NCBI RefSeq assembly: GCF_000177635.2
Contig: NC_014836.1
Location: 1,190,001-1,254,000, forward strand
DNA from: Desulfurispirillum indicum S5
GTDB taxonomy: Bacteria; Chrysiogenota; Chrysiogenetes; Chrysiogenales; Chrysiogenaceae
Direction of reading: 5' to 3'
Length of the DNA stretch: 64,000 bases
The notes beneath the pieces were generated by a model that saw nothing but the letters and a program-made list of their open reading frames with translations, searched no databases and was not told where the DNA came from. This document shows, piece after piece, positions 1 to 64,000 of this stretch. The position numbers were made by a program, and so were the translations under genes. Each line of letters begins with the position of its first letter. Position 1 is the first letter of the stretch.

Positions 1-308
<308 letters not shown>

Positions 309-434
309 GATGCGCACCGTGCATTTTTTGATCTTGACGCTTCAGATCAAAAGAGATACAACCCTGAGTGTTTGGAAGAAACGCATATTCAACTCGACTG
401 CCAGTCAGTCACGCAAAACCGTTTTTAACCGTTT

Positions 435-552
<118 letters not shown>

Positions 553-565
553 AATTACCTTATAG

Positions 566-599
566 ATCAGCCCCGCAGGAGTCTTCCTGCGGGGCTGAT
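566..599 (+). terminator. rrn operon terminator-like hairpin
   Basis: A perfect 15-bp stem (566-580 with 585-599, GC-rich) closes a 4-nt loop 14 bases after the 5S gene. There is little poly-T after it, but its strength and position fit an rRNA operon terminator. Confidence 0.75.
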
Positions 600-637
600 T
601 GCGTTGGAAAAGACAGGCAAAAGGTAACAGCAGACAC

Positions 638-664
638 AACAGCCGGAGAAGCTCTCCGGCTGTT
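638..664. terminator. second perfect hairpin, possibly bidirectional terminator
   Basis: A perfect 12-bp stem (638-649 with 653-664) with a 3-nt loop. It lies between the rrn operon (plus) and the converging znuA gene (minus, ends 774), so it could back up the rrn terminator or terminate znuA. Its T-tracts are weak on both sides. Confidence 0.55.
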
Positions 665-773
665 TGTGCAGGGAAATCAAAAACGGTAGCGGAAGCTCAG
701 GCGAATGTCTGACGCGCTGTCAACACCTGCTGCCAGGCGAGCTGGAAAACGGCGCTCCAGGACATATCCTTCA

Positions 774-1754
774 TTATTTCAGGGCAATAAGCAGATTCTC
801 CAGGTTTTTTCGCATAAGCGAGAAGTACGTTTGACCAGCTGCGAGATCTTCTCGTCGCAGATTTTCTATGGGATTGAGCACCAGGGTCTGAGCTCCGGTT
901 TCGGTGGCAATTGTCTGGGCTACCCGGTTGCTGACGGTGGTCTCAAAGAAGACGTACCCGATGTCATTGGCTCGCAGAAAGTCTATGATGGCCATGACCT
1001 CACGTTGGCTGGGTTCTGAGCCCGGGTGAACGCCGGCTATGGCTATCTGCTCAAGATCATAGCGCTCTGCCAGGTAGGAAAACGCTTTGTGGGGTACGAC
1101 AAAGTGACGGTTTGTCAAGTCCCGCAGGCTCTCAGTGTACTGCCTGTCCAGTTCAAGGAGTTCATCTTTGAGATGTTGGAAGTTCAAGGAAAAGAAGGGG
1201 GCATGCTCTGGCTGCAGTTGAATCAGGGTGTCATGAATTTTTTGCGCCTGCTGGAGGGCAAGGGTAGGGTCAAGCCAGACATGGGGATCGTCGGGGCCGT
1301 GGTCGTGATGATGGTGATGATGATGTCCAAAGAGGGAGCGCACTTTTCCCCAGGCGCTGCTGAAAAATCCATGGGAGTGGTCGTGATGATGGTGATCATC
1401 ATCAGCTGCAAGAAGATCCATGCCCTCAGTAGTATTGACTATAGTCAGTTGATGGTCGCCTTCCAGTGCCTTCAGCAGTTTGTGAATCCAGAGTTCAAAG
1501 CCCGCGCCATTATAGACGAATATATCCGCCCTGGTTATCTCCAGCATTTGGCGGGCAGTGGGTTCATAGTCGTGAGCGTCGGCGCCTGGAGGAAGAATTG
1601 GCTTTACGTTGACTTTTTCGCCGCCGATTCGCTGACTGAATTCCGAGAGGGGATAGGTGGATGCGTACAGGGTCAGAGGAGCGGTCTGCTCCGCCCATAC
1701 CGGGGTGGTAAGAAGAATCAACGCTGCCAGGAGAGAGAGGGATATTGCGCGCAT
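774..1754 (-). CDS. znuA: zinc ABC transporter substrate-binding protein (ZnuA-like)
   Basis: Periplasmic metal-binding protein of the cluster A-I (ZnuA/TroA) family that captures Zn2+ (possibly Mn2+) for an ABC importer. The 326-aa product starts at ATG 1754 after AAGGAG 7 nt upstream; the first 22 residues are a signal peptide ending near VWA. The middle carries two strings of His/Asp (HHHHDHSH, then HHHHHHHDH), the charged loop typical of ZnuA, followed by the conserved PHVWLDP motif. Residues HDYEP and VPHKAFSYLAERY are family metal-site segments. No znuB or znuC lies beside it, so the permease and ATPase must be elsewhere. A palindrome sits 72 bases upstream (1826-1842). The family call is firm; the zinc preference rests on the His-rich loop. 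Confidence 0.92.
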   Translation of the reverse strand: MRAISLSLLAALILLTTPVWAEQTAPLTLYASTYPLSEFSQRIGGEKVNVKPILPPGADAHDYEPTARQMLEITRADIFVYNGAGFELWIHKLLKALEGDHQLTIVNTTEGMDLLAADDDHHHHDHSHGFFSSAWGKVRSLFGHHHHHHHDHGPDDPHVWLDPTLALQQAQKIHDTLIQLQPEHAPFFSLNFQHLKDELLELDRQYTESLRDLTNRHFVVPHKAFSYLAERYDLEQIAIAGVHPGSEPSQREVMAIIDFLRANDIGYVFFETTVSNRVAQTIATETGAQTLVLNPIENLRREDLAAGQTYFSLMRKNLENLLIALK

Positions 1755-1825
1755 GCTGGTGCTCCTTGTTTTTGAGGGTTGCATGGGGAGCACTGTACGA
1801 AATTTGCACGCTGAAGTAAAACGAA

Positions 1826-1842
1826 ATCGTAACGATTACGAT
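1826..1842 (-). promoter_or_regulatory. 7-3-7 palindrome upstream of znuA, candidate metalloregulator (Zur-like) operator
   Basis: ATCGTAA-CGA-TTACGAT is a perfect inverted repeat in the only intergenic space upstream of znuA. A weak sigma70-like pair (TTTACT, 17 bp, TACAGT on the minus strand, about 1794-1822) begins just downstream of it. Zur/Fur-family sites are AT-rich palindromes at such places, so metal regulation is a reasonable inference; the exact regulator cannot be read from the site. Confidence 0.5.
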
Positions 1843-1869
1843 GTATGGGGTCGCTGGTGGAGTTGGGGT

Positions 1870-2898
1870 TCAGCTGTCGGGAAACTGCTTGCGAATAAGC
1901 CAGAATTCTTCTTCGTTGCGCAGGAAGGCATCTACGATTTCCGGATCGAAGTGCAATCCTCGCTCTTCGAGGATAATCTGATAGCACTGTTCACGGGGAA
2001 AGGCCGGCTTGTAGCAGCGTTCACTGCTCAACGCATCAAAGACGTCCGCAAGGGCGACGATGCGTGCACTGATTGGAATATCATTACCTTTGAGACCGTA
2101 AGGGTAACCGAATCCATCGAAACGTTCGTGGTGATAGAGGACGATATCCCTGGCGATACGAAGGAACTCTGAGCCGATCTCCTGATAAGCTTCATCGAGA
2201 ATGGTTCCGCCGATTACCACATGTTCTTTCATGAGTTCGAACTCCTCTGTGGTAAGCTTCCCTGGTTTATTGAGAATCTCGTCGGGTATGGCCACCTTGC
2301 CGATATCATGCAGACTGGAGAGAGAGAATAACGTTGTGATAATACTGTTGTTCAGATCACTGTGACCATGCTCAGCCAGATCCTGGGCGAGCAGCCGGGT
2401 ATAGTGCTGAACTCGCTCAATGTGGAAACCGGTTTCCGGGCTGCGATAGTCGGTGAGTTTTGCCATCAGGAGGATGATGCGTTCCTGGCTCTGGATGCGG
2501 ATAAGTCGCTCGGATGCTTCGAGGCGAACGCGCATTTCATCGGGATGAAAGGGTTTGACAAGATAATCGCTGGCGCCGAGTGATATGGCCCGGATGATGT
2601 TCTCTTTTTCCGCCAGAGAACTGAGGACTGTGATGTGGGTATACTGAATCTCGTGTTTACGGATCTGTCGAATGAGTTCGAATCCGTCCATATTGGGCAT
2701 TTCCAGGTCTGTGATCACTACCCGAGGTTGTATGGCGCGGAATATCTCTAATGCCTCCACGCCATCTGAGGCGCTGAGGACATTGTAGCCAAGGGTTTGC
2801 AGGTGATTATCAAGTATTTTTCTCTGGACCCGGGAATCTTCTGCTATGAGTATAGTAGTCGCAAAGCTGCTCTTACTTGGTGTGATCTTTTCGTTCAT
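1870..2898 (-). CDS. response regulator with HD-GYP domain (probable c-di-GMP phosphodiesterase)
   Basis: A two-component output protein of 342 aa. Residues about 15-125 are a receiver domain with the acidic pair E20/D21, phospho-acceptor Asp64 (VITDLEMP) and Lys115. Residues about 150-330 are an HD-GYP domain: HDIGK at 197-201, the HH pair at 256-257 and the signature GYP at 264-266 are all intact, so c-di-GMP hydrolysis is likely. There is no membrane segment, so it is cytoplasmic. No histidine kinase is adjacent; the nearest is at 14409. It runs in the same direction as znuA but is separated from it by the znuA promoter region, so it is probably a separate unit. Confidence 0.93.
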
Positions 2899-3026
2899 GG
2901 ACTCAGGGGCCTCGTTGCAACCATCGCTTACTGGTTATGACGTTTGAGTGGAAAGTATACACAATTCCAGCGGTAAACATTACCATGGAACACCTTAGTT
3001 GGAAATACTTTTTCTGGAGACATATT

Positions 3027-3443
3027 ATGAAAAGTTACCGTAAAGAATTATGGTACTGTGCTTCTCAGCGGCGGCAGCTCATCAATATTACACCGCAGTT
3101 GACTGAATGCCTGAGGGAAAGTGGAATTCGGGAAGGGCTTCTGTTGTGCAATGCCATGCACATCACTGCCAGTGTCTTTATTAATGATGATGAGGGGGGG
3201 CTGCACCAGGATTTTGAGCAGTGGCTGGAGCAGCTGGCACCGGAAAAGCCCTATTCGCGTTATCGTCATAACAGTTATGAGGATAACGCCGATGCCCATT
3301 TGAAGCGAACCATCATGGGACGGGAGGTGGTCATTGCGGTAACCGAGGGGAAACTGGACTTTGGTCCGTGGGAACAGGTCTTTTATGGGGAGTTTGATGG
3401 AATGCGCAAGAAACGGGTACTGGTGAAGATTATCGGGGCCTAG
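3027..3443 (+). CDS. yjbQ: YjbQ family protein (UPF0047)
   Basis: A small cytoplasmic protein of 138 aa, exactly the usual size of the YjbQ/UPF0047 family. Members show weak thiamine-phosphate synthase activity in vitro, with an unclear physiological role. Hallmarks visible are NITPQL near the N-terminus, the [14 protein letters not shown] segment, the [21 protein letters not shown] segment and [13 protein letters not shown]. Start ATG 3027 was chosen over an earlier in-frame ATG at 2937 because of the GGAG about 9 nt upstream and the family length. It is transcribed away from the HD-GYP gene and ends 4 bases before a strong hairpin. Confidence 0.92.
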
Positions 3444-3447
3444 GCTG

Positions 3448-3474
3448 AACGGGGAGGCAAAGTGCCTCCCCGTT
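3448..3474 (+). terminator. terminator-like hairpin after yjbQ
   Basis: A perfect 12-bp GC-rich stem (3448-3459 with 3463-3474) with a 3-nt loop begins 4 bases after the yjbQ stop. No long T-run follows, so termination is likely but not certain. Confidence 0.7.
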
Positions 3475-3491
3475 ATCAGTTGTGGGTTACC

Positions 3492-4100
3492 ACTCAAGTT
3501 TCGCATCTTGTTGTCTTAGGTTAAGGTGTTATTATTCTGATATTTATCGCGCTGAGACTGTATTGGTTTTGAATACTTGACTTATCTTGTATTCCACTTT
3601 TGTTTCCGGATATTGTCCTTTTTGACCGCGCAAAAAGGACGCAAAAACGCGCCCCCCCCGAACGCCCGTTTTTGCGGCTCGTTGGCTTGCCTGTTCTGGA
3701 GATCCGGCAGCAGGCTGCCCAAAGAGGCCCATCTGCTGCGTTGCCGGGCATCGCTCGTCACTGCGACGTACAGGGAGTACGCCTCCCTTCTCGCTTTGCC
3801 CGCGCCTTGCACCTGGGCCTCTTTGCGTTGCCTGACCGCTGCCTCCCTGCAGTGCTGCCGGACCACTCACTTCCTGTGAGTGTCCTGTTCAGGTCTTGCC
3901 AGCCAGGCTTCGCACTCACCGGACGGGCTCAGGGGGTCGCTTTTGCGCCACTTTTGGCGACCCAAAAGTGGCAAAAGAAACTCATAAACAGGGTGAGGGA
4001 ATGTCAAGCGACGCAGTCTGTGCAGAACCATTTCCTCCATTTCAGCATGGCATGTGGGTCAGCGCCGACAACCTGCCGCTTCGGGGGTGCGAAACTTCAG
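3492..4100 (+). repeat. dispersed hairpin-rich repeat, copy A (full length, about 605 bp)
   Basis: This stretch has no credible gene. It recurs inverted at 20756-21540 (about 90% identical over shared parts) and as a truncated direct copy at 24831-25040. It contains several perfect stems: a 10-bp stem at 3615-3624/3631-3640 (gtcctttttg), an imperfect stem around 3640-3680 (cgcaaaaacg with cgtttttgcg), a 7-bp stem at 3864-3870/3876-3882, and a 10-bp stem at 3947-3956/3963-3972 (gccacttttg). Long open frames across it are compositional. The conserved segment ends at about 4096, four bases before the rubrerythrin stop codon (4101). No transposase or obvious target duplication is visible. It is probably a non-autonomous or RNA-structured element. 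Confidence 0.85.
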
Positions 4101-4694
4101 TTACCAGTTGTAAGCCTTGATCTCAAAGTGATTTTTGGGGTGAGCGCAGGCGGGGCAGAGGTCAGGAGTTACCAGGTCGTCGTGGACATAGCCGCAGTTA
4201 CGGCACTTCCACTTGACTGCGGTTTCCCGTTTGAATACGCGGTCTTTGATGATGTTGTCCACAAAGGCCAGGTAGCGTTCTTCGTGTTCCACTTCTACCC
4301 GCGCAATGTTCATGAAGATACTGGAAATTCCGGCAAATCCTTCTTCTTTGGCAATTTTAGCGAAACCAGGGTAGAGGATGGTGTGCTCTTCATGTTCGCC
4401 AGCTGCAGCTTCCTTGAGGTTAAAAAGAGTGTCTCCCAGGGCCACGGGATAATCCGCATTCACATTGACCATTTTGGGTTGCTCGTCAATGCCATCGAGA
4501 ATTGCGTCAAAGAAGCGCTTCGCATGGGCGCGCTCGTTGTCGGCAGTCTCCAGGAAAATTTCTTCAATCTGGTTGTAGCCGTCCTTGCGGGCGCGGGAAG
4601 CGTAATAGGTGTAACGCATGCGCGCCTGGGATTCACCGGCAAACGCTTTCATAAGATTTCCAAGGGTTTGTGTGCCTTCAAGTTTTTTTGCCAT
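4101..4694 (-). CDS. rbr: rubrerythrin
   Basis: Cytoplasmic peroxide-detoxifying protein of 197 aa, typical of anaerobes and microaerophiles; it reduces H2O2 with electrons passed through a rubredoxin-like centre. The N-terminal four-helix bundle has the diiron-site glutamates in AGESQARM, DNERAH, AAAGEHEEH and EVEHEERY. The C-terminus has the rubredoxin-like Cys pairs CRNCGYVH and CPACAHP. Start ATG 4694 follows a strong AAGGAGG. A 6-1-6 palindrome and a promoter-like pair lie upstream (4752-4787). The gene's stop codon lies directly against repeat copy A, so the repeat may form the 3' end of its transcript. Confidence 0.97.
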   Translation of the reverse strand: MAKKLEGTQTLGNLMKAFAGESQARMRYTYYASRARKDGYNQIEEIFLETADNERAHAKRFFDAILDGIDEQPKMVNVNADYPVALGDTLFNLKEAAAGEHEEHTILYPGFAKIAKEEGFAGISSIFMNIARVEVEHEERYLAFVDNIIKDRVFKRETAVKWKCRNCGYVHDDLVTPDLCPACAHPKNHFEIKAYNW

Positions 4695-4751
4695 TGAGGC
4701 CTCCTTCATGATCTAGTGCTTAGGGGGTTAACAGGAATGAATTCCATAGTT

Positions 4752-4787
4752 AGGAATTATTCTTATATAACTGAACGTAAAAGTCAA
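4752..4787 (-). promoter_or_regulatory. putative rubrerythrin promoter with overlapping 6-1-6 palindrome
   Basis: On the minus strand TTGACT (4787-4782) and AAGAAT (4764-4759) are 17 bp apart. An imperfect palindrome, AGGAAT-T-ATTCTT (4752-4764, one mismatch), covers the -10. PerR/Fur-family repressors bind AT-rich 6-1-6 type palindromes, and rubrerythrin is often under PerR, so peroxide control is possible but inferred. Confidence 0.4.
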
Positions 4788-6100
4788 GAAATACCCCTGC
4801 GGTGGGCAAAAGAGCGCATTACCTGGAACAGGAATACATTGAATCCTATAGCTGCAAGCACCGGATTGACCAGCTCCTGGGATGATAACTCAAGCAACAG
4901 GGCGAGAGCTCCGGAAACAGTCATGGTAAGGGCGGCAGCCCATGGCCGCGCCCGCAGGCCGAGGAAGGCGTACAGAACCAGCATGGCCGGGCCAGCTGCG
5001 TAGAAGGTGTACGCAGTCTTCATCATGTCCAGGATATCCGAAAAGTACAGGGCCAGCAGAATTCCACTGATGCCCATGACCAGGCTGGCGAACTTGAGAA
5101 CATTCAGAGACAGCGCATGGCGAAACAGGTCCCGGTTGAGGGTGGTAACCGCTGTCATTAACACGGTGTCAGCAGAGGATATCATGACCAGCAGAAACAT
5201 GATCCGCAACAGTGCGTCAAAGGGTGAACTGAAAACCGTGTCTATGATGGTGGGGAAGAGCAGGTAGCTGTTGGTGAGCGCTGGCAGCACTGTCAGTGAT
5301 TTCCATGCGATATATCCGATGGTCAGAGAAATACTAATTTTCAGGATGCCACCGAAAACGAGCCCCTGCCGGGCAGAAGCCACATTTCGCGAATACAGGG
5401 CGCGGCTGCTGACATCGGGCCCGGTCAGGCCGGAAAGAAACATCATGATGAAAAAGGCCAGCTGTTTGGCGGTTTCCAGTGACTGGGGGACGTGTTGGGG
5501 GGTGTAGGTGCTTTCGGCGGTGAACATGACCACCGCGAGGGTGATAAAACCACCGACCATGATGGCTGCCTGGAGAATATCCGTGTAAAAGACACCACGC
5601 TGGCCACTGAGGAAGATGTAGAGCAGAAAACACAGCCCTGCGGCAATAATCGCGCTGTTGCCCTGCAGGAAAAAGTCTGGTGGGAGAAAAAGCGTAAAGG
5701 ACTTTATCAACAGGCCAAACCAGGTCAGCTCTACCAGGACAATAAAAATGGCACTGATGCGGCCGACCATCTTTCCGTACTGCAGTTCCAGATAGTGGGC
5801 CAGGGTGTCGGCACCGCTGTTGCGCAGAGTACGGGCAAAGAAGAGGCCGAAAACCAGCAGACCAATGCCAATGGGCAGGTCTATCAGCAGTCCGCTGGGT
5901 CCATGGTGATAGACCATATGGGCTAGCACAATGGTCGCGCTGCCCCCTATGGTCGTTGCCGCTGTGGAAAGGCCGCTGAGCCAGCCGGGAATATTCTTCC
6001 CGGCGTAGAGCCAGCCTGAGGTGTGTGTGTTTTCGCGAAAACGCCAGCCGAGGAGGATAAATGTACCGAAAATACCGGCAAACAGTATGGTAAAGGCCAT
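4784..6100 (-). CDS. sodium:solute symporter family (SSS) protein
   Basis: An inner-membrane Na+-coupled solute transporter of 438 aa with about 12 hydrophobic segments. Recognisable SSS segments are the N-terminal GWLSGLSTAATTIGGSATI, the first-helix-bundle Na+ region, and the SGLTGPDVSSRALYSRN loop. It is somewhat shorter than common PutP/PanF members (about 480-550 aa). The ATG at 6100 follows the stop codon of the dCMP deaminase gene with no gap, so the two are translated from one message. The substrate cannot be read from sequence; the neighbouring nucleotide and folate genes do not settle it. Confidence 0.85.
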   Translation of the reverse strand: MAFTILFAGIFGTFILLGWRFRENTHTSGWLYAGKNIPGWLSGLSTAATTIGGSATIVLAHMVYHHGPSGLLIDLPIGIGLLVFGLFFARTLRNSGADTLAHYLELQYGKMVGRISAIFIVLVELTWFGLLIKSFTLFLPPDFFLQGNSAIIAAGLCFLLYIFLSGQRGVFYTDILQAAIMVGGFITLAVVMFTAESTYTPQHVPQSLETAKQLAFFIMMFLSGLTGPDVSSRALYSRNVASARQGLVFGGILKISISLTIGYIAWKSLTVLPALTNSYLLFPTIIDTVFSSPFDALLRIMFLLVMISSADTVLMTAVTTLNRDLFRHALSLNVLKFASLVMGISGILLALYFSDILDMMKTAYTFYAAGPAMLVLYAFLGLRARPWAAALTMTVSGALALLLELSSQELVNPVLAAIGFNVFLFQVMRSFAHRRGIS

Positions 6101-6565
6101 TCAGCTCTTCTCCTCCAGCTGGATGCAGTCGATATTCGCTTCCTCGAAATACTGTCTGGTCATTTCGTCGGGGTAGCCATGGACGTACTTGACCTCACGT
6201 ATCCCTGCGCCGATGATGATTTTTGCACAGATGGAGCAGGGTTGATGGGTGCAGTAGAGGGTTGCCCCTTCAACCGATGTCCCAAATCGCGCGGCCTGGA
6301 GAATGGCGTTCTGCTCGGCGTGCAGTCCGCGGCATATTTCATGCTGCGTGCCACTGGGTATATTGCGTTCATCGCGCAGGCAGCTGCCGATTTCCATGCT
6401 GGAACGCACACCCGGTGGAGCGCCATTGTAGCCGGTCGCAATGATGCGCTTTTCCCTTACGATAATCGCGCCGATCTGGCGACGCAGGCAGCTTGAGCGT
6501 CGGCCAACCTCAGCGGTTATATTCATGAAATACTGATCCCAGCCGGGACGCGCGCGATTCTCCAT
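6101..6565 (-). CDS. dCMP deaminase (deoxycytidylate deaminase) family protein
   Basis: A zinc-dependent deaminase of 154 aa, converting dCMP to dUMP for thymidylate synthesis. The catalytic HAE motif is at 82-84 and the zinc-binding PCSIC at 109-113; the extra GYNGAP segment (45-50) and C62-H75 region are typical of the dCMP/ComEB branch. It starts 3 bases after the glyA stop. With dUTPase and SHMT upstream in the same run, it fits dUMP supply and the one-carbon unit used by thymidylate synthase. ComEB-like proteins share the fold, but the context favours the metabolic enzyme. Confidence 0.9.
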   Translation of the reverse strand: MENRARPGWDQYFMNITAEVGRRSSCLRRQIGAIIVREKRIIATGYNGAPPGVRSSMEIGSCLRDERNIPSGTQHEICRGLHAEQNAILQAARFGTSVEGATLYCTHQPCSICAKIIIGAGIREVKYVHGYPDEMTRQYFEEANIDCIQLEEKS

Positions 6566-6568
6566 GGA

Positions 6569-7831
6569 TCAGCAGCCCAGCTGCTGCAGCAGGTCACGGT
6601 AGAGGGGGAAGCGGGCGCTGAGTTGATGAACCTCGGTGCGTACTTCCTTCTCAACAGCTTCGTTCCCCATGTTTTCCAGTATGCGCACGATCATGCGTGC
6701 CACCGCACGCGCTTCCGCTTCTTTGAAGCCACGGGTGGTGATGGCCGGAGTTCCGACCCGGATACCGCTGGTGACAAAGGGGCTGCGCGTATCAAATGGT
6801 ACACCGTTTTTGTTCACGGTGATGTCGGCATTACCCAGTGCCTTTTCCGCATCCTTGCCGGTAATGTCCTTGCTCGTAAGATCGATCAGGATGAGGTGGT
6901 TGTCCGTACCTCCACTGACCAGATGAAAGCCAGCCGCGCTCAGTTCCTCCGCCATGGCTCGTGCATTGCGAACCACCTGCTGCTGGTAGCTTTTGAACTC
7001 AGGGCTGAGTGCTTCCTTGAAAGCGACTGCTTTGCCGGCGATGACGTGCATCAGCGGGCCACCCTGCATGCCGGGGAAGACCCGTGAATTGATTTTTTTC
7101 GCGATGTCCTCGTCATTGGTCATGATCATTCCGCCACGGGGACCACGCAGGGTCTTGTGGGTGGTGGTGGTGACCACATGGGCGATGCCCACGGGGCTGG
7201 GGTGTTCACCGGCGACGATCAGGCCGGCGATGTGGGCGATATCGGCCACCAGGAAGGCGCCAACTTCGTCGGCAACCTTGCGGAAAGTGGCGAAATCAAT
7301 AACACGCGGATACGCCGAAGCACCACAGACGATAATTTTGGGTTTATGCTCAAGGGCAAGGCGGCGAACTTCATCATAGTCAATCTGTTGGGTGTCCTGG
7401 CTGACCCCATAGGAGACGATCTTATAGAGCAGTCCGGAAAAATTGACGGGGCTGCCGTGGGTCAGGTGCCCACCATGGGCCAGATTCATGCCGAGAATGG
7501 TGTCACCGGCATCGCACAGTGCCATGTAGGCGCCCATATTGGCCTGGGAGCCGGAGTGGGGTTGTACGTTGACATATTCGCAGCCAAAGAGCTCCCTGGC
7601 ACGGGCAATAGCCAGGTCCTCGGCCTTGTCCACCGCCTGACAACCGCCATAGTAGCGCTTGGCAGGGTATCCTTCGGCATACTTGTTGGTCAGGGTTGAT
7701 CCCACGGCCTCCATGACCGCCGGACTGGTAAAGTTTTCACTGGCGATGAGTTCAATGCCTTCTTCCTGACGCATTGTCTCTTCACAGACGATATCGAAGA
7801 TTTCACGGTCGACTTGCTTCAGCTGTTGCAT
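6569..7831 (-). CDS. glyA: serine hydroxymethyltransferase
   Basis: PLP enzyme of 420 aa interconverting serine plus tetrahydrofolate with glycine plus methylene-THF. It is full length and collinear with bacterial Gly[13 protein letters not shown] near the start, [14 protein letters not shown], and the PLP-lysine motif [14 protein letters not shown] around residue 225. ATG 7831 was chosen because GAGGTG stands 6 nt upstream; an in-frame GTG lies inside that ribosome binding site. The gene lies between riboflavin synthase and dCMP deaminase in a minus-strand run. Confidence 0.98.
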
Positions 7832-7884
7832 AGGGTTCACCTCGTATATTGGAGAAAATAAAAAATGGCAGTCTGTTTGAAGGA

Positions 7885-8553
7885 TTACATGAAGCCGTGC
7901 TGGCGCAGCAGCTCCATGGAGACGCCACCCTGGGATGCCGGGGTGGCGCCGGATGTGCCGAAACCGAGCAGTCGCTCAATGTACTTGGCCACCAGATCGC
8001 ACTCAATATTCACCACATCACCGGATTTTTTTGTGGTCAGTGTGGTCAGTGACTGGGAGTGGGGTATCAGGTTGAAAGTGAAGGATGCTGTCGCGGTATC
8101 CACATCAAATACGGTCAGGCTGACGCCGTCGATGGAAGCGGATCCGCGTTCGATAAAGTAGCGGATGCACTCGGGCTGGTGCAGTCTGAGGCGAAACTTC
8201 CAGGAGTTGCCATCCCGTGAAATATCCATGATCTGCGCTGTGGTATCCACATGGCCCGCTACCATATGACCATCGAAGCGACCGGTGGCTGCCATGGCCC
8301 GTTCAACATTGACCCCGTCACCGCTTTTGAGTTGTCCCAGGGAGGTCACTCTCAGGGACTCATTGGAGATATCTGCCTGAAATCCGGCACTGTCATGCCT
8401 GGTTACGGTAAGGCAGACACCGTTGACGGCAATGCTGTCACCATCTTTGACACCACTGAGCACATGGTTGCAGCCAACACTGATGATGGCTCCGCTGTTG
8501 CTGCGGTGTATGGAGAGAACGTTGCCGACTTCCTCAATGATTCCAGTAAACAT
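7885..8553 (-). CDS. ribE: riboflavin synthase, alpha chain
   Basis: Makes riboflavin from two 6,7-dimethyl-8-ribityllumazines. The 222-aa protein has two lumazine-binding repeats, the first beginning [10 protein letters not shown] at residue 1 and the second near residue 100 ([13 protein letters not shown]). Start ATG 8553 gives the canonical N-terminus; its ribosome binding site (AAGG) is weak. No other rib genes and no FMN riboswitch pattern are nearby. A sigma70-like promoter lies at 8613-8641. It could also be read through from dut, whose stop is 99 bases upstream. Confidence 0.95.
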
Positions 8554-8612
8554 GGTGTCTGCCTTGAAAGTGTAATGTTGCCGGGGTGAGCGGAATACTG
8601 CACAGGACACGG

Positions 8613-8641
8613 AATGTACTGAAAGTTCCGCGTTTTGACAA
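8613..8641 (-). promoter_or_regulatory. putative sigma70 promoter for ribE
   Basis: On the minus strand TTGTCA (8641-8636) and TACATT (8618-8613) are separated by exactly 17 bp in the 99-base gap between dut and ribE. This is only a pattern match. Confidence 0.4.
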
Positions 8642-8652
8642 GGGCAGCCTGG

Positions 8653-9192
8653 TTATTCAATGCCGCTGGAGCCAAATTTCTGCGTGCCGCGCTGGCTTGG
8701 AGAGAGCTCCTCGCTTATGACCAGATTGACGCGGGGTACAGGCAGGATCAGCATCTGACAGATGCGGTCGGCATTTTTTATCAGAAAGGGTTTGGCGCTG
8801 AGATTGGCGGCGATGAAGTGCACTTCACCGCGGTAGCCGCTGTCGATGGTGGCCGGAGAATTCGGGCAGATCAGGCCCTGCAGGCTCAGCCCACTGCGGG
8901 GACGTATCTGGGCCTCGTAGCCATCGGGAAGTTCAATGGCCACGCCCAGGGGAACCGGATGAATGAAATCCACATGCAGGTGGTTGCGGTCAATGCGCCT
9001 CTGCTGACACCAGCGTGCCGTGCGCTCCTGGGCGTCATCAACGTTGGACGCCCACTGGGCGGGCATCAGAAGCAGATCCTGCTCCAGGCGGGCGTAGCAG
9101 TCAAGGCCTGCGTCCCCTTCATAGGTATAGCGGGGAATGATGCCACCTTCGATCAGTTGAATGCGTATGTCGAGGGTTCTGATGTGTTCCAA
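8653..9192 (-). CDS. dut: dUTP diphosphatase (dUTPase) with internal insertion
   Basis: Hydrolyses dUTP to dUMP and pyrophosphate, keeping uracil out of DNA and feeding dTMP synthesis. All five trimeric-dUTPase motifs are present: GDAGLDCYA (26-34), RPRSGLS (97-103), TIDSGYRGEV (115-124), RICQMLI (143-149) and RGTQKFGSSG (168-177). At 179 aa it is longer than the usual ~150: about 30 extra residues lie between motifs 1 and 2 (roughly 46-77). The start is TTG at 9192, after a GAGG-rich site 12 bases past the pyk stop; no ATG is available before motif 1. Function is well supported; the role of the insertion is unknown. Confidence 0.92.
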   Translation of the reverse strand: MEHIRTLDIRIQLIEGGIIPRYTYEGDAGLDCYARLEQDLLLMPAQWASNVDDAQERTARWCQQRRIDRNHLHVDFIHPVPLGVAIELPDGYEAQIRPRSGLSLQGLICPNSPATIDSGYRGEVHFIAANLSAKPFLIKNADRICQMLILPVPRVNLVISEELSPSQRGTQKFGSSGIE

Positions 9193-9204
9193 GGGTGCCT
9201 CGCC

Positions 9205-10629
9205 TCAATCCAGGGTAATGATTTGCAGAAAGTTGCTCTCGCCGTGGTGCTCGAAGGGGTAGCTGCTGGTGATAATGACCTTGTCGCCGGTTTTCACCAC
9301 GCCGCGATACTCCGAGATGCGCCGCGCGCTCTCCATCAGCTCCTCAATGGAGTGTACGGGTTCGATAAGTACGGGATGAATACCCCAGAGCAGGCTCAAT
9401 CGCCTGTACAGGCTGACATGGGGAGTGAAGGCCAGTACGGGAATGCGGGGCCGGTGGCGTGAGGCCAGACGGGCAGTACCACCCTTCTGGGTATACACCC
9501 AGACCGCCTTGATGGGAAGCCGGTTGGAAATAGCTTCAATGGCGCCACCAACCGCGTGGGGAACGGCGTCCACATCGGCAAAGTTCATGGCCTCAAGACG
9601 CAGGGCGTGATCCTGCAGCATACCCCGCTCCACTTCGGTTGCGATACGCGCCATCATGCGCACGGCATCCACAGGGTATTTTCCCCGTGCCGTTTCGCCA
9701 CTGAGCATCACCGCGTCGCTGCCATCCAGGATAGCGTTGGCCACATCACTGGCTTCAGCTCTGGTGGGCCGTGGATTGTTTATCATGGACTCCAGCATCT
9801 GCGTTGCCGTTATCACCGGGATCGCGCGCGCATTGGCCATGTGGATAATGCGCTTCTGGATAAGGGGAACCTGCTCCGGCGGAAGTTCAACACCCAGGTC
9901 TCCCCGCGCCACCATGATGCCGTCGGCGATGGAGAGAATCTCCTCCATGCGGTCAACAGCTTCAGGCTTTTCTATCTTGGCGATTATGGGGGTATTTTTG
10001 CCCTTGCCGGCGATGATGGTCTTGAGTTCCTGTACATCGGTGGCGGAACGCACAAAGGAGAGGGCTATGTAGTCCACCTCCTGTTCCAGCCCGAAGCACA
10101 GGTCCTCGTAATCCTTTTCCGTGATGGCCGGGATACTGACCTGAACTCCCGGCAGATTGATACCCTGCTTCTCTGCCAGGGTACCGCCGTTGAGTACTTC
10201 TGTCTGCACACTCCGGTCGTCGGCGGAGATAACCCGCAGCTCGATCAGGCCATCGGAGAGGAGAATGCGATCGCCCTTCTTGACATCCCGCGGCAGGGGG
10301 GTGTAGGTGGTGCTGACCTGTTCATTGTCGCCGATGATATCGTCTATGGTGATGGTGAATGTCTGGCCGACCCGCAGTTCCACTGGCGTGGCGTCCCTGA
10401 GTTTTCCGGTGCGCATCTTGGGCCCCTGAAGATCCTGCAGGATGGCGACGGGAATGCCCATTTCCGTGGAAACTTCACGGATCGTGCGGATCACCTCCGC
10501 GTGATCGCTGTGGGTGCCGTGGGAGAAGTTCAGGCGCGCGACACTCAGACCAGCGCGGATCAGGCTGGTTATAGCCTCTTTTGAGTTCGAAGCTGGACCT
10601 ATGGTGGCAACTATCTTGGTTTTGCGCAT
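9205..10629 (-). CDS. pyk: pyruvate kinase
   Basis: Last step of glycolysis: phosphoenolpyruvate plus ADP to pyruvate plus ATP. The 474-aa protein begins MRKTKIVATIGPASNS, has the B-domain insert, the active-site segment IMVARGDLGVELP and the effector-linked ATQMLESM motif, and a complete C-terminal domain. ATG 10629 follows GGGAGGG; an earlier in-frame ATG lies upstream of this site. It is the first gene of the minus-strand pyk-dut-ribE-glyA-deaminase-symporter run and is divergent from the PfkB kinase gene. Confidence 0.98.
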   Translation of the reverse strand: MRKTKIVATIGPASNSKEAITSLIRAGLSVARLNFSHGTHSDHAEVIRTIREVSTEMGIPVAILQDLQGPKMRTGKLRDATPVELRVGQTFTITIDDIIGDNEQVSTTYTPLPRDVKKGDRILLSDGLIELRVISADDRSVQTEVLNGGTLAEKQGINLPGVQVSIPAITEKDYEDLCFGLEQEVDYIALSFVRSATDVQELKTIIAGKGKNTPIIAKIEKPEAVDRMEEILSIADGIMVARGDLGVELPPEQVPLIQKRIIHMANARAIPVITATQMLESMINNPRPTRAEASDVANAILDGSDAVMLSGETARGKYPVDAVRMMARIATEVERGMLQDHALRLEAMNFADVDAVPHAVGGAIEAISNRLPIKAVWVYTQKGGTARLASRHRPRIPVLAFTPHVSLYRRLSLLWGIHPVLIEPVHSIEELMESARRISEYRGVVKTGDKVIITSSYPFEHHGESNFLQIITLD

Positions 10630-10717
10630 GGTATTTGACCCTCCCAAATGGCAGAAATGTGTGTATACTACACCACAAAGCCTCTTCCTCTCCAGTTCTA
10701 TTTCAAGGAGTACTCAA

Positions 10718-11713
10718 ATGGTCCCCACCTATCACGTCTATGGCATTGGCAACGCATTGGTTGATTACGAATACAGGGTAAGTGATGCCCTGCTGGCTCG
10801 TATGGGCGTGGAAAAAGGGGTGATGACCCTTGTGGATGAGGCTCGTCAGCAGGAAGTGCTGGGTGCCCTGGGGGACACTTTCTGTAAGCGCGCCAGTGGC
10901 GGCTCGGCTGCAAACACCCTGATAGCGGTTTCCCAGCTTGGGGGTCGCGCTTTCTACTCCTGCAAGGTTGCCAGCGATTACAATGGCGACTTTTACTATC
11001 GCGACCTGGTGGCAGCCGGAGTGAATACGAATATCGGCTCTGCAAACCGCGAAGCCGGAGTGACCGGCACCTGCCTGGTCATGGTCAGTGAAGATGCCGA
11101 GCGCACCATGAATACCCACCTTGGCATAACTGCGGCCATTTCGGAAGCGGAGCTGGTGGAAGAGGCGATTCTTGACTCGCAGTACATCTATATGGAAGGG
11201 TATCTGGCCCCTTCGCCGAGTGGGCAGCAGGCGACGCTGAAGGCCCGCCAGATCGCCCGGCGTCATGGCGTCAAGGTGGCACTTACCTTCTCGGATTCCA
11301 ATATGGTGCGTTTTTTCCGTAAGGAGCTCGACCTCATGGTTGGTGATGGCGTGGACATCCTCTTCTGCAATGAAGCGGAAGCACTCCTGTACACCGGCAA
11401 AGCAGACATCTTCGCTGCCGCCGACGCGCTTCGGAACATTGCTGGCACCTTCGCCGTAACGCGCGGTGAGCAGGGAGCCCTGCTGTGGGACGGCAACGCC
11501 ATGGTTGAAGTGCCAACTCCCAGGGTGCAGCCAGTGGACACCAACGGTGCTGGCGATATGTTTGCGGGAGCCTTCCTCTATGGCATAACCCATGGGCTGA
11601 GCTTTCCGGCAGCTGGAAAACTGGCCTGCACAGCGGCAGCGCACGTGGTGACACAGTTCGGACCGCGATTGACCCTGGAGCAGACGCGCCAGCTACTGGA
11701 AGAAATGCACTGA
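10718..11713 (+). CDS. PfkB family sugar/nucleoside kinase (adenosine kinase-like)
   Basis: A ribokinase-fold kinase of 331 aa. The first signature GGSAANT is at 61-67 and the catalytic DTNGAGD, containing the proton-abstracting Asp, at about 274-280. The N-terminal GIGNALVDYE and overall spacing resemble bacterial adenosine-kinase-like members, but the substrate cannot be fixed. Start ATG 10718 follows AAGGAG by 8 nt. The divergent gap with pyk contains a small palindrome (GTGTA-TAC-TACAC, 10661-10673) overlapping a TATACT -10-like hexamer. Confidence 0.88.
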   Translation: MVPTYHVYGIGNALVDYEYRVSDALLARMGVEKGVMTLVDEARQQEVLGALGDTFCKRASGGSAANTLIAVSQLGGRAFYSCKVASDYNGDFYYRDLVAAGVNTNIGSANREAGVTGTCLVMVSEDAERTMNTHLGITAAISEAELVEEAILDSQYIYMEGYLAPSPSGQQATLKARQIARRHGVKVALTFSDSNMVRFFRKELDLMVGDGVDILFCNEAEALLYTGKADIFAAADALRNIAGTFAVTRGEQGALLWDGNAMVEVPTPRVQPVDTNGAGDMFAGAFLYGITHGLSFPAAGKLACTAAAHVVTQFGPRLTLEQTRQLLEEMH

Positions 11714-11801
11714 ATCTGCTACAAGGAGCAGTAAAGAGAAATGCTCCCGGGGTGCTTTGTGCGAGCACCGGTGGCACGCACAACACGGAACAGGATTTTT
11801 T

Positions 11802-12104
11802 ATGTCAAGCAGTAAGCCGCGTATTGAAGAGGAACTGGATCTGGCTGTCAAGGAGCCGCGCCCCTATATGGTGTTGCTGCTCAATGACGACTTCAGCACC
11901 TGGGACTTTGTGGTCGAAGTGCTGGTGCGGGTTTTCCGTAAAACCCGCGACGATGCCGATAAAATTACCTATCACGTTCACCATAATGGTCAGGGCGTTT
12001 GTGGAATCTATCCCTTTGAAATTGCCCAGACAAAGGTTCAGCAGGTGCATGAACTGGCCAAATCCCGTGGGTATCCCCTGCGCTGCGTGATGCGGGAGGT
12101 GTGA
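11802..12104 (+). CDS. clpS: ClpS adaptor protein
   Basis: The 100-aa adaptor that delivers N-degron substrates to ClpAP. The conserved LLNDDFSTWDFVVEVL motif lies around residues 28-43 and the HHNGQGVCGIYPFEIA segment around 68-83. Start ATG 11802 gives the standard MSSS-type N-terminus. It is followed 2 bases later by clpA, the usual pairing, so the two are co-transcribed. Confidence 0.96.
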   Translation: MSSSKPRIEEELDLAVKEPRPYMVLLLNDDFSTWDFVVEVLVRVFRKTRDDADKITYHVHHNGQGVCGIYPFEIAQTKVQQVHELAKSRGYPLRCVMREV

Positions 12105-12106
12105 CC

Positions 12107-14350
12107 ATGATCAGCAAAGCCCTGAACCAGGTACTGTCTGCAGCCTTTCAGGATGCCAAGGAGCGAGGCCATGAATACCTGACCCTTGACCATCTGCTGT
12201 ATGTCCTGCTCGATGACACCACGGTGAGCCAGGTCATACGCGAGTGCAACGGCAACCTGGAAATATTGAAAAATCAGCTGAACGAGTTTCTGGGGACACT
12301 GGAGTGCTTGCCGGAGGGAACCCGTGAAGATCCTGTGCAGACGGTGGCATTTCAGCGGGTGGTGCAGCGGGTGATCATCCATATCCAGAGCGCCGGCAAA
12401 GAGTTTGCTGACACCACTGATTTGCTGGCAGCCATGTTCATGGAAAATCACTCCATGGGAATCTACTATCTGCGCTCCCAGGGGATTGAGCGGGTGGACG
12501 TGCTGGAAGTTATATCCCATGGTCTGGCCGTTCAGGAGGAGCGGCCGGTGGACGAGTCCCGGCACGACGAAGGAGTGACCGATGAGAAAACCGCTGACGG
12601 CAGCAAACACTCCATGCTGGAAAAGTACACGCGGGAGCTGGTGCAGGCTGCCCGAGATGGCCAGATTGACCCCATTGTCGGCCGCGAACGCGAGCTGCAT
12701 CGCACCATGCAGATCCTCTGCCGACGCAAGAAAAACAATCCGATTCTCATCGGCGAACCAGGAGTCGGCAAGACGGCCATAGCCGAAGGACTGGCTCTGA
12801 AAATAGCAGAGAGCACTGTTCCCGCGCCGCTCAAGGACGCGCGGGTCTACCTGCTGGATATGGGTGGCCTGCTGGCGGGTACCCGTTATCGCGGCGACTT
12901 TGAAAAGCGTCTCAAGGCCATCGTGGCAGAGCTGCAGAAGGATGCCGCCAACAGTATTCTCTTTATTGACGAAATTCATACCATTGTAGGTGCCGGTTCT
13001 ACAGGCGGAGGCTCCATGGATGCCTCCAATATCCTCAAGCCGGCCCTGGCTTCGGGAAAACTGCGCTGCATAGGTGCTACTACTTTTTCGGAGTATCGCA
13101 ACAATTTCAAAAAAGATACTGCCCTGAGCCGTCGCTTCCAGAATGTGGACGTTGGCGAGCCTTCCATTGAAGAGGCCGTTGCCATCCTGCGCGGGCTGAA
13201 GTCCCACTATGAAGCCCATCACGGGGTACAGTACAATCGCACCGCCCTGCGCGCCTGTGTGGAACTTTCCAGCCGCTATATTACCGAGCGATTTCTGCCC
13301 GACAAGGCCATCGACCTCATGGATGAAACCGGTGCCGCTTTTCGCATGCTCAGCGGCAGCCGCAGGCGCAAGACTGTCACTGTTTCCGATGTGGAAAAGG
13401 TCGTGGCGACCATGGCGAAGATTCCGGAAAAAACGGCCACCCTCTCCGAGAAACAGCGTTTGCGTACCCTGGAAGAAGATATGCTCCGCCGCATCTTCGG
13501 GCAGGGTAACGCCATTACGCAACTGAGTCGCTCCATCAAACGCTCCCGTGCCGGGCTTGGCAATCCGCGCAAACCCATGGGATCATTTCTCTTCACTGGT
13601 CCTACCGGCGTCGGCAAGACCGAGGTCAGCCGGCAGCTGGCAGAGCTTTTGGGCGTTCACTTTCAGCGCTTTGACATGAGCGAATACATGGAAAAGCACG
13701 CCGTGGCGCGCCTGATCGGCTCACCGCCGGGTTATGTGGGTTTTGAGCAGGGGGGGCTGCTGACGGAGACCATTCGCCGCCATCCCCACTGTGTGTTGCT
13801 GTTGGATGAAGTGGAAAAGGCCCACCAGGATATTATGAATATCCTGCTGCAGGTCATGGATCATGCCACTCTGACCGATAACACGGGGGCCACAGCGGAT
13901 TTTCGCAATGTCATCCTGATCATGACCAGCAATTGTGGGGTCACCGAACCCGCCAGCCTCGGTTTTGGCAGCTCTCTGCAGCCACGCGCCGCCGATGCCG
14001 TCGAGCGATTTTTCTCACCGGAATTCCGCAACCGGCTGGACGCCATGATCGCCTTTGCGCCCCTTGATCAGTCGGTTATGCGTCGCATTGTTGATAAATT
14101 CATTGCAGAATTGTCAATCCAGCTGGAAGAAAAGAATGTGTCCATAGCCATCAGCGAAAAGGCTGCCGACTTTCTGGCCCGCAAGGGGTACAGTCCGAAA
14201 TTCGGTGCCAGGCCTCTGGCCAACCTTATTCAACAGGAGATTCACGATCCCCTGGCCGAAGAGATACTCTTTGGGCAGCTGGAAAAGGGTGGCATCGTCC
14301 AAGTGGATTACAATGACAGCGCGGATGCCCTGTGTTTTCATTACCAGTGA
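12107..14350 (+). CDS. clpA: ATP-dependent Clp protease ATP-binding subunit ClpA
   Basis: AAA+ unfoldase of 747 aa that feeds substrates to ClpP. The N-domain (about 1-145) is followed by AAA-1 with Walker A GEPGVGKT and Walker B ILFIDEIH, and AAA-2 with GPTGVGKT and [10 protein letters not shown]; the C-terminal sensor-2 region [11 protein letters not shown] is intact. There is no long ClpB-type coiled-coil between the domains. ATG 12107 follows GGGAGG by 7 nt; an in-frame GTG six bases upstream lies inside the clpS stop. clpP is not in the window. Confidence 0.97.
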
Positions 14351-14408
14351 TCGGGGCACACCGCAATGGTGGGCCTGAAAGGCAGTGCTGTGCACAACGG
14401 GCGGTGAG

Positions 14409-16262
14409 ATGCGCGTGAACTGCTCAACCGCCGGTGTCTTTTTCCTGGCAGCGCTGCTGTTCCTGTGGCTGCTGCATGGCGCATGGCACTGGCTGTACCT
14501 GGGGCCGCCAGGTCTGACACAGCTTCTCGCCTGGCAGGTCTGGCTGTTCTGCGCCACCATTGCCCTGATGGTGACCGGGGCTGGTGCGCTGGCATGCCGC
14601 TCCTTTTTGCGTGGTGGTGCCATTGTCAATATCACGGGGCTGCGCTACGAGGAGATGTGGAACACGGCCCTTTTCTTTAGTGGTTATGGCGTCTGGGAGT
14701 GGTTTCCCTCCGAAGGCCGGCTGAAGTGCTCTATCATGTGGAGGCAGATGCAGGGGCTTTCCGACGATATTTCTGAATCCGAGGTACTGAGAGACTGGCT
14801 TGAACGCATTCACCCCGATGATATCAATATCATGCAGGCTCGGGTGCAGGAGATCATCGAAGGTGGTGGCGACGTCTTTGAGAGTGAGTACCGGGTGCGC
14901 AATGCGGCTACCTCCGAGTATATGTGGGTGCTGGACAAAGGGCGCGTATTGCGTCGCGGCAGCGATGGTCAGGCGTTGCACATTGTGGGTATCAACACCG
15001 ATATTTCGCGACGCAAAACCATTGAAGAAGAATTGCGCAAAGCGAAGGAGAACCTGGCTGAAGCGCAGCAGGTGGCCCATGTGGGGAGCTGGGAGTGGGA
15101 TCTGAACACCGATCAGGTCACCTGGTCCGATGAGCTTTTTCGGCTGTTTGGCTACGATCCTGGTGAAGTGGCCAACGGCTCTGTCAATACACCATCTATC
15201 TATGACCCCGGTTACTGGGATCCCAACGACTGGTATAAGCTGCAGATGGCCGTGGCCGGAGCCATGGCCGATGGCGAAGAGTATGAGCTGGATTTGAGGG
15301 TACATCGCAGCGACGCGAAGCCCTGTTACGTCTTTGTACGCCTCAAGCCCATCCACGATGAAAATGGGGCAATTGCCAAACTGGTGGGAGTGGTCATGGA
15401 TATCACGGCCCGCAAGGAGATGGAACAGAAGCTCAAGGAAATCAACCTGACCCTGGAGCAGCGCATTGAGGAGGAGATGGCCAAGCGCACCAGACATCAG
15501 GAGCTCTTTGTGCAGCAGTCAAAGATGGCGGCCATGGGAGACATGATCGGCGTCATCGCTCACCAGTGGTCCCAGCCCCTGAACGCCATTGGCCTGCAGG
15601 CCCAGTTCATGATGTATGACTTTGAGAGCCATGATAAAGCCTATTTTCAGGACGCCTCCGACACCATCATGCGGCAGGTCGAGTTCATGACCCAGACCCT
15701 CAAATCCTTCCGTGACTTTTTCAAACCGACGCGGGAAAAGACCGTCTTCCACGTGGGCAAAGCCATAGAAATCATCGTGGACCTCTTCGGAGTACAGTTC
15801 ACCAAACACAATATCCATATCACCATTGACGCCGGGGGGGTGGATTACGCCAGCCTCCATGTGCTGGGCCTGCCCAACGAATTCAAGCAGGTGGTCCTGA
15901 ATATGCTGCTCAATGCCCGTGACGCTATTCTGGATTTCATAAAACAGCATGGGGACAGTGACGGGGAGCACTTTATCCGCGTGGTTTTCGAGGAGGAGGC
16001 TGGAGTCATCCGCATCCGTATTCTCGATACAGGTGGTGGTATCCCAGCTGAAATCAAAGATCAGATATTCGACTACTACTTCTCAACCAAGGGCAGTGCC
16101 GGAACCGGTATCGGCCTCTATATCTCCAGAATCATCATCGAGCAGAACATGGGGGGGCGGATTCTGGTCAGCAACTGGGAGCGGGGAGCTGAGTTCACCC
16201 TGCAGCTGTGTCGTGCCGAACCTGCCACTGGGCAGGAAGAAACCCTGCCGGACTTCCACTGA
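14409..16262 (+). CDS. PAS-domain sensor histidine kinase
   Basis: Membrane sensor kinase of 617 aa. Two hydrophobic segments (about 6-30 and 38-62) leave almost no periplasmic domain. Two PAS/PAC units follow (about 80-205 and 215-345), then a coiled-coil and a HisKA H-box, IAHQWSQPLNAIG, whose His is the phosphorylation site (near residue 382), then an ATPase domain with N-box NMLLNARDAI, G1 DTGGGIP and G2 GTGIGLYIS. No response regulator is adjacent, so it is an orphan kinase in this window. Start ATG 14409 with a GGTGAG-like site was preferred to an upstream GTG. The ligand is unknown. Confidence 0.92.
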   Translation: MRVNCSTAGVFFLAALLFLWLLHGAWHWLYLGPPGLTQLLAWQVWLFCATIALMVTGAGALACRSFLRGGAIVNITGLRYEEMWNTALFFSGYGVWEWFPSEGRLKCSIMWRQMQGLSDDISESEVLRDWLERIHPDDINIMQARVQEIIEGGGDVFESEYRVRNAATSEYMWVLDKGRVLRRGSDGQALHIVGINTDISRRKTIEEELRKAKENLAEAQQVAHVGSWEWDLNTDQVTWSDELFRLFGYDPGEVANGSVNTPSIYDPGYWDPNDWYKLQMAVAGAMADGEEYELDLRVHRSDAKPCYVFVRLKPIHDENGAIAKLVGVVMDITARKEMEQKLKEINLTLEQRIEEEMAKRTRHQELFVQQSKMAAMGDMIGVIAHQWSQPLNAIGLQAQFMMYDFESHDKAYFQDASDTIMRQVEFMTQTLKSFRDFFKPTREKTVFHVGKAIEIIVDLFGVQFTKHNIHITIDAGGVDYASLHVLGLPNEFKQVVLNMLLNARDAILDFIKQHGDSDGEHFIRVVFEEEAGVIRIRILDTGGGIPAEIKDQIFDYYFSTKGSAGTGIGLYISRIIIEQNMGGRILVSNWERGAEFTLQLCRAEPATGQEETLPDFH

Positions 16263-16276
16263 CAGCGCCCGTTTCG

Positions 16277-19200
16277 TTACGATTCACCGTGAAGAGTTTC
16301 TCCACGCTTTGCCATAACCCAGTGGTAGACAATGGGTATAATAAAGAGGCTGATGGCCGTTGAGCTGAACAGTCCACCAATGACCGCGCGGGCCATGGGC
16401 GCCTGGGCCTCGCTTCCCTCGCCGATCCCCAGAGCCAGAGGCATCAGTGCCAACATGGTGGTCAGGGATGTCATCAGCACTGGTCGAAAGCGGCGCTTGG
16501 CCGACTCTATTCCCGCCTGCAGCGCGCTCAATCCGTCTCTGGCCTGCAGGCGAATGGCGTAATCGACGATGAGGATGGCATTGTTGACGACAATACCCGC
16601 CAGCATCATCATGCCGATCAGCGACTGCATGTTGATGGTGCTGCCGGAAATCCACAGCGCCATGATAGCTCCGATAAAAGCCATGGGGACAGAGACCATG
16701 ACGATGAGGGGCGCTTTCACGGACTCGTAGAGGGCCGCCAGGATCATGAAGACCAGCAGCACAGCCAGGCTGATCATGATGATGAGCTCACGGAAGGCCT
16801 TCTGCTGCTCCTGAAAGTCCGACTCCAGGGTGGCGGAATACTCCGCTGACATCTCCAGCCCGATCAGCAGCTCTTCGATATCCCGTCCGATACTGCCGAT
16901 ATCGCGCCCTTCGTTATTGGCGGAAAGCGAAAGAAACCGCTGCTGATTGCGTCGGTTGATCTCCCGTGGCCCATCGGCACTCTCTATGCTGACCAGCTGG
17001 CGGAGTACGACTGTCTGACCGCTCTCACTGCGCACCCGCAGGTTGCCGATGGCATCCAGGTCACCCCGGCCCTCTCCCTCAATGGCAAGGTATACAGGTG
17101 ATTCTCTGCCATCCTTGCGCAGCAGACTGACTTGATAACCATCCATGCTGGCGCGGATGGCGCGCATGACATCCTCCACCTGCACGCCCATGCGACTGGT
17201 CAGGTCGTGGTTGACCCGCAGGTGCGTTTCCACCGAAGAGGCAAACTGCCCGCGGCGCACATCGGTGATGCCAGGGATGGTCGCCAGCTCCGCTTCAATG
17301 ATATCCCCCCAGCGCTCCAGTTCCGCGATATTGTGCCCCCTGATGACGACTTCAAGGCGGTCATCATCGGTACTGCTGAGCATGCGCATAATGAAGAGCC
17401 CCTGCTCGGCACGGGTACGCACAATGGTTCCCGGGCTGAGCTTTATCTGGCGGCGAAGGTCACTGGCGATCTGTTCGCTGGAGCGCTGGCGCTGGGAGGG
17501 TGGCAGCAGGGAAAGTCGAACTTCCGCCCGCCCGTTGCGGCTCACCCGCGTGTCGTAGGCGCGAAGCTCTGGTGTCAGCTGGCGCAGCTGTTCCTCAAGG
17601 CTGCGCACCTGTTCGTCCAGAACGTTCATGCGGGTGCCCAGGGGCATTTCCACGAAGATGCGCACGCTGCTTTCGTCAGCCGCGGGCATGAATTCGCTGC
17701 CGAGCCTGGTGGCCACATTCAAGGAGAGAATGAAGAGCAGCGCCACCATGGCAAAGGTGCCGAAGCGACGTTGCACAGAGAAGTGCAGCACCCTTTCATA
17801 GGCGTTCTGCATCCGGTTGAAGATCCGCAGCAGTGCCGAACTCCACCGGGAAGTGTGCGCCCCCCTGGTATTGCCGCCACAGTTGAGGACGGGCACCAGC
17901 AGCAGGGCCATAATCAGCGAGCACAGCAGGGCAAAGGCTACCACATAGGCCATCTGGCGAAACATCAGCCCCGAGATACCTTCAGTGAAAAACAGGGGGA
18001 GAAAAATGACCATGGTGGTCAGGGTACTGGCGATGATGGCGGGAGTTACCTGACGTGCGCCAAGGGATGCCGTCTGCCGCGTGTCCCAGGGAGGAGTGCG
18101 GCGCAGAAAGTTGATATTTTCCTGAACCACGATGGAGTTGTCCACCATCATGCCGATTCCCAGAGCAAGGCCGCCCAGGGTCATGATATTGAGGCTCAGT
18201 CCCGAGAAATAAACCGGCACAAAGGTCGCCACTACCGAGACGGGAATGGCCGTCGCCACGGCAACGGTACTGCGGATATCACGCAGGAAGAAGAGCAGCA
18301 CAATGACCGCCAGGCTGCCCCCGTACAGCATGGAGTAGCTGATATTGGCAATGGCCCGTTGAATGTAGGTGGACGTATCCGACAGGGTGATCATGCGAAA
18401 CTGGGGAAAGGCCCGCTCAATGTGCAGCATCTCCCGTTTGACCCGCTCGGCCACCTCAACGGTGTTGCTGCCATCCTGCTTGCGCACGGCGATGCGCACC
18501 CCAGGCTCTCCGTTGATGCGGGTTATGCGCTCCTGCCGGACATGCCCCTCTTCGATGGTGGCAATCTGGTGCAGGCGGATAATGTTGTCATTGCGCCGTT
18601 CGACGATGATATCGGGAAAGTCCTCCAGCCCCTGCAGTCGGCTTGGGTAACGCAGCTGATACTCAAAGTCACCGCGCTGAATCTCGCCGAAGGAGTAGTC
18701 GCGGTTGGCCTCTTCCACGGCCCTTTGCACCTGCTGTAGGGTCAGGGAGTAGGACTCCAGGGCCACCGGGTTGACTCTGATGGTGATTTGCCGCTCACGG
18801 CCACCCCATACCTCTATACCAGCGACACCGGCAATGCGCTCCAGGCGGGAGCCGATCTCTTCCTCGGCGATATGGCGCAGGGTAGCCGGGTCGAGATTGG
18901 CAGTGGCGCCCAGGATGAGAATCGGAGCGGCGGAGACATCGAACTTGCGCAACTGGGGGCGGTCGATCCCCTCGGGAAGAGTGCGCATGGCCCTGTCAAG
19001 ACGGTCGCGGATATCGTTGGCGGCGACGTCCAGATCCGTACCCCAGGTAAAGCTGAGACGAATCACACTGGTGCCACGGGAGGAGGTGGAGTTGATGGTC
19101 TCAATACCACTGATGATGCCCAGGGCCCGCTCCAGGGGAATGGTGACCAGGCGCTCCACCTCTTCGGGGCTGGCGTTATCGTAGGTGGTGACGACACTCA

Positions 19201-19333
19201 GAGTCGGATAGGTCATGTCGGGCATCAGGTCGATGGGCAGCCGTGAGAGGGAAAGCAGGCCGAAGAACACCGCGACCATGATGACCATGATGGTGCCGAT
19301 AGGGCGTTGTACTGCTAAAGATGAAGGGTTCAT
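16277..19333 (-). CDS. RND family efflux transporter permease (HAE1/AcrB-type)
   Basis: Inner-membrane proton-driven exporter of 1018 aa, the usual length, with 12 predicted helices and two large periplasmic loops. The N-terminus (AVQRPIGTIMVIMVAVFFGL) and the repeated second half (MISLAVLLVFMILAALYES) are typical. In the fourth helix the proton-relay motif reads GIGMMVDNSIV, so the second acidic residue of the common DD pair is Asn; this variant is common in some RND branches. It starts inside the adaptor gene by an ATGA overlap. No outer-membrane factor gene is adjacent. The substrate is unknown. Confidence 0.95.
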   Translation of the reverse strand: MNPSSLAVQRPIGTIMVIMVAVFFGLLSLSRLPIDLMPDMTYPTLSVVTTYDNASPEEVERLVTIPLERALGIISGIETINSTSSRGTSVIRLSFTWGTDLDVAANDIRDRLDRAMRTLPEGIDRPQLRKFDVSAAPILILGATANLDPATLRHIAEEEIGSRLERIAGVAGIEVWGGRERQITIRVNPVALESYSLTLQQVQRAVEEANRDYSFGEIQRGDFEYQLRYPSRLQGLEDFPDIIVERRNDNIIRLHQIATIEEGHVRQERITRINGEPGVRIAVRKQDGSNTVEVAERVKREMLHIERAFPQFRMITLSDTSTYIQRAIANISYSMLYGGSLAVIVLLFFLRDIRSTVAVATAIPVSVVATFVPVYFSGLSLNIMTLGGLALGIGMMVDNSIVVQENINFLRRTPPWDTRQTASLGARQVTPAIIASTLTTMVIFLPLFFTEGISGLMFRQMAYVVAFALLCSLIMALLLVPVLNCGGNTRGAHTSRWSSALLRIFNRMQNAYERVLHFSVQRRFGTFAMVALLFILSLNVATRLGSEFMPAADESSVRIFVEMPLGTRMNVLDEQVRSLEEQLRQLTPELRAYDTRVSRNGRAEVRLSLLPPSQRQRSSEQIASDLRRQIKLSPGTIVRTRAEQGLFIMRMLSSTDDDRLEVVIRGHNIAELERWGDIIEAELATIPGITDVRRGQFASSVETHLRVNHDLTSRMGVQVEDVMRAIRASMDGYQVSLLRKDGRESPVYLAIEGEGRGDLDAIGNLRVRSESGQTVVLRQLVSIESADGPREINRRNQQRFLSLSANNEGRDIGSIGRDIEELLIGLEMSAEYSATLESDFQEQQKAFRELIIMISLAVLLVFMILAALYESVKAPLIVMVSVPMAFIGAIMALWISGSTINMQSLIGMMMLAGIVVNNAILIVDYAIRLQARDGLSALQAGIESAKRRFRPVLMTSLTTMLALMPLALGIGEGSEAQAPMARAVIGGLFSSTAISLFIIPIVYHWVMAKRGETLHGES

Positions 19334-20487
19334 GGTTTTTTCTGCCCGCCTGAGACCGTGTCGCCGTCGCGCAGGCGCTCGTGACCAGCTACGATGACGA
19401 AACCGGAGATTTCCGGTGAGAGAACCTCCACCATGCGGGCATCTTCACGGCCAGTGTGCACCTCCACCTGTTGCACCGTGGAGCTGTTGGGATCAAAGAG
19501 GAAGATGGCCGGCCTGCCATTGCGGTAGGTAATCGCGTTATGGGGAACCTGATAGACAGGGTGTTCGCTCTCAGAGCGCCATCTGACCTGCACGAACATC
19601 CCCGGCTGCAGTTTCTGCTCGGGGTTGGGCAGGGAAATTTCCACCCTGGCGTGGCGGGACAGTTCATCAAAGGCTGGTGCCTTGCGCACAACGGTGCCAT
19701 GGAATATTTCGCCCGGATGGGTAGGGACGGTGATTTCTACGGCATCGCCCGGATTCAGGGCGTAGTAGTCGGCCTGGGTCAGGAACACCGTAGCAGTGAG
19801 GGTATGGATTTTTGCCAGGGTGAATACGGGCGTTCCCGATGCCAGATAGGCACCACGCTGCACAAGGCGGCGCTCCACCACCCGGGGAATGCCATCGTTC
19901 CAGCTGGCGGTGATAGTGAAATAGGAGTGCTGCAGTTTGGCCTGCTCCAGTGCCAGGCGCTTCAGTTCCACCTGGGCCTGGGCCAGGCGCAGACGGGCCT
20001 GCTGGGCCTCCCACTCGGCTTCGGCCTGATCCAGTTCCGCCGAAGAGGTGATATTCTGTCGGTGCAGTGAGCGCACGCGTTCCATACTCACCTGAGCCAG
20101 CTGCGCCCGCGAGGCAGCGTCATCCTCGTTGGCGATGGCCACCATCAGCTCTGCACTGGCCTGGGCGACCACAAGGGACTGCTGGGAGTCCTCGAGATTT
20201 GCCAGTATCTGTCCACTGCGAACCCGGTCACCGATATCCACCTGGAGCTCCTGCAGCGTACCGGCAGCTCTGGCCGAGACATTGAACTGCTCTTCGGATT
20301 CCAGGGAGCCCGAAAATGTGCGCACCGTGTACATGGGGGCGAAGAGAACCTCGCTGATAGTAACCTGGGGCGCAGTGCGGGCTGTTGGAGACGTTGGCGC
20401 TGTGGGCTGGGAAAACTGCGGTGGTCCCTGGAACCAGAGGGAGATGGAGACAATGGCGAGGAGAAACAGCAACAGATTCTTTTTCAT
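19330..20487 (-). CDS. RND efflux periplasmic adaptor (membrane fusion protein)
   Basis: Periplasmic adaptor of 385 aa that couples the RND permease to an outer-membrane channel. The N-terminus is one hydrophobic anchor (about 4-20, LLLFLLAIVSISLWF). The lipoyl halves flank a helical hairpin: ARAAGTLQELQVDIGDRVRSG (about 72-92) and the return strand near 210-230. The beta-barrel region has VEITVPTHPGEIFHGTVV and the C-terminal RLRDGDTV. It is the first gene of a two-gene unit with the permease (4-bp overlap). Its upstream region contains a short repeat fragment and repeat copy B. Confidence 0.93.
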   Translation of the reverse strand: MKKNLLLFLLAIVSISLWFQGPPQFSQPTAPTSPTARTAPQVTISEVLFAPMYTVRTFSGSLESEEQFNVSARAAGTLQELQVDIGDRVRSGQILANLEDSQQSLVVAQASAELMVAIANEDDAASRAQLAQVSMERVRSLHRQNITSSAELDQAEAEWEAQQARLRLAQAQVELKRLALEQAKLQHSYFTITASWNDGIPRVVERRLVQRGAYLASGTPVFTLAKIHTLTATVFLTQADYYALNPGDAVEITVPTHPGEIFHGTVVRKAPAFDELSRHARVEISLPNPEQKLQPGMFVQVRWRSESEHPVYQVPHNAITYRNGRPAIFLFDPNSSTVQQVEVHTGREDARMVEVLSPEISGFVIVAGHERLRDGDTVSGGQKKP

Positions 20488-20512
20488 GGAAAGTCCGATT
20501 TCAGGTGGTGAG

Positions 20513-20539
20513 CAGGCTGTTGAAAATCATCTGCGACAC
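20513..20539. repeat. short fragment of the 'caggctg' repeat module
   Basis: 'caggctgttgaaaa...tcatctgcg' matches, with a small gap, the reverse complement of the 47701-47770 fragment and the junction near the middle of copies A and B. It lies just upstream of the RND adaptor gene. The rest of 20540-20755 shows no gene or clear structure. Confidence 0.5.
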
Positions 20540-20755
20540 GGACCGCTGATTTTTTCGTGTGCCTGCCGGTTCAGGGTATTGCTGGCAGGGGTTATTCATG
20601 GAAACACCCGCTTATAACGTGAATAAAGTGACCATTGCAACGGAAATCGGATCGAATGATGAGAAAGCCTCTCGTTTGCGTGGGTGCCCCGCAGAGCAGC
20701 CTGGCACAGGTTCACCTTGCCTGTGTATTGAGAATGAGGCATAGTAAGGACTGCT

Positions 20756-21540
20756 GTTTCGCACCCTGAAACGGCAGGTTGTCTGCGCCGACTCTGATGC
20801 CATGTTGGAATGGCGGAAATGGTTCTGCACAGACTGCGTCACTTGACATTGCCCTCATCCTGTTTATGAGTTTCTTTTGCCACTTTTGGGTCGCCAAAAG
20901 TGGTGCAAAAGCGACCCCAGTGCTGTCCTTTTCAGCCGTCCGCTTGCCTGGAACTGGGGACCGCAAACAACCGCCCTCCGTGGCTTTTGGTTTGCGGTTG
21001 CCGCCGTCGTGGCGGCAACCCTGCGGGTCCATAGCGTTCCAGTCTTCGCGTCCTGGCTGGGCCAGCCCACGGGGGAGAGACAGAAACAGGCCGTTCCCCC
21101 CCTGAGCCCGTCCGGTGAGTGCGACGCCTGGCTGGCAAGACCCGAAGGGACACTCACAGGAAGTGAGTGGTCCGGCAGCACTGCAGGGAGGCAGGGGTCA
21201 GGCAACGCAAAGAGACCCAGGTGCAAGGCGCGGGCAAAGCGAGGAGTGAGGTGTACTCCCTGTACGTCGCAGTGACGAGCGATGACCGGCAACGCAGCAG
21301 ATGGGGCTCTTTGGGCAGCCTGCTGCCGGATCTCCAGAACAGGCGAGCAGGCGATCCGGAAAAAACGGGCGTTCGGGGGGCGCGTTTTTGTGCCCTTTTT
21401 GCGCGGTCAAAAAGGGCAATATCCGGAAACGAAAAGAGGAATACCAGGTGAGTCAAGCATGCAAGATCAATGCTGTTTTCGCGGGGTAAGTGTCATGTTA
21501 ATAGTTCCTTAAGTCAAGATGATAGATGCAAAACTTGAGT
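20756..21540 (-). repeat. dispersed hairpin-rich repeat, copy B (inverted, with about 180-bp insert)
   Basis: Reverse-oriented relative of copy A, about 785 bp. It keeps the 10-bp stem at 21393-21402/21409-21418 (gccctttttg) and the stem at 20879-20888/20895-20904. Compared with copy A it has about 180 extra bases (about 20919-21097) between 'ctcaggggg' and 'tcgctttt'; this segment has its own nested stems (ccgcaaac with gtttgcgg; gttgccgcc with ggcggcaac). No believable gene is present on either strand. The region fills most of the 1.1-kb gap between the RND adaptor and the outer-membrane protein gene. Confidence 0.85.
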
Positions 21541-21589
21541 AAGGACATATCGTTTTTATGTCATAACGCAGTTCCTGAGGAGAATATTT

Positions 21590-22330
21590 ATGAAACGCTT
21601 TTTTGCACCTGCCCTGGTCGTTGCACTGCTGGCGTCACCGCTGTGGGCCAAGGATATCAGTATTGAAGATTTCCTCACAGAGTCAGAGCCCCAGAAGGTT
21701 TTCCGCAGCATGTCCGAAGATATCGGAGCCGCTTTCGCCTATCGTTCCGTGGCTCCCGCCTACCGGCTAGGGGGGGTGCTGCCCGGCTTTGAACTGGGTG
21801 CCGACGTCAGTGTTTCCAGCCTCAACAACACTGGCACCTGGGGAAAGGTGGGCGAGAACGATTTTTCCAGTTCACTACCCCTGGCCCGCCTGACAGCTCA
21901 GGTCGGGCTGCCCTTTATTCCCCTTGACTTTGGTGTCGCCTATACTTCCGTCCCCAGTTCCGACCTGAAACTGATGGGCTATGAGCTGCGCTACAGTATC
22001 TGGGATGGCGGGGCACTGGCTCCGGCACTGGCGGCCAGGCTGAGCCACTCCAAACTCAGCGGCGTAGACGATCTCTCTTTTGATACCACGGCAGTGGAAG
22101 TCGGCGCTTCCTACGATTTTGCCATTATCACACCCTATGTGAATGCCGGCATGGTCAAGGTTACCAGCGATCCAGACGGAGTGGATGAGCTTGACAAGGA
22201 GACCTTCTCCCTCAAACGCTTCACGGTGGGCGCGCGCATTGCCATCATGCCCCTGGTCGGGGTAACCGTGGAGGCAGACACGACGGGGGATGTGCGAACC
22301 CTTACGGCAAAAATTGCCCTGCGCTTCTAG
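21590..22330 (+). CDS. predicted outer-membrane beta-barrel protein of unknown function
   Basis: A 246-aa protein with a clear signal peptide (about 1-20, cleavage after LWA). The rest alternates polar and hydrophobic residues in amphipathic strands and ends in the strand LTAKIALRF with a C-terminal Phe, the signature used for outer-membrane insertion. Repeated barrel-like segments (GVAYTSVPSS, LRYSIWDGGALAPALAARLS) suggest about 10-12 strands. Start ATG 21590 has GGAG 7 nt upstream. It lies 33 bases before the carbonic-anhydrase-like gene and may be co-transcribed with it. The specific role cannot be named. Confidence 0.75.
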   Translation: MKRFFAPALVVALLASPLWAKDISIEDFLTESEPQKVFRSMSEDIGAAFAYRSVAPAYRLGGVLPGFELGADVSVSSLNNTGTWGKVGENDFSSSLPLARLTAQVGLPFIPLDFGVAYTSVPSSDLKLMGYELRYSIWDGGALAPALAARLSHSKLSGVDDLSFDTTAVEVGASYDFAIITPYVNAGMVKVTSDPDGVDELDKETFSLKRFTVGARIAIMPLVGVTVEADTTGDVRTLTAKIALRF

Positions 22331-22363
22331 CACAACGGGTATTGCGGACACGAGGAGGTACTC

Positions 22364-23473
22364 ATGATCCATCATCACGGCACCAGGAGCATCGACGAAC
22401 GCATCGACTGGATACTGGATCTGAGCCAGCAGCACTCCCAGGTTTTCTGCAGCCCGGAAGCGCAGCTGGCCCGTAAACTCTACCAGGCCAAGCACAATAC
22501 CATGGTGATTGTGCTCAAGTGCATGGATGGACGGATCCATATCCCCTACGCTACCCAGACCCCCCTCGGCATCATCACCCCCATGCGGAACCTGGGCGGC
22601 ATGTTTGACCTGGGCTGGCCCTACCTGGGAGAGGTACTCTTCAACTCCGTCAATGACGCCGTCAGCGCCGGCAAAAAAGTCCTGATCCTCATCACCTACC
22701 ACTATTCCAAGGGAAGTCGTGAGCGCGGCTGCGCCGGATTTCATTACGACTGTGACGCGGCCATGGAGCACACCTACCAGATCCGCCAGCAGGTGGAGGC
22801 CATTTTCGGTTCCGCCCACCAGACAGTGTATCCCATGGTGTGCGGTTTCGAGACCGATGAAGACGCCCTGATTTTCCACGGTGACGAAGAACGCACCCTG
22901 AATATGGCGACCATCAGTCAGGCAGATGAAGAGGGCCTCTATGGAGCCATTCGCGCCCTCTGCCCCGATATGCCGGTACAGATTACCCGTGACCTGCTGC
23001 CCCTGGCCATGGGCAATATCCGTCACATTGCCCAGATGCGGCAGACCAAGCGTGAACTCAACATCGACCACCAGGAGTGGATGATCTGCGTCGGACGGGG
23101 CTTCGATTTTCTCCATGTACCCAATGTGGCCCTGATCGTCGGCCCTTACAGTCCCGATCTCAGTGGCCCCATTGCCAAGGCCGCTTCCATAATTGAAGCC
23201 AATATGCGCGAGGGGCGCATCCGCGACGACGGTTTCTTTCTGCTGGCTTCGGCGCCCTACCGCGAAGTGGGCATGGATCGCGCCCGGGCGGAGCTGAAGT
23301 CCCGCTTTCTCTCGGACTTTGCCGCCAGGGTGATCGCCGAGAGCCTGCCGCAGCTGTACCCGAAGATGATTCGCAAAACAGCGATCCTGAACTGGCAGAC
23401 GCGGGCCCTGGAAATTATTCAGCATCATGGAAATGCACAAGAGGGGGCAAGAGAAGGGAAATGGTCGGAGTGA
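22364..23473 (+). CDS. putative beta-class (CsoSCA-like) carbonic anhydrase
   Basis: A 369-aa cytoplasmic protein with no signal peptide. KCMDGR gives C53-x-D55-x-R57, the zinc Cys and Asp-Arg dyad pattern of beta-carbonic anhydrases. A candidate second half of the zinc site is H113 and C123 (YHYSKGSRERGC), a His-Cys spacing of about ten as in carboxysomal CsoSCA rather than the H-x2-C of ordinary beta enzymes. If right it would hydrate CO2 to bicarbonate. No carboxysome, RuBisCO or shell gene is nearby. ATG 22364 follows AGGAGG. The gene's last 12 bases overlap the 3' end of the convergent tRNA-Pro gene. The assignment rests on motif reading only. Confidence 0.5.
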   Translation: MIHHHGTRSIDERIDWILDLSQQHSQVFCSPEAQLARKLYQAKHNTMVIVLKCMDGRIHIPYATQTPLGIITPMRNLGGMFDLGWPYLGEVLFNSVNDAVSAGKKVLILITYHYSKGSRERGCAGFHYDCDAAMEHTYQIRQQVEAIFGSAHQTVYPMVCGFETDEDALIFHGDEERTLNMATISQADEEGLYGAIRALCPDMPVQITRDLLPLAMGNIRHIAQMRQTKRELNIDHQEWMICVGRGFDFLHVPNVALIVGPYSPDLSGPIAKAASIIEANMREGRIRDDGFFLLASAPYREVGMDRARAELKSRFLSDFAARVIAESLPQLYPKMIRKTAILNWQTRALEIIQHHGNAQEGAREGKWSE

Positions 23474-23538
23474 GAGGATTCGAACCTCCGGCTTCACCGT
23501 CCCGAACGGTGTACTCTACCAGGCTGAGTTACACTCCG
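23462..23538 (-). tRNA. tRNA-Pro (CGG)
   Basis: On the minus strand a full cloverleaf can be drawn: acceptor CGGAGTG/CACTCCG, D-arm with AGCCTGGTAGA, anticodon stem CACCG/CGGTG with loop TTCGGGA (anticodon CGG), and TTCGAAT in the T-loop. The discriminator is A and CCA is encoded (23464-23462). Length is 77 nt. It lies head to tail with the downstream glycosyltransferase gene and overlaps the end of the convergent carbonic-anhydrase-like gene by 12 bases. Confidence 0.95.
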
Positions 23539-23539
23539 A

Positions 23540-24607
23540 CTACTGATTCTGTTTGACGGTCAACATAAGCGTATCAAATTTTTCGATGACGTCAATGGGC
23601 TTGATGATATCCATGACATGGGGATGGCGGACACGCTGTCCCCATCGCAGTTTGTCTTCAGACGTACCCATGTAGGTTCTGACAGCATGGGGGTAGCGGT
23701 TTACGACCCACTGCTGGCTGAGGTAAGGGCCGGTACGCAGGGGATTTGATCCGGCATAGAGGCCGATGGCCGGTGTACCCATGGCCGTGGCCATGTGCAT
23801 GGGTCCGGAATCGGGGGCAATCACGGCGACTGCGCCACCGATCAGCGCCAGCAGAGTCTTCAGGGAGGTGCCCCCGATGGCATTGACGGTGGTGTCCGGG
23901 GTGAGCAGGCTGATCTGCTCACCGTACTGCAGCTCCGTACTGGTTCTGCCTCCAGTGAGGATCGTGGCGATGCCGTACTGCTGGGCTATATGCCGGATCA
24001 CTTCAGCGTACCCTTGTGCTGACCAGTTGCGGAAATTGCGGGTGCGCTGGGTGGAGCAGGGGCTGAGGACAATATAGGGTGTATTCTCCGGAACCAGGAG
24101 TTGCGCCTTTTCCCGCTCTTCCGGAGGAATGGGGATATTCCAGCGCAGGCTGAGGTCACGGGCTCCCAGCATGCGGGCGAAGTCCAGAAAGCCGTCGAGC
24201 ACATGCCCGTTTGCGGATTCGGGAATATGGTGGTTGGTTACAAGCCACTGAAAGTCCTTGGCCCGCTTCCGGTCGAAGCCCAGGCGCGTCCTGGCCCGGA
24301 TCGCCAGGGAGAGCGCACTGGCCCGCAGTGCCACCTGCATAAGCAGCAGCACATCAAAGCACCGTTCATTCAACGAACGCCGAAGTTCCAGGAGCCCCTT
24401 CACACCACTGGCCTTGTCGTACACGATGAATTCCACACCCTCCAGGCCCTGAAGCAGCAGATATTCGGCCTTGCCGATCACCCAGGTGATGCTGGCCTGG
24501 GGGTGGCGTCGCTGGATGGCGCGCACCGCGGGCACCAGATTGCACACATCGCCCAGGGCGGAGAGGCGCAGGATACAGATGGTACGTGGACTTTCGGGCA
24601 GGGGCAT
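23540..24607 (-). CDS. glycosyltransferase family 9 (ADP-heptose:LPS heptosyltransferase-like)
   Basis: A 355-aa GT-B glycosyltransferase that most likely adds heptose to the lipopolysaccharide core at the inner face of the inner membrane. The N-terminus ICILRLSALGDVCNLVPAV is the GT9 donor/acceptor signature, and the C-terminal half has APDSGPMHMATAMGTPAIGLY, which binds the nucleotide-sugar. Its length fits WaaC/WaaF. Its stop codon is one base from the 5' end of tRNA-Pro. Whether it is heptosyltransferase I, II or a relative cannot be told; no other LPS genes are present. Confidence 0.88.
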   Translation of the reverse strand: MPLPESPRTICILRLSALGDVCNLVPAVRAIQRRHPQASITWVIGKAEYLLLQGLEGVEFIVYDKASGVKGLLELRRSLNERCFDVLLLMQVALRASALSLAIRARTRLGFDRKRAKDFQWLVTNHHIPESANGHVLDGFLDFARMLGARDLSLRWNIPIPPEEREKAQLLVPENTPYIVLSPCSTQRTRNFRNWSAQGYAEVIRHIAQQYGIATILTGGRTSTELQYGEQISLLTPDTTVNAIGGTSLKTLLALIGGAVAVIAPDSGPMHMATAMGTPAIGLYAGSNPLRTGPYLSQQWVVNRYPHAVRTYMGTSEDKLRWGQRVRHPHVMDIIKPIDVIEKFDTLMLTVKQNQ

Positions 24608-24655
24608 GGGTGATCTTTCTCAGTCTGAAATTGTCAGGAGAATGTTATCGTTTGT

Positions 24656-24811
24656 GTAACTCTTCACGGTGTAGCAGCATTCGCGCCCGCATTCCTCACG
24701 GAGACACTCGCTTTCATCCGTGGCTCGAGTCTTTGCCGCTCGCCATCCGGGCTCGCTCTCGGAACACAGGCGCTCCTGCTGAAATACAACTGCGTGACCG
24801 TGAATGGTTAC
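24656..24811. repeat. imperfect inverted-repeat-bounded segment (156 bp)
   Basis: gtaactcttcacggt (24656-24670) and accgtgaatggttac (24797-24811) are inverted copies with 13 of 15 matches, bounding a GC-rich segment without a gene. It lies between the glycosyltransferase start and repeat copy C. It could be a small element remnant or chance; no other copy is in the window. Confidence 0.3.
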
Positions 24812-24830
24812 TCGTTTGTTAACACGGAAG

Positions 24831-25040
24831 CTTCACATCTTGTTGTCTTGGGTTAAGGTGTTATTATTCTAACATTTATCGCGCGGAAACTGTATTGATT
24901 TTGAATGCTTGACTTATCTGGTATTCATCCTTTTGCTTCGGGATATTGCACTTTTTGACCGCGCAAAAAGTACACAAAAACGCGCCCCCCGAACGCCCGT
25001 TTTTCCGGCTCGCCTGTTCCGGAGATCCGGCAGCAGGCGG
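24831..25040 (+). repeat. dispersed hairpin-rich repeat, copy C (truncated)
   Basis: Direct copy of the first 225 bp or so of copy A, ending at 'ggcagcaggc'. The stem at 24948-24957/24964-24973 (gcactttttg with caaaaagtac) is kept at 9 of 10 pairs. The last repeat base is immediately next to the asnS stop codon (25041-25043, minus strand). The remaining half of the element is missing. There is no gene in 24608-25040. Confidence 0.85.
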
Positions 25041-26387
25041 TTAAATCAGTTTGGGTGCCCGGGGAAAGGGAATGACATCGCGAATATTGTGCACTCCCGT
25101 GACATATTGCAGCAGCCGCTCCAGTCCCAGGCCAAATCCGGCATGGGGCTGATTTCCGTAACGCCGGAGCTCCAGATACCAGTCCATGGACTCCATGTCA
25201 AGGCCGATTTCTTCCATGCGCTGCTGGAGGACATGAATGTCGTCCTCGCGCTGGGAACCGCCGATGATCTCCCCTATGCCAGGCAGCAGCAGATCCATGG
25301 CCCGCACCGTTGTGCCATCATCGTTGAGCTTCATGTAGAACGCCTTGATCTGTTTCGGGTAGTCGGTGACAAAGACGGGTTTCTGGAAGTGTTCTTCGCA
25401 AAGGTAGCGCTCATGTTCCGACTGCAGATCCACCCCCCAGGCTACGGGGAACGTAAAGGAGCGGGGAGCCTCCAGCAGGATTTCAATGGCCTGGGTGTAG
25501 GTGATGCGCGCAAATGATCCCGCAGTGGTCTGTTGCAGCTTCTGTAACAGACCCTTTTCCATATGCTGCTCAAAGAACGCCAGCTCGGCCGCAAAGGTGT
25601 CGCATACATGGCGGACCATGGATTGAACAAAGTCTTCCGCCAGTGCCATGATATCGTCCAGGTCAGCAAAAGCCACTTCCGGCTCCACCATCCAGAACTC
25701 CGCCAGGTGGCGCGAGGTGTTGGAATTTTCCGAGCGGAAGGTGGGGCCGAAGGTATAAATTCTGCCCAGGGCCGTGGCGAAGGCCTCTCCCTCCAGCTGG
25801 CCACTGACCGTGAGCGAAGCCGGGCGCCCAAAAAAGTCCTGCTCCATATGGGTGTCTCCCGCCGGCAGGGTGGTGACGCGAAACTGCTCTCCGGCGCCTT
25901 CACAGTCATTGGCCGTGATAATAGGCGTCTGCACCCAGTGGAAGCCCAGGTCAGCAAAGTAGCGGTGAATCGCGTGGCTCAGGGACGAGCGCAGGCGGAA
26001 AACCGCGTTGAAGGTGTTTGACCTGGGGCGCAGGTGGGGAAGGCCACGCAGGAACTCCAGGCTGTGGCGTTTTTTCTGCAGGGGGTAGGATTCGGGAGCT
26101 TCGCCGGTGATTTCGATGGACTGCGCCTGCAGCTCCCACTGCTGACCCGTTCCCGGCGAGGGTACCACGTGTCCGTGGCAGCGCAGGGCGGTTCCGGTGG
26201 AGATGTCTGCAGTCTGATCGGCGGGCAGTTCACTGATGATCTGCAGGCTTTCAAAGCAGCTGCCATCGTTGATGGCGATAAAGGTAATGTGCTTGGACTG
26301 GCGGCAGGTGCGCACCAGGCCGCAGACGGTCACGGACTGCTCCGTATGCTGGCCGCTGAGTATGTGGGCTATGGGGATATGCTTCAT
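25041..26387 (-). CDS. asnS: asparaginyl-tRNA synthetase
   Basis: Charges tRNA-Asn. The 448-aa class IIb enzyme has the N-terminal OB-fold anticodon-binding domain (about 15-100) and the catalytic motifs: motif 2 in TFRSENSNTSRHLAEFWMVE and motif 3 in GFGLGLERLLQYVTG, ending with the typical IRDVIPFPRAP. It overlaps the end of uvrC by 4 bp, so it is the last gene of the tyrS-to-asnS run. Repeat copy C directly follows its stop codon. Confidence 0.97.
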   Translation of the reverse strand: MKHIPIAHILSGQHTEQSVTVCGLVRTCRQSKHITFIAINDGSCFESLQIISELPADQTADISTGTALRCHGHVVPSPGTGQQWELQAQSIEITGEAPESYPLQKKRHSLEFLRGLPHLRPRSNTFNAVFRLRSSLSHAIHRYFADLGFHWVQTPIITANDCEGAGEQFRVTTLPAGDTHMEQDFFGRPASLTVSGQLEGEAFATALGRIYTFGPTFRSENSNTSRHLAEFWMVEPEVAFADLDDIMALAEDFVQSMVRHVCDTFAAELAFFEQHMEKGLLQKLQQTTAGSFARITYTQAIEILLEAPRSFTFPVAWGVDLQSEHERYLCEEHFQKPVFVTDYPKQIKAFYMKLNDDGTTVRAMDLLLPGIGEIIGGSQREDDIHVLQQRMEEIGLDMESMDWYLELRRYGNQPHAGFGLGLERLLQYVTGVHNIRDVIPFPRAPKLI

Positions 26388-28198
26388 GGTGTTTCCTCGT
26401 GTGGTGGTGTTGACGGCTCGGCGTGCTGCTGCAGATACTGAACCAGGGCGCTGGCAACCCGGTCTCCGCAGAGCGCCTCCAGCTGCTGCTGGTTCTGGAG
26501 AATATCCTCGTAGCTGGAAAAGGTCGCCAGGATTTTCTGCAGGCTTTTGGGGCCGATGCCGGGAATGGCCAGCAGCGAGCTGGTCAGGGATTCACGGTCG
26601 CGCCCTCGGCTGTGGGCGGTGATGCCGAAGCGGTGCGCCTCGTCCCGCAGATGCTGCAGAACACGGTATACGGAACGCCCGCGCACGGCAATAGGATTTT
26701 TGCGGCCGGGAATATGGATTTCGTCATAGTGCTTGCTCTCCTGCCCCCGGCTCTTGCGGCTGCGCCCCTTGGAGATGGAGATAACCGCAATGCCCAGTGC
26801 CAGCTCCTCCAGAACTTTCTGGGCCATATTGAGCTGCGAGGCGCCACCATCGATGAGGATGAGATCGGGATGGCTCTCCGAGGCCAGCGATCCCTGGAAA
26901 CGGCGCTGCAGGGTGCGGGCGATCATCAGGTAGTCGTCGTTCTGGTCAAAGCCCTCCAGGCGAAAGAGACGGTAGGCCGATGGCAGCAGTTCTCCATCCT
27001 TCCAGACCGACATGGAACCTATGGGGTAGCTGCCCTGGAAGGCCGAAATGTCATAGCATTCCATGCGCTCGAGCTTCGCCAGCCCCAGGCGCTGCATCAG
27101 TTCGCTGGCCTCTTCCTGGGCCTGCTTGTCGCCGTGCTTTTCCAGATTGACCTGCGCCAGTTCGAGATACCGGACCTTCTTGCCCCGCTGGGGCACGCGA
27201 AAATCAATGCGCTGGTGTTTCAGGAACGCCTCGTAGTGCTCCTGTTCCTCCTGGGGCAGTGGCAGATTGCTGACAATGAGATCCGGTGCGTTCAGCCCCG
27301 CCATGTACTCGCGCAGAATCGCCGCCACGGCTTCGGCGTCCGTGTCGCAGGAGAGCAGGCGCTTGACATAGCTGCCCGAGAGCTTGCCGTCGCGGATAAT
27401 CAGGATGGAAGCCAGGTAGCGGTCCCGGGCGGGATGCTTTTCCAGGTAGTAGACGTCGATGTTTTCCCCGGCGCAGTCCAGCACCATCTGGGCGTTGATG
27501 ACCTTGTGAATGGAGGCCAGACGGTCGCGGATTTCGGCGGCGCGCTCAAAATCCAGAGTGGCGGCGGCGCGCTTCATCTGATCCTCCATGCGCTGCACGG
27601 TGGCGCGGCTTTTGCCCCGGAAGAAATCCACCAGCTCCATGAGCTCCGCCTGGTAGGTATCCTTGACGGAGAAGACGCAGGGAGCCAGGCAGTTGCCGAT
27701 TTCGTGCTCTATGCAGGGTTTGGAACGCTTCTGCAATTCCGTGTCACTGCAGCTGCGCAGCTTGTAAATATGCTCCAGCAGACGAAACAGTCGAAAGACG
27801 CCTGAGCCGTGGACAAAGGGGCCGAAGTAGCGGGCTCCATCGGGTTTGATCTTGCGTACCACCGTCATGCGAGGGTAGGGGTGGCGGAAATCGATGCGGA
27901 TGAAGGGGTAGGTTTTGTCGTCACGCAGCAGGGTATTATAGCGGGGCTGATGCTGCTTGATGAGGGTGTTTTCCAGGATAAAGGCTTCATTTTCATTGAA
28001 GACCTGCACGTATTCGACCCGCTCCACCAGTGAGACCATGCGGGCGATCTTCACCGGCAGCTCCGAAGCCAGATAGCTGCGCAGGCGTTTGATCAGCGAT
28101 TTCGCCTTGCCCACATAGAGAATGGTGTCCGCGCCGGCGTACATGGTGTAGACGCCGGGAGCATCGGGGGCCTGTTCGATCATGTGGGGTTGCAGCAT
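26384..28198 (-). CDS. uvrC: excinuclease ABC subunit C
   Basis: The dual-incision nuclease of nucleotide excision repair, 604 aa. The GIY-YIG nuclease domain is at the N-terminus (PGVYTMYAG ... ILYVGKAKSLIKRL, about 14-36). The UVR/UvrB-binding motif (about 200-235) and the RNase-H-like second nuclease domain follow, and helix-hairpin-helix repeats close the protein (IPGIGPKSLQKIL, near 550). All parts are intact. It sits 35 bases after trkH and overlaps asnS by 4 bp. Confidence 0.98.
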   Translation of the reverse strand: MLQPHMIEQAPDAPGVYTMYAGADTILYVGKAKSLIKRLRSYLASELPVKIARMVSLVERVEYVQVFNENEAFILENTLIKQHQPRYNTLLRDDKTYPFIRIDFRHPYPRMTVVRKIKPDGARYFGPFVHGSGVFRLFRLLEHIYKLRSCSDTELQKRSKPCIEHEIGNCLAPCVFSVKDTYQAELMELVDFFRGKSRATVQRMEDQMKRAAATLDFERAAEIRDRLASIHKVINAQMVLDCAGENIDVYYLEKHPARDRYLASILIIRDGKLSGSYVKRLLSCDTDAEAVAAILREYMAGLNAPDLIVSNLPLPQEEQEHYEAFLKHQRIDFRVPQRGKKVRYLELAQVNLEKHGDKQAQEEASELMQRLGLAKLERMECYDISAFQGSYPIGSMSVWKDGELLPSAYRLFRLEGFDQNDDYLMIARTLQRRFQGSLASESHPDLILIDGGASQLNMAQKVLEELALGIAVISISKGRSRKSRGQESKHYDEIHIPGRKNPIAVRGRSVYRVLQHLRDEAHRFGITAHSRGRDRESLTSSLLAIPGIGPKSLQKILATFSSYEDILQNQQQLEALCGDRVASALVQYLQQHAEPSTPPHEETP

Positions 28199-28233
28199 CG
28201 GTTCTCTTTCCCTTTTCAGGAGGAGTCACAGGT

Positions 28234-29682
28234 TCAGAAACGCTTCCAGAATGAGCGGCTCAGGAGCAGGAAGAAGGTATAGCACTCCAGACGGCCGATG
28301 ACCATGGCCAGGCTGAGGATCAGCTTATCGTACCACGCCATGAAACTGAAGTTGTCCATGGGGCCGACCAGGCCAAGGCCAGGACCCACATTGCCCACCA
28401 TGGCCAGGGAGGCGCTCAGCGCTGTGGTCAGATCCAGGCCGCGCATGGAGAGGTAGATGGTCAGAGCGGCGTTGGTGCAGAAGTAGAGGGCGAAGAAGCC
28501 CAGCATGGCGGTCAGGATTCCCGACGTGATCTTGCGGTTGTCCATCAGCATCACGTATACCCCCCGTGGATGCACCATGCGCTTGATCTCCACCGCCAGC
28601 GCCTTGAAGAGAACCACGTAGCGGATAACCTTGACGCCACCAGCCGTGGAACCAGCGCAGCCGCCGATGACCATCACCAGTATGGTGAAGATGAGGAAGG
28701 CGTTGGTCCAGTCCACATAGTCGATACTGGCAAAACCGGTGGTGGTCATGATGGAGGCGATGGTGAAAAAGGAGTGCTTCATGGACTCATAGAAGCCGAG
28801 CTGCTGGGGTTGATGCAGGAAGATCATCAGACCCGCCAGCAGGGAAATGGCAAAAAAGAGCTGTAGGTAGAGGCGCGGCTCGCTGGTGCGGTAGCCGCTG
28901 AAGTCCTTCTTCAGCAGTTTGAAGTGGGCCAGGTAGTTGATGCCGGAAATCACCATGAAGAAGATGGTGATCCACATGATGGCGTCGTTGTGGGCATAGT
29001 GGCCAAAGGAGTCGTTCTTGGTGGAAAACCCGCCGGTGGCGATGGTGGAAAAGGCGTGGTTGATGGCGTCAAAGGGAAGCATCCCCGCCCAGTACAGCAG
29101 CAGGGCGTTGGCGATGGTAAAGGCCAGGTAGACCTTCCACAGGGCCATGGCGGTATCGCGGATGTGGGGCGTGAGCTTTTCATCCATGATGCCTTCGGCC
29201 TTGATGAGCTGCAGGGCGCCGTTGCCTACCATGGGGAGTACCGCGATGCTGAAGACGATGATCCCCATGCCGCCGAACCAGTGCATGGCGGAACGCCACA
29301 TGAGCAGCATCTTCGGCAGGGCTTCGATATCGCTCATGATGGATGCCCCTGTGGTGGTAAACCCACTGATAGTTTCGAAGACAGCATCGCTGAACGAAGG
29401 GGTTGCACCGTAGAAAACAAAAGGAAGGGCGCCCACGACCCCGAGTATCAGCCAGATGGAGGTCACCACAAAGGCTCCTTCGCGGACATTCAGGTTGGCG
29501 TTATGGTGGCGCAGCCCCCACAGGATGGCGCCGCAGACAGCCAGGACACTCAGCATCAGCAGGAGGAAGGGCAGAAAAGGCTCGTCGTAGACGATGCCGG
29601 TGATGACCGGGAAGATCATGGAACAGCCCATGACAAAGGTGATGACGCTGAGGGATTTGAGCAGGTTTTTGAGAGTCACCAT
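28234..29682 (-). CDS. trkH: Trk/Ktr potassium uptake channel subunit TrkH
   Basis: Inner-membrane K+ channel subunit of 482 aa with four M1-P-M2 repeats. Selectivity-filter-like segments are visible as SGFTTTGASI, STIATGGFSTKN, MTTTGFASIDY and MVGNVGPGLGLVG. The gene overlaps trkA by one base (29682) and so forms a regulator-channel pair. It is the fifth gene of the tyrS-asnS run. No TrkE-type ATPase is nearby. Confidence 0.96.
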   Translation of the reverse strand: MVTLKNLLKSLSVITFVMGCSMIFPVITGIVYDEPFLPFLLLMLSVLAVCGAILWGLRHHNANLNVREGAFVVTSIWLILGVVGALPFVFYGATPSFSDAVFETISGFTTTGASIMSDIEALPKMLLMWRSAMHWFGGMGIIVFSIAVLPMVGNGALQLIKAEGIMDEKLTPHIRDTAMALWKVYLAFTIANALLLYWAGMLPFDAINHAFSTIATGGFSTKNDSFGHYAHNDAIMWITIFFMVISGINYLAHFKLLKKDFSGYRTSEPRLYLQLFFAISLLAGLMIFLHQPQQLGFYESMKHSFFTIASIMTTTGFASIDYVDWTNAFLIFTILVMVIGGCAGSTAGGVKVIRYVVLFKALAVEIKRMVHPRGVYVMLMDNRKITSGILTAMLGFFALYFCTNAALTIYLSMRGLDLTTALSASLAMVGNVGPGLGLVGPMDNFSFMAWYDKLILSLAMVIGRLECYTFFLLLSRSFWKRF

Positions 29683-31040
29683 TACCTCGCGATCTGTTTT
29701 TTCACACTGGCAAGGCTCTCGTGCTTGCAGAAAATGATAATGGTATCCCCTTCCTGGGGCTCAAAGTCACCGGTGACGATAATGGCGGTGCCATTGCGAA
29801 TAGCCGCCACGGCCAGCGCGCCTTCAGGGAACGCAATTTCGGAAATGCGCTTGCCGATGACACTGGATTTTTCGTGGACGACCCAGTGCAGCACCATACC
29901 CCGACCTCCCAGGAAGGAGCTTTCAGAGACGATTTTCTCACTGGAGAGGCGCTGGACGATGCCCGTTACCGTGGCCAGCTTGGGCCCAACGGCCACGTCG
30001 ATGCCCATACTGTGGGCGGTTTCGTAGTAGTCCGCGTTGGAGTTCAGGCAGATGGCCCGCTTGATGCCGGTGCGCAGGGCGCTGATGCCCATGATGAGGT
30101 TGTATTCATCATCCATGGTGGCGGAGATCAGCAGGTCGGCAAGGTAGAGACTTTCCTGATAGAAGATGCCCTGGGTGGAGTGACGGTCGTTGATGACCAG
30201 CGCCTGATCCTGGAGGATCATGGCCGCCCTTTCGCATTCCTTTTCGTCGCGATCCAGGAGCTTCACCGAAGCGCCCTTCTCAATGAGCTTCTGGGCGACT
30301 TTGATGCCGATATTATTGGCTCCAAGCACCACGCAGCGCTTGGGGAATTTCGGCAGGGGGATTTTTGAGGTTTCGGCAAAGGTGTGCAGGTCGCTTTCAG
30401 TTCCCAGGAAGTAGATATAGTCGCGCAGGTGAATGCGGGTGTTGCCGCGGGGGATGACCAGTTCGCCGCCGTGTTCGCCGTTGTAGCGCTCGATGGCGCA
30501 GACAATGGTCCGGCCGCGAAAATTTTTCATAAGCTCGTAGACACTTATTCCATCAAGGTTTTCGTCGTCAATCTGCAGCGCCAGGGCTTTGACGCAGTCA
30601 AAGCGGAAGTGGATGATATCCCGCGCCCAGGAGTGTTCCACCAGATCGATGACCGACATAGCCGCCTGGTGGTGGGGTGAGATAAACATGTCAATGCCGG
30701 TACGCGCCCGCATCGCTTCGTAGTCAAGGGATTCATGGTTGATACGGGCAATGCGACGCGCCACACTCATCAGATCACAGATGAGCATGCAGGCGACAAT
30801 ATTGACCTCATCGGCATTGGTGACCGCGATGGCCACATCAAAGGCGGTATCCTTTTCCCGGAACGCCTCATAGGTTCCCGGTTCCACGGCGTCACCAAGG
30901 ACAGGCAGGATATCAAGGTCCTCGGCCACCTTACTCAGGCGGTCCGGGTCATTATCGACGATGGTGACATCGTTATGGGCGGAAAAGACCTTGGCCAGCT
31001 CGCGGCCCACGCGACCCGCGCCGATTATGAGTATGTTCAT
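29682..31040 (-). CDS. trkA: Trk system potassium transporter peripheral subunit TrkA
   Basis: Cytoplasmic NAD(H)/nucleotide-binding regulator of TrkH, 452 aa. It has two RCK units: the first Rossmann motif IIGAGRVGRELA is at 4-15 and the second, VVLGANNIGIKVAQ, near 235; each is followed by a TrkA-C domain, the last ending in the FEPQEGDTIIIFC segment. It begins 28 bases after the TPR gene and overlaps trkH by one base. Confidence 0.97.
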   Translation of the reverse strand: MNILIIGAGRVGRELAKVFSAHNDVTIVDNDPDRLSKVAEDLDILPVLGDAVEPGTYEAFREKDTAFDVAIAVTNADEVNIVACMLICDLMSVARRIARINHESLDYEAMRARTGIDMFISPHHQAAMSVIDLVEHSWARDIIHFRFDCVKALALQIDDENLDGISVYELMKNFRGRTIVCAIERYNGEHGGELVIPRGNTRIHLRDYIYFLGTESDLHTFAETSKIPLPKFPKRCVVLGANNIGIKVAQKLIEKGASVKLLDRDEKECERAAMILQDQALVINDRHSTQGIFYQESLYLADLLISATMDDEYNLIMGISALRTGIKRAICLNSNADYYETAHSMGIDVAVGPKLATVTGIVQRLSSEKIVSESSFLGGRGMVLHWVVHEKSSVIGKRISEIAFPEGALAVAAIRNGTAIIVTGDFEPQEGDTIIIFCKHESLASVKKQIAR

Positions 31041-31068
31041 GGGGAAATTCCTCGCATCACCGCATGGA

Positions 31069-32637
31069 TTACGGTTGTTGCAGCAGCTCCAGGGCAGCTA
31101 TGCGTTGTTCGATATTGCGCCTGATGCGCTGATTGTCTCCCGCCAGTTTCAGTGCCTGACGGTAGTAGTCAAGGGCATTGGCGTTGTCCTCCAGCATATC
31201 ATAGGCATAGGCTATGCGATGAATGGTGTTCAGTTCCAGGCTTTGGTTGCCGCTGCCCACCTGGAGGTAGTAGGCGATTGCCCGCTCGTACTCCCCGAGC
31301 TCTATGGCACTGTTTCCCGCCATATAAAGGATAAATGGCCGCTCCTTGCCTTCCGAACCATAGGTTTCCAGGACGCGGATCAGCTCCTCAAATTCCTGGG
31401 CGTTGTAGAGGTCAGTTACATAGTTGAAGTACGCCTCGGGGGAGGGGAAGTTTTCAAAGATAAACTGGGAGATATACAGTACCGGCATGCCCCGCTGGTG
31501 GCGTATGGCATACTCGATGGCGTGGAAAGGGTACTGATCCTGGGGCTCCATGTAGAGCTCCAGGGCGCGGGATATCTCCTCCAGCGCGTCGTTTGTCCTG
31601 CCGCTTTTTTTCAGGGAGCGCACATAGAGCAGGTGCAGGTAAGCATCGGTCTGCTGGAGTTTTTCATATTCGCTGATATAGGTTGTAAATTTGTTCTCAG
31701 CGTAGAGTTTACGCAGGTAGAGCCGGGTAAATTCCTCGGAGTGGCGGGCAAAATCCATGAAGTACTGCAGGGAAACCTGGCGGAAGTTGGCCTCAAGGTA
31801 CTGGGAGAGCAGTGGATAGGTGATTGTGTCCGGCGCGAAGAGCGCACAGTACTCCAGGCCCTTGCGCAGGCCGGCATCCTGATGGCCGGTGTTCAGGGCC
31901 AGCATGATGTACTGGGACATGACTTCGCGGGAAGGTTCGCTTTTAAGGCGCTCCAGTTCCTCGATGATGCCGAAGGCGTACTCAAAGTCCTCGGTGATGA
32001 TGGCCGCGTTGATGAGATAGTAGAAAAAGGTGATACGGTCCTCTTCGTGGAGCTTTTCCGTTCTGAGGCGATCGGCGCGCGCAAGTGCCTGGTCGTAATC
32101 CTCCAGATGGTAGTGGGCTTTGACCAGATCCAGCAGTACCAGATCATACAGAGTGTAGTCGGCAGGGATCCTGTGCAGGTATTCCAGCGCCTCGACGTAC
32201 TCACCCAGGTCGACGGCAATGCTGCCCATGGTATGCCAGGTGGCGAAATCTTCAGGTGCGGATTCTATATAGCGCTGGTAAAACTGCAGCGCGTTGACGA
32301 GGTCGCCGAGGATCTCATAGCACTGGGCCATGTACTGGTAGTTGATGACGCGGATGCTGCCGCCGTGATCCTTGGAGTCGGAAATGAGAAACCAGCGCAG
32401 GGCTTCCTTGTGATCGCCCTGCTGGTACTCGGAGATGCCCAGCATATGCAGCGCGTAGTAGTCCTCGGTGTTCTCCTGCACATAATCGCGCAGGAGGGTG
32501 CGGGCTTCGGCGGCAAAGCCGTCCTCAAGGAGTTTGCGGGCAACCTGCAGATCTTCGACGGTGCTCTGCGCCAATGAAGGTGCAGCCAGGATGAAAGACA
32601 GAAAAAATATACAGATACATCTAGACAGAATAGACAC
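31069..32637 (-). CDS. exported TPR-repeat protein of unknown function
   Basis: A 522-aa protein with an N-terminal hydrophobic signal segment (CICIFFLSFILAAPSLAQS, about 7-25) and a chain of helix-pair repeats, many matching the tetratricopeptide pattern (for example AEARTLLRDYVQENTEDYYA, LGDLVNALQFYQRYIESAP, LGEYERAIAYYLQVG, MLEDNANALDYYRQALKLA). It is probably a periplasmic scaffold. The proposed start is GTG 32637, overlapping pyrC by 17 bases, with GGGGG 4-5 nt upstream; longer in-frame starts would lie deep inside pyrC and lack the signal at the N-terminus. Its place between pyrC and trkA gives no functional clue. Confidence 0.8.
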   Translation of the reverse strand: MSILSRCICIFFLSFILAAPSLAQSTVEDLQVARKLLEDGFAAEARTLLRDYVQENTEDYYALHMLGISEYQQGDHKEALRWFLISDSKDHGGSIRVINYQYMAQCYEILGDLVNALQFYQRYIESAPEDFATWHTMGSIAVDLGEYVEALEYLHRIPADYTLYDLVLLDLVKAHYHLEDYDQALARADRLRTEKLHEEDRITFFYYLINAAIITEDFEYAFGIIEELERLKSEPSREVMSQYIMLALNTGHQDAGLRKGLEYCALFAPDTITYPLLSQYLEANFRQVSLQYFMDFARHSEEFTRLYLRKLYAENKFTTYISEYEKLQQTDAYLHLLYVRSLKKSGRTNDALEEISRALELYMEPQDQYPFHAIEYAIRHQRGMPVLYISQFIFENFPSPEAYFNYVTDLYNAQEFEELIRVLETYGSEGKERPFILYMAGNSAIELGEYERAIAYYLQVGSGNQSLELNTIHRIAYAYDMLEDNANALDYYRQALKLAGDNQRIRRNIEQRIAALELLQQP

Positions 32638-33898
32638 AGTTCCCCCTGAAATAGGTTGCCACCGGCAGTCCCTTGACCGTTTGGCCGATGAAGGGAGAGT
32701 TTTTGGACTTTGAAGCAAAATACTCCGTGGAGATGGTTGTGGAGCGCTCAAGGTCAACAATAACAAGGTCAGCCCACTTGCCGGCGGAGAGATCGCCGAT
32801 TTCGTGGTCACGGCGCAGAATCTGCGCCGGCTTCCAGGTCAGCCGCTCAATCAGCGCGCTGAGGCTGAGCTTCTGCTGCTGGTAGAGGCGCAGGACGATG
32901 GGCAGGGCTGTTTCAAGGCCGATAACACCGAAAGCCGCATGGTCAAAATCCTTTTCCTTGTCAGTGATGGCATGGGGGGCATGATCGGTGGCGATAATAT
33001 CGAGGGTTCCATCCAGCAGACCTTCAACGCACGCCTGACGGTCCTCTTCCGAGCGCAGGGGCGGATTCATCTTGAAGTTGGTATCGAAGGTCGTGATGGC
33101 ACTGTCGTTCAGGAAGAGGTGGTGTGGTGTGACCTCCGCCGTTACGGGAATCCCCTGGGCCTTGGCCTGGCGGATCAGCGCGATACTGCGACCGGCGGAG
33201 ACATGGCAGAAGTGAACCGGGGCACCGGTGTAGCGGGCCAGTTCGATATCGCGGGCCACGATCAGGGATTCCGTGATATCGGGAATGCCCTTGAGGCCGG
33301 TCTGGGAAGAGTAGCGGCCTTCGTGCACCACGCCGCCATGGCCCACATGGGGGTCTTCGGAGTGGCTGGCCATGATGGCGCCGAACATGGAGGCGTATTC
33401 CAGGGCAATGCGCATGACTTCGCTGTTATTGACGTTACGTCCGTCATCGCTGAAGCCGATGGCGCCGGCTTCGATCATTTCCGCCATGGCCGAAATAGTC
33501 TCACCCTTCATGCCGCCGGTGATGGTGCCAAAGGGCAGCACATTGCACTTCCCGTAGGCGCGGGCCTTGTTGACGATATATTCCGTGACCGTTTTCGAGT
33601 CGTTGACCGGTGTAGTGTTGGCCATGCAGCAGACGGTGGTAAAGCCACCCTTGGCCGCGGCGTCACTGCCTGTGTGCACGTCCTCTTTCCACTCCTGGCC
33701 GGGATCGCGGAAGTGCACGTGCAGATCAATCAGTCCGGGGAAAACGTGCCTGCCGCTGGCATCAATGATATCCGCGCCTTCATGCTGCAGGTTCTTGCCG
33801 ACTTCCTGAATGCGCCCTTCACCGTTGATGAGAATATCGCAGACTTCATCGGTGGCGGTGGCAGGGTTGACCAGCCACCCGTTGCGTATGATTTTCAT
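32621..33898 (-). CDS. pyrC: dihydroorotase
   Basis: Zinc amidohydrolase of 425 aa making dihydroorotate in pyrimidine synthesis. The metal-binding HVHFRDPG motif lies near residue 60, preceded by HVFPGLIDL; the conserved catalytic region IIATDHAPHA is near residue 303. Length and motifs match the type I (PyrC/PyrX-like, 420-430 aa) branch. Start ATG 33898 follows AAGGA, 14 bases after the tyrS stop. Confidence 0.96.
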   Translation of the reverse strand: MKIIRNGWLVNPATATDEVCDILINGEGRIQEVGKNLQHEGADIIDASGRHVFPGLIDLHVHFRDPGQEWKEDVHTGSDAAAKGGFTTVCCMANTTPVNDSKTVTEYIVNKARAYGKCNVLPFGTITGGMKGETISAMAEMIEAGAIGFSDDGRNVNNSEVMRIALEYASMFGAIMASHSEDPHVGHGGVVHEGRYSSQTGLKGIPDITESLIVARDIELARYTGAPVHFCHVSAGRSIALIRQAKAQGIPVTAEVTPHHLFLNDSAITTFDTNFKMNPPLRSEEDRQACVEGLLDGTLDIIATDHAPHAITDKEKDFDHAAFGVIGLETALPIVLRLYQQQKLSLSALIERLTWKPAQILRRDHEIGDLSAGKWADLVIVDLERSTTISTEYFASKSKNSPFIGQTVKGLPVATYFRGNCVYSV

Positions 33899-33911
33899 GG
33901 CACTGTCCTTG

Positions 33912-35126
33912 TTAGGGTTTGACAATGATTTTTGCAAAGCGACGCTTGCCGACTTTCAGCACGCATTCGCCGGGAACCTGAAATTCAGCGTGGGAGTCGC
34001 ATATGGCGCTGCCGTCAAGGGAAACTCCCCCCTGTTCCATCAGCCGCCGTGCCTCGCCATTGCTTTTGGCAAAGCCCACAGAGGCGATAAACGTACAGAT
34101 CCGCTTGTCGGCAGTGGCGCCGAGGGGCACCTCAAACACCGGCATCTCCTCGGGATTTTCTCCCCTGGCAAATACCTGCTCGAAGTGGCGTGCCGCTTCT
34201 TCGCCGGCACCTGCGCCGTGAAAGCGGTCGACGATTTCGCGACCGAGGGTGACCTTAACCTCTTTGGGGTGGAGGGAGCCGCTGGCAATGCCCTGTCGCA
34301 GCGCTTCAATGTCCGCCAGGCTGCGATCGCTGAGCAGCTCGAAGTAGCGGAACATCAGATCGTCGGAAATGGACATCACCTTGCCGAACATTTCGTTGGC
34401 CGGCTCCGTGACCCCGATGTAGTTGCCCAGGGATTTGGACATCTTGTTGACACCGTCGGTCCCCTCGAGAATCGGCATGGTGATGACGATCTGCTCTTCC
34501 TGACCGTAGCGACGCTGCAGCGTTCTGCCCATGAGCAGGTTGAACTTCTGGTCGGTGCCACCCAGCTCAACATCGGCTTTCATGGCGACGGAGTCGTACC
34601 CCTGGAAGAGGGGGTAGAAGAATTCCACCAGGCTGATCTCCCCACCGCTGCGGTAGCGGTTCTGGAAGTCATCGCGCTCCAGCATGCGCGCGACGGTGGT
34701 CTTGGCGGCCAGTTCCATCATGGCGCGGATATCCAACTCATAGAGCCAGTGGGAGTTGAAGACCACGCGGGTCTTTTCGGGGTCGAGAATTTTGAAGACC
34801 TGGGCCTTGTAGGTTTCCGCGTTGGCCAGGACATCCTCGCGGGTCAGCATCCTGCGGGTTTCACTTTTTCCGGAGGGGTCGCCGATCATGGCGGTGAAGT
34901 CGCCGATGAGAAAGTGTATTTCGTGGCCCAGAAGCTGGAAGTGGCGCAGCTTCTGCATCAGAACCGTATGGCCGAGATGCAGGTCCGGTGCGGTAGGGTC
35001 GAAACCGGCCTTGATAATCAGGGGTTTGTCCCGGGAAAGTTTTTTTCTGAGTTCTTCTTCTTCAATGAGCTCGACGCAACCACGCTTGATCAGCGCAATC
35101 TGCTCGTCGACAGAATGTGCGTTCAT
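33912..35126 (-). CDS. tyrS: tyrosyl-tRNA synthetase
   Basis: Class I synthetase of 404 aa that charges tRNA-Tyr. The HIGH-equivalent is [13 protein letters not shown] near residue 45 and the KMSKS loop is intact ([12 protein letters not shown], near 230). A C-terminal S4-like RNA-binding region closes the protein ([18 protein letters not shown]). ATG 35126 has GGGAGGA upstream. It is the first gene of the seven-gene minus-strand run; a promoter-like extended -10 lies at 35153-35161. Confidence 0.97.
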
Positions 35127-35152
35127 GCATCCTCCCCAATTCAATTGGCGAC

Positions 35153-35161
35153 ACTATACCA
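35153..35161 (-). promoter_or_regulatory. putative extended -10 promoter of the tyrS-asnS run
   Basis: On the minus strand TGGTATAGT (TGn plus TATAGT) lies 27 bases before the tyrS start, in the only gap between the upstream terminator and tyrS. No good -35 is visible, which fits an extended -10 promoter. Confidence 0.4.
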
Positions 35162-35190
35162 TGTAAGGGGAGTGGTGGGGAATACGAAAT

Positions 35191-35218
35191 CACCCGGACT
35201 TGTCGCGAAGTCCGGGTG
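35191..35218 (-). terminator. terminator of the FAD/Fe-S to exported-protein operon
   Basis: A perfect 11-bp stem (35191-35201 with 35208-35218) with a 6-nt loop lies 13 bases past the stop of the 326-aa gene, followed on the minus strand by a T-containing stretch (atttcgtatt). It separates two minus-strand operons. Confidence 0.75.
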
Positions 35219-35231
35219 CTCTGGAGCGATG

Positions 35232-36212
35232 TTACTCGCCGGGGCCGAAGTAGCGGCAGCGCGGGCTGATGCTGCGCAGAAAGCTGTCCGCTTCCGAGGG
35301 AGTACTGTACATGGTGACGCCGGGGCCCTCGGCGGTGGCCTCCAGGTAGAAGCCGGTGCCGTACTTGAGATTGTAGGGAATCCACATCAGGTCGGTGCGC
35401 ACGCGGCTCCCGTTCTCCTTGACGGCGTAATAGGTGTAGATTTCCAGGGGATTCTTGCGGTTGAGACACGCTTCGGAGACGGGGCGCGTGAACTCCTGGG
35501 GATCATTGAAGCCATCGCTGATGCCGCGGTAGCGTTCGGTGACCACCTGGCGTACCGAGGCGAAGTTCCCGCCGACAACAGGGTCGGTGCGGTGAATGCG
35601 GTAGCGGCTGAAGCGGATGATGACATGATCCTCGCCATTTCGGAAGTGAAAGAGCTGGGGAGTGTTGATATCGCGTACCTGTTCAAAAGGACTCTGATCA
35701 TCATACCAGAAGGGGGGTGTCACCGGTGGCGAGGTGGGCCGGAAGGCATCGGGATCCTTGTATGGCTCCAGGGCCATTTCAATGATCTCCAGGTTCAGGC
35801 TGTCGGCCTGGCGACGCAGCAGGATATTGAAGCTTTTGCCATCGGCGGTATTCCTGATGGGAAAGGTGACATAGTCGTTCGGGTCGGGTTGTGGCAGGGG
35901 CTCGATCAGGGTGATGGCGCCGGTTTGCGGGTTGACATTGACGGGCAGGTCTTCGCGGTAACTCAGAATTTCATAGGTGACACCCTCGAATTCAAAAAAG
36001 AGGGTGACGGTTCGCTCATAGCCTCCCGGAACCGCTTCGGGATCGTCGGCCTCAATGGTCAGATCCGCCAATTCGATGCCGATGCTGTTCATGGCGATCA
36101 GGCCGCTGGTAAAGGCGAAAATCGTATGGTGACTGGGATAGTTCAGCTGCAGGCTGAAGGCGCTGCTGAAGAGCAGCAGACACAGCAGCAGTGGTGTGGC
36201 GACGCGGATCAT
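35232..36212 (-). CDS. exported protein of unknown function (326 aa)
   Basis: I do not recognise this family. A signal peptide (about 1-20, LLLCLLLFSSAFSLQ) is followed by a mixed, probably beta-rich mature protein with a Pro-rich stretch near residues 158-166 (TSPPVTPPF) and two cysteines (near 249 and 319) that could pair. It starts 2 bases after the 292-aa gene, which also encodes an exported protein, so they are co-translated. A terminator follows. Its role is unknown; the tight spacing suggests it works with its two neighbours at the envelope. Confidence 0.7.
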   Translation of the reverse strand: MIRVATPLLLCLLLFSSAFSLQLNYPSHHTIFAFTSGLIAMNSIGIELADLTIEADDPEAVPGGYERTVTLFFEFEGVTYEILSYREDLPVNVNPQTGAITLIEPLPQPDPNDYVTFPIRNTADGKSFNILLRRQADSLNLEIIEMALEPYKDPDAFRPTSPPVTPPFWYDDQSPFEQVRDINTPQLFHFRNGEDHVIIRFSRYRIHRTDPVVGGNFASVRQVVTERYRGISDGFNDPQEFTRPVSEACLNRKNPLEIYTYYAVKENGSRVRTDLMWIPYNLKYGTGFYLEATAEGPGVTMYSTPSEADSFLRSISPRCRYFGPGE

Positions 36213-36214
36213 GG

Positions 36215-37093
36215 CTACTCCTTCACGGTCGGTGTAAAGGTCGAGATAACGATATCGGTAATGGCCGCCAGTTCCGAATTGCCCACCAGGGGATGCGTAT
36301 TCTGGCCGTAGAAGTCGATGACGAAGTAGGTGTAGCTTTTGTGTTTATTGGAGTGGGCGGCTTTGGGATAGATCAGGGCTGTGCGACGGTAGTTGTCGTG
36401 GTGCACGGTACCATGATCATCGATCAGGTTTTCCTTGCCCCACATCTCCAGCATGGCGTACTTGTCGGGGTGGCCGATATACTCGACGTTTGGAGTGCCG
36501 AAGGTGGCCGAGATTTTGCGATCGGCGTATTCCTTTTCAAAGGAGTCCTTGACTTTGCCCATAATGCGGTCGTGGGTCTGGGAACCAATGATAATCCTCA
36601 TGAATCCGTGCTCGTAGTGGTAGAGGGGGTTGGGGTAGAAAATCGGATAGTTCTCCGGCGTGTCGATGCGCTCCTTTTCCACACTGGCGAAATACAGGGA
36701 GTCGGCGGCCCTGGTGGTCATCTCGAAGGTGTTCTCCAGGGCGATTTCAAAGCGTGGATCGCCCTTCCACATCTCATGGATGTTCGAGGGAGCCTCCATG
36801 ACCTGCAGGTGGCTCAGGACAAAGAGGTTCTCCTGGGGGTTCCAGGTATAGGTCGGTTTGACCCTGGTCTGACGGGAGGTGTCGGCGAAGGGGTAGCCGT
36901 CGATCTGCAGCAGTCCCTGTTCCTGCAGCTTGCGTGCGTCATCCACTTCGCCTGCGGTGAAGTAGACGGACTGTATGACGAAGCTGTCTTCCGAGGTGTA
37001 TTCGACGATATTGTAGTAATCAACGACAATAAATCCGGCGCTCAGCACACAGAGCAGCAGCAGAGCCAGGAGAAGCAGCCTGTTCACTTTCAT
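36215..37093 (-). CDS. membrane-anchored or exported protein of unknown function (292 aa)
   Basis: Not recognised. One N-terminal hydrophobic segment (LLLLALLLLCVLSAGFIVVDYY, about 5-26) could be a signal peptide or an anchor; the rest is soluble and rich in aromatic residues (YFASVEKERIDTPENYPIFY, YHYEHGFMRIIIG), ending in a segment reading SELAAITDIVISTFTPT. ATG 37093 overlaps the stop of the upstream lipoprotein gene (ATGA) with GGGGGTG before it. It is the middle gene of three in tight succession. Confidence 0.7.
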   Translation of the reverse strand: MKVNRLLLLALLLLCVLSAGFIVVDYYNIVEYTSEDSFVIQSVYFTAGEVDDARKLQEQGLLQIDGYPFADTSRQTRVKPTYTWNPQENLFVLSHLQVMEAPSNIHEMWKGDPRFEIALENTFEMTTRAADSLYFASVEKERIDTPENYPIFYPNPLYHYEHGFMRIIIGSQTHDRIMGKVKDSFEKEYADRKISATFGTPNVEYIGHPDKYAMLEMWGKENLIDDHGTVHHDNYRRTALIYPKAAHSNKHKSYTYFVIDFYGQNTHPLVGNSELAAITDIVISTFTPTVKE

Positions 37094-37524
37094 TTGGCAC
37101 CCCCGCCACACAGACGGTTGTTGGTGCCTGCCACGCACACCACCACATCACGGTCGGGATTCCCATGGAAAATGATATGGTTGTAGGGGTGGCGCAGGGC
37201 ATTCTCATGGTAGACGGCCACACCATAGATCTTTCCGTCTTCTATGGTCAGGCTGTACTCGTAATGGCGGGTGGCGTCAATGCGCGCGTGCCCCGTGGAT
37301 GTCCAGCCACCGGCAGTCCGGATATCAGCGGTGTTGCGGATATCAATGCGTTGCCCGCTGGCGCCGGCTATGGCGGAACCCACATGGCTATGGTTGGCCG
37401 CCGCGCTGACCTTGCCGGAGCTGCCCGACGGTGTGTCGGTTTCCGTGACGCCACAGCCAGCCAGGGCCATCAGCGCCAGCGCTCCCCATGTCAGGAGCCG
37501 GTATTTCCATCGTACTTCTTCCAT
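37090..37524 (-). CDS. putative lipoprotein of unknown function (144 aa)
   Basis: The start ATG at about 37524 (M-E-E-V-R-W) gives a classical lipoprotein signal: a hydrophobic run followed by the lipobox LAGC, with the lipidated Cys near residue 24. The mature part is Ser/Gly-rich, then has short repeated strands (RIDIRNTADI, RIDATRHYEYSLTIEDG) and a C-terminal NPDRDVVVCVAGTNNRLCGGG with two Cys. No family recognised. It lies 56 bases after the radical SAM gene and overlaps the next gene by 4 bp. Confidence 0.72.
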   Translation of the reverse strand: MEEVRWKYRLLTWGALALMALAGCGVTETDTPSGSSGKVSAAANHSHVGSAIAGASGQRIDIRNTADIRTAGGWTSTGHARIDATRHYEYSLTIEDGKIYGVAVYHENALRHPYNHIIFHGNPDRDVVVCVAGTNNRLCGGGAK

Positions 37525-37580
37525 GAAGCACCACCTTGAAGAAAGATCGGTCGTCCATCCATGGACGTCTGCTGTAGCTC

Positions 37581-38522
37581 TTATCGGCACCAGCGGTAGA
37601 AATCTTCATCCCGGGTTATGAGTTTTTTTTCCAGCAGCTCACTGAGGGCTTTGTCAATGGCTGTGGTGTTACCGGAGCTGATGGTGGTGTACAGGTCTTG
37701 GGCGGTGCTTGGGCGCACCTGCAGGACGCGGCAGATGGCTGCCGCGATATCTTCCTCTGCCTGCAGTGCGGGAGGAGTGCCGGGGGCGGGTGTATCCGGG
37801 CGGGTGACCACTTCGGCGCCGGGAAAGAAGCGCGCTGCCAGGGAGTGCAGGTACTCCGCCGACGCCTTGACAAGGCCGGACTGTGTCCCGGGACGATCCA
37901 TGGTGCCCAGTTGGATTCTGGTGTGGTCTATGGAGCGGCAGGCCGCTGCCAGGGCCTCCAGGTGGGCGGGATCGTCGTTGATGCCGGGCAGGATGAGAAT
38001 CTCCAGCCAGATTTCCCCGCAAAATTGTCGCGAGAAATCGCTGAGGGCGGTGATGACCTCTTGTACGTCAATGGTGTGATGGGGCCGGTTGATGCGGGTG
38101 AAAATCTCCTGGGTGGCGGCATCCAGGGAGGGGACGACGATGTCCAGCTGCTGGCACTCCTGCCAGAGGGCGCGATCAGTCAGGGGAGTGCCGTTGGTGA
38201 GCAGGCACAGGCGGTATTGGGGGAACTCAGCTTTGATAGCGGCCACCAGCTCGCCGAAGCGACGGAAGAGCAGAGGTTCGCCGGAACCGGCAAAGGTGAT
38301 GACATCGAGCTGCGGTTTGGTTGCCAGCAGGTGACGCAGCTCATGCAGCACCGCCTCCATGGGGACAAACTCCTGGCGGGTGGTGGTCAGGCGCGTGGTG
38401 GCACCGCATTCGCAGTAAATACAGTCCTCGCTGCAGGTCTTGTGGGGCAGCAGGTCGATGCCCAGGCTCATGCCCAGACGCCGTGAGCGGACGGGACCGA
38501 AGAGGTACTGACAGCGCACCAT
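37581..38522 (-). CDS. radical SAM protein with C-terminal winged-helix-like tail
   Basis: A 313-aa radical S-adenosylmethionine enzyme with the 4Fe-4S motif C30-x3-C34-x2-C37 (KTCSEDCIYCECG) and the following GSGEPLLF segment typical of SAM binding. The C-terminal 65 residues (STAQDLYTTISSGNTTAIDK) resemble a small winged-helix. It matches the COG0731-like set of uncharacterised Fe-S oxidoreductases; the substrate is unknown. ATG 38522 follows the FAD/Fe-S gene stop with no gap, so the two are translationally linked. Confidence 0.85.
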   Translation of the reverse strand: MVRCQYLFGPVRSRRLGMSLGIDLLPHKTCSEDCIYCECGATTRLTTTRQEFVPMEAVLHELRHLLATKPQLDVITFAGSGEPLLFRRFGELVAAIKAEFPQYRLCLLTNGTPLTDRALWQECQQLDIVVPSLDAATQEIFTRINRPHHTIDVQEVITALSDFSRQFCGEIWLEILILPGINDDPAHLEALAAACRSIDHTRIQLGTMDRPGTQSGLVKASAEYLHSLAARFFPGAEVVTRPDTPAPGTPPALQAEEDIAAAICRVLQVRPSTAQDLYTTISSGNTTAIDKALSELLEKKLITRDEDFYRWCR

Positions 38523-41426
38523 TCAGACCTTGAGCCCGTAGGCGCGGGCCAGCAGAATCGCCGGATGCAGGCCGTCCTTGCCCTTTGCCAGATGCTGTAT
38601 CTGCATGCGGCAGGTGGGGCAGTCCGTGACACCGTCCACGCCCTCCTGGGACATGACTTTCCCCAGATCTTCGCCGATGGCAATGGAGAGATCATAGTTC
38701 TGCTTCTTCATGCCCCAGCTGCCGCTCATTCCGCAGCAACCGGCCTGGGACGCCTTGATGTTCAGTCCCGGAACCTGCTGCAGCACCTTGAGGGTGGCGT
38801 TGGCACCGGACTGCACGCGCAGGTGGCAGGGGCTGTGGTAGGCGTACTCATTGACGCGCTCAGGCATGGTGAAATTGAAATCCTGGCGCAGCTTGCCGTC
38901 CTTCTGCAGCATCAGCAGGTATTCGCCCAGGTGGTAGGTATTGCGGGAGACCAGGTGCGTGTCGTCGTTATCCACCGTAAAGAGCCACTCCTCCTTCAGG
39001 CTCAGGGCGCAGGAGGTGCAGCCGGTGATGATGTCGTAGCCCTTTTTGACATAGTAGGAAAAAAGACCCGCGTTGGAGATGACATCATAGCGGGCTTCCT
39101 TGACGTGGCCGTTGGAGAGTTTCGGCAGTCCGCAGCAGTGCTGCTCCGGTACCTCGACCTGAATGTTGTGGTGTTCCAGCACGTTGATAAGGGATTTCGC
39201 CACATCGGTCTGCATGTAGTTGGCGGCGCAGCCGGTGAAGTAGACGACCTTGCGGTCGGGGTTCTTCAGCTTCTGGCGACGTGAGGCGTAGTCCACCGCC
39301 GTCTCCTGGTGAAAGCGCATGGGTTCGCGTTTGCTGCTGATGCCCACCGTCTTTTCCATGATCTTGCGCATCAGGGCAGTGCGCATGACCGGGTTGACAA
39401 AGGGCGCCATGGCTGAGTTCAGGCGCGCGATGCGTTCCACCTGGGTGACCACCCGGTTCTGGAAGGTCTGGCCGTTGCGCAGGACGTAGCGCGCCTTGGC
39501 CTCCAGTACCAGCTTGGGAATGTCCACATTGGAAACGCACTCCAGATGGCAGCTCTGGCAGGAGATGCACTGATCGAGAATCTCCTTGAATTCCGGGCTG
39601 TAGGGGAACTTGCGGGTGTCCAGATTCCCCTGGATCAGGTGACGCAGAATGTTGGCCTTGGCCTTGGGCGCCGCCTTCTCGTCGCGGGTCACCTTGTAGA
39701 CGGGGCACATGTTCACCACCTTGCTGACCGTGGTGCAGGTGGAGCAGCCGTGGCACATCTCAATCTGCTCCTGGTACTCCTGGTTCCCCTGGCCCCAGTG
39801 GAAAATGGTCCTGCGGGTATCGACCACAACCCGGTAGTCAGCGCCGTAACGCAGGTTTTCCGTGTCAGCGCTTTCTGATGCGTTGGTCTTGACATCGGGG
39901 TTCAGCAGGCCCTTGGGGTCGAATATCCCTTTGACCCTGAGGAAAACGGGGAAGAGATCTGGATAGACGCACTGAATATACTTGCTGCGTACCCTGCCGT
40001 CGCCGTGCTCGCCGCAGGGCGTGCCCTTGAGGCGTTCAACCACCTCGAAGAGCTCCCGGGAAATCTTGCGGAACTTCTCGATATCGTCGGGGTTTTTCAT
40101 GCTGAGGATCGGACGCACGTGCAGCAGGCCTTTGCCCGCGTGGCCGTAGACATTGAAGGTGACCTTGTGGCGGCGCGAGCAGGCGTAGACCTCCTCGTAG
40201 TACTCCACAAGATGCTCCAGGGGCACAGCGGCGTCTTCCACAAAGCCGATGGCCTTGGCGTCGCCCTTGATCTTGTTAGCCAGGGGAACGGCAGCCTTGC
40301 GGATACCCCACAGCTTCTCCTTATCGGCCGTGGTGGTGGCGCTGATGAACTCAAAGGCCAGGGGCTGTTCGTCGCAGATGGCGGCGCGTACCTTTTCCAG
40401 GGAAGCGGTGCACTCTGCCAGATCGTCGCCGTCAAATTCAATCATCAGGACATTGTCCAGCTCTTTGGGCAGGGACTTGTCCAGGGCCTCATCCACTTCC
40501 CGGGCCTTACTGACCAGGGAGTTATCCATAAGTTCCACCGCTGCGGCGCCGTGGTCGACGGCAATGATGGTGGCGCGGCCACTGCTTTCGATATCCTTGA
40601 ACATGGCCATGCCCAGGACTTCGTGGCGGGGAATGGGCAGCAGGCGGATTTTGATGCGGGTAATCAGCCCCAGGGTGCCTTCGCTGCCCACAAAGAGCGG
40701 CACCAGGTTGATCAGGCCGTTTTCGTAGACGCCACGCAGGTTGTAGCCACTGACGTTGTACCGGATATCCGGGTAGCCGGAAGCGATCTGGGTGCGGTTC
40801 TCGTCAATGCAGGCCATGATATTCCGGTAGACGGCGGCCTCCATGGTGTCGCGGCTGAGAATGGCCTGGAACTGTGGTGAGTCGACCTCGTAAGGCTTGA
40901 CGTGGATCTTCTCGCCATTGGAGAGCACGACCTGCAGCTCCTCGATATATTCGCCTGTGATGCCGTATTTTACCGAATGGGCGCCGCTGGTGTTGTTGGC
41001 GGTCATGCCGCCGACGGTGCAGTAGTTGCCGCTGGAGGGATCGGGGGGGAAGAACAGACCATAGGGCTTGGCAGCCCGGTTGAGGTCGGCGTAGCGCACT
41101 CCGGGGTCAGTCCAGACATACTGGCCTTCGCGGTTGATCTCGTGAATTTTATGACGGTATTTGGTGAAGTCCACCACAATACCCTGCCCCAGTGCCTGAC
41201 CGCCAATGGCGCTGCCCGCGCCGCGGGCGTGTACCTGGATGCCGCGTTGGCTGGCAAAGGCCAGAATTTTCTGGACATCAACCTCGTCTTTGGGGGAAAC
41301 GGCCCCGAGGGGCAGGACCTGGTAGATGGAGGCGTCGGTGGAGAAGAGGTAACGGGTAGGCAGATCAAAATATACATCACCCTGGATGATGTCGCGAAGC
41401 TCTTGCGCTATGGTGTTCGTATCCAA
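38523..41426 (-). CDS. FAD-linked oxidase / Fe-S fusion dehydrogenase (D-lactate or glycolate dehydrogenase type)
   Basis: A 967-aa fusion of a GlcD/Dld-type flavin domain with a GlcF-like iron-sulfur part. Residues about 30-500 are an FAD-binding (PCMH) domain, with ARGAGSAIGGQALGQGIV at the pyrophosphate loop, and an FAD-oxidase C domain. Next come two 4Fe-4S motifs (CHGCSTC near 560, CISCQSC near 618) and two CCG cysteine-rich domains (CCGLPK near 762, CCGMSGSWGM near 895). It likely oxidises a 2-hydroxy acid and passes electrons to quinone or another carrier. There is no ATG; TTG 41426 with CAGGAG 7 nt upstream is preferred over a TTG nine codons earlier. It heads the operon. Confidence 0.9.
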   Translation of the reverse strand: MDTNTIAQELRDIIQGDVYFDLPTRYLFSTDASIYQVLPLGAVSPKDEVDVQKILAFASQRGIQVHARGAGSAIGGQALGQGIVVDFTKYRHKIHEINREGQYVWTDPGVRYADLNRAAKPYGLFFPPDPSSGNYCTVGGMTANNTSGAHSVKYGITGEYIEELQVVLSNGEKIHVKPYEVDSPQFQAILSRDTMEAAVYRNIMACIDENRTQIASGYPDIRYNVSGYNLRGVYENGLINLVPLFVGSEGTLGLITRIKIRLLPIPRHEVLGMAMFKDIESSGRATIIAVDHGAAAVELMDNSLVSKAREVDEALDKSLPKELDNVLMIEFDGDDLAECTASLEKVRAAICDEQPLAFEFISATTTADKEKLWGIRKAAVPLANKIKGDAKAIGFVEDAAVPLEHLVEYYEEVYACSRRHKVTFNVYGHAGKGLLHVRPILSMKNPDDIEKFRKISRELFEVVERLKGTPCGEHGDGRVRSKYIQCVYPDLFPVFLRVKGIFDPKGLLNPDVKTNASESADTENLRYGADYRVVVDTRRTIFHWGQGNQEYQEQIEMCHGCSTCTTVSKVVNMCPVYKVTRDEKAAPKAKANILRHLIQGNLDTRKFPYSPEFKEILDQCISCQSCHLECVSNVDIPKLVLEAKARYVLRNGQTFQNRVVTQVERIARLNSAMAPFVNPVMRTALMRKIMEKTVGISSKREPMRFHQETAVDYASRRQKLKNPDRKVVYFTGCAANYMQTDVAKSLINVLEHHNIQVEVPEQHCCGLPKLSNGHVKEARYDVISNAGLFSYYVKKGYDIITGCTSCALSLKEEWLFTVDNDDTHLVSRNTYHLGEYLLMLQKDGKLRQDFNFTMPERVNEYAYHSPCHLRVQSGANATLKVLQQVPGLNIKASQAGCCGMSGSWGMKKQNYDLSIAIGEDLGKVMSQEGVDGVTDCPTCRMQIQHLAKGKDGLHPAILLARAYGLKV

Positions 41427-41528
41427 GAAACACTCCTGGGGGAAGATGTTCAAAGCAGATAAACGCCGAGTATACCGATTTCCCTGTTGAACTGCAAGAA
41501 AGGGCGATTCGGCGCCATGGGCCTGCCT

Positions 41529-42146
41529 TCAGAACAGCTGGGATCGCAGGACGGGCCAGATCCTCTCCATCAGGAGCGGCTGCGCAGCCGTAGCGGGATG
41601 GATGCCGTCGGACTGCATCAGGGCGGGATTCTGCCCCACCTCTTCCAGAAAACGTTCCACCAGGGCGGTATCATACTCAGCAGCCAGATCAGGAAAGAGC
41701 CGGGCGAAGGCATCGGCATAGCGGGGGCCGTAGTTGGGTGGAATCTGCATGCCCACCAGCACCACGCGGGCACCCGCATTCCGCGAGTGCTCAATCATGG
41801 TGACGAGATTCTGGCGGATATGGTCCAGGGGCAAGCCGCGCAGGCCATCGTTGCCCCCCAGTTCAATCACCACGAGCTGGGGTTGGTGGCGCTGCAGCAG
41901 GTCATCGATGCGGCTGGCGCCAGAAGCGCTGGTATCACCGCTGATGGCGGCATTGATGATTTGGTGGGAAAATCCTTGTTCGCGCAACCGTTCCTGTAGT
42001 AAGTTAACCCAGGCTTCCGATTCGGCGACGCCGTAACCCGCCGCGATACTGTCACCCACGATGAGGATTTTCGGTGTCGGCTGGGCTGACGCCACGGCAA
42101 ACAGGATTCCCATCACCATCAAAGCTGTCAGAAGGATACAACGCAT
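41529..42146 (-). CDS. tesA: acyl-CoA thioesterase I / arylesterase, SGNH hydrolase (TesA)
   Basis: Periplasmic SGNH hydrolase of 205 aa that cleaves thioesters and esters, related to E. coli TesA. It has a signal peptide (about 1-21), block I GDSIAAGYG with catalytic Ser33, block III GGND, and block V DGIHP (Asp180 and His183). Its start codon is immediately back to back with that of ybbA (CATATG at 42144-42149). tesA divergent from ybbA-ybbP is known from other Gram-negative genomes, which supports the names. Confidence 0.95.
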   Translation of the reverse strand: MRCILLTALMVMGILFAVASAQPTPKILIVGDSIAAGYGVAESEAWVNLLQERLREQGFSHQIINAAISGDTSASGASRIDDLLQRHQPQLVVIELGGNDGLRGLPLDHIRQNLVTMIEHSRNAGARVVLVGMQIPPNYGPRYADAFARLFPDLAAEYDTALVERFLEEVGQNPALMQSDGIHPATAAQPLLMERIWPVLRSQLF

Positions 42147-42845
42147 ATGTCAGACTCCTTTTCTTCAGAGACCATTCTTCAGGTTCACGAACTGCAGAAA
42201 ACCGTACCCACTTCCGATGGTGAGCTGACCATCCTAACGTCAGTCAACCTTGAAATCAAGAAGGGCCGGACAGTGGCTATCACCGGTGTTTCCGGCTCCG
42301 GCAAGACCACCCTGCTGAGCCTGCTGGCCGGGCTGGACACTCCCTCTTCGGGCTCCATCTGTCTCGACGGACAGCGCATCAGCGACCTTGACGAGGATGG
42401 CCGCGCCGCAGTGCGCCAGCAGCGGGTGGGTTTTGTGTTTCAATCCTTTCACCTGCTCCCCCATCTGAGCGCCCTGGAGAACGTCATGCTGCCCCTGGAA
42501 CTGGCTGGCGAGCGCGACGCCCACGGCATTGCCACCGGGCTGCTGCAGCGGGTGGGGCTGGAACATCGCGTCAAACACCTGCCCAAGCACCTCTCCGGCG
42601 GAGAACAGCAGCGGGTCGCCATAGCGCGGGCCTTTGCCACCAGCCCCGACATTCTCTTCGCCGATGAACCCACGGGGAACCTGGACATGCATAACAGCGC
42701 CAGAATCGCTGATCTGCTCTTCACCATGAACCGCGAGCGCGGCACGACCCTGGTGCTGGTGACCCACGATATGCAGCTGGCAGGACGCTGTCAGGATGTC
42801 TACACCATGGAAAACGGTCATCTGCGCCTGCGGGAGCGGTCATGA
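42147..42845 (+). CDS. ybbA: ABC transporter ATP-binding protein (YbbA/LolD-like)
   Basis: ATPase of 232 aa that partners an FtsX-type permease, probably moving lipids or lipoproteins or acting mechanically. Walker A GVSGSGKTT is near residue 48, the signature LSGGEQQRVAIARA near 148, and Walker B ILFADEPTGNLD near 170. The preceding coding sequence of tesA contains its ribosome binding site (AAGGA). It overlaps the permease gene by 4 bp. Confidence 0.94.
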   Translation: MSDSFSSETILQVHELQKTVPTSDGELTILTSVNLEIKKGRTVAITGVSGSGKTTLLSLLAGLDTPSSGSICLDGQRISDLDEDGRAAVRQQRVGFVFQSFHLLPHLSALENVMLPLELAGERDAHGIATGLLQRVGLEHRVKHLPKHLSGGEQQRVAIARAFATSPDILFADEPTGNLDMHNSARIADLLFTMNRERGTTLVLVTHDMQLAGRCQDVYTMENGHLRLRERS

Positions 42846-45358
42846 ACCGCCCGGTCACTCTGCTGCGCCTGTTTCTGAAGTTTTTCCGCCGCGACTGGCG
42901 TGGCGGTGGGCTGCCGGCGCTCTTTCTGGCGGTGACCGTAGCCGTGGGAGCCACCACCACCGTCGCCTATTTTACCCAGCGCCTCAACCTGGCCATGCAC
43001 CATCAGGCCCAGGATCTCATTGGTGCCGACCTGGTGGTTTCCGGCTCTCAGCCCGTCGATGAGCAGTGGCTTGCCACAGCAGCCTCCATGGATCTGCGCG
43101 TCAGTGTTCTGCTGGAGTTCACCTCCATGGTGGCCCACGGCGATGCGCTGGTTCTTTCCGCCATCAAGGCGGTGAGTGAAGGCTACCCCCACCGGGGCAA
43201 CCTTGGCGTACGCCTTGCGGAACAGGAGCCCATGGTGGACGTACAGCAGGGGCCACAACCCGGTGAGGTATGGGCAGAGGCGCGACTGCTGGAGGAGTTG
43301 GGTGTCGGTATCGGCGCCGAAATCGAGGTGGGCAGCAGCCTGCTGCCGGTCAGCCGTATTCTTGACCAGGAACCCGACCGCACCGTCAGCGGCCTCTTTT
43401 CCATGAACCCTCGCCTGATGATGCACCTTGATGACATTGCCGCCACCGGCCTGGTGGTTCCCGGCAGCCGCGTCACCTGGCGCACCCTCTTTTCGGGAGC
43501 CAGTGATGACATCGCGGATTTTCAACAGTGGCTGCAGCCTCAACTGGGTGCCCACTACCGGATTATCAGTGTCAGCGAGGATCAGCCCGCCGTGGCCTCA
43601 GCCCTGGAGCGGGCCGGGCAGTTTCTGGGGCTGGCGACCATTGCCACCGTGGTGCTTTCCGGCGTTTCCATCTCCATGGCCGCACGCCTCTATGCCCGCC
43701 GCCACTTCCACACCAGCGCGCTGCTGCGCTGCCTGGGAGCGTCCGGCAAAACCCTGGGGGCACTCTACACGTCCCAGGTGCTCATGGCAGGGGTGCTGGC
43801 CAGTACCCTGGGTTCCCTGTTGGGGCTGCTCTTCTGTGAGCTGCTGATCATGGCCTTGCGGGAACTGCTGCCCCCCTTTATCCCTCCGGCGGGAATGGCA
43901 CCGGCGCTGCTTGGCTATGGGGCCGGCGTGGTTCTGCTGCTGGGATTTGCCCTGCCACCACTGCTGCAGTTGCAGCGGGTCAGCGCCCTGCGCCTGCTGC
44001 AAAGCGACCTCTCCCCTCTGCCGCCCGCCGCCTGGCTGGTCTTTGCCGCAGCCCTCGGCAGCGTGCTGCTCTTTGTGGGATATTTCGCCGAAGACTTCCG
44101 CCTGGCCGGGATATTTGTCGGTGGCCTGCTCGCCTTTATGCTGCTTTCGGCGCTCATTGCCTGGACCCTGCTGCGGACAGTGGGCACGGTGCTGCCCTGG
44201 CTGCCCTTTCCCCTGCGCATGGGAATCCAGGGTCTGCTGCGCCGTCGCGGAACTGCCCTGCTCCAGATGGTGGCTTTCTCTGCCGGACTGTGCGCCATCG
44301 CGATCGTGGTGCTCCTGCGCACCGATCTGCTGCGCTCCTGGCAGCAGCAGGTTCCTCCCGATGCCCCCAATCACTTCGCCATCAATATTCAGCCCCACGA
44401 CGCTGCCCGTGTGGCGGCCTTCATGGACGGACACGACATCAGACGCGCCTCACTCTATCCCATGGTGCGGGGCCGACTGACCCACATAAACGGGCGCTCC
44501 GCCCTGGAGGTGGTGCCCGAGAGCGCGCGGGACGACAACATCCTGCACCGCGAACTCAATATCACCTGGAGCGCAGAAGTACCCCGCCACAATGTGCTGG
44601 TGGAGGGGCAGTGGTGGGAAGACCACCGCGCGGAAGGCGAAGCGGTTATCTCCATAGAACAGGGAATGGCCAGACGCCTGGGCCTGCAGCGAGGCGATGA
44701 ACTGAGTTTCTCCTTTGCGGGCCAGAGCCGCGCGGCCAGAGTCACCAGTGTGCGGCAGGTGGACTGGAACTCCTTTCAGCCGAACTTCTATGTGATATTC
44801 GCGCCGGGGCAGTTGCCGGAGCAGTGGGCCACCTCCATGACCAGCTTTTACCTGCCGCCGGAGCAGAAAGGCTTTATCCGGCAATTGGTGCAGCAGTTCC
44901 CCTCCGTGACCGTCCTGGAAGTGGATCGCATCCTGGGCCAGGTGCAGGGCATCATCAGCCAGGTCAGCCGCAGCGTGGAATACGTCCTGCTGTTTGTGCT
45001 GATCTCCGGCTTCGTGCTCCTCTTTACCATCGTACAGAGCACCATTGGCCTGCGGCTGCACGAAAGCTCACTGTTGCGTACCTTTGGCGCGTCCACAGCG
45101 TTTCTGCGCTCCAATACCCTGGCGGAATTCACCTTTCTGGGGCTGCTCTCGGGAATCCTGGCGACCCTGATTACCCATGGACTGGCCTGGATTCTCTACC
45201 GACAGGTCTTTGACCTGCCGCTGGACGCCCAATGGCTGCTCTGGGGCACATTGCCCCTGGGAGCCATGATTCTGGTGGGCAGTGCCGGGCTCTGGGCCTC
45301 GCGCTCCGTCGTCCAGCAGAGCCCGGTGGACCTGCTGCGGGAAAACCGTGACACTTGA
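42842..45358 (+). CDS. ybbP: FtsX-like ABC transporter permease (YbbP)
   Basis: A large inner-membrane permease of 838 aa with about 10 hydrophobic segments: one near the N-terminus (about 20-40), a group around residues 255-490 and a C-terminal group (about 715-825). Two extracytoplasmic domains lie between, as in the double FtsX/MacB-like permeases paired with YbbA. It starts with ATG 42842 overlapping ybbA (ATGA). The transported molecule is unproven. It converges with rnr, 18 bases apart. Confidence 0.92.
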   Translation: MNRPVTLLRLFLKFFRRDWRGGGLPALFLAVTVAVGATTTVAYFTQRLNLAMHHQAQDLIGADLVVSGSQPVDEQWLATAASMDLRVSVLLEFTSMVAHGDALVLSAIKAVSEGYPHRGNLGVRLAEQEPMVDVQQGPQPGEVWAEARLLEELGVGIGAEIEVGSSLLPVSRILDQEPDRTVSGLFSMNPRLMMHLDDIAATGLVVPGSRVTWRTLFSGASDDIADFQQWLQPQLGAHYRIISVSEDQPAVASALERAGQFLGLATIATVVLSGVSISMAARLYARRHFHTSALLRCLGASGKTLGALYTSQVLMAGVLASTLGSLLGLLFCELLIMALRELLPPFIPPAGMAPALLGYGAGVVLLLGFALPPLLQLQRVSALRLLQSDLSPLPPAAWLVFAAALGSVLLFVGYFAEDFRLAGIFVGGLLAFMLLSALIAWTLLRTVGTVLPWLPFPLRMGIQGLLRRRGTALLQMVAFSAGLCAIAIVVLLRTDLLRSWQQQVPPDAPNHFAINIQPHDAARVAAFMDGHDIRRASLYPMVRGRLTHINGRSALEVVPESARDDNILHRELNITWSAEVPRHNVLVEGQWWEDHRAEGEAVISIEQGMARRLGLQRGDELSFSFAGQSRAARVTSVRQVDWNSFQPNFYVIFAPGQLPEQWATSMTSFYLPPEQKGFIRQLVQQFPSVTVLEVDRILGQVQGIISQVSRSVEYVLLFVLISGFVLLFTIVQSTIGLRLHESSLLRTFGASTAFLRSNTLAEFTFLGLLSGILATLITHGLAWILYRQVFDLPLDAQWLLWGTLPLGAMILVGSAGLWASRSVVQQSPVDLLRENRDT

Positions 45359-45376
45359 CCGTTTGTCAGCAGGCTA

Positions 45377-47620
45377 TTATCGCTTCTGAGTACCTCCGCC
45401 GCGTGTGCGGCGATTTTCCCCTTTGCGTTTGTGGGGCAGGGGCGCGGCTGCTGCCGAGGGCGATTTGGCTTTTTTTGTCCGCGCCCTGGGGGCTTTGCTG
45501 CGTGAAGTTTTTTTTGTGTCTGCATGTTCCGGCTGGCTGCCGCTGCTGACCAGGATGAAGTCCAGCTCGCGCTTTTCCACGTCGGCTCTGACCAGCTGCA
45601 CGGTCACCGGCATACCCAGGAAGAAGCGCTGGCGGGTGCGTCGTCCCACCAGTTCATGGGTCTCTTCCTGGTAGAGGTAGTAATCCTTGTCCAGGGTGGA
45701 GACGTGCACCAGGCCCTCCACGTAGCAGGTCTGAAGCTGTACGAAAATGCCCCAGCTGGTGACGCCGCTGATGATGGCGGAGAATTCTTCGCCCACAAAG
45801 GTGCGCATGAACTGGACGCTTTTCAGCAGCTCCATCTGGGTGGAAGCATCGGCGGCCTTGCGCTCCTGGCTGCTGCTGTGCTGGGCCAGGTGGGGGGCGC
45901 TGGCTTCCAGCCGTTTGTGGCGGCGGGCGCGCTTGGTAGTGTCCAGGGATGCCCGCAGGCTGCGGTGGACGATCAGGTCGGGGTAGCGGCGTATGGGGCT
46001 GGTGAAGTGGCAGTAGTGGGTGAAGCCGAGCCCATAATGCAGGCCGGATTCCGGACTGTAGACGGCGCGCTTCATGCTGCGCAGCATGAGGGTGCTGATG
46101 AGGTCTTCTTCGGGCTTGCCCCGGCTCTGCTCCAGGATGGTGTTCAGCTGGGACGAGTGGTAGCTGCGGCCCTTGAGGGGGTAGCCGAAGTTCCAGGCAA
46201 TGCGGGCGAACTCTTCCATTCGCTGCTGATCCGGCTCCTCGTGAATGCGGAAGATGCCTGGATAGCCATGGCTGTCCAGGTGACGGGCCACGGTGACATT
46301 GGCGATCAGCATGAACTCCTCGATGAGCCGGTGGGCAAAGAGCCGTTCCGCCCGGCGCACGTCCAGCACCATCCCCTTCTCGTCGACAATCACCTCCCGT
46401 TCGGGGCGATCAAAGTCAATGCTTCCTTTGGTGAAGCGCTTTCGGCGCAGAATCTTCGCCAGCTTGGCCATCTGTTCCAGCGCAGCCGTGAAGGCCCGGT
46501 CGTGGACATTGCCATCCAGGATTTCCTGCACCTCTTCATAGGTAAAACGGCGGTCAGAACGGATGATGGATGGCGTGATATGATAACCCGTCACATTGCC
46601 CTGGCGGTCGATATCCATGACGCAGGTCATGGCGTAGCGGTTCACCTTGGGCATAAGGGAACAGATATCGTTGGAGAGCGCTTCCGGCAGCATGGGAATG
46701 CAGTAGGCGGGAAAATAGACCGATGTGGCCCGGTTCTGGGCCTCCAGGTCAAGGGCGCTGCCTTCGGTGACATAGTGGGACACATCGGCGATATGGACGT
46801 AGAGACGGAAGTTCCCCTGCTCTGTTTCGATGCTGATGGCGTCATCAAAATCCCGCGCCGTGGCTCCGTCGATGGTACAGGTAAGCAGCTTGCGGTAATC
46901 AGCGCGGCTGGTTGATGTCTTGACCACCCGCGAGACCGCCTGGGCTTCGCGCTCCACTTCGGGAGGGAAGTGCAGCTGCAGACCATAGGCTTCCAGCACC
47001 AGGGTGCGCTCCACCATGGCGTCGCTGGCATCGCCCACCACCTCTACCACTTCGCCTTCGGGCAGGGTGTTGCGACCGGGATAGCTGGTGATTCTGACCA
47101 CCACCCCCTGCCCTTCGCTGACCGCTGCGGCACTGGTGCGATTGAGGCGAATCCAGGGTATCCCCTTGCGATAGGGGTTGAGCAGTGTCTGTTTGCCTTC
47201 CACCACCACCACGCCTGCCATGCGCTCCACTGCGCGCTGTACGATCTCCTTGATCGTCGCGCGGCCGTTGGGCAGAATGCGGAAGGTGATGATGTCGCCA
47301 CTCATCAGCGTATCGGCATCGGCGGAAAGCAGCCGGTACTCATGGGAAGTAGTCTCGTCAGTCACAAAAGCCGTTCCCGGAGTCTGCGTCACCTGCACCC
47401 GCCCCTTGAGGGCAGAACTGGCAGAGAAATAACGATCGGAGGTATCGCGCCCCGCGCGCCCCTCCTTGCACAGCGAAAGCAGTACCCGTTGCAGGGTGGA
47501 AGTATCGGATTTGGAAAGCCCCAGGGCTCCACGCAGATGGCGCAGAGGCACTGGTTCGCCATAGGTATCGAGCAGGGCCAGGATCTCTTCGGCGAGAGAC
47601 TTCTCGTCACGTTGCGGCAT
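45377..47620 (-). CDS. rnr: ribonuclease R
   Basis: A 747-aa 3'-5' exoribonuclease that degrades structured RNA and helps in RNA quality control. A winged-helix N-terminus (about 5-70) and cold-shock domains (about 75-240) precede the RNB domain with the metal-binding cluster IDGATARDFDDAISIE (about 249-264). A C-terminal S1 domain (FSAIISGVTSWGIFVQLQ) and a basic Lys/Arg-rich tail follow. It is full length. It is a single-gene unit facing ybbP. Confidence 0.97.
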   Translation of the reverse strand: MPQRDEKSLAEEILALLDTYGEPVPLRHLRGALGLSKSDTSTLQRVLLSLCKEGRAGRDTSDRYFSASSALKGRVQVTQTPGTAFVTDETTSHEYRLLSADADTLMSGDIITFRILPNGRATIKEIVQRAVERMAGVVVVEGKQTLLNPYRKGIPWIRLNRTSAAAVSEGQGVVVRITSYPGRNTLPEGEVVEVVGDASDAMVERTLVLEAYGLQLHFPPEVEREAQAVSRVVKTSTSRADYRKLLTCTIDGATARDFDDAISIETEQGNFRLYVHIADVSHYVTEGSALDLEAQNRATSVYFPAYCIPMLPEALSNDICSLMPKVNRYAMTCVMDIDRQGNVTGYHITPSIIRSDRRFTYEEVQEILDGNVHDRAFTAALEQMAKLAKILRRKRFTKGSIDFDRPEREVIVDEKGMVLDVRRAERLFAHRLIEEFMLIANVTVARHLDSHGYPGIFRIHEEPDQQRMEEFARIAWNFGYPLKGRSYHSSQLNTILEQSRGKPEEDLISTLMLRSMKRAVYSPESGLHYGLGFTHYCHFTSPIRRYPDLIVHRSLRASLDTTKRARRHKRLEASAPHLAQHSSSQERKAADASTQMELLKSVQFMRTFVGEEFSAIISGVTSWGIFVQLQTCYVEGLVHVSTLDKDYYLYQEETHELVGRRTRQRFFLGMPVTVQLVRADVEKRELDFILVSSGSQPEHADTKKTSRSKAPRARTKKAKSPSAAAAPLPHKRKGENRRTRGGGTQKR

Positions 47621-48081
47621 GGAGCCTCCTTGGGGCGCAGAATTACTGGGAATAACGAGGGGATAGTAGCACAGAAAGCCCGTGAAAACACCAGACCATC
47701 ACGTACGTTGCAATGACGCGCGACGGCGAGCAACACCGCAGATGAGGGTTTTTCAGCAGCCTGTTAACCGTGGAAAGCTCGGTTTGCACAAAAGACTGCC
47801 AAAGACAGGAGGTCTCAATAAGGCTGATGCCGGGTGTGCTCTGGGGCTCTTACGACGCCGTTTCAACGCAGAACAATCGCCTGGCCGTGCCACGTCACCG
47901 TTGAGACTGTTCCTTATGACATGCTATAGGGAAGAGCCACAGTTACTCCGGTCAGTGGATGTTTTTTTACCGGCAAACTTGATAAATTTTGGTAAATTTG
48001 GCACAGTAAAACGGTATACAATTCAACGAAAATCCTATGTACATCCAATGAACACACCAAATCCTTGAGGAGTCGTGGAAA
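47621..48081. other. 460-bp intergenic region before the TRAP transporter
   Basis: No believable gene. It holds the repeat fragment at 47701-47770, a patch with no match in the window, and an AT-rich segment at about 47970-48030 (gataaattttggtaaattt, then tataca at 48015-48020) that probably carries the TRAP operon promoter. No clean -35/-10 pair at 16-18 bp was found. The ribosome binding site of the next gene (TTGAGGAG) ends the region. Confidence 0.5.
47701..47770 (-). repeat. degenerate fragment of the dispersed repeat
   Basis: 'acgtacgttgcaatgacg...gcagatgagg...cagcagcctgtta' aligns over about 70 bp with copy B (21252-21322) at roughly 75% identity, including the 'gcagcctg' junction. 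It also recalls a 'caggctgttgaaaa' sequence I know as frequent in delta-proteobacterial intergenic DNA (recollection, not checked). Confidence 0.6.
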
Positions 48082-49125
48082 ATGTCTTTGCCAAAATCCT
48101 TCATCATTGCCCTTTTCAGTACATTTGCGCTTTTCCTGGCTGGTTGCAGTCAGGATACTTCAACTCCCGCTGCTGGCAGCGGTTCCACATGGCTGTACGC
48201 CCACGAGGAGTTTGAAGGTGATGTGCAGGATGTCTTTGCCCATGAGTTCAAGAATTACATTGAGGCCAACTCAAACCACCAGGTTCGCATCTACCGGTTT
48301 GGCGAACTGGGTGAGTCTGATGACATCATGGAGCAGACCCAGGCTGGAATCCTGCAGTTTGTCAATCAGTCCCCCGGTTTTACTGGTTCACTGATTCCCG
48401 AAGCGCAGATCTTTTTCATTCCCTACCTGCTGCCTGTTGAGGATGAGCAGATTGTAGAGTTCTTTCGCACGAGTGTTGCCATCAATGAAATGTTTGGTGA
48501 TCTCTATGCCGAGCAAGGCCTGAAGTTGCTGACCATGTATCCCGAAGGGGAGATGGTCGTGACGGCAGACACTCCGGTTCGCTCCCCGGAGGATTTCCGT
48601 GGTAAAAATATTCGCACCATGACTAATCCGCTGCTGGCGGAAACTTACCGTGCTTTCGGAGCCACTCCCACGCCTCTGCCCTGGGGTGAAGTGTATGGTG
48701 CTTTGCAGACCAACATTATCCAGGGCCAGGAGAACCCTATTTTCTGGATTCAGTCCGGCGGGCTGTATGAGGTTTCGCCGAACCTTATTTTTACTGGCCA
48801 CGGGCAGTTTACCACTGCCATGATGGCGAATCAGGAGTTTTTCCAGGGGCTGCCGGAAAGTGATCGTCAGCTGATTCGCGAAGCTGCAGAACACGCCTTC
48901 AACTATATAACCGACTATGTTCCCGGACTGGGGGATCGCATGCTGGAAAAGATTCTCCAGTCCAGTGAGCGGGTGACGGTTACTCGCCTCACCGAGGAGG
49001 AGCGTCAGCCATTCCGCGCAGCTGCGGTACAGGTGGAAGATCGCTTTGTCGATATGACTGGTGAGCGAGGCAAGGCGCTGCTGGATCAATTCAAGGCAGA
49101 CTTGCGGAACGTCCGCAGCAACTGA
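48082..49125 (+). CDS. dctP: TRAP transporter substrate-binding lipoprotein (DctP family)
   Basis: Binds the substrate (often a C4-dicarboxylate or other organic acid) for the permease encoded downstream. The 347-aa protein has a lipobox LAGC with Cys22, so it is probably membrane-anchored, unlike many soluble DctP proteins. Conserved features are KNIRTMTNPLLAETYRAFGATPTPLPWGE with the substrate-binding Arg, and the ALQTNIIQGQENP segment. It is the first gene of the dctPQM cluster (14-base gap). The ribosome binding site is GAGGAG. Confidence 0.92.
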   Translation: MSLPKSFIIALFSTFALFLAGCSQDTSTPAAGSGSTWLYAHEEFEGDVQDVFAHEFKNYIEANSNHQVRIYRFGELGESDDIMEQTQAGILQFVNQSPGFTGSLIPEAQIFFIPYLLPVEDEQIVEFFRTSVAINEMFGDLYAEQGLKLLTMYPEGEMVVTADTPVRSPEDFRGKNIRTMTNPLLAETYRAFGATPTPLPWGEVYGALQTNIIQGQENPIFWIQSGGLYEVSPNLIFTGHGQFTTAMMANQEFFQGLPESDRQLIREAAEHAFNYITDYVPGLGDRMLEKILQSSERVTVTRLTEEERQPFRAAAVQVEDRFVDMTGERGKALLDQFKADLRNVRSN

Positions 49126-49139
49126 GGCAGGAGCACTCC

Positions 49140-49712
49140 ATGTCCACCACCAGTCGCCAACCATCGCTGCCCGGTATTCTCGGAGCCATTGATCGCTGGA
49201 TCGGCCATGCCGAGAGTCTGATACTGGCCGTCGGTGTGCTTTTGATGGCACTGAATACCATTGCTAATGTGGTGGGTCGCTTCGTCTTTGGTGAAAGCCT
49301 CTTTTTTGCCGAGGAAGTCAATCGCATCCTGATCGTCATGATTACCTTCGCCGGTATCGGATATGCTGCCCGCCATGGGCGTCATATCCGCATGTCGGCA
49401 TTTTATGATCTCCTGCCCGTTACCGCGCGTCGTATCCTTATGATTGCCATCGCCACGTTCACCGCCATGGTCATGTTCAGTCTGTGTTACTTTTCCATTG
49501 GCTACATTGCCAGCACTCAGGCCACTGGACGGTTGCTGCCCACCCTGGGATTTCCCATTTACCTTATCTATCTCTGGGTTCCGGTGGGATTTGCAGTGAC
49601 TGGTATCCAGTACAGTTTGACGGCCTACAGGAATGCCACGTCCCGCGAGGCTTATCTGTCAACCCATGTCATTGACCACTATCAGGATGTGGATCCGGAA
49701 AAACAGGTATAA
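49140..49712 (+). CDS. dctQ: TRAP transporter small permease (DctQ family)
   Basis: Four-helix membrane subunit of 190 aa that bridges the binding protein and the large permease. Hydrophobic segments are at about 25-45, 55-75, 100-120 and 140-160; the family motif FVFGESLFFAEEVNRILIV lies in the second. It is 18 bases before the large permease gene and 14 bases after dctP. Confidence 0.93.
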   Translation: MSTTSRQPSLPGILGAIDRWIGHAESLILAVGVLLMALNTIANVVGRFVFGESLFFAEEVNRILIVMITFAGIGYAARHGRHIRMSAFYDLLPVTARRILMIAIATFTAMVMFSLCYFSIGYIASTQATGRLLPTLGFPIYLIYLWVPVGFAVTGIQYSLTAYRNATSREAYLSTHVIDHYQDVDPEKQV

Positions 49713-49730
49713 ACCAGGAAGGAAATTGCC

Positions 49731-51014
49731 ATGGCAACCATAATGCTGGTACTGATGATCGCCCTGCTGGTGCTGGGCTTTCCCATGATGATTCCCCTGG
49801 TGGTTGCCGCCATGGTTGGCTTCTGGCTGAGTTTTGATGGGTTCGGTCAGATGAACACCCTTATCCAGCAAATCCTGGGGGGTATACGGCCGGCATCCCT
49901 GATTGCCGTCCCCATGTTTATTCTGGCTGCAGACATCATGACTCGTGGGCACTCGGCTGAGCGGCTGATCAATATGGTCATGGCCTTTATCGGACATATC
50001 CGGGGTGGCCTGGCGGTCAGCACCGCCGCTTCCTGTACCCTCTTTGGTGCCGTATCCGGCTCTACCCAGGCCACGGTGGTGGCCATCGGTTCTCCCTTGC
50101 GCCCACGCATGCTTAAGGCCGGCTACAAAGATCCCTTTACCCTGGCTCTCATTATCAACTCCAGTGACATCGCCTTCCTGATCCCTCCCAGCATCGGCAT
50201 GATTCTCTACGGTGTTATCTCGGGCACTTCCATTGGTGAACTCTTCATAGCCGGAATTGGGCCCGGACTGCTTATACTGCTGCTTTTCTCCATCTATTGC
50301 GTCATATACGCCACTGTCAAGGGAGTTCCTACTGAACCCAAAGCGAGCTGGAAAGAGCGAGTGATTGCTGTGAGGCAGGCCCTGTGGCCCCTTGGCTTTC
50401 CCGTTATCATTGTGGGCGGAATCTATGGCGGTGTTTTCAGCCCGACAGAAGCTGCGGCGGCCTGTGTGCTCTATGCCGTCATACTCGAATTCATCATCTT
50501 TCGCGTCCTCAAACCCGCTGACCTCTACGCCATCGCCAAGTCCACCGGACTGGTAACCGCCGTTGTCTTTATCCTTGTCGGCGTCGGTAACGCCTTTTCC
50601 TGGATTCTTTCCTTTGCTCAGATTCCCCAGACTCTGCTCAGTGGACTGGGAATTTATGACATGGGAGCCAATGGCGTACTTATTGCCATCGCCATTGCCT
50701 TTTTTATTGCCTGCATGTTTGTGGACCCCATTGTGGTTATCCTCGTCCTTACCCCCATTTTTGCTCCAGCTGTTGCCAGTGCTGGAATCGACCCTGTACT
50801 GGTCGGCGTGCTCATCACCCTGATGGTCGCTATTGGCTCAGCCACCCCACCCTTTGGCTGCGACATCTTCACGGCTATAGCCATATTTAAACGACCCTAC
50901 TGGGAGGTCATCCGGGGAACTCCACCCTTTGTACTCATGCTGGTCGCCTCCGCCATTTTGATCATCACCTTTCCCCAGATCGCCCTGTTCCTCAGGGACC
51001 TGGCCTTTGCCTAG
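49731..51014 (+). CDS. dctM: TRAP transporter large permease (DctM family)
   Basis: Na+-driven transport channel of 427 aa with about 12 hydrophobic segments. The repeated DctM motifs are visible: FGAVSGSTQATVVAIGSPL, IPPSIGMILYGVISGTSIGELFIAG, EAAAACVLYAV and PPFGCDIFTAI. With dctP and dctQ it forms a complete TRAP system; the substrate is not deducible. A 196-base gap separates it from the thioesterase gene. Confidence 0.94.
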   Translation: MATIMLVLMIALLVLGFPMMIPLVVAAMVGFWLSFDGFGQMNTLIQQILGGIRPASLIAVPMFILAADIMTRGHSAERLINMVMAFIGHIRGGLAVSTAASCTLFGAVSGSTQATVVAIGSPLRPRMLKAGYKDPFTLALIINSSDIAFLIPPSIGMILYGVISGTSIGELFIAGIGPGLLILLLFSIYCVIYATVKGVPTEPKASWKERVIAVRQALWPLGFPVIIVGGIYGGVFSPTEAAAACVLYAVILEFIIFRVLKPADLYAIAKSTGLVTAVVFILVGVGNAFSWILSFAQIPQTLLSGLGIYDMGANGVLIAIAIAFFIACMFVDPIVVILVLTPIFAPAVASAGIDPVLVGVLITLMVAIGSATPPFGCDIFTAIAIFKRPYWEVIRGTPPFVLMLVASAILIITFPQIALFLRDLAFA

Positions 51015-51210
51015 GCAGGCCTTGTTCTTGCTGCTTCCCTTTCCCTGGCACCTGCCCTGGCGTGGGGGAAGTCCGTACGTATGGCATTCTGCCAGCTGCT
51101 TTTCCGAGTCTTTCGTTGGTGCTTCCTCTTCGCACGGTAGTGCTTCAATTTTCTTCATGCTCTGTGCTAAGTTGATTGCTTCAATCCAACGCTGTTTCTG
51201 GAGTTTGTAT

Positions 51211-51633
51211 ATGGATACTGCCCCTTATCTGAGCCGGATTGCCGACCGCCAGCCGGGTGCCAATCCCCTGATGGATTTCCTGCAGATTGAGCCTGTGAAG
51301 ATGGGTCCCCAGGAGGTGCAGTTCTGTCTGCGCAGTTCTGGCGATCTGGCCCAGGGTGCCGGTCTGGTGGGTGGGGGTATTCTGGCGACGCTGGCCGATG
51401 AGGCTATGGCTCACCTGTGTCTGTTCCACCTGGGTGATGGCAAGGCGACGGTGACGGTGGAGTTGACGATGCGCTATCTGAAGCCGGCTATGCCGGGTGA
51501 TACGCTGATTGGCCGCGCGTTTCCGGTTAAAATGGGCCGCACGATCATGCATGTTGAGGCTGAGGTGCTGCGCGAGCGCGACAATGAGTGCCTGGCCCGA
51601 TCCCAGGCGGTGTTTATGGCCGTCGGGAAGTAG
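51211..51633 (+). CDS. PaaI family hotdog thioesterase
   Basis: A 140-aa hotdog-fold acyl-CoA thioesterase. The catalytic motif GGGILATLADEAMAH, with helix-borne Asp/Glu, and VTVELTMRYLKP place it in the PaaI group, which hydrolyses phenylacetyl-CoA-like or other acyl-CoAs. Start ATG 51211 follows GGAG by 8 nt; longer in-frame starts lack one. It stops one base before the ABC permease gene, so the two are co-translated, though no functional tie is evident. Confidence 0.85.
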   Translation: MDTAPYLSRIADRQPGANPLMDFLQIEPVKMGPQEVQFCLRSSGDLAQGAGLVGGGILATLADEAMAHLCLFHLGDGKATVTVELTMRYLKPAMPGDTLIGRAFPVKMGRTIMHVEAEVLRERDNECLARSQAVFMAVGK

Positions 51634-51634
51634 C

Positions 51635-52666
51635 ATGGCCCCGACCTGTGTTCCCCTTTCCCTGAACCGGCGTCGCTGGCAGCAGTTCCGCAGTAACCGC
51701 CGCGCCTGGTACTCTCTGTGGATTCTGCTGGGCCTTTTTGTGCTGAGTCTGGGTGCTGAGCTGATTGCCAACGAGCGGCCCTTGCTGGTGCGTTTCGAGG
51801 GCACCTGGTATGTGCCGTTGGTGAAGGAGTACGACGAGACGGTTTTTGGTGGCGATCTGCCGATCAGTGCCGACTACCGCGATCCTTTCCTGCGGGAGCT
51901 TATCGAGGCGAATGGTTTCCTGATCTGGGCTCCCCTGCGCTATCACTATCGCTCCATCAATTACGCCAGCGCTCATCCCCATCCGGCTCCGCCTTCCCGT
52001 GAAAACTGGCTGGGGACCGATGATCAGGGGCGTGATGTTCTGGCGCGGCTGATTTACGGCTTCCGCGTCTCATTTCTCTTTGCTTTTGCCCTGACTGTCG
52101 CCAGCTGCCTGATCGGGGTGGCTGCGGGGGCGGTGCAGGGGTACTTTGGTGGTGCCATTGATCTGTTGGGTCAGCGTTTTATTGAAATATGGTCCGGGTT
52201 GCCGGTGCTGTTTGTGCTGATCATTCTCTCCAGTATTGTGCAGCCGGGTTTCTGGTGGCTGCTGGGCATTATGGTGCTCTTCAGCTGGACGGCCCTGGTG
52301 GATGTGGTGCGGGCGGAGTTTCTGCGTGGGCGCAATCTGGAGTATGTGCGGGCGGCGCGCGCCCTGGGGGTGAGTGACGTGGCTATTATGCGTCGCCATG
52401 TGCTGCCCAACGCCATGGTGGCGACCATGACCTTCGTGCCTTTTCTCTTCACTGGCGCCGTGACGACGCTGACGGCGCTGGATTTTCTGGGTTTCGGACT
52501 GCCGCCGGGCTCGCCTTCGCTGGGGGAGCTGGTGGCCCAGGCCAAGAATAATCTCCATGCTCCCTGGCTGGGGATCACGGCGTTTTTTTCCCTGGCAACG
52601 CTGCTGACACTGCTGGTTTTTCTCGGAGAGGGTACCCGTGACGCCTTTGACCCACGAAGACACTGA
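51635..52666 (+). CDS. oligopeptide/microcin-type ABC transporter permease (YejE-like)
   Basis: A 343-aa permease close to YejE in size, including the extended N-terminal region (about 1-130) before the transport domain. SRENWLGTDDQGRDVLARLIYG marks the start of the binding-protein-dependent permease domain, and the EAA-like loop EFLRGRNLEYVRAARALGVSD the ATPase contact. It probably imports short peptides. The YejB-type partner permease and the YejA-type binding protein, usually immediately upstream, are missing here. ATG 51635 is 1 base after the thioesterase stop. Confidence 0.87.
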   Translation: MAPTCVPLSLNRRRWQQFRSNRRAWYSLWILLGLFVLSLGAELIANERPLLVRFEGTWYVPLVKEYDETVFGGDLPISADYRDPFLRELIEANGFLIWAPLRYHYRSINYASAHPHPAPPSRENWLGTDDQGRDVLARLIYGFRVSFLFAFALTVASCLIGVAAGAVQGYFGGAIDLLGQRFIEIWSGLPVLFVLIILSSIVQPGFWWLLGIMVLFSWTALVDVVRAEFLRGRNLEYVRAARALGVSDVAIMRRHVLPNAMVATMTFVPFLFTGAVTTLTALDFLGFGLPPGSPSLGELVAQAKNNLHAPWLGITAFFSLATLLTLLVFLGEGTRDAFDPRRH

Positions 52667-54266
52667 AAAAGACTCTGTAAACCTGGCTGAAGGGGAGATT
52701 CTCGATGTCAGGAATCTGCGTATATCCTTTGGTGCGATGGAAGTGGTACAGGGAGTCAGCCTGCGATTGCAGCGGGGGCAGACCCTGGCCCTGGTGGGGG
52801 AGAGCGGTTCCGGCAAATCGGTGACCGCGCTGTCGCTGCTGCGACTTCTGCCTCAAGGAGCCTCCGTTGATCCGGGGAGTTCCATTGTGGTCAGCGGCCA
52901 GCCAGTGCTGTCTCTGACTCCCCGTCAGCTGCGTCAGCTGCGGGGCGGTTCCGTGGGTATGATCTTTCAGGAACCCATGACTTCCCTGAACCCTCTGCAC
53001 ACCATCGAAAAGCAGATCGGCGAAACCCTGCAGCTGCACCGTGGCGTCAGTGGCCGGGCGCTTCGTGAACAGGTGCTGGCCCTGCTGGAAGAGGTGGGTA
53101 TCGACAATGCTGCCAGACGCATGGGTGCTTTCCCCCATGAGCTTTCGGGAGGGCAGCGGCAGCGGGTGATGATCGCCATGGCCCTGGCCAACGATCCCGC
53201 GTTGCTGATCGCAGATGAGCCCACCACCGCCCTGGATGTTACGGTGGCCAGCCAGATCCTTGAGCTGCTGAAACGCCTGCAGCGCAAGCGTCACATGGCT
53301 ATACTCCTGATTACCCATAACCTGGGCATCGTGCGCCGTTACGCGCACCAGATCGCGGTGATGCAGACGGGCCGGATCGTGGAGCAGGGCACGTGCACGG
53401 AAATATTCACGTCGCCGCGCCATTGCTGCACCCGCATGCTGCTGGATGCCGAACGTCACCATCCGCCGGTACCGGTGGTGGCTGGCGCGTCGGAGCTTCT
53501 GCGGGTGGAGGATCTGCGGGTATGGTTCCCCATCAAAAAGGGTATCTGGCGGCGTACGGTGGATCATGTGCGCGCCGTGGACGGGGTCAGTCTGCGTGTG
53601 GCCAGGGGCGAAACCCTGGGGATTGTCGGCGAAAGCGGATCGGGCAAGACGACCCTGGGCCTGGCGCTGCTGCGGCTGCTGCCCGCCAGTGGCGAGATCC
53701 ACTTTGATGGCCACGCCCTGCACGCGTTAAAACACAAGGCCATGCGCCCGCTGCGCCGCGCTGTTCAGGTGGTGCTGCAGGACCCCTACGGCAGCCTCAG
53801 CCCGCGAATGAATGTGGCCCAGATCCTTGAAGAAGGGCTGCTGGTGCATGGGTTCAGTGTCAGCGAGCGCCGGGAGCTGGTGCAATGGGCGCTGCAGGAA
53901 GTGGGCCTGGATGTGGCCATGCTGGAGCGCTATCCCCACGAGTTTTCCGGTGGGCAGCGCCAGCGCATTGCCATCGCCCGCGCACTGGTGCTCAACCCCC
54001 GCCTGCTGGTGCTGGATGAGCCCACTTCGGCTCTGGATCAGAGCACCCAGGCCCAGGTCATGGCCCTGCTGCGCCAGCTGCAGGCAAAGTACGGGCTGAC
54101 CTACCTGTTTATCAGCCACGACCTTGGTCTGATCCGCTCCATCAGCCACCAGGTGCTGGTGATGAAGGATGGCCGGGCGGTGGAGCAGGGTTCCACGGAA
54201 GCCATCTTCGCGGAACCACGCCACCCCTACACCAGACAGTTGATGCAGTCGGCATTGACTGTCTGA
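52638..54266 (+). CDS. dual-ATPase ABC transporter protein (YejF-like)
   Basis: A 542-aa fusion of two ABC ATPases. Domain 1 has GESGSGKS (near 55), LSGGQRQRV and IADEPTTALDVT; domain 2 has GESGSGKTT (near 335), FSGGQRQRI and LDEPTSALDQS. Both carry oligopeptide/dipeptide (DppD/DppF-like) features, so it powers peptide import with the YejE-like permease. GTG 52638 with GAGAGGG upstream overlaps yejE by 29 bases. Confidence 0.92.
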   Translation: MTPLTHEDTEKDSVNLAEGEILDVRNLRISFGAMEVVQGVSLRLQRGQTLALVGESGSGKSVTALSLLRLLPQGASVDPGSSIVVSGQPVLSLTPRQLRQLRGGSVGMIFQEPMTSLNPLHTIEKQIGETLQLHRGVSGRALREQVLALLEEVGIDNAARRMGAFPHELSGGQRQRVMIAMALANDPALLIADEPTTALDVTVASQILELLKRLQRKRHMAILLITHNLGIVRRYAHQIAVMQTGRIVEQGTCTEIFTSPRHCCTRMLLDAERHHPPVPVVAGASELLRVEDLRVWFPIKKGIWRRTVDHVRAVDGVSLRVARGETLGIVGESGSGKTTLGLALLRLLPASGEIHFDGHALHALKHKAMRPLRRAVQVVLQDPYGSLSPRMNVAQILEEGLLVHGFSVSERRELVQWALQEVGLDVAMLERYPHEFSGGQRQRIAIARALVLNPRLLVLDEPTSALDQSTQAQVMALLRQLQAKYGLTYLFISHDLGLIRSISHQVLVMKDGRAVEQGSTEAIFAEPRHPYTRQLMQSALTV

Positions 54267-54333
54267 ACGGGCGCTCCTTGTGTCGCGAGCGTATTTTGTG
54301 TAGTATAGCCGTTATGTATCAGGAGGTGCATCC

Positions 54334-54654
54334 ATGGAGTTCAATAAGGATCTCAAGCTGGTTATCAGTATTGTGCGAGCCGAGCATACTGAAGAGGTGA
54401 TTACCGCTTTGGAAAAAGCAGGTGCCGCAGGCTGGTCTATTGTGCGTGGCCGTGGTGCCAGTTCACGCAGCCAGTTGAAGGTTTTTGGCATGCGCCTTGA
54501 GCCCATGAAAGAGGTCATCTACACTATTGTTCCCGATACCCACGCGGTTCAGGTGATGCAGACTGCCTGTGAAGTAGGCCAGCTGAATGAGCCGGGCAAT
54601 GGCATCAGCTTTATTGTGAACGTGGAAGCAGCGGCCGGAGTCCTTTTCGGCTGA
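54334..54654 (+). CDS. PII-superfamily small regulator, non-canonical
   Basis: A 106-aa protein with the PII ferredoxin-like layout, beginning LKLVISIVRAEHTEEVITAL. The usual T-loop with its uridylylated Tyr is replaced by RGRGASSRSQLKVFGMRLEPM, and the TGxxGDGKIFV B-loop reads EPGNGISFIVNVEAA, so it is not a standard GlnB/GlnK. There is no amtB or glnA nearby. It sits between the peptide transporter and a CPA1 antiporter with which it converges. Start ATG 54334 follows AGGAGG. The partner and ligand are unknown. Confidence 0.75.
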   Translation: MEFNKDLKLVISIVRAEHTEEVITALEKAGAAGWSIVRGRGASSRSQLKVFGMRLEPMKEVIYTIVPDTHAVQVMQTACEVGQLNEPGNGISFIVNVEAAAGVLFG

Positions 54655-54690
54655 TCTGCCGCTTGTCTATCTTCGGTTGCAACAACCATG

Positions 54691-56232
54691 TCAGGTTTTG
54701 ACTTCCTCTCCCTCCATATCCAGTCGTTGCTTTGTCAGTACCCGTTTCAGGCGACTGATATTTTCTTTGGCAACCAGTATGAAAAGGTGGTCATTGGCCA
54801 GGATTTTCGTATGTCCAGTGGGAGTGATGATCTGGTCGTCGCGTATGATGGCGTTGATCAACGTACCCTTGGGCAGGAGCAGGTCGCGTATTTCCTTATC
54901 CACAATAGCATCTTCAAGATTCACACAATATTCAATTATGTCGGCGTTGGCTTTCCCCAGTGATACCAGTTCAATGGTATATTTCTGCGCTTTCCCCCGC
55001 TTGCTTTCCAGGTTCAGCAGCTTTGCCAGGGGCGAGATGGTTGCTCCCTGGATGAGTGTTGAGGTGAGGACGATAAAGAAGACGACGTTAAAGAAGCTCT
55101 GACTGTGCTCTATGCCTGCCAGCAGGGGATAAGTGGCCAGAATGACTGGAACGGCACCCTTCAGTCCCGACCATGAGATGAATATATACTCCCGCACGCT
55201 GTAACGGAAATTGGACATACGTATAAAGGGTAGCAGGCTGGTGGCAACTCCCAGGGGACGAGCGATGAACATCAGCACCCCAGAGAGAATCAGGCCGACA
55301 ATAAGGAATTCGCTGAGCACTTCGCCAGGGAATACCAGCAGGCCAAGGACAATAAACATGAGGATCTGCATCATCCAGGCGAAGCCCTCGTTAAAGCGAA
55401 AGATGGAGTGTCGGTAAGGGACATCGGCGTTCCCCACGATAATCGCCAGTACATAGACGGCCAGGAACCCGCTGGCATTGACCAGCGCGCTGGCGCTGAA
55501 GGCAAGGAATGCCAGACTGAGTGCCAGGAGTGGGTAGAGTCCACCAGAGTCAAGGCGTATGCGGTTCAGTATCCATACAGCCGCGCGTCCCAGAGTATAT
55601 CCCATAAGCAGACCCATTCCCATCTGCCAGAAAAACTGGGGAATAAGGGTCAGCATATTGGTGTCTTCGTACTGGATCATCTGGATAAAAGAGATGGTGA
55701 GGAAGACTGCCATGGGGTCGTTGCTGCCTGATTCCGCCTCCAGGGTGCGCGCCAGTCTTTCTTTGATAGCTTTTCCACTGAAAACAGAGAAAACCGCAGC
55801 GGCATCGGTGGAACCCACAATGGAGCCCAGGAGCAGTGCCTCAAGCCAGCTGATGGGAAGAATAAGCTTGGCGGCCACGGCTACGCTCAGGGCGGTGAAG
55901 ACGACGCCAATGGTTGCCAGGCTGAGCGCAGGCGCCAGAACTGGACGCACCGAAGACCACCTGGTCTGCATACCACCGTCAAAGAGGATGATGACCAGGG
56001 CGATAGTGCCGAAAAACTGCGCCAGGTAGGCGTCTGAAAAGTCAATAAGGCCCAGTCCGTCACTGCCCGCCAGCATGCCAAAGCCCAGGAAGAGCACCAG
56101 TGCTGGTACACCGAATCGCGTGGCAAAACGGGTAGCGAAGATGCTTATAATGGCAAGCAGGGCAAAGAGAACCAGGTAGTAGTTGGTGTAGAACAGTTCA
56201 GGTATTCCCGAGGAGAAAAAATCCGCGATCAT
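54691..56232 (-). CDS. CPA1 family K+/H+ (or Na+/H+) antiporter with TrkA-C domain (NhaP2/CvrA-like)
   Basis: A 513-aa inner-membrane antiporter. Residues about 15-400 form the transport core with 12-13 hydrophobic segments, including [12 protein letters not shown] and the [15 protein letters not shown] ion-site motif. The last 110 residues are a cytoplasmic TrkA-C (RCK_C) domain, as in NhaP2/CvrA, which excretes K+ and aids volume control. The start at ATG 56232 is preceded by a -10-like TATGAT within a 6-1-6 palindrome. It is a single-gene unit converging on the PII-like gene. Confidence 0.93.
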
Positions 56233-56265
56233 GGTTGTGCTTCCCTTTTGAATCGGGTTTTCGTG

Positions 56266-56278
56266 ATGATGTCATCAT
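56266..56278. promoter_or_regulatory. 6-1-6 palindrome overlapping the antiporter promoter
   Basis: ATGATG-T-CATCAT is a perfect palindrome in the divergent gap. It overlaps a minus-strand TATGAT (56279-56274), which has a TTGTTC 18 bp upstream, a plausible antiporter promoter. It may be a repressor site. Confidence 0.35.
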
Positions 56279-56312
56279 AGGAGAAAGTGTGAGTCGGGAA
56301 CAAGAAGTTTCC

Positions 56313-56341
56313 TTGTCAATGGCTCCTGTCAACTATATAGT
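56313..56341 (+). promoter_or_regulatory. sigma70-like promoter for the small membrane protein gene
   Basis: TTGTCA (56313-56318), a 17-bp spacer and TATAGT (56336-56341), both 5 of 6 to consensus. Predicted transcription would start about 28 bases before the ATG at 56376. Confidence 0.6.
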
Positions 56342-56375
56342 TGTATGGTTTTTTATATTTTTTGTGAGGTGTTCC

Positions 56376-56579
56376 ATGAATATCGATCGCGTTGTCTTTG
56401 CTTTCGCCGGAACGGTTATCCTGCTCAGCGTGCTGCTGACCTATGCCATCAGCCCCTGGTGGCTGCTGCTCACGGCATTTGTGGGGCTGAACATGCTGCA
56501 GGCGGCCTTTACGGGTTTCTGTCCATTGGCGGTTATTCTCAAAAAGCTTGGGGTAAAACCGGGACAGGCGTTTTCCTGA
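56376..56579 (+). CDS. DUF2892-like small inner-membrane protein
   Basis: A 67-aa protein with two hydrophobic segments ([20 protein letters not shown] and [18 protein letters not shown]), a short turn between them, and the ending [14 protein letters not shown] seen in DUF2892/YgaP-type membrane modules. The family module often accompanies rhodanese or sulfur-related proteins; here it is a separate gene. Start ATG 56376 with GAGGT upstream and a good promoter support it. The function is unknown. Confidence 0.82.
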
Positions 56580-56591
56580 GGCGGGTGCTGA

Positions 56592-57617
56592 TCAGTCGAA
56601 CAGGCCCTGGGGTTCCGCAGCGCGCGGAGAGTTCAGCCCGAAGTGACGGTAGCCGTTTTCCGTGATGATGCGTCCGCGTGGGGTGCGCTGCAGCAGGCCC
56701 TGCTGAATGAGGTAAGGCTCGCAGACATCTTCCAGGGTGCCGCGCTCTTCGGCGGTACAGGCGGCCAGGGTGTCCAGGCCGACGGGACCGCCACTGAACT
56801 TTTCAATAATGGCCAGCAGTACCTTGCGGTCCAGGTAGTCGAGGCCGGCTTCGTCCACTTCCAGCTGTTCCAGGGCGTAACGGGCGATGGCGTGGTCGAT
56901 GCTGCCGTGGCCCTTGATCTGGGCGAAGTCGCGCACGCGCCGCAGCAGCCGGTTGGCGATGCGGGGAGTTCCCCTGGAGCGGCGGGCCAGCTCCCGCGCG
57001 CCATCGCCTTCAATGGCGATACCCAGGATGCTGGCGGACCGGGTGATGATGGCCAGCAGGTCGTCCACTTCGTAGAATTCCAGGCGGCTGTGGACGCCAA
57101 AGCGGTCGCGCAGTGGCGAACTCAGGAGTCCGGCCCTGGTGGTGGCACCGATCAGGGTAAAGGGTGGCAGGTCTATTTTGATGCTGCGCGCCGCTGGCCC
57201 CTGTCCGATGATGATATCCAGCTGGAAGTCCTCCATGGCGGGGTAGAGGATTTCTTCGACGGAGGTATTCAGACGGTGAATTTCATCGATGAAGAGTACG
57301 TCGCCTGACTGCAGGTTGGTGAGGATGGCGGCCAGGTCGGCGGATTTTTCGATGACCGGGCCGGAGGTGGAGCGGATATTGACGCCCATCTCATTGGCGA
57401 TGATATGGGCGATGGTGGTCTTGCCCAGTCCCGGCGGGCCGGAAAAGAGGATATGGTCCACTGGCTCTCCACGGCCTTTGGCTGCCTGGAGAAAGACGGA
57501 GAGGTTGTCCTTGAGGCGCTGCTGGCCGATATACTGGGACAGGTTCTCCGGTCGCAGGCGCAGTTCCTGCTGGTCTTCTTCGTGTATCTGTCCGCTGATC
57601 AGGCGTTCTTCGCTCAT
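56592..57617 (-). CDS. ruvB: Holliday junction branch migration helicase RuvB
   Basis: AAA+ motor of 341 aa that drives branch migration at Holliday junctions with RuvA. Walker [10 protein letters not shown], Walker [10 protein letters not shown] and the C-terminal winged-helix domain (FGLNSPRA ending) are complete. It is the last gene of the argJ-ruvB run, overlapping ruvA by 4 bp. Confidence 0.98.
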
Positions 57618-58222
57618 TGATGGCCCCGCTGTCTGAGTACTTCACGGATAATAGAGGTTTCACTGTCGGCTCCGGCTGCCATGGCGCGGCGCGCGGCGCT
57701 GTCGGCTTCTTCGCGGCGCAGTCCCAGGGCGATCAGGCCCTGTACCGCATCGGCAAAGACCGATGGTGTCCCGGAAGTGGTGCCGGTAAAGGCCTGGGGC
57801 GCGCTGCTGGTGGCGGCAGCGGGAGTGACCTTGTCCTTGAGTTCCAGGGCGATCTTTTCAGCCACTTTCTTGCCCACACCGGGAATACGCTGAATCGTGG
57901 CGATGTCGCCCATGGCGATGGCGTTGCCCAGCTGTTGCGTGTTCAGGGTGCCCACTGCGGCCAGGGCAATCTTCGCTCCGATGCCGGAGACTTTCATGAG
58001 GAGCAGGAAGAGGGCTTTCTCTTCACTGCTGCTGAATCCATACAGGGTGATGGCATCTTCTTTGACGCCCATCCAGGTCTGAATGCTCACCGTCTGATCC
58101 ACCTTCAGCGAGGTGGCCAGGGAGGCGGGGATGGAGAGTTCGTAGCCGACTCCACCGGAGGTCAGTATGGTGGCGCGATCCTGGGTGAGGCTGTGTACCG
58201 TGCCGCTGACGAGGGAAATCAT
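57614..58222 (-). CDS. ruvA: Holliday junction branch migration protein RuvA
   Basis: A 202-aa subunit that clamps the four-way junction. The OB-fold N-domain, two helix-hairpin-helix motifs in domain II ([14 protein letters not shown] and [16 protein letters not shown]) and the C-terminal RuvB-binding domain III ([19 protein letters not shown]) are present. It overlaps ruvC and ruvB by 4 bp each. Confidence 0.97.
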
Positions 58223-58734
58223 CGGTGTGCTCCGCGAAGGTTGGTGCGGCCAATGGCCTGCTGGTGGGCAATGTGCTGGGAGAGGGCGATGGCAGCTGCC
58301 AGCGCGTCCGCGGCATCTTCGGGTTTCGGCAGTGTGGCGAGGCTCAGGAGCATCTGCACCATGCGGCCCACCTGCTCCTTGGGTGCCTTGCCGTAACCAG
58401 TGACACTCTGCTTGATCTGCAGGGCGCTCAGTTCCACCACATCCAGGCCTTGGCTGAGGCAGGTGATCATCAGGACTCCCCGGGCGTGGCCCAGTTTCAG
58501 GGCCGACTGAGGATTCTGGGCCAGAAAGACTTCCTCAATACAGACGTGGGCCGGTGAGTGCTCCCGCAGTACTTCATTCAGACCCTGCTGCAGGTGGAGC
58601 ATACGCTGGGGAAAGGGGAGATCGACGGGTGGGCGTATGGCGCCGTGGGCACGGTGCAGAAGCTGATTGCCCCGTGCTTCCACTATCCCGTATCCCGTTA
58701 TGCGGGTTCCCGGATCAATTCCCAGCAGGATCAC
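58219..58734 (-). CDS. ruvC: crossover junction endonuclease RuvC
   Basis: Resolves Holliday junctions by paired nicks; 171 aa. The acidic catalytic residues lie in LGIDPGTRITGYG (Asp7), CIEEVF (the Glu pair) and EDAADALAAAIAL at the C-terminal end. The start is GTG at 58734, overlapping the yebC stop as GTGA. ruvCAB after yebC is a common order. Confidence 0.97.
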   Translation of the reverse strand: MILLGIDPGTRITGYGIVEARGNQLLHRAHGAIRPPVDLPFPQRMLHLQQGLNEVLREHSPAHVCIEEVFLAQNPQSALKLGHARGVLMITCLSQGLDVVELSALQIKQSVTGYGKAPKEQVGRMVQMLLSLATLPKPEDAADALAAAIALSQHIAHQQAIGRTNLRGAHR

Positions 58735-59480
58735 GGGTTCAGCTGTTCCATCAGCGCGTCGTCAATGTCAAAGTTCATATAGACATTCTGCACATCATCG
58801 CAGTCTTCCAGGGCTTCCATGAGGCTGAGCACCTGGGTGGCGATTTTCTCATCCTCCACCGTGATGGTGGTGGCGGGTACCATGTTCATCTCTGCGGTTT
58901 CAATGGGAATACCTGCCTCTTCCATGGCGTCGCGCACGGCCATGAAGTCTTCAGCCGCCGCGATGATCTCAAACATGCCATCGCCACTTTTCACATCTTC
59001 GGCACCGGCATCCAGGGCCACCAGCATGACATCGTCCTCGCTGGCAGACTCGGCGTTGACGGTGATGACACCCTTGCGGCTGAACAGGTAGCCCACGCAA
59101 CCCGACTCGCCGAGGGAGCCGCCGCGCTTGCTGAAGATGTGCCGAACTTCGGCGACGGTGCGGTTCTTGTTATCGGTCAGGGACTCCACCATAACGGCGA
59201 TGCCGCCAGGGGCGTAGCCTTCGTAGGTAATGGATTCATAGTTGTCGCCATCCATGCCGCCGATACCGCGCTTGATGGCGCGCTGCACGTTGTCATTGGG
59301 CATGTTGACGCCTTTGGCTTTCTGCAGGGCCAGTCGCAGGGCGGGGTTCATATCCGGGTCAGCGCCGTTGCGTGCCGCGATGGCAATCTCCTTGGCGACC
59401 TTGGTGAAAATTTTGCCACGTTTGGCGTCCTGTGCGCCTTTGCGATGTCTGATGTTGGCCCATTTGGAATGACCTGCCAT
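58731..59480 (-). CDS. yebC: YebC/PmpR family regulatory protein
   Basis: A 249-aa YebC/PmpR/TACO1-type protein, linked to transcription control in some bacteria and to translation of poly-proline or difficult messages in others. The family N-terminus MAGHSKWANIRHRKGAQDAK is exact, and the three-domain length is typical. GGAGG lies just before the ATG. It overlaps ruvC by 4 bp. Confidence 0.96.
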   Translation of the reverse strand: MAGHSKWANIRHRKGAQDAKRGKIFTKVAKEIAIAARNGADPDMNPALRLALQKAKGVNMPNDNVQRAIKRGIGGMDGDNYESITYEGYAPGGIAVMVESLTDNKNRTVAEVRHIFSKRGGSLGESGCVGYLFSRKGVITVNAESASEDDVMLVALDAGAEDVKSGDGMFEIIAAAEDFMAVRDAMEEAGIPIETAEMNMVPATTITVEDEKIATQVLSLMEALEDCDDVQNVYMNFDIDDALMEQLNP

Positions 59481-59510
59481 AAATCCTCCGAGTATAAAAA
59501 TGACGTATGA

Positions 59511-59873
59511 TTAGCGTTCTATAGTGATCTGCCGTACCAGAGAGGCGGCAATGGTGTAGCTGCCGAAACCGGTCTTACCGGAGAAGGTGCCATGGCCGTG
59601 CAGAATACGCAGCGTATCGTTGCCAGTCTGGATGACCATTTCGTCCTGTTCTATGTCGATCTGGTGAATTTTTGGCAGTTCAATGCGGATATCGGCGGAA
59701 CCAAGTTTGCCCTGAATGAAGGGGGCGTGATTGTAGGTGAGTCCCTCCACCCGCACGCTTTTGCCGGAGGTGTCGGTGACAGTGGCGGTGGGGCCGGCAA
59801 TGGATGGCCCCATGGCGGTAAGGGTGATCAGGGCGATCAGAAGCAGGGCAAGGGAGATGGTGAATTTTTTCAT
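59511..59873 (-). CDS. small exported protein of unknown function (120 aa)
   Basis: A signal peptide (about 1-26, ending SIAG) is followed by about 95 residues of alternating strands (SVRVEGLTYNH, ADIRIELPKIHQIDI, FGSYTIAASLVRQITIE), consistent with a small beta-rich periplasmic protein. No family recognised. Start ATG 59873 lies 7 bases after the hemD stop and its own stop is 30 bases before yebC, so it is carried in that operon. The ribosome binding site is weak. Confidence 0.7.
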   Translation of the reverse strand: MKKFTISLALLLIALITLTAMGPSIAGPTATVTDTSGKSVRVEGLTYNHAPFIQGKLGSADIRIELPKIHQIDIEQDEMVIQTGNDTLRILHGHGTFSGKTGFGSYTIAASLVRQITIER

Positions 59874-59880
59874 GGGCAAC

Positions 59881-60822
59881 TCACTTTGCTGTGTATTCGT
59901 GAAGGGTGCTGAGCAGGCCGTCGGTGTCAAAGGTTGCGGCCTGGGCCAGAATCTGATATCCGCGCTGCTTTACGGTCGCCGTGGTGGGAGGTCCGATAGT
60001 GATGATGGGAACCTGCCACAGGATGCCGCTGTCCCGGACCCTGTCCAGAAAGTAGCCTGCCGCAAAACTTGAAGTAAATACCACAAAATCAGGTTTTCTG
60101 TCCACTGTGCGCTGGAGAAACTCTCCGGGGTGGGCGATGCCTTCACTGTGGTAGAGGTGCAGTTCCTCGACGGCAAAGCCGTGATGCCTCAGGGTGTCGG
60201 GCAGAATCTCGCGGCCACCGGCGCCGCGGGCCAGCAGAAATCTGGAGTTGGACGGTTTGTAGTGCTGGCAGAGTTCCCGGGCGAAGGCGGCGGCTTCCGA
60301 GGTATCTGCCACGTACTCAACGCGCAGGTTGCGGGCTTCGCAGGCCTGCCGGGTTCCCTGTCCGATGGCCAGAACCGGTGGAGCAGAAGCTGCGTCCATG
60401 TTAGCCATGGCGAGCATGCGCGCCAGATGTTCCACTCCCTCGCGGGATGTCAGCAGAATATGGGAGTAGTTGCCCAGGCACTGCAGGGCAGCAGGAAGTT
60501 GATGTTCTGCAGAGAGAGGCGCGGTGCGGCTGGCAGGAGCCACCAGCACCCGAAAACCTTCTTCCAGCAGCCGCCGGGTGAAGGTGAATGACTGGCTCAC
60601 TGGCCGGGTATTGATGACGATGGGGCCATCCGTTTTGCCGAGTACCGGGTTTTCGCAATCTACCAGAATGTCACCGGATTCGCGGTAGTCGAGGTGGTGC
60701 TGCTGCGGTGCCAGGGTGATGTACTGGAGATACGCCTCATAGCTGTAGAATCCGATATTCTGCTGGTTGTGGTCGACGAGTCTGACATGGCGGCAGCTGG
60801 CAGGGATGGTGATGTGCTCCAT
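59881..60822 (-). CDS. hemD: uroporphyrinogen-III synthase with N-terminal extension
   Basis: Closes hydroxymethylbilane to uroporphyrinogen III in heme/siroheme synthesis. The HemD core begins near residue 65 (VINTRPVSQSF) and keeps the usual weakly conserved pattern: ILLTSREGVEHLARML (about 120-135), VLAIGQGTRQA, FLLARGAGGREILPDTLRHHG and PIITIGPPTTATVKQRG. At 313 aa it is about 60 residues longer than common HemD proteins because of an unrecognised N-terminus (1-64). It follows argJ by 8 bases. No hemC or hemA is adjacent. Confidence 0.88.
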   Translation of the reverse strand: MEHITIPASCRHVRLVDHNQQNIGFYSYEAYLQYITLAPQQHHLDYRESGDILVDCENPVLGKTDGPIVINTRPVSQSFTFTRRLLEEGFRVLVAPASRTAPLSAEHQLPAALQCLGNYSHILLTSREGVEHLARMLAMANMDAASAPPVLAIGQGTRQACEARNLRVEYVADTSEAAAFARELCQHYKPSNSRFLLARGAGGREILPDTLRHHGFAVEELHLYHSEGIAHPGEFLQRTVDRKPDFVVFTSSFAAGYFLDRVRDSGILWQVPIITIGPPTTATVKQRGYQILAQAATFDTDGLLSTLHEYTAK

Positions 60823-60830
60823 GGCCGCTG

Positions 60831-62054
60831 TCAGGTCCGGTAGTCGGCATTGACCCGCACGTATTCGTAGCCCAGGTCAGAGCACCAGTAGTCGTGGGTG
60901 CCGGAGCCGAGCTTCAGGTCAAAGGTAACGGTGAATTCCGGCTGGGCCAGCACCTCGGCGCAGCGCTTTTCCGCCTCATCGCCCAGACCGATTCCGTCGG
61001 CGACCATCTGTTCGCGGTCGAAGAAGAGGTCGTACCCGTAGCGATTGATGGCCGCGCCGGAATAGCCCACGGCGGCGGCGATGCGGCCCCAGTTGGGATC
61101 GCTGCCGAAAAAGGCTGTTTTGCAGAGGTTTGAGTCGGCGATGGAGCGGGCGGCGGTGCGGGCATCTTCGTCGCTGGCGGCCCCCCTGACGACAATATGG
61201 ACGGTCTTGGTGGAACCTTCGCCATCGCGGACGATCTGTTTGGCCAGTTTGAGCAGCAGTTCCGTGAGCACATCCCGGAAGAACTCCCACTCGGGAGTAT
61301 CCACTTCCATGGCAGGTGTATGGGATTCGCCGTTGGCCAGCAGGCTGACCATATCGTTGGTGGACATGTCGCCATCCACCAGGATGCGGTTGAAGGTGAG
61401 GTCCACTGCGTGACGCAGGGCCTTCTGGGCTGCAGCAGGGGTCAGGTTGGCGTCGGTCTGCACAAAGCACAGCATGGTTGCCATGTTGGGGCAGATCATG
61501 CCGGCTCCCTTGCAGATGGCGCTGATGACGATTTCCCGGTCACCACGGGGCAGACGTACACCATCGAACTTTTCAAAGAGATCGGTGGTTTTGATGGCCA
61601 TGGCCAGGGGCTGTGGCCGATAGGGCGACAGGTTGCCGGCAATGGCCGTGATAGCCGGGGCGATGCGATCCATGGGCAGGGGGACGCCAATAACGCCAGT
61701 GCTGGCCACCAGAACTTCGTCGGTGCCGATCTGCAGAGATCTGGCGACAGTGTCGGCCATGGCGCGGGCATCCTTTTCCCCCTGTGCTCCGGTGGAGGCG
61801 TTGGCGTTGCCGCTGTTGACGATAATGGCCCGCACGCGGCTGTCCTGCAGCGACTGGCGACAGATGTCAATGGGAGCGGCGTAGACGCGGTTGGTGGTGA
61901 AGACCGCCGCGCCGGTACACGGGGTGGGAGAGTAGATAATCGCCATGTCATCGCGACTGGTGTTTTTCGGCTTGACGGGCACCCGGCCCGCTGTGCCCAG
62001 AAAACCTCTGGGTACGGCATGCTGGTCCCAGATAACTGCTTCATTTACGCTCAT
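60831..62054 (-). CDS. argJ: glutamate N-acetyltransferase / amino-acid acetyltransferase ArgJ
   Basis: Arginine-pathway enzyme of 407 aa that moves the acetyl group from N-acetylornithine to glutamate, and may also use acetyl-CoA. The self-cleavage site is ICPNMATMLC; cleavage before Thr193 makes the alpha and beta chains and exposes the nucleophile. GNANASTG and the C-terminal GYEYVRVNADYRT-like end are typical. ATG 62054 follows AGGAGAG. It heads the argJ-hemD-yebC-ruvCAB run. Confidence 0.97.
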   Translation of the reverse strand: MSVNEAVIWDQHAVPRGFLGTAGRVPVKPKNTSRDDMAIIYSPTPCTGAAVFTTNRVYAAPIDICRQSLQDSRVRAIIVNSGNANASTGAQGEKDARAMADTVARSLQIGTDEVLVASTGVIGVPLPMDRIAPAITAIAGNLSPYRPQPLAMAIKTTDLFEKFDGVRLPRGDREIVISAICKGAGMICPNMATMLCFVQTDANLTPAAAQKALRHAVDLTFNRILVDGDMSTNDMVSLLANGESHTPAMEVDTPEWEFFRDVLTELLLKLAKQIVRDGEGSTKTVHIVVRGAASDEDARTAARSIADSNLCKTAFFGSDPNWGRIAAAVGYSGAAINRYGYDLFFDREQMVADGIGLGDEAEKRCAEVLAQPEFTVTFDLKLGSGTHDYWCSDLGYEYVRVNADYRT

Positions 62055-62237
62055 GGTTCTCTCCTGATGGTCGAATCACTGACAGGTTGTGCTCGGTGCC
62101 GTCGATCGTTGCGGACGGTGAAAACCCCGTCTGTGGTCTGATCCGTGTTCCGCAGCGCACGGTATGCGGGATTCTTTCAGTTGCCTGCATGTTTTTGGTA
62201 TTTCGCCGGGCCCCTGGGGTGCTGAAGGTAACTTTCA

Positions 62238-62266
62238 TTGCGTCCGCCTGTCAGGTAATTTATCAT
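62238..62266 (+). promoter_or_regulatory. sigma70-like promoter upstream of the Pycsar-effector-like gene
   Basis: TTGCGT (62238-62243), a 17-bp spacer and TATCAT (62261-62266). The start codon is 40 bases downstream of the -10. The rest of the 252-base divergent gap with argJ shows nothing recognisable. Confidence 0.45.
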
Positions 62267-62306
62267 GAAGTGCTGAATTCAAGCTACTGTTTGCAAGGGG
62301 TGAATC

Positions 62307-62867
62307 ATGTCGGAACCGGTACAGAACAATAATGTCGAAGAGCCGGTGCTGCCGCGTCTGCTGGCTGCAAGCGCGCTGCAGGCCAATCTCACCAAACATA
62401 TGGATTACAATAAGATGGCCGATCAGAAGGCCAGTGCCCTGGTGACCATTGCCACGGTGGTCATCACCATCACTCTTGCCCAGTACGCCAACATGGTGTT
62501 TCTGGTACCGGAAGTTCTGCTGGTGACCAGTGTCATCAGCATTTATTACAGCCTGCTTACCATTGTGCCCAAGGTGTATGATCACAATTTTATCGATCCC
62601 TACCACTATCAGAGCTTTTCCAAGATCTCCGAGGAGGAGTACCTGAGCCTGTTCAAGGAGCTGATTAAGGACCGTGAGAAGATGTACGATGCCTACCTGC
62701 GGGATATCTACTATCTGGGGACCTATCGGCTGAAAAAGAAATACCGCAACCTGATGCGAGGAAAATTCGCTCTGCTGGCCGGGTTGATTGCGGCGGGAGT
62801 GCTGACGCTGATCGCCAATCAGGAGTTGTCGTTGATGATACTGCTTTCAAAGGTGCTTGGACACTGA
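62307..62867 (+). CDS. Pycsar effector-like (DUF5706 type) membrane protein
   Basis: A 186-aa protein with two N-terminal hydrophobic helices (SALVTIATVVITITLAQYA and VLLVTSVISIYYSLLTIV) and one near the C-terminus (FALLAGLIAAGVLTLIA). Features of the Pycsar-effector/DUF5706 group are the N-terminal helix leading into ADQKASALVTI and the segment reading DIYYLGTYRLKKKYRNLM. In Pycsar phage defence such proteins are membrane effectors triggered by cyclic CMP/UMP. No cyclase or other defence gene is adjacent, so a housekeeping role is equally possible. ATG 62307 follows AAGGGG. Confidence 0.65.
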   Translation: MSEPVQNNNVEEPVLPRLLAASALQANLTKHMDYNKMADQKASALVTIATVVITITLAQYANMVFLVPEVLLVTSVISIYYSLLTIVPKVYDHNFIDPYHYQSFSKISEEEYLSLFKELIKDREKMYDAYLRDIYYLGTYRLKKKYRNLMRGKFALLAGLIAAGVLTLIANQELSLMILLSKVLGH

Positions 62868-62874
62868 GGGTCTG

Positions 62875-63291
62875 TCAATAGCGGCATTGGCCGATGGAGC
62901 CTTCAGCGCAGACCTGTCCGTTGACCCAGATGGCCTCCTCAAGATTTGCCCCGTCAAATTGGGCGCTTTCGATGTTACGGCTCCAGCGGAAGTTGGCTCC
63001 GTTGAGGGCGGCGTTGCGAAAGTCGGTACTGCGCAGTTCGGCAGACTGAAAGTTCACGCCGCGCAGATTGGCGCCCTGGAAGTTGGCGTGCATGAGGTTG
63101 GCAGCCTCCATGCGCGCGCCCTCGAAGTTGCCCTCAGCCAGGTTGGCGCTGCGCAGGTTGGCTCCCATCAGGTTTTCTCCGGGGCACTGGGTTCCCGGAC
63201 GCAGCTGACAGTTGCCGACTGTGCGCCCAGAGGCGTTCAGTGAGAATATGAGCAGCAGGAAAAGTGCTCCATATACGTATTTATATGCCAT
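62875..63291 (-). CDS. exported pentapeptide-repeat protein
   Basis: A 138-aa protein with a signal peptide (about 1-22) and about 15 pentapeptide repeats of the A(N/D)LXX type in residues 36-120 (for example ENLMGANLRSANLAEGNF), which form a right-handed quadrilateral helix. A Cys-rich N- and C-terminal cap (CQL...TQCPG and VCAEGSIGQC) suggests disulfides in the periplasm. ATG 63291 follows AAGGAG. It converges with the Pycsar-effector-like gene, 7 bases apart. The function is unknown. Confidence 0.85.
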   Translation of the reverse strand: MAYKYVYGALFLLLIFSLNASGRTVGNCQLRPGTQCPGENLMGANLRSANLAEGNFEGARMEAANLMHANFQGANLRGVNFQSAELRSTDFRNAALNGANFRWSRNIESAQFDGANLEEAIWVNGQVCAEGSIGQCRY

Positions 63292-63458
63292 GGGAAAGAC
63301 TCCTTAGTAAGGCTTCATTGGTGGATATGATGCCACAGAATCTGCCGGTATTCAGTAAAAATCGGCAAAGACTTGATAGATAAGAATTTGTTTCCACTGA
63401 AGAACATTTCCTGTTAGATTGGTAGGTGCGTAAGTCCTGATCGCTGACGGGGTGGAAT

Positions 63459-64000
63459 TTGGGTATTCTGTCGAAAGAAGAACAAAGGCTTTTGTTTGTC
63501 CCCCTGGCGGGGGCCCTGGCTGTGGCCGTGGTGGTAACCCTTTTTCTGCTGCAACTGGCATCGGTCCGCACGGAACAGCGTGTCAGCCAGGCCCGCTCTG
63601 AAGGCCAGGAACGCATTGTGCAGCTGCGTGAACAACTGGAAGATGCCCTCTTCGACAGCTATCACGTGATGCATGCCACAGCCCGGGAAGTGGCTGAGCT
63701 CTCGCCATGGTCAGAAGAGAGGTTTGCGGCAGCCGGCAGCCGGGTATTACAGGCTCAGGATGCGATTTCTGCCATAGCGCTCGTGTCCCGCCAGGAGCTG
63801 GCCGCGGTGTACCCTCCCTCACTGGCGCAGAATGTGCCCTGTTTCACGTCGAAGAGTATTCACCGACTTTCCCAGAATAGCTCCACCAGCGCCACCCTTC
63901 GTGGCCCTCTTTTCCCCTCCCCGGATGAAGCTCAAGTCTGTATGGCGATACCACTTTCTGCCACTGCAGATGCTGACGCTGGCATACTGCTGGCAGCGAT
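63459..64000 (+). CDS. N-terminal part of a membrane sensor protein (truncated by window end)
   Basis: An open frame of 180 codons runs off the window. It probably starts at TTG 63459 with GGGG six nt upstream; no ATG is available near the start. One strong transmembrane helix (about 13-33, VPLAGALAVAVVVTLFLLQL) is followed by a charged helix and a periplasmic sensor region. The layout resembles sensory kinases, diguanylate cyclases or chemoreceptors; the output domain lies beyond the edge, so the class cannot be given. Confidence 0.6.
   Translation, partial: MGILSKEEQRLLFVPLAGALAVAVVVTLFLLQLASVRTEQRVSQARSEGQERIVQLREQLEDALFDSYHVMHATAREVAELSPWSEERFAAAGSRVLQAQDAISAIALVSRQELAAVYPPSLAQNVPCFTSKSIHRLSQNSSTSATLRGPLFPSPDEAQVCMAIPLSATADADAGILLAA

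Follow-up and report, generated by a model that had tools for sequence, protein, structure and literature searches.

A conserved trio of genes in Desulfurispirillum indicum S5 probably forms a lineage-specific envelope unit of the Chrysiogenaceae

RESULTS

Gene organization of the locus

The window, that is, the whole 64,000-nucleotide stretch of Desulfurispirillum indicum S5 DNA analyzed here, contains five genes that lie head to tail on one strand (Table 1). The coordinates agree with the places claimed for these genes in an earlier note on this DNA, and also with its gaps of 0, 56, −4 (an ATGA overlap) and 2 bases, counted from the FAD/Fe-S gene through the radical SAM, lipoprotein and 292-aa genes to the 326-aa gene. 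The FAD/Fe-S gene has a TTG start at 41426, with an AGGAG-like site recognizable by eye upstream. For the lipoprotein and the 292-aa and 326-aa proteins, here called the trio, export is predicted from N termini read by eye. The note had also pointed out that really tight spacing is confined to the last three genes, and this proved to be the key point. The five genes do not make up one conserved unit; the trio does.

Table 1. Features of the five-gene stretch in window coordinates
Feature	Position	Strand	Length	Remarks
FAD/Fe-S protein	38523-41426	−	967 aa	
Radical SAM protein	37581-38522	−	313 aa	
Lipoprotein (predicted)	37090-37524	−	144 aa	gene 1 of trio
292-aa protein	36215-37093	−	292 aa	gene 2 of trio; predicted to be exported or N-terminally anchored
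326-aa protein	35232-36212	−	326 aa	gene 3 of trio; predicted to be exported
Hairpin, possible terminator	35191-35218	−		3' of the last gene (326-aa); 11 pairs, 7 of them G-C

A single terminator had been proposed 3' of the five genes. A candidate hairpin indeed lies there, and by eye an inverted repeat is found at the same place, 3' of the last trio gene, in both relatives (loci L004 and L005). Since a scan of the window returned nine terminator-like sites against a shuffle mean of 6.2 (sd 2.5), a single terminator match taken alone is weak. Promoter-like sites showed no excess in the window (three against a chance mean of 2.9), and any transcription of the five genes as one unit is putative.

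Distribution of the three genes

The trio is present in the same order and in tight packing in all three Chrysiogenaceae genomes searched, which represent three genera. The search with the lipoprotein covered 50 genomes of the phylum, and those with the 292-aa and 326-aa proteins covered 384 relatives in addition. Strong scores for the lipoprotein were obtained in 3 of the 50 phylum genomes, the next best match having an E-value of 0.0049; at E-values up to 0.1, weak matches appeared in nine genomes beyond these three. The 292-aa family was likewise found in 3/50, and the 326-aa family gave strong matches in 3/50 and four more at E-values of 0.0067 to 0.36 in a search that admitted values up to 1. 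The other 47 phylum genomes gave no trio match better than 0.0049. Among the 384 relatives, three matches to the 292-aa family were credible, and strong matches to the two larger families came only from the three Chrysiogenaceae.

The genes around the trio differ between the three genera, with the radical SAM neighbor common to two of them. The ATGA overlap of the lipoprotein and 292-aa genes seen in the window recurs in L004 if the likely start is taken, while the junction of the 292-aa and 326-aa genes is a gap of 2 bases in the window, a gap of 1 base in L004 and an overlap of 10 in L005. Between the window and L004, the differences at codon positions 1, 2 and 3 were 0.47, 0.39 and 0.68 for the lipoprotein gene, 0.39, 0.25 and 0.51 for the 292-aa gene and 0.35, 0.27 and 0.53 for the 326-aa gene; in all three, positions 1 and 2 changed less than position 3. 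The real unit is probably a three-gene operon of lipoprotein, 292-aa and 326-aa genes, a lineage-specific envelope unit rather than an enzyme operon.

Sequence families and weak matches

No Pfam or NCBIfam model reached its cut-off with any member of the trio, in line with the proposal that these are exported proteins of no recognized family. Alignment by eye of the lipoprotein from the three genomes revealed a lipobox-like motif in each (LAGC in the window, ISGC and LSGC in the relatives), whose cysteine follows a short hydrophobic N terminus as expected of bacterial lipoproteins. Two cysteines toward the C terminus, C130 and C139, are conserved in all three sequences. In these alignments of three, the identity of the D. 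indicum protein to its two relatives is 36% and 25% for the lipoprotein and 52% and 34% for the 326-aa protein.

The sequence comparison of the two larger trio proteins was discarded as evidence that they are related. A first profile comparison, which aligned the start of both C-terminal halves, gave a P value of 0.026 and a probability of 1.9%; column shuffles did equally well in 71 of 300 trials for the C-terminal halves, 69 of 300 for the N-terminal halves and 125 of 300 for both proteins without signal peptides. Profile comparison of the lipoprotein with the 292-aa protein gave nothing.

Peptide-pattern scans of genome contigs matched 33 stretches with the 326-aa alignment and 147 with the 292-aa alignment, none of which was confirmed. 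These scans, made with a tool that may omit near records, also missed the two relatives, so their blanks weigh little, and the searches of the 384 genomes weigh more. In viral contigs, 10 stretches fitted the pattern of the 326-aa alignment, none confirmed, and tblastn of plasmids with the 326-aa protein gave no match. The 292-aa protein matched, at an E-value of 0.0037, a 377-aa protein in genome G271 that is the sole open frame of at least 80 aa in the 3.1 kb examined. The match of the 326-aa protein in G023 (E-value 0.0067), one of the four weak ones from the phylum search, lies antisense to a gene that we take to be tryptophan-synthase-like.

Among the papers listed by a literature search on Chrysiogenetes operons and hypothetical proteins, judged by titles and abstract openings, none concerned these genes. 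For D. indicum, secretion systems of types II and I have been reported (PMC4793230).

Fold models of the two larger proteins

Structure models of the two larger trio proteins, built from alignments of three sequences each, reached a mean pLDDT of 45.7 for the 326-aa protein and of 59.0 for the 292-aa protein. A Mog1/PsbP/DcrB-like fold had been put forward before the fold-search results. The best solved match of both models was DcrB (DUF1795; PDB 6e8a), a Mog1p/PsbP-like periplasmic lipoprotein, which is also exported. For the 326-aa model, with its mean pLDDT of 45.7, the match had a Z score of 9.7 and an rmsd of 2.9 over 112 residues, and 14 chains scored at a Z of at least 8; among the 50 Foldseek rows listed, the top probabilities (0.90 to 0.97) belonged to MOG1, 3lyd, EagT6 and DcrB, with no E-value of 0.001 or lower. 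For the 292-aa model, the DcrB match (Z 8.2, rmsd 4.1 over 122 residues) is near or at background, given by the tool as Z 7 to 8 for typical models that lack a clear match. Next came penicillin-binding proteins and others at Z 6, and Foldseek gave a photosystem II chain P (probability 0.91), LpqN (0.85) and SciW (0.84), again with no E-value of 0.001 or lower; the N-terminal half of this model was barely covered by the fold comparisons. With low confidence, the models suggest a Mog1/PsbP/DcrB-like fold for the C-terminal half of the 326-aa protein (about residues 183 to 320) and, less surely still, for that of the 292-aa protein.

Sequence comparison did not pick up this likeness. The DcrB profile PF08786 had no match at the trio in any of the three genomes (three matches below the cut-off lay elsewhere in G000), Pfam searches with members of the two families returned no DcrB at E-values up to 0.5, and sequence searches of the PDB gave no support for the fold. 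Identity to DcrB over the aligned part is 8% and 7%. Unlike DcrB, both proteins have an extra half at the N terminus, and the trio's lipidated member would be a separate small protein. A second point of comparison is PA1624 of Pseudomonas aeruginosa (PDB 6td9), which is described as a periplasmic protein with a DcrB-like domain, no recognizable sequence family and unknown function (PMC7716261). It is similar in size to the larger trio proteins and reached a Z of 6.0 with the 292-aa model; its DcrB-like domain is N-terminal and followed by an OmpA-like C-terminal domain (PMC7716261), whereas the DcrB-like part of the trio proteins would be C-terminal.

Possible role of the trio at the envelope

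We consider it quite possible, though somewhat short of an even chance, that the trio forms a lipoprotein-anchored envelope complex of the Chrysiogenaceae that acts as an assembly or chaperone module. The lipoprotein would be anchored in a membrane via its N-terminal lipid, and the 292-aa and 326-aa proteins, presumably co-produced from their overlapping or abutting genes, would be periplasmic and attach to the lipoprotein. The complex might then hold a hydrophobic segment, a lipid or an envelope client protein, a role modeled on that of some proteins of the Mog1/PsbP-like superfamily.

Alternatively, the trio might be a surface or structural component of the envelope, built of Ig-like and other beta-rich domains, rather than a chaperone or carrier module, which we regard as unlikely. 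Consistent with such a component are the predicted export of the proteins, their restriction to one lineage and their divergence, as well as two matches to the N-terminal half of the 326-aa protein. Its positions 51 to 131 matched G258 (E-value 4.8e-4) and its positions 36 to 107 matched G291 (8.6e-4), in both cases inside a long open frame whose surroundings have Ig-like matches below the cut-off, so that an Ig-like N-terminal half may be hinted at by sequence. However, with 384 genomes searched, matches of this strength count as weak, and the fold searches point the C-terminal half of the same protein to the Mog1/PsbP-like group.

The neighboring enzyme genes

The radical SAM protein belongs to its superfamily by a PF04055 match of 63.7 bits (cut-off 29.5) and has, by eye, a CX3CX2C motif (C30, C34, C37) and a C-terminal region resembling a winged helix. 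None of the best 25 of 27 NCBIfam matches was an equivalog at its cut-off, the top one being MoaA with 45.1 versus 284 bits. We assume that the protein is akin to the COG0731 group; a literature search found nothing joining COG0731 with radical SAM. In the 967-aa protein, FAD_binding_4, FAD-oxidase_C, CCG, Fer4_8 and Fer4_17 all scored above cut-off, which makes it a fusion of an FAD-linked oxidase with a GlpC-like Fe-S half. This half passed the cut-off of GlpC (PRK11168; 312.6 versus 278 bits). The whole shares FAD_binding_4, FAD-oxidase_C, Fer4 and CCG domains with dehydrogenases of the YdiJ and GlcD-GlpC types, but at 469.9 bits it fell far short of the equivalog cut-off of 1350 for YdiJ (D-2-hydroxyglutarate dehydrogenase, NF049975).

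Both enzyme genes are widespread in the phylum and mostly single copy. The radical SAM gene occurs in 44 of the 50 genomes and adjoins the trio in two of three, and the FAD/Fe-S gene occurs in 48 and adjoins it in one of three, so that both look like ordinary neighbors. In G001, three different contigs hold the trio (C7), the radical SAM gene (C22) and the FAD/Fe-S gene (C2), all at a good distance from the contig ends. In G002, the trio is on C4 with the radical SAM gene directly upstream of it, and the FAD/Fe-S gene is on C6. The two enzyme genes are probably outside the unit, and their products would act elsewhere in metabolism. The claim of a multi-gene unit is supported for the trio, conserved in all three Chrysiogenaceae, and is not supported for the two enzymes. 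Likewise, in the phylogenetic profile suggested by the earlier note, the trio genes occur together in all three genomes that have strong matches to them, but the radical SAM gene ranges far more widely than they do (3/50), and the scattering without a radical SAM gene that the note had named as counterevidence applies to the link with that gene and not to the trio.

The note had further suggested that the radical SAM enzyme modifies an exported partner, or that the genes serve an envelope-linked redox function, and adjacency in two genomes is all that speaks for this claim. Modification of a trio member before export, for example of the cysteine-containing tail of the lipoprotein, is very improbable. 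The enzyme gene lies directly upstream of the trio in two of three genomes, and C130 and C139 are conserved; yet 41 of the 44 genomes with the gene have no strong trio match, its neighbors vary over 14 loci, G001 has it on another contig than the trio, and Pfam found no SPASM or peptide-recognition domain. The consistent enzyme-substrate linkage of a radical SAM maturase operon was not found (two of three linked, 44/50 versus 3/50). A single envelope-linked redox system of all five genes is scarcely credible, since its head-to-tail arrangement in the window is set against the presence of the FAD/Fe-S gene beside the trio in one of three genomes and the far wider range of both enzyme genes.

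DISCUSSION

An extremely improbable reading is that the 292-aa and 326-aa proteins are Tli4/TplEi-like immunity proteins against type VI effectors: Tli4/TplEi structures appear in lower fold rows (with Z scores of 6.3 and 5.5 against the 326-aa model and of 5.9 and 5.6 against the 292-aa one), but the sheath family VipB is absent from all three trio genomes and present in 9 of the 50 genomes of the phylum. The absence of VipB bears on a type VI system of their own, and immunity against systems of other species is compatible with it.

The assembly or chaperone module described above is the reading we prefer. In a bolder form of it, a periplasmic machine found only in Chrysiogenaceae would consist of two strongly diverged Mog1/PsbP-fold proteins paired on a dedicated lipoprotein and would move a hydrophobic client, either a lipid or a segment of a membrane, across the envelope, which we hold to be decidedly doubtful.

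The Chrysiogenaceae are a deep-branching family of metalloid-respiring anaerobes. In place of a tempting enzyme story built on five genes, the comparison backs a smaller unit, namely three predicted exported proteins kept together and, among the genomes searched, found in this one family only. If the fold assignment is true, the trio would add an envelope unit to a superfamily in which the function of several bacterial members is unknown; it would also offer a clear target for envelope studies in the phylum.

A conserved unit of three genes

The earlier note had placed five genes of the window in one operon that would link a radical SAM enzyme to three exported proteins. The window genome is a single contig of 2,928,377 bp, of which the window covers bases 1,190,001-1,254,000, and the five genes, all on the minus strand, and their inter-gene gaps (0, 56, -4 and 2 bases) were correctly described. 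The idea of a multi-gene unit stands, but the unit is smaller than the proposed operon: it comprises the last three genes, in the order lipoprotein, 292-aa and 326-aa, the products of the last two being predicted to be exported. This conserved trio is real, and it is undescribed in the searches made here. None of its proteins from the window scored above cut-off against Pfam and NCBIfam models, and its members in the two relatives reached no Pfam cut-off among the matches listed; across the three members of each family, the best Pfam E-value was 0.12 for the 326-aa protein and 0.0059 for the lipoprotein, with none for the 292-aa protein.

Coordinates and assignments of the features discussed
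Feature	Position	Strand	Assignment
FAD/Fe-S gene	38523-41426	minus	967 aa; FAD-linked oxidase fused to GlpC-like Fe-S/CCG half (Pfam, NCBIfam)
Radical SAM gene	37581-38522	minus	313 aa; PF04055, 63.7 bits (Pfam)
Lipoprotein gene	37090-37524	minus	144 aa
Lipoprotein C-terminal tail	37093-37135	minus	short, two conserved cysteines in 3/3 genomes (alignment)
292-aa gene	36215-37093	minus	
326-aa gene	35232-36212	minus	
Downstream genes	48082-51014	plus	presumably solute-binding lipoprotein and large TRAP-type permease (by eye)
Gene adjoining FAD/Fe-S gene in G002	L067:8496-9548	opposite to FAD/Fe-S gene	another radical SAM protein; PF04055, 75.1 bits

The phylogenetic profile covered 50 genomes of the phylum, 39 of them with at least 90% completeness and at most 5% contamination. 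The 292-aa protein is present in three, namely the window genome, G001 (about 2.8 Mb in about 20 contigs, same family) and G002 (third genus of that family), and these same genomes hold every strong match to the other two trio proteins; weak ones occur in 4 further genomes for the 326-aa protein (E 0.0067-0.36) and in 9 for the lipoprotein (E 0.0049-0.09). Among 384 relatives from 318 genera, strong matches to the 292-aa and 326-aa proteins were likewise confined to the three Chrysiogenaceae, with one and three weak matches, respectively, outside the family. The trio co-occurs, but the radical SAM gene is far wider, in 44 of the 50 (E up to 1e-20), as is the FAD/Fe-S gene in 48 (E up to 1e-100), and the proposed link to these enzymes finds no support. 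Both genes are mostly single-copy; G049 has a second match to each, and G048 to the FAD/Fe-S gene.

In G002, contig C4 carries the order radical SAM, lipoprotein, 292, 326, and the FAD/Fe-S gene lies apart on C6. In G001 the trio (C7), the radical SAM gene (C22) and the FAD/Fe-S gene (C2) are all separate; there the gene ahead of the trio is divergent and encodes an Endoribonuclease L-PSP domain, so that the trio has an upstream region of its own. In all three genomes the last trio gene is followed by an inverted repeat (by scan in the window, by eye in the other two). Between the window and the G002 locus, all three genes show fewer differences at the first two codon positions than at the third, and so do the remaining genome pairs, a pattern expected of protein genes under purifying selection. 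In the lipoprotein tail, Gly-Gly follows the second cysteine in both genomes with an adjacent radical SAM gene and is absent in G001.

The radical SAM gene in changing company

We compared 14 radical SAM loci (the window, the G002 locus and 12 selected among the 42 remaining genomes in which the gene has a match), naming neighbors by a Pfam scan of one representative locus per set and assigning the remainder by sequence clustering. The gene lies beside [NiFe] hydrogenase subunit genes in five loci (L056, L061, L062, L063, L066), moeA with a molybdate-type solute-binding transport set in two (L058, L060), a panE-like gene in two, cobalt transport genes in one (L064), and AAA_26 and class-III aminotransferase genes, which we take to be a bioD/bioA-like pair, in one; another has neighbors common to none of the rest. 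Because its neighbors vary in this way, the radical SAM gene is a widespread gene without the trio as fixed partner, and the metal-enzyme genes beside it in other families of the phylum suggest that it may act in metal-cofactor metabolism. Its family has a single match in G002, on a contig other than that of the FAD/Fe-S gene.

Predicted folds and possible role of the trio

The fold idea followed secondary-structure prediction for the 326-aa protein and preceded any fold-search result. Structure models, from three sequences each, had low confidence, with a mean pLDDT of 45.7 (326-aa protein) and 59.0 (292-aa protein), and both had DcrB (6e8a) as top solved match. For the 326-aa model (Z 9.7, rmsd 2.9 over 112 residues) nearly all leading rows (DcrB, PA94, EagT6/SciW, MTC28, LpqN, PsbP, Mog1) belong to what we take, partly from recall, to be one superfamily, and this protein quite probably has a Mog1/PsbP/DcrB-like fold. 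For the 292-aa model (Z 8.2, rmsd 4.1 over 122) ten rows of this superfamily lead, followed by penicillin-binding proteins and others at Z 6; since its Z is at the tool's stated background (typical best Z of 7-8 without true relatives), we lowered our estimate and consider the same fold only somewhat favored. Foldseek gave no E-value of 0.001 or below for either model, and sequence methods did not confirm the fold of either protein.

A role of the trio in type VI immunity is unlikely, because none of the three trio genomes has the sheath protein VipB. Elsewhere in the phylum, the VipB family occurs in nine of the 50 genomes, from two genera (G030, G039-G045, G047), twice in G041 and in G044. 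The most economical reading, in which we infer every functional step, is that the trio forms a periplasmic complex that the lipoprotein would anchor and that would serve in assembly, as a chaperone or as a carrier.
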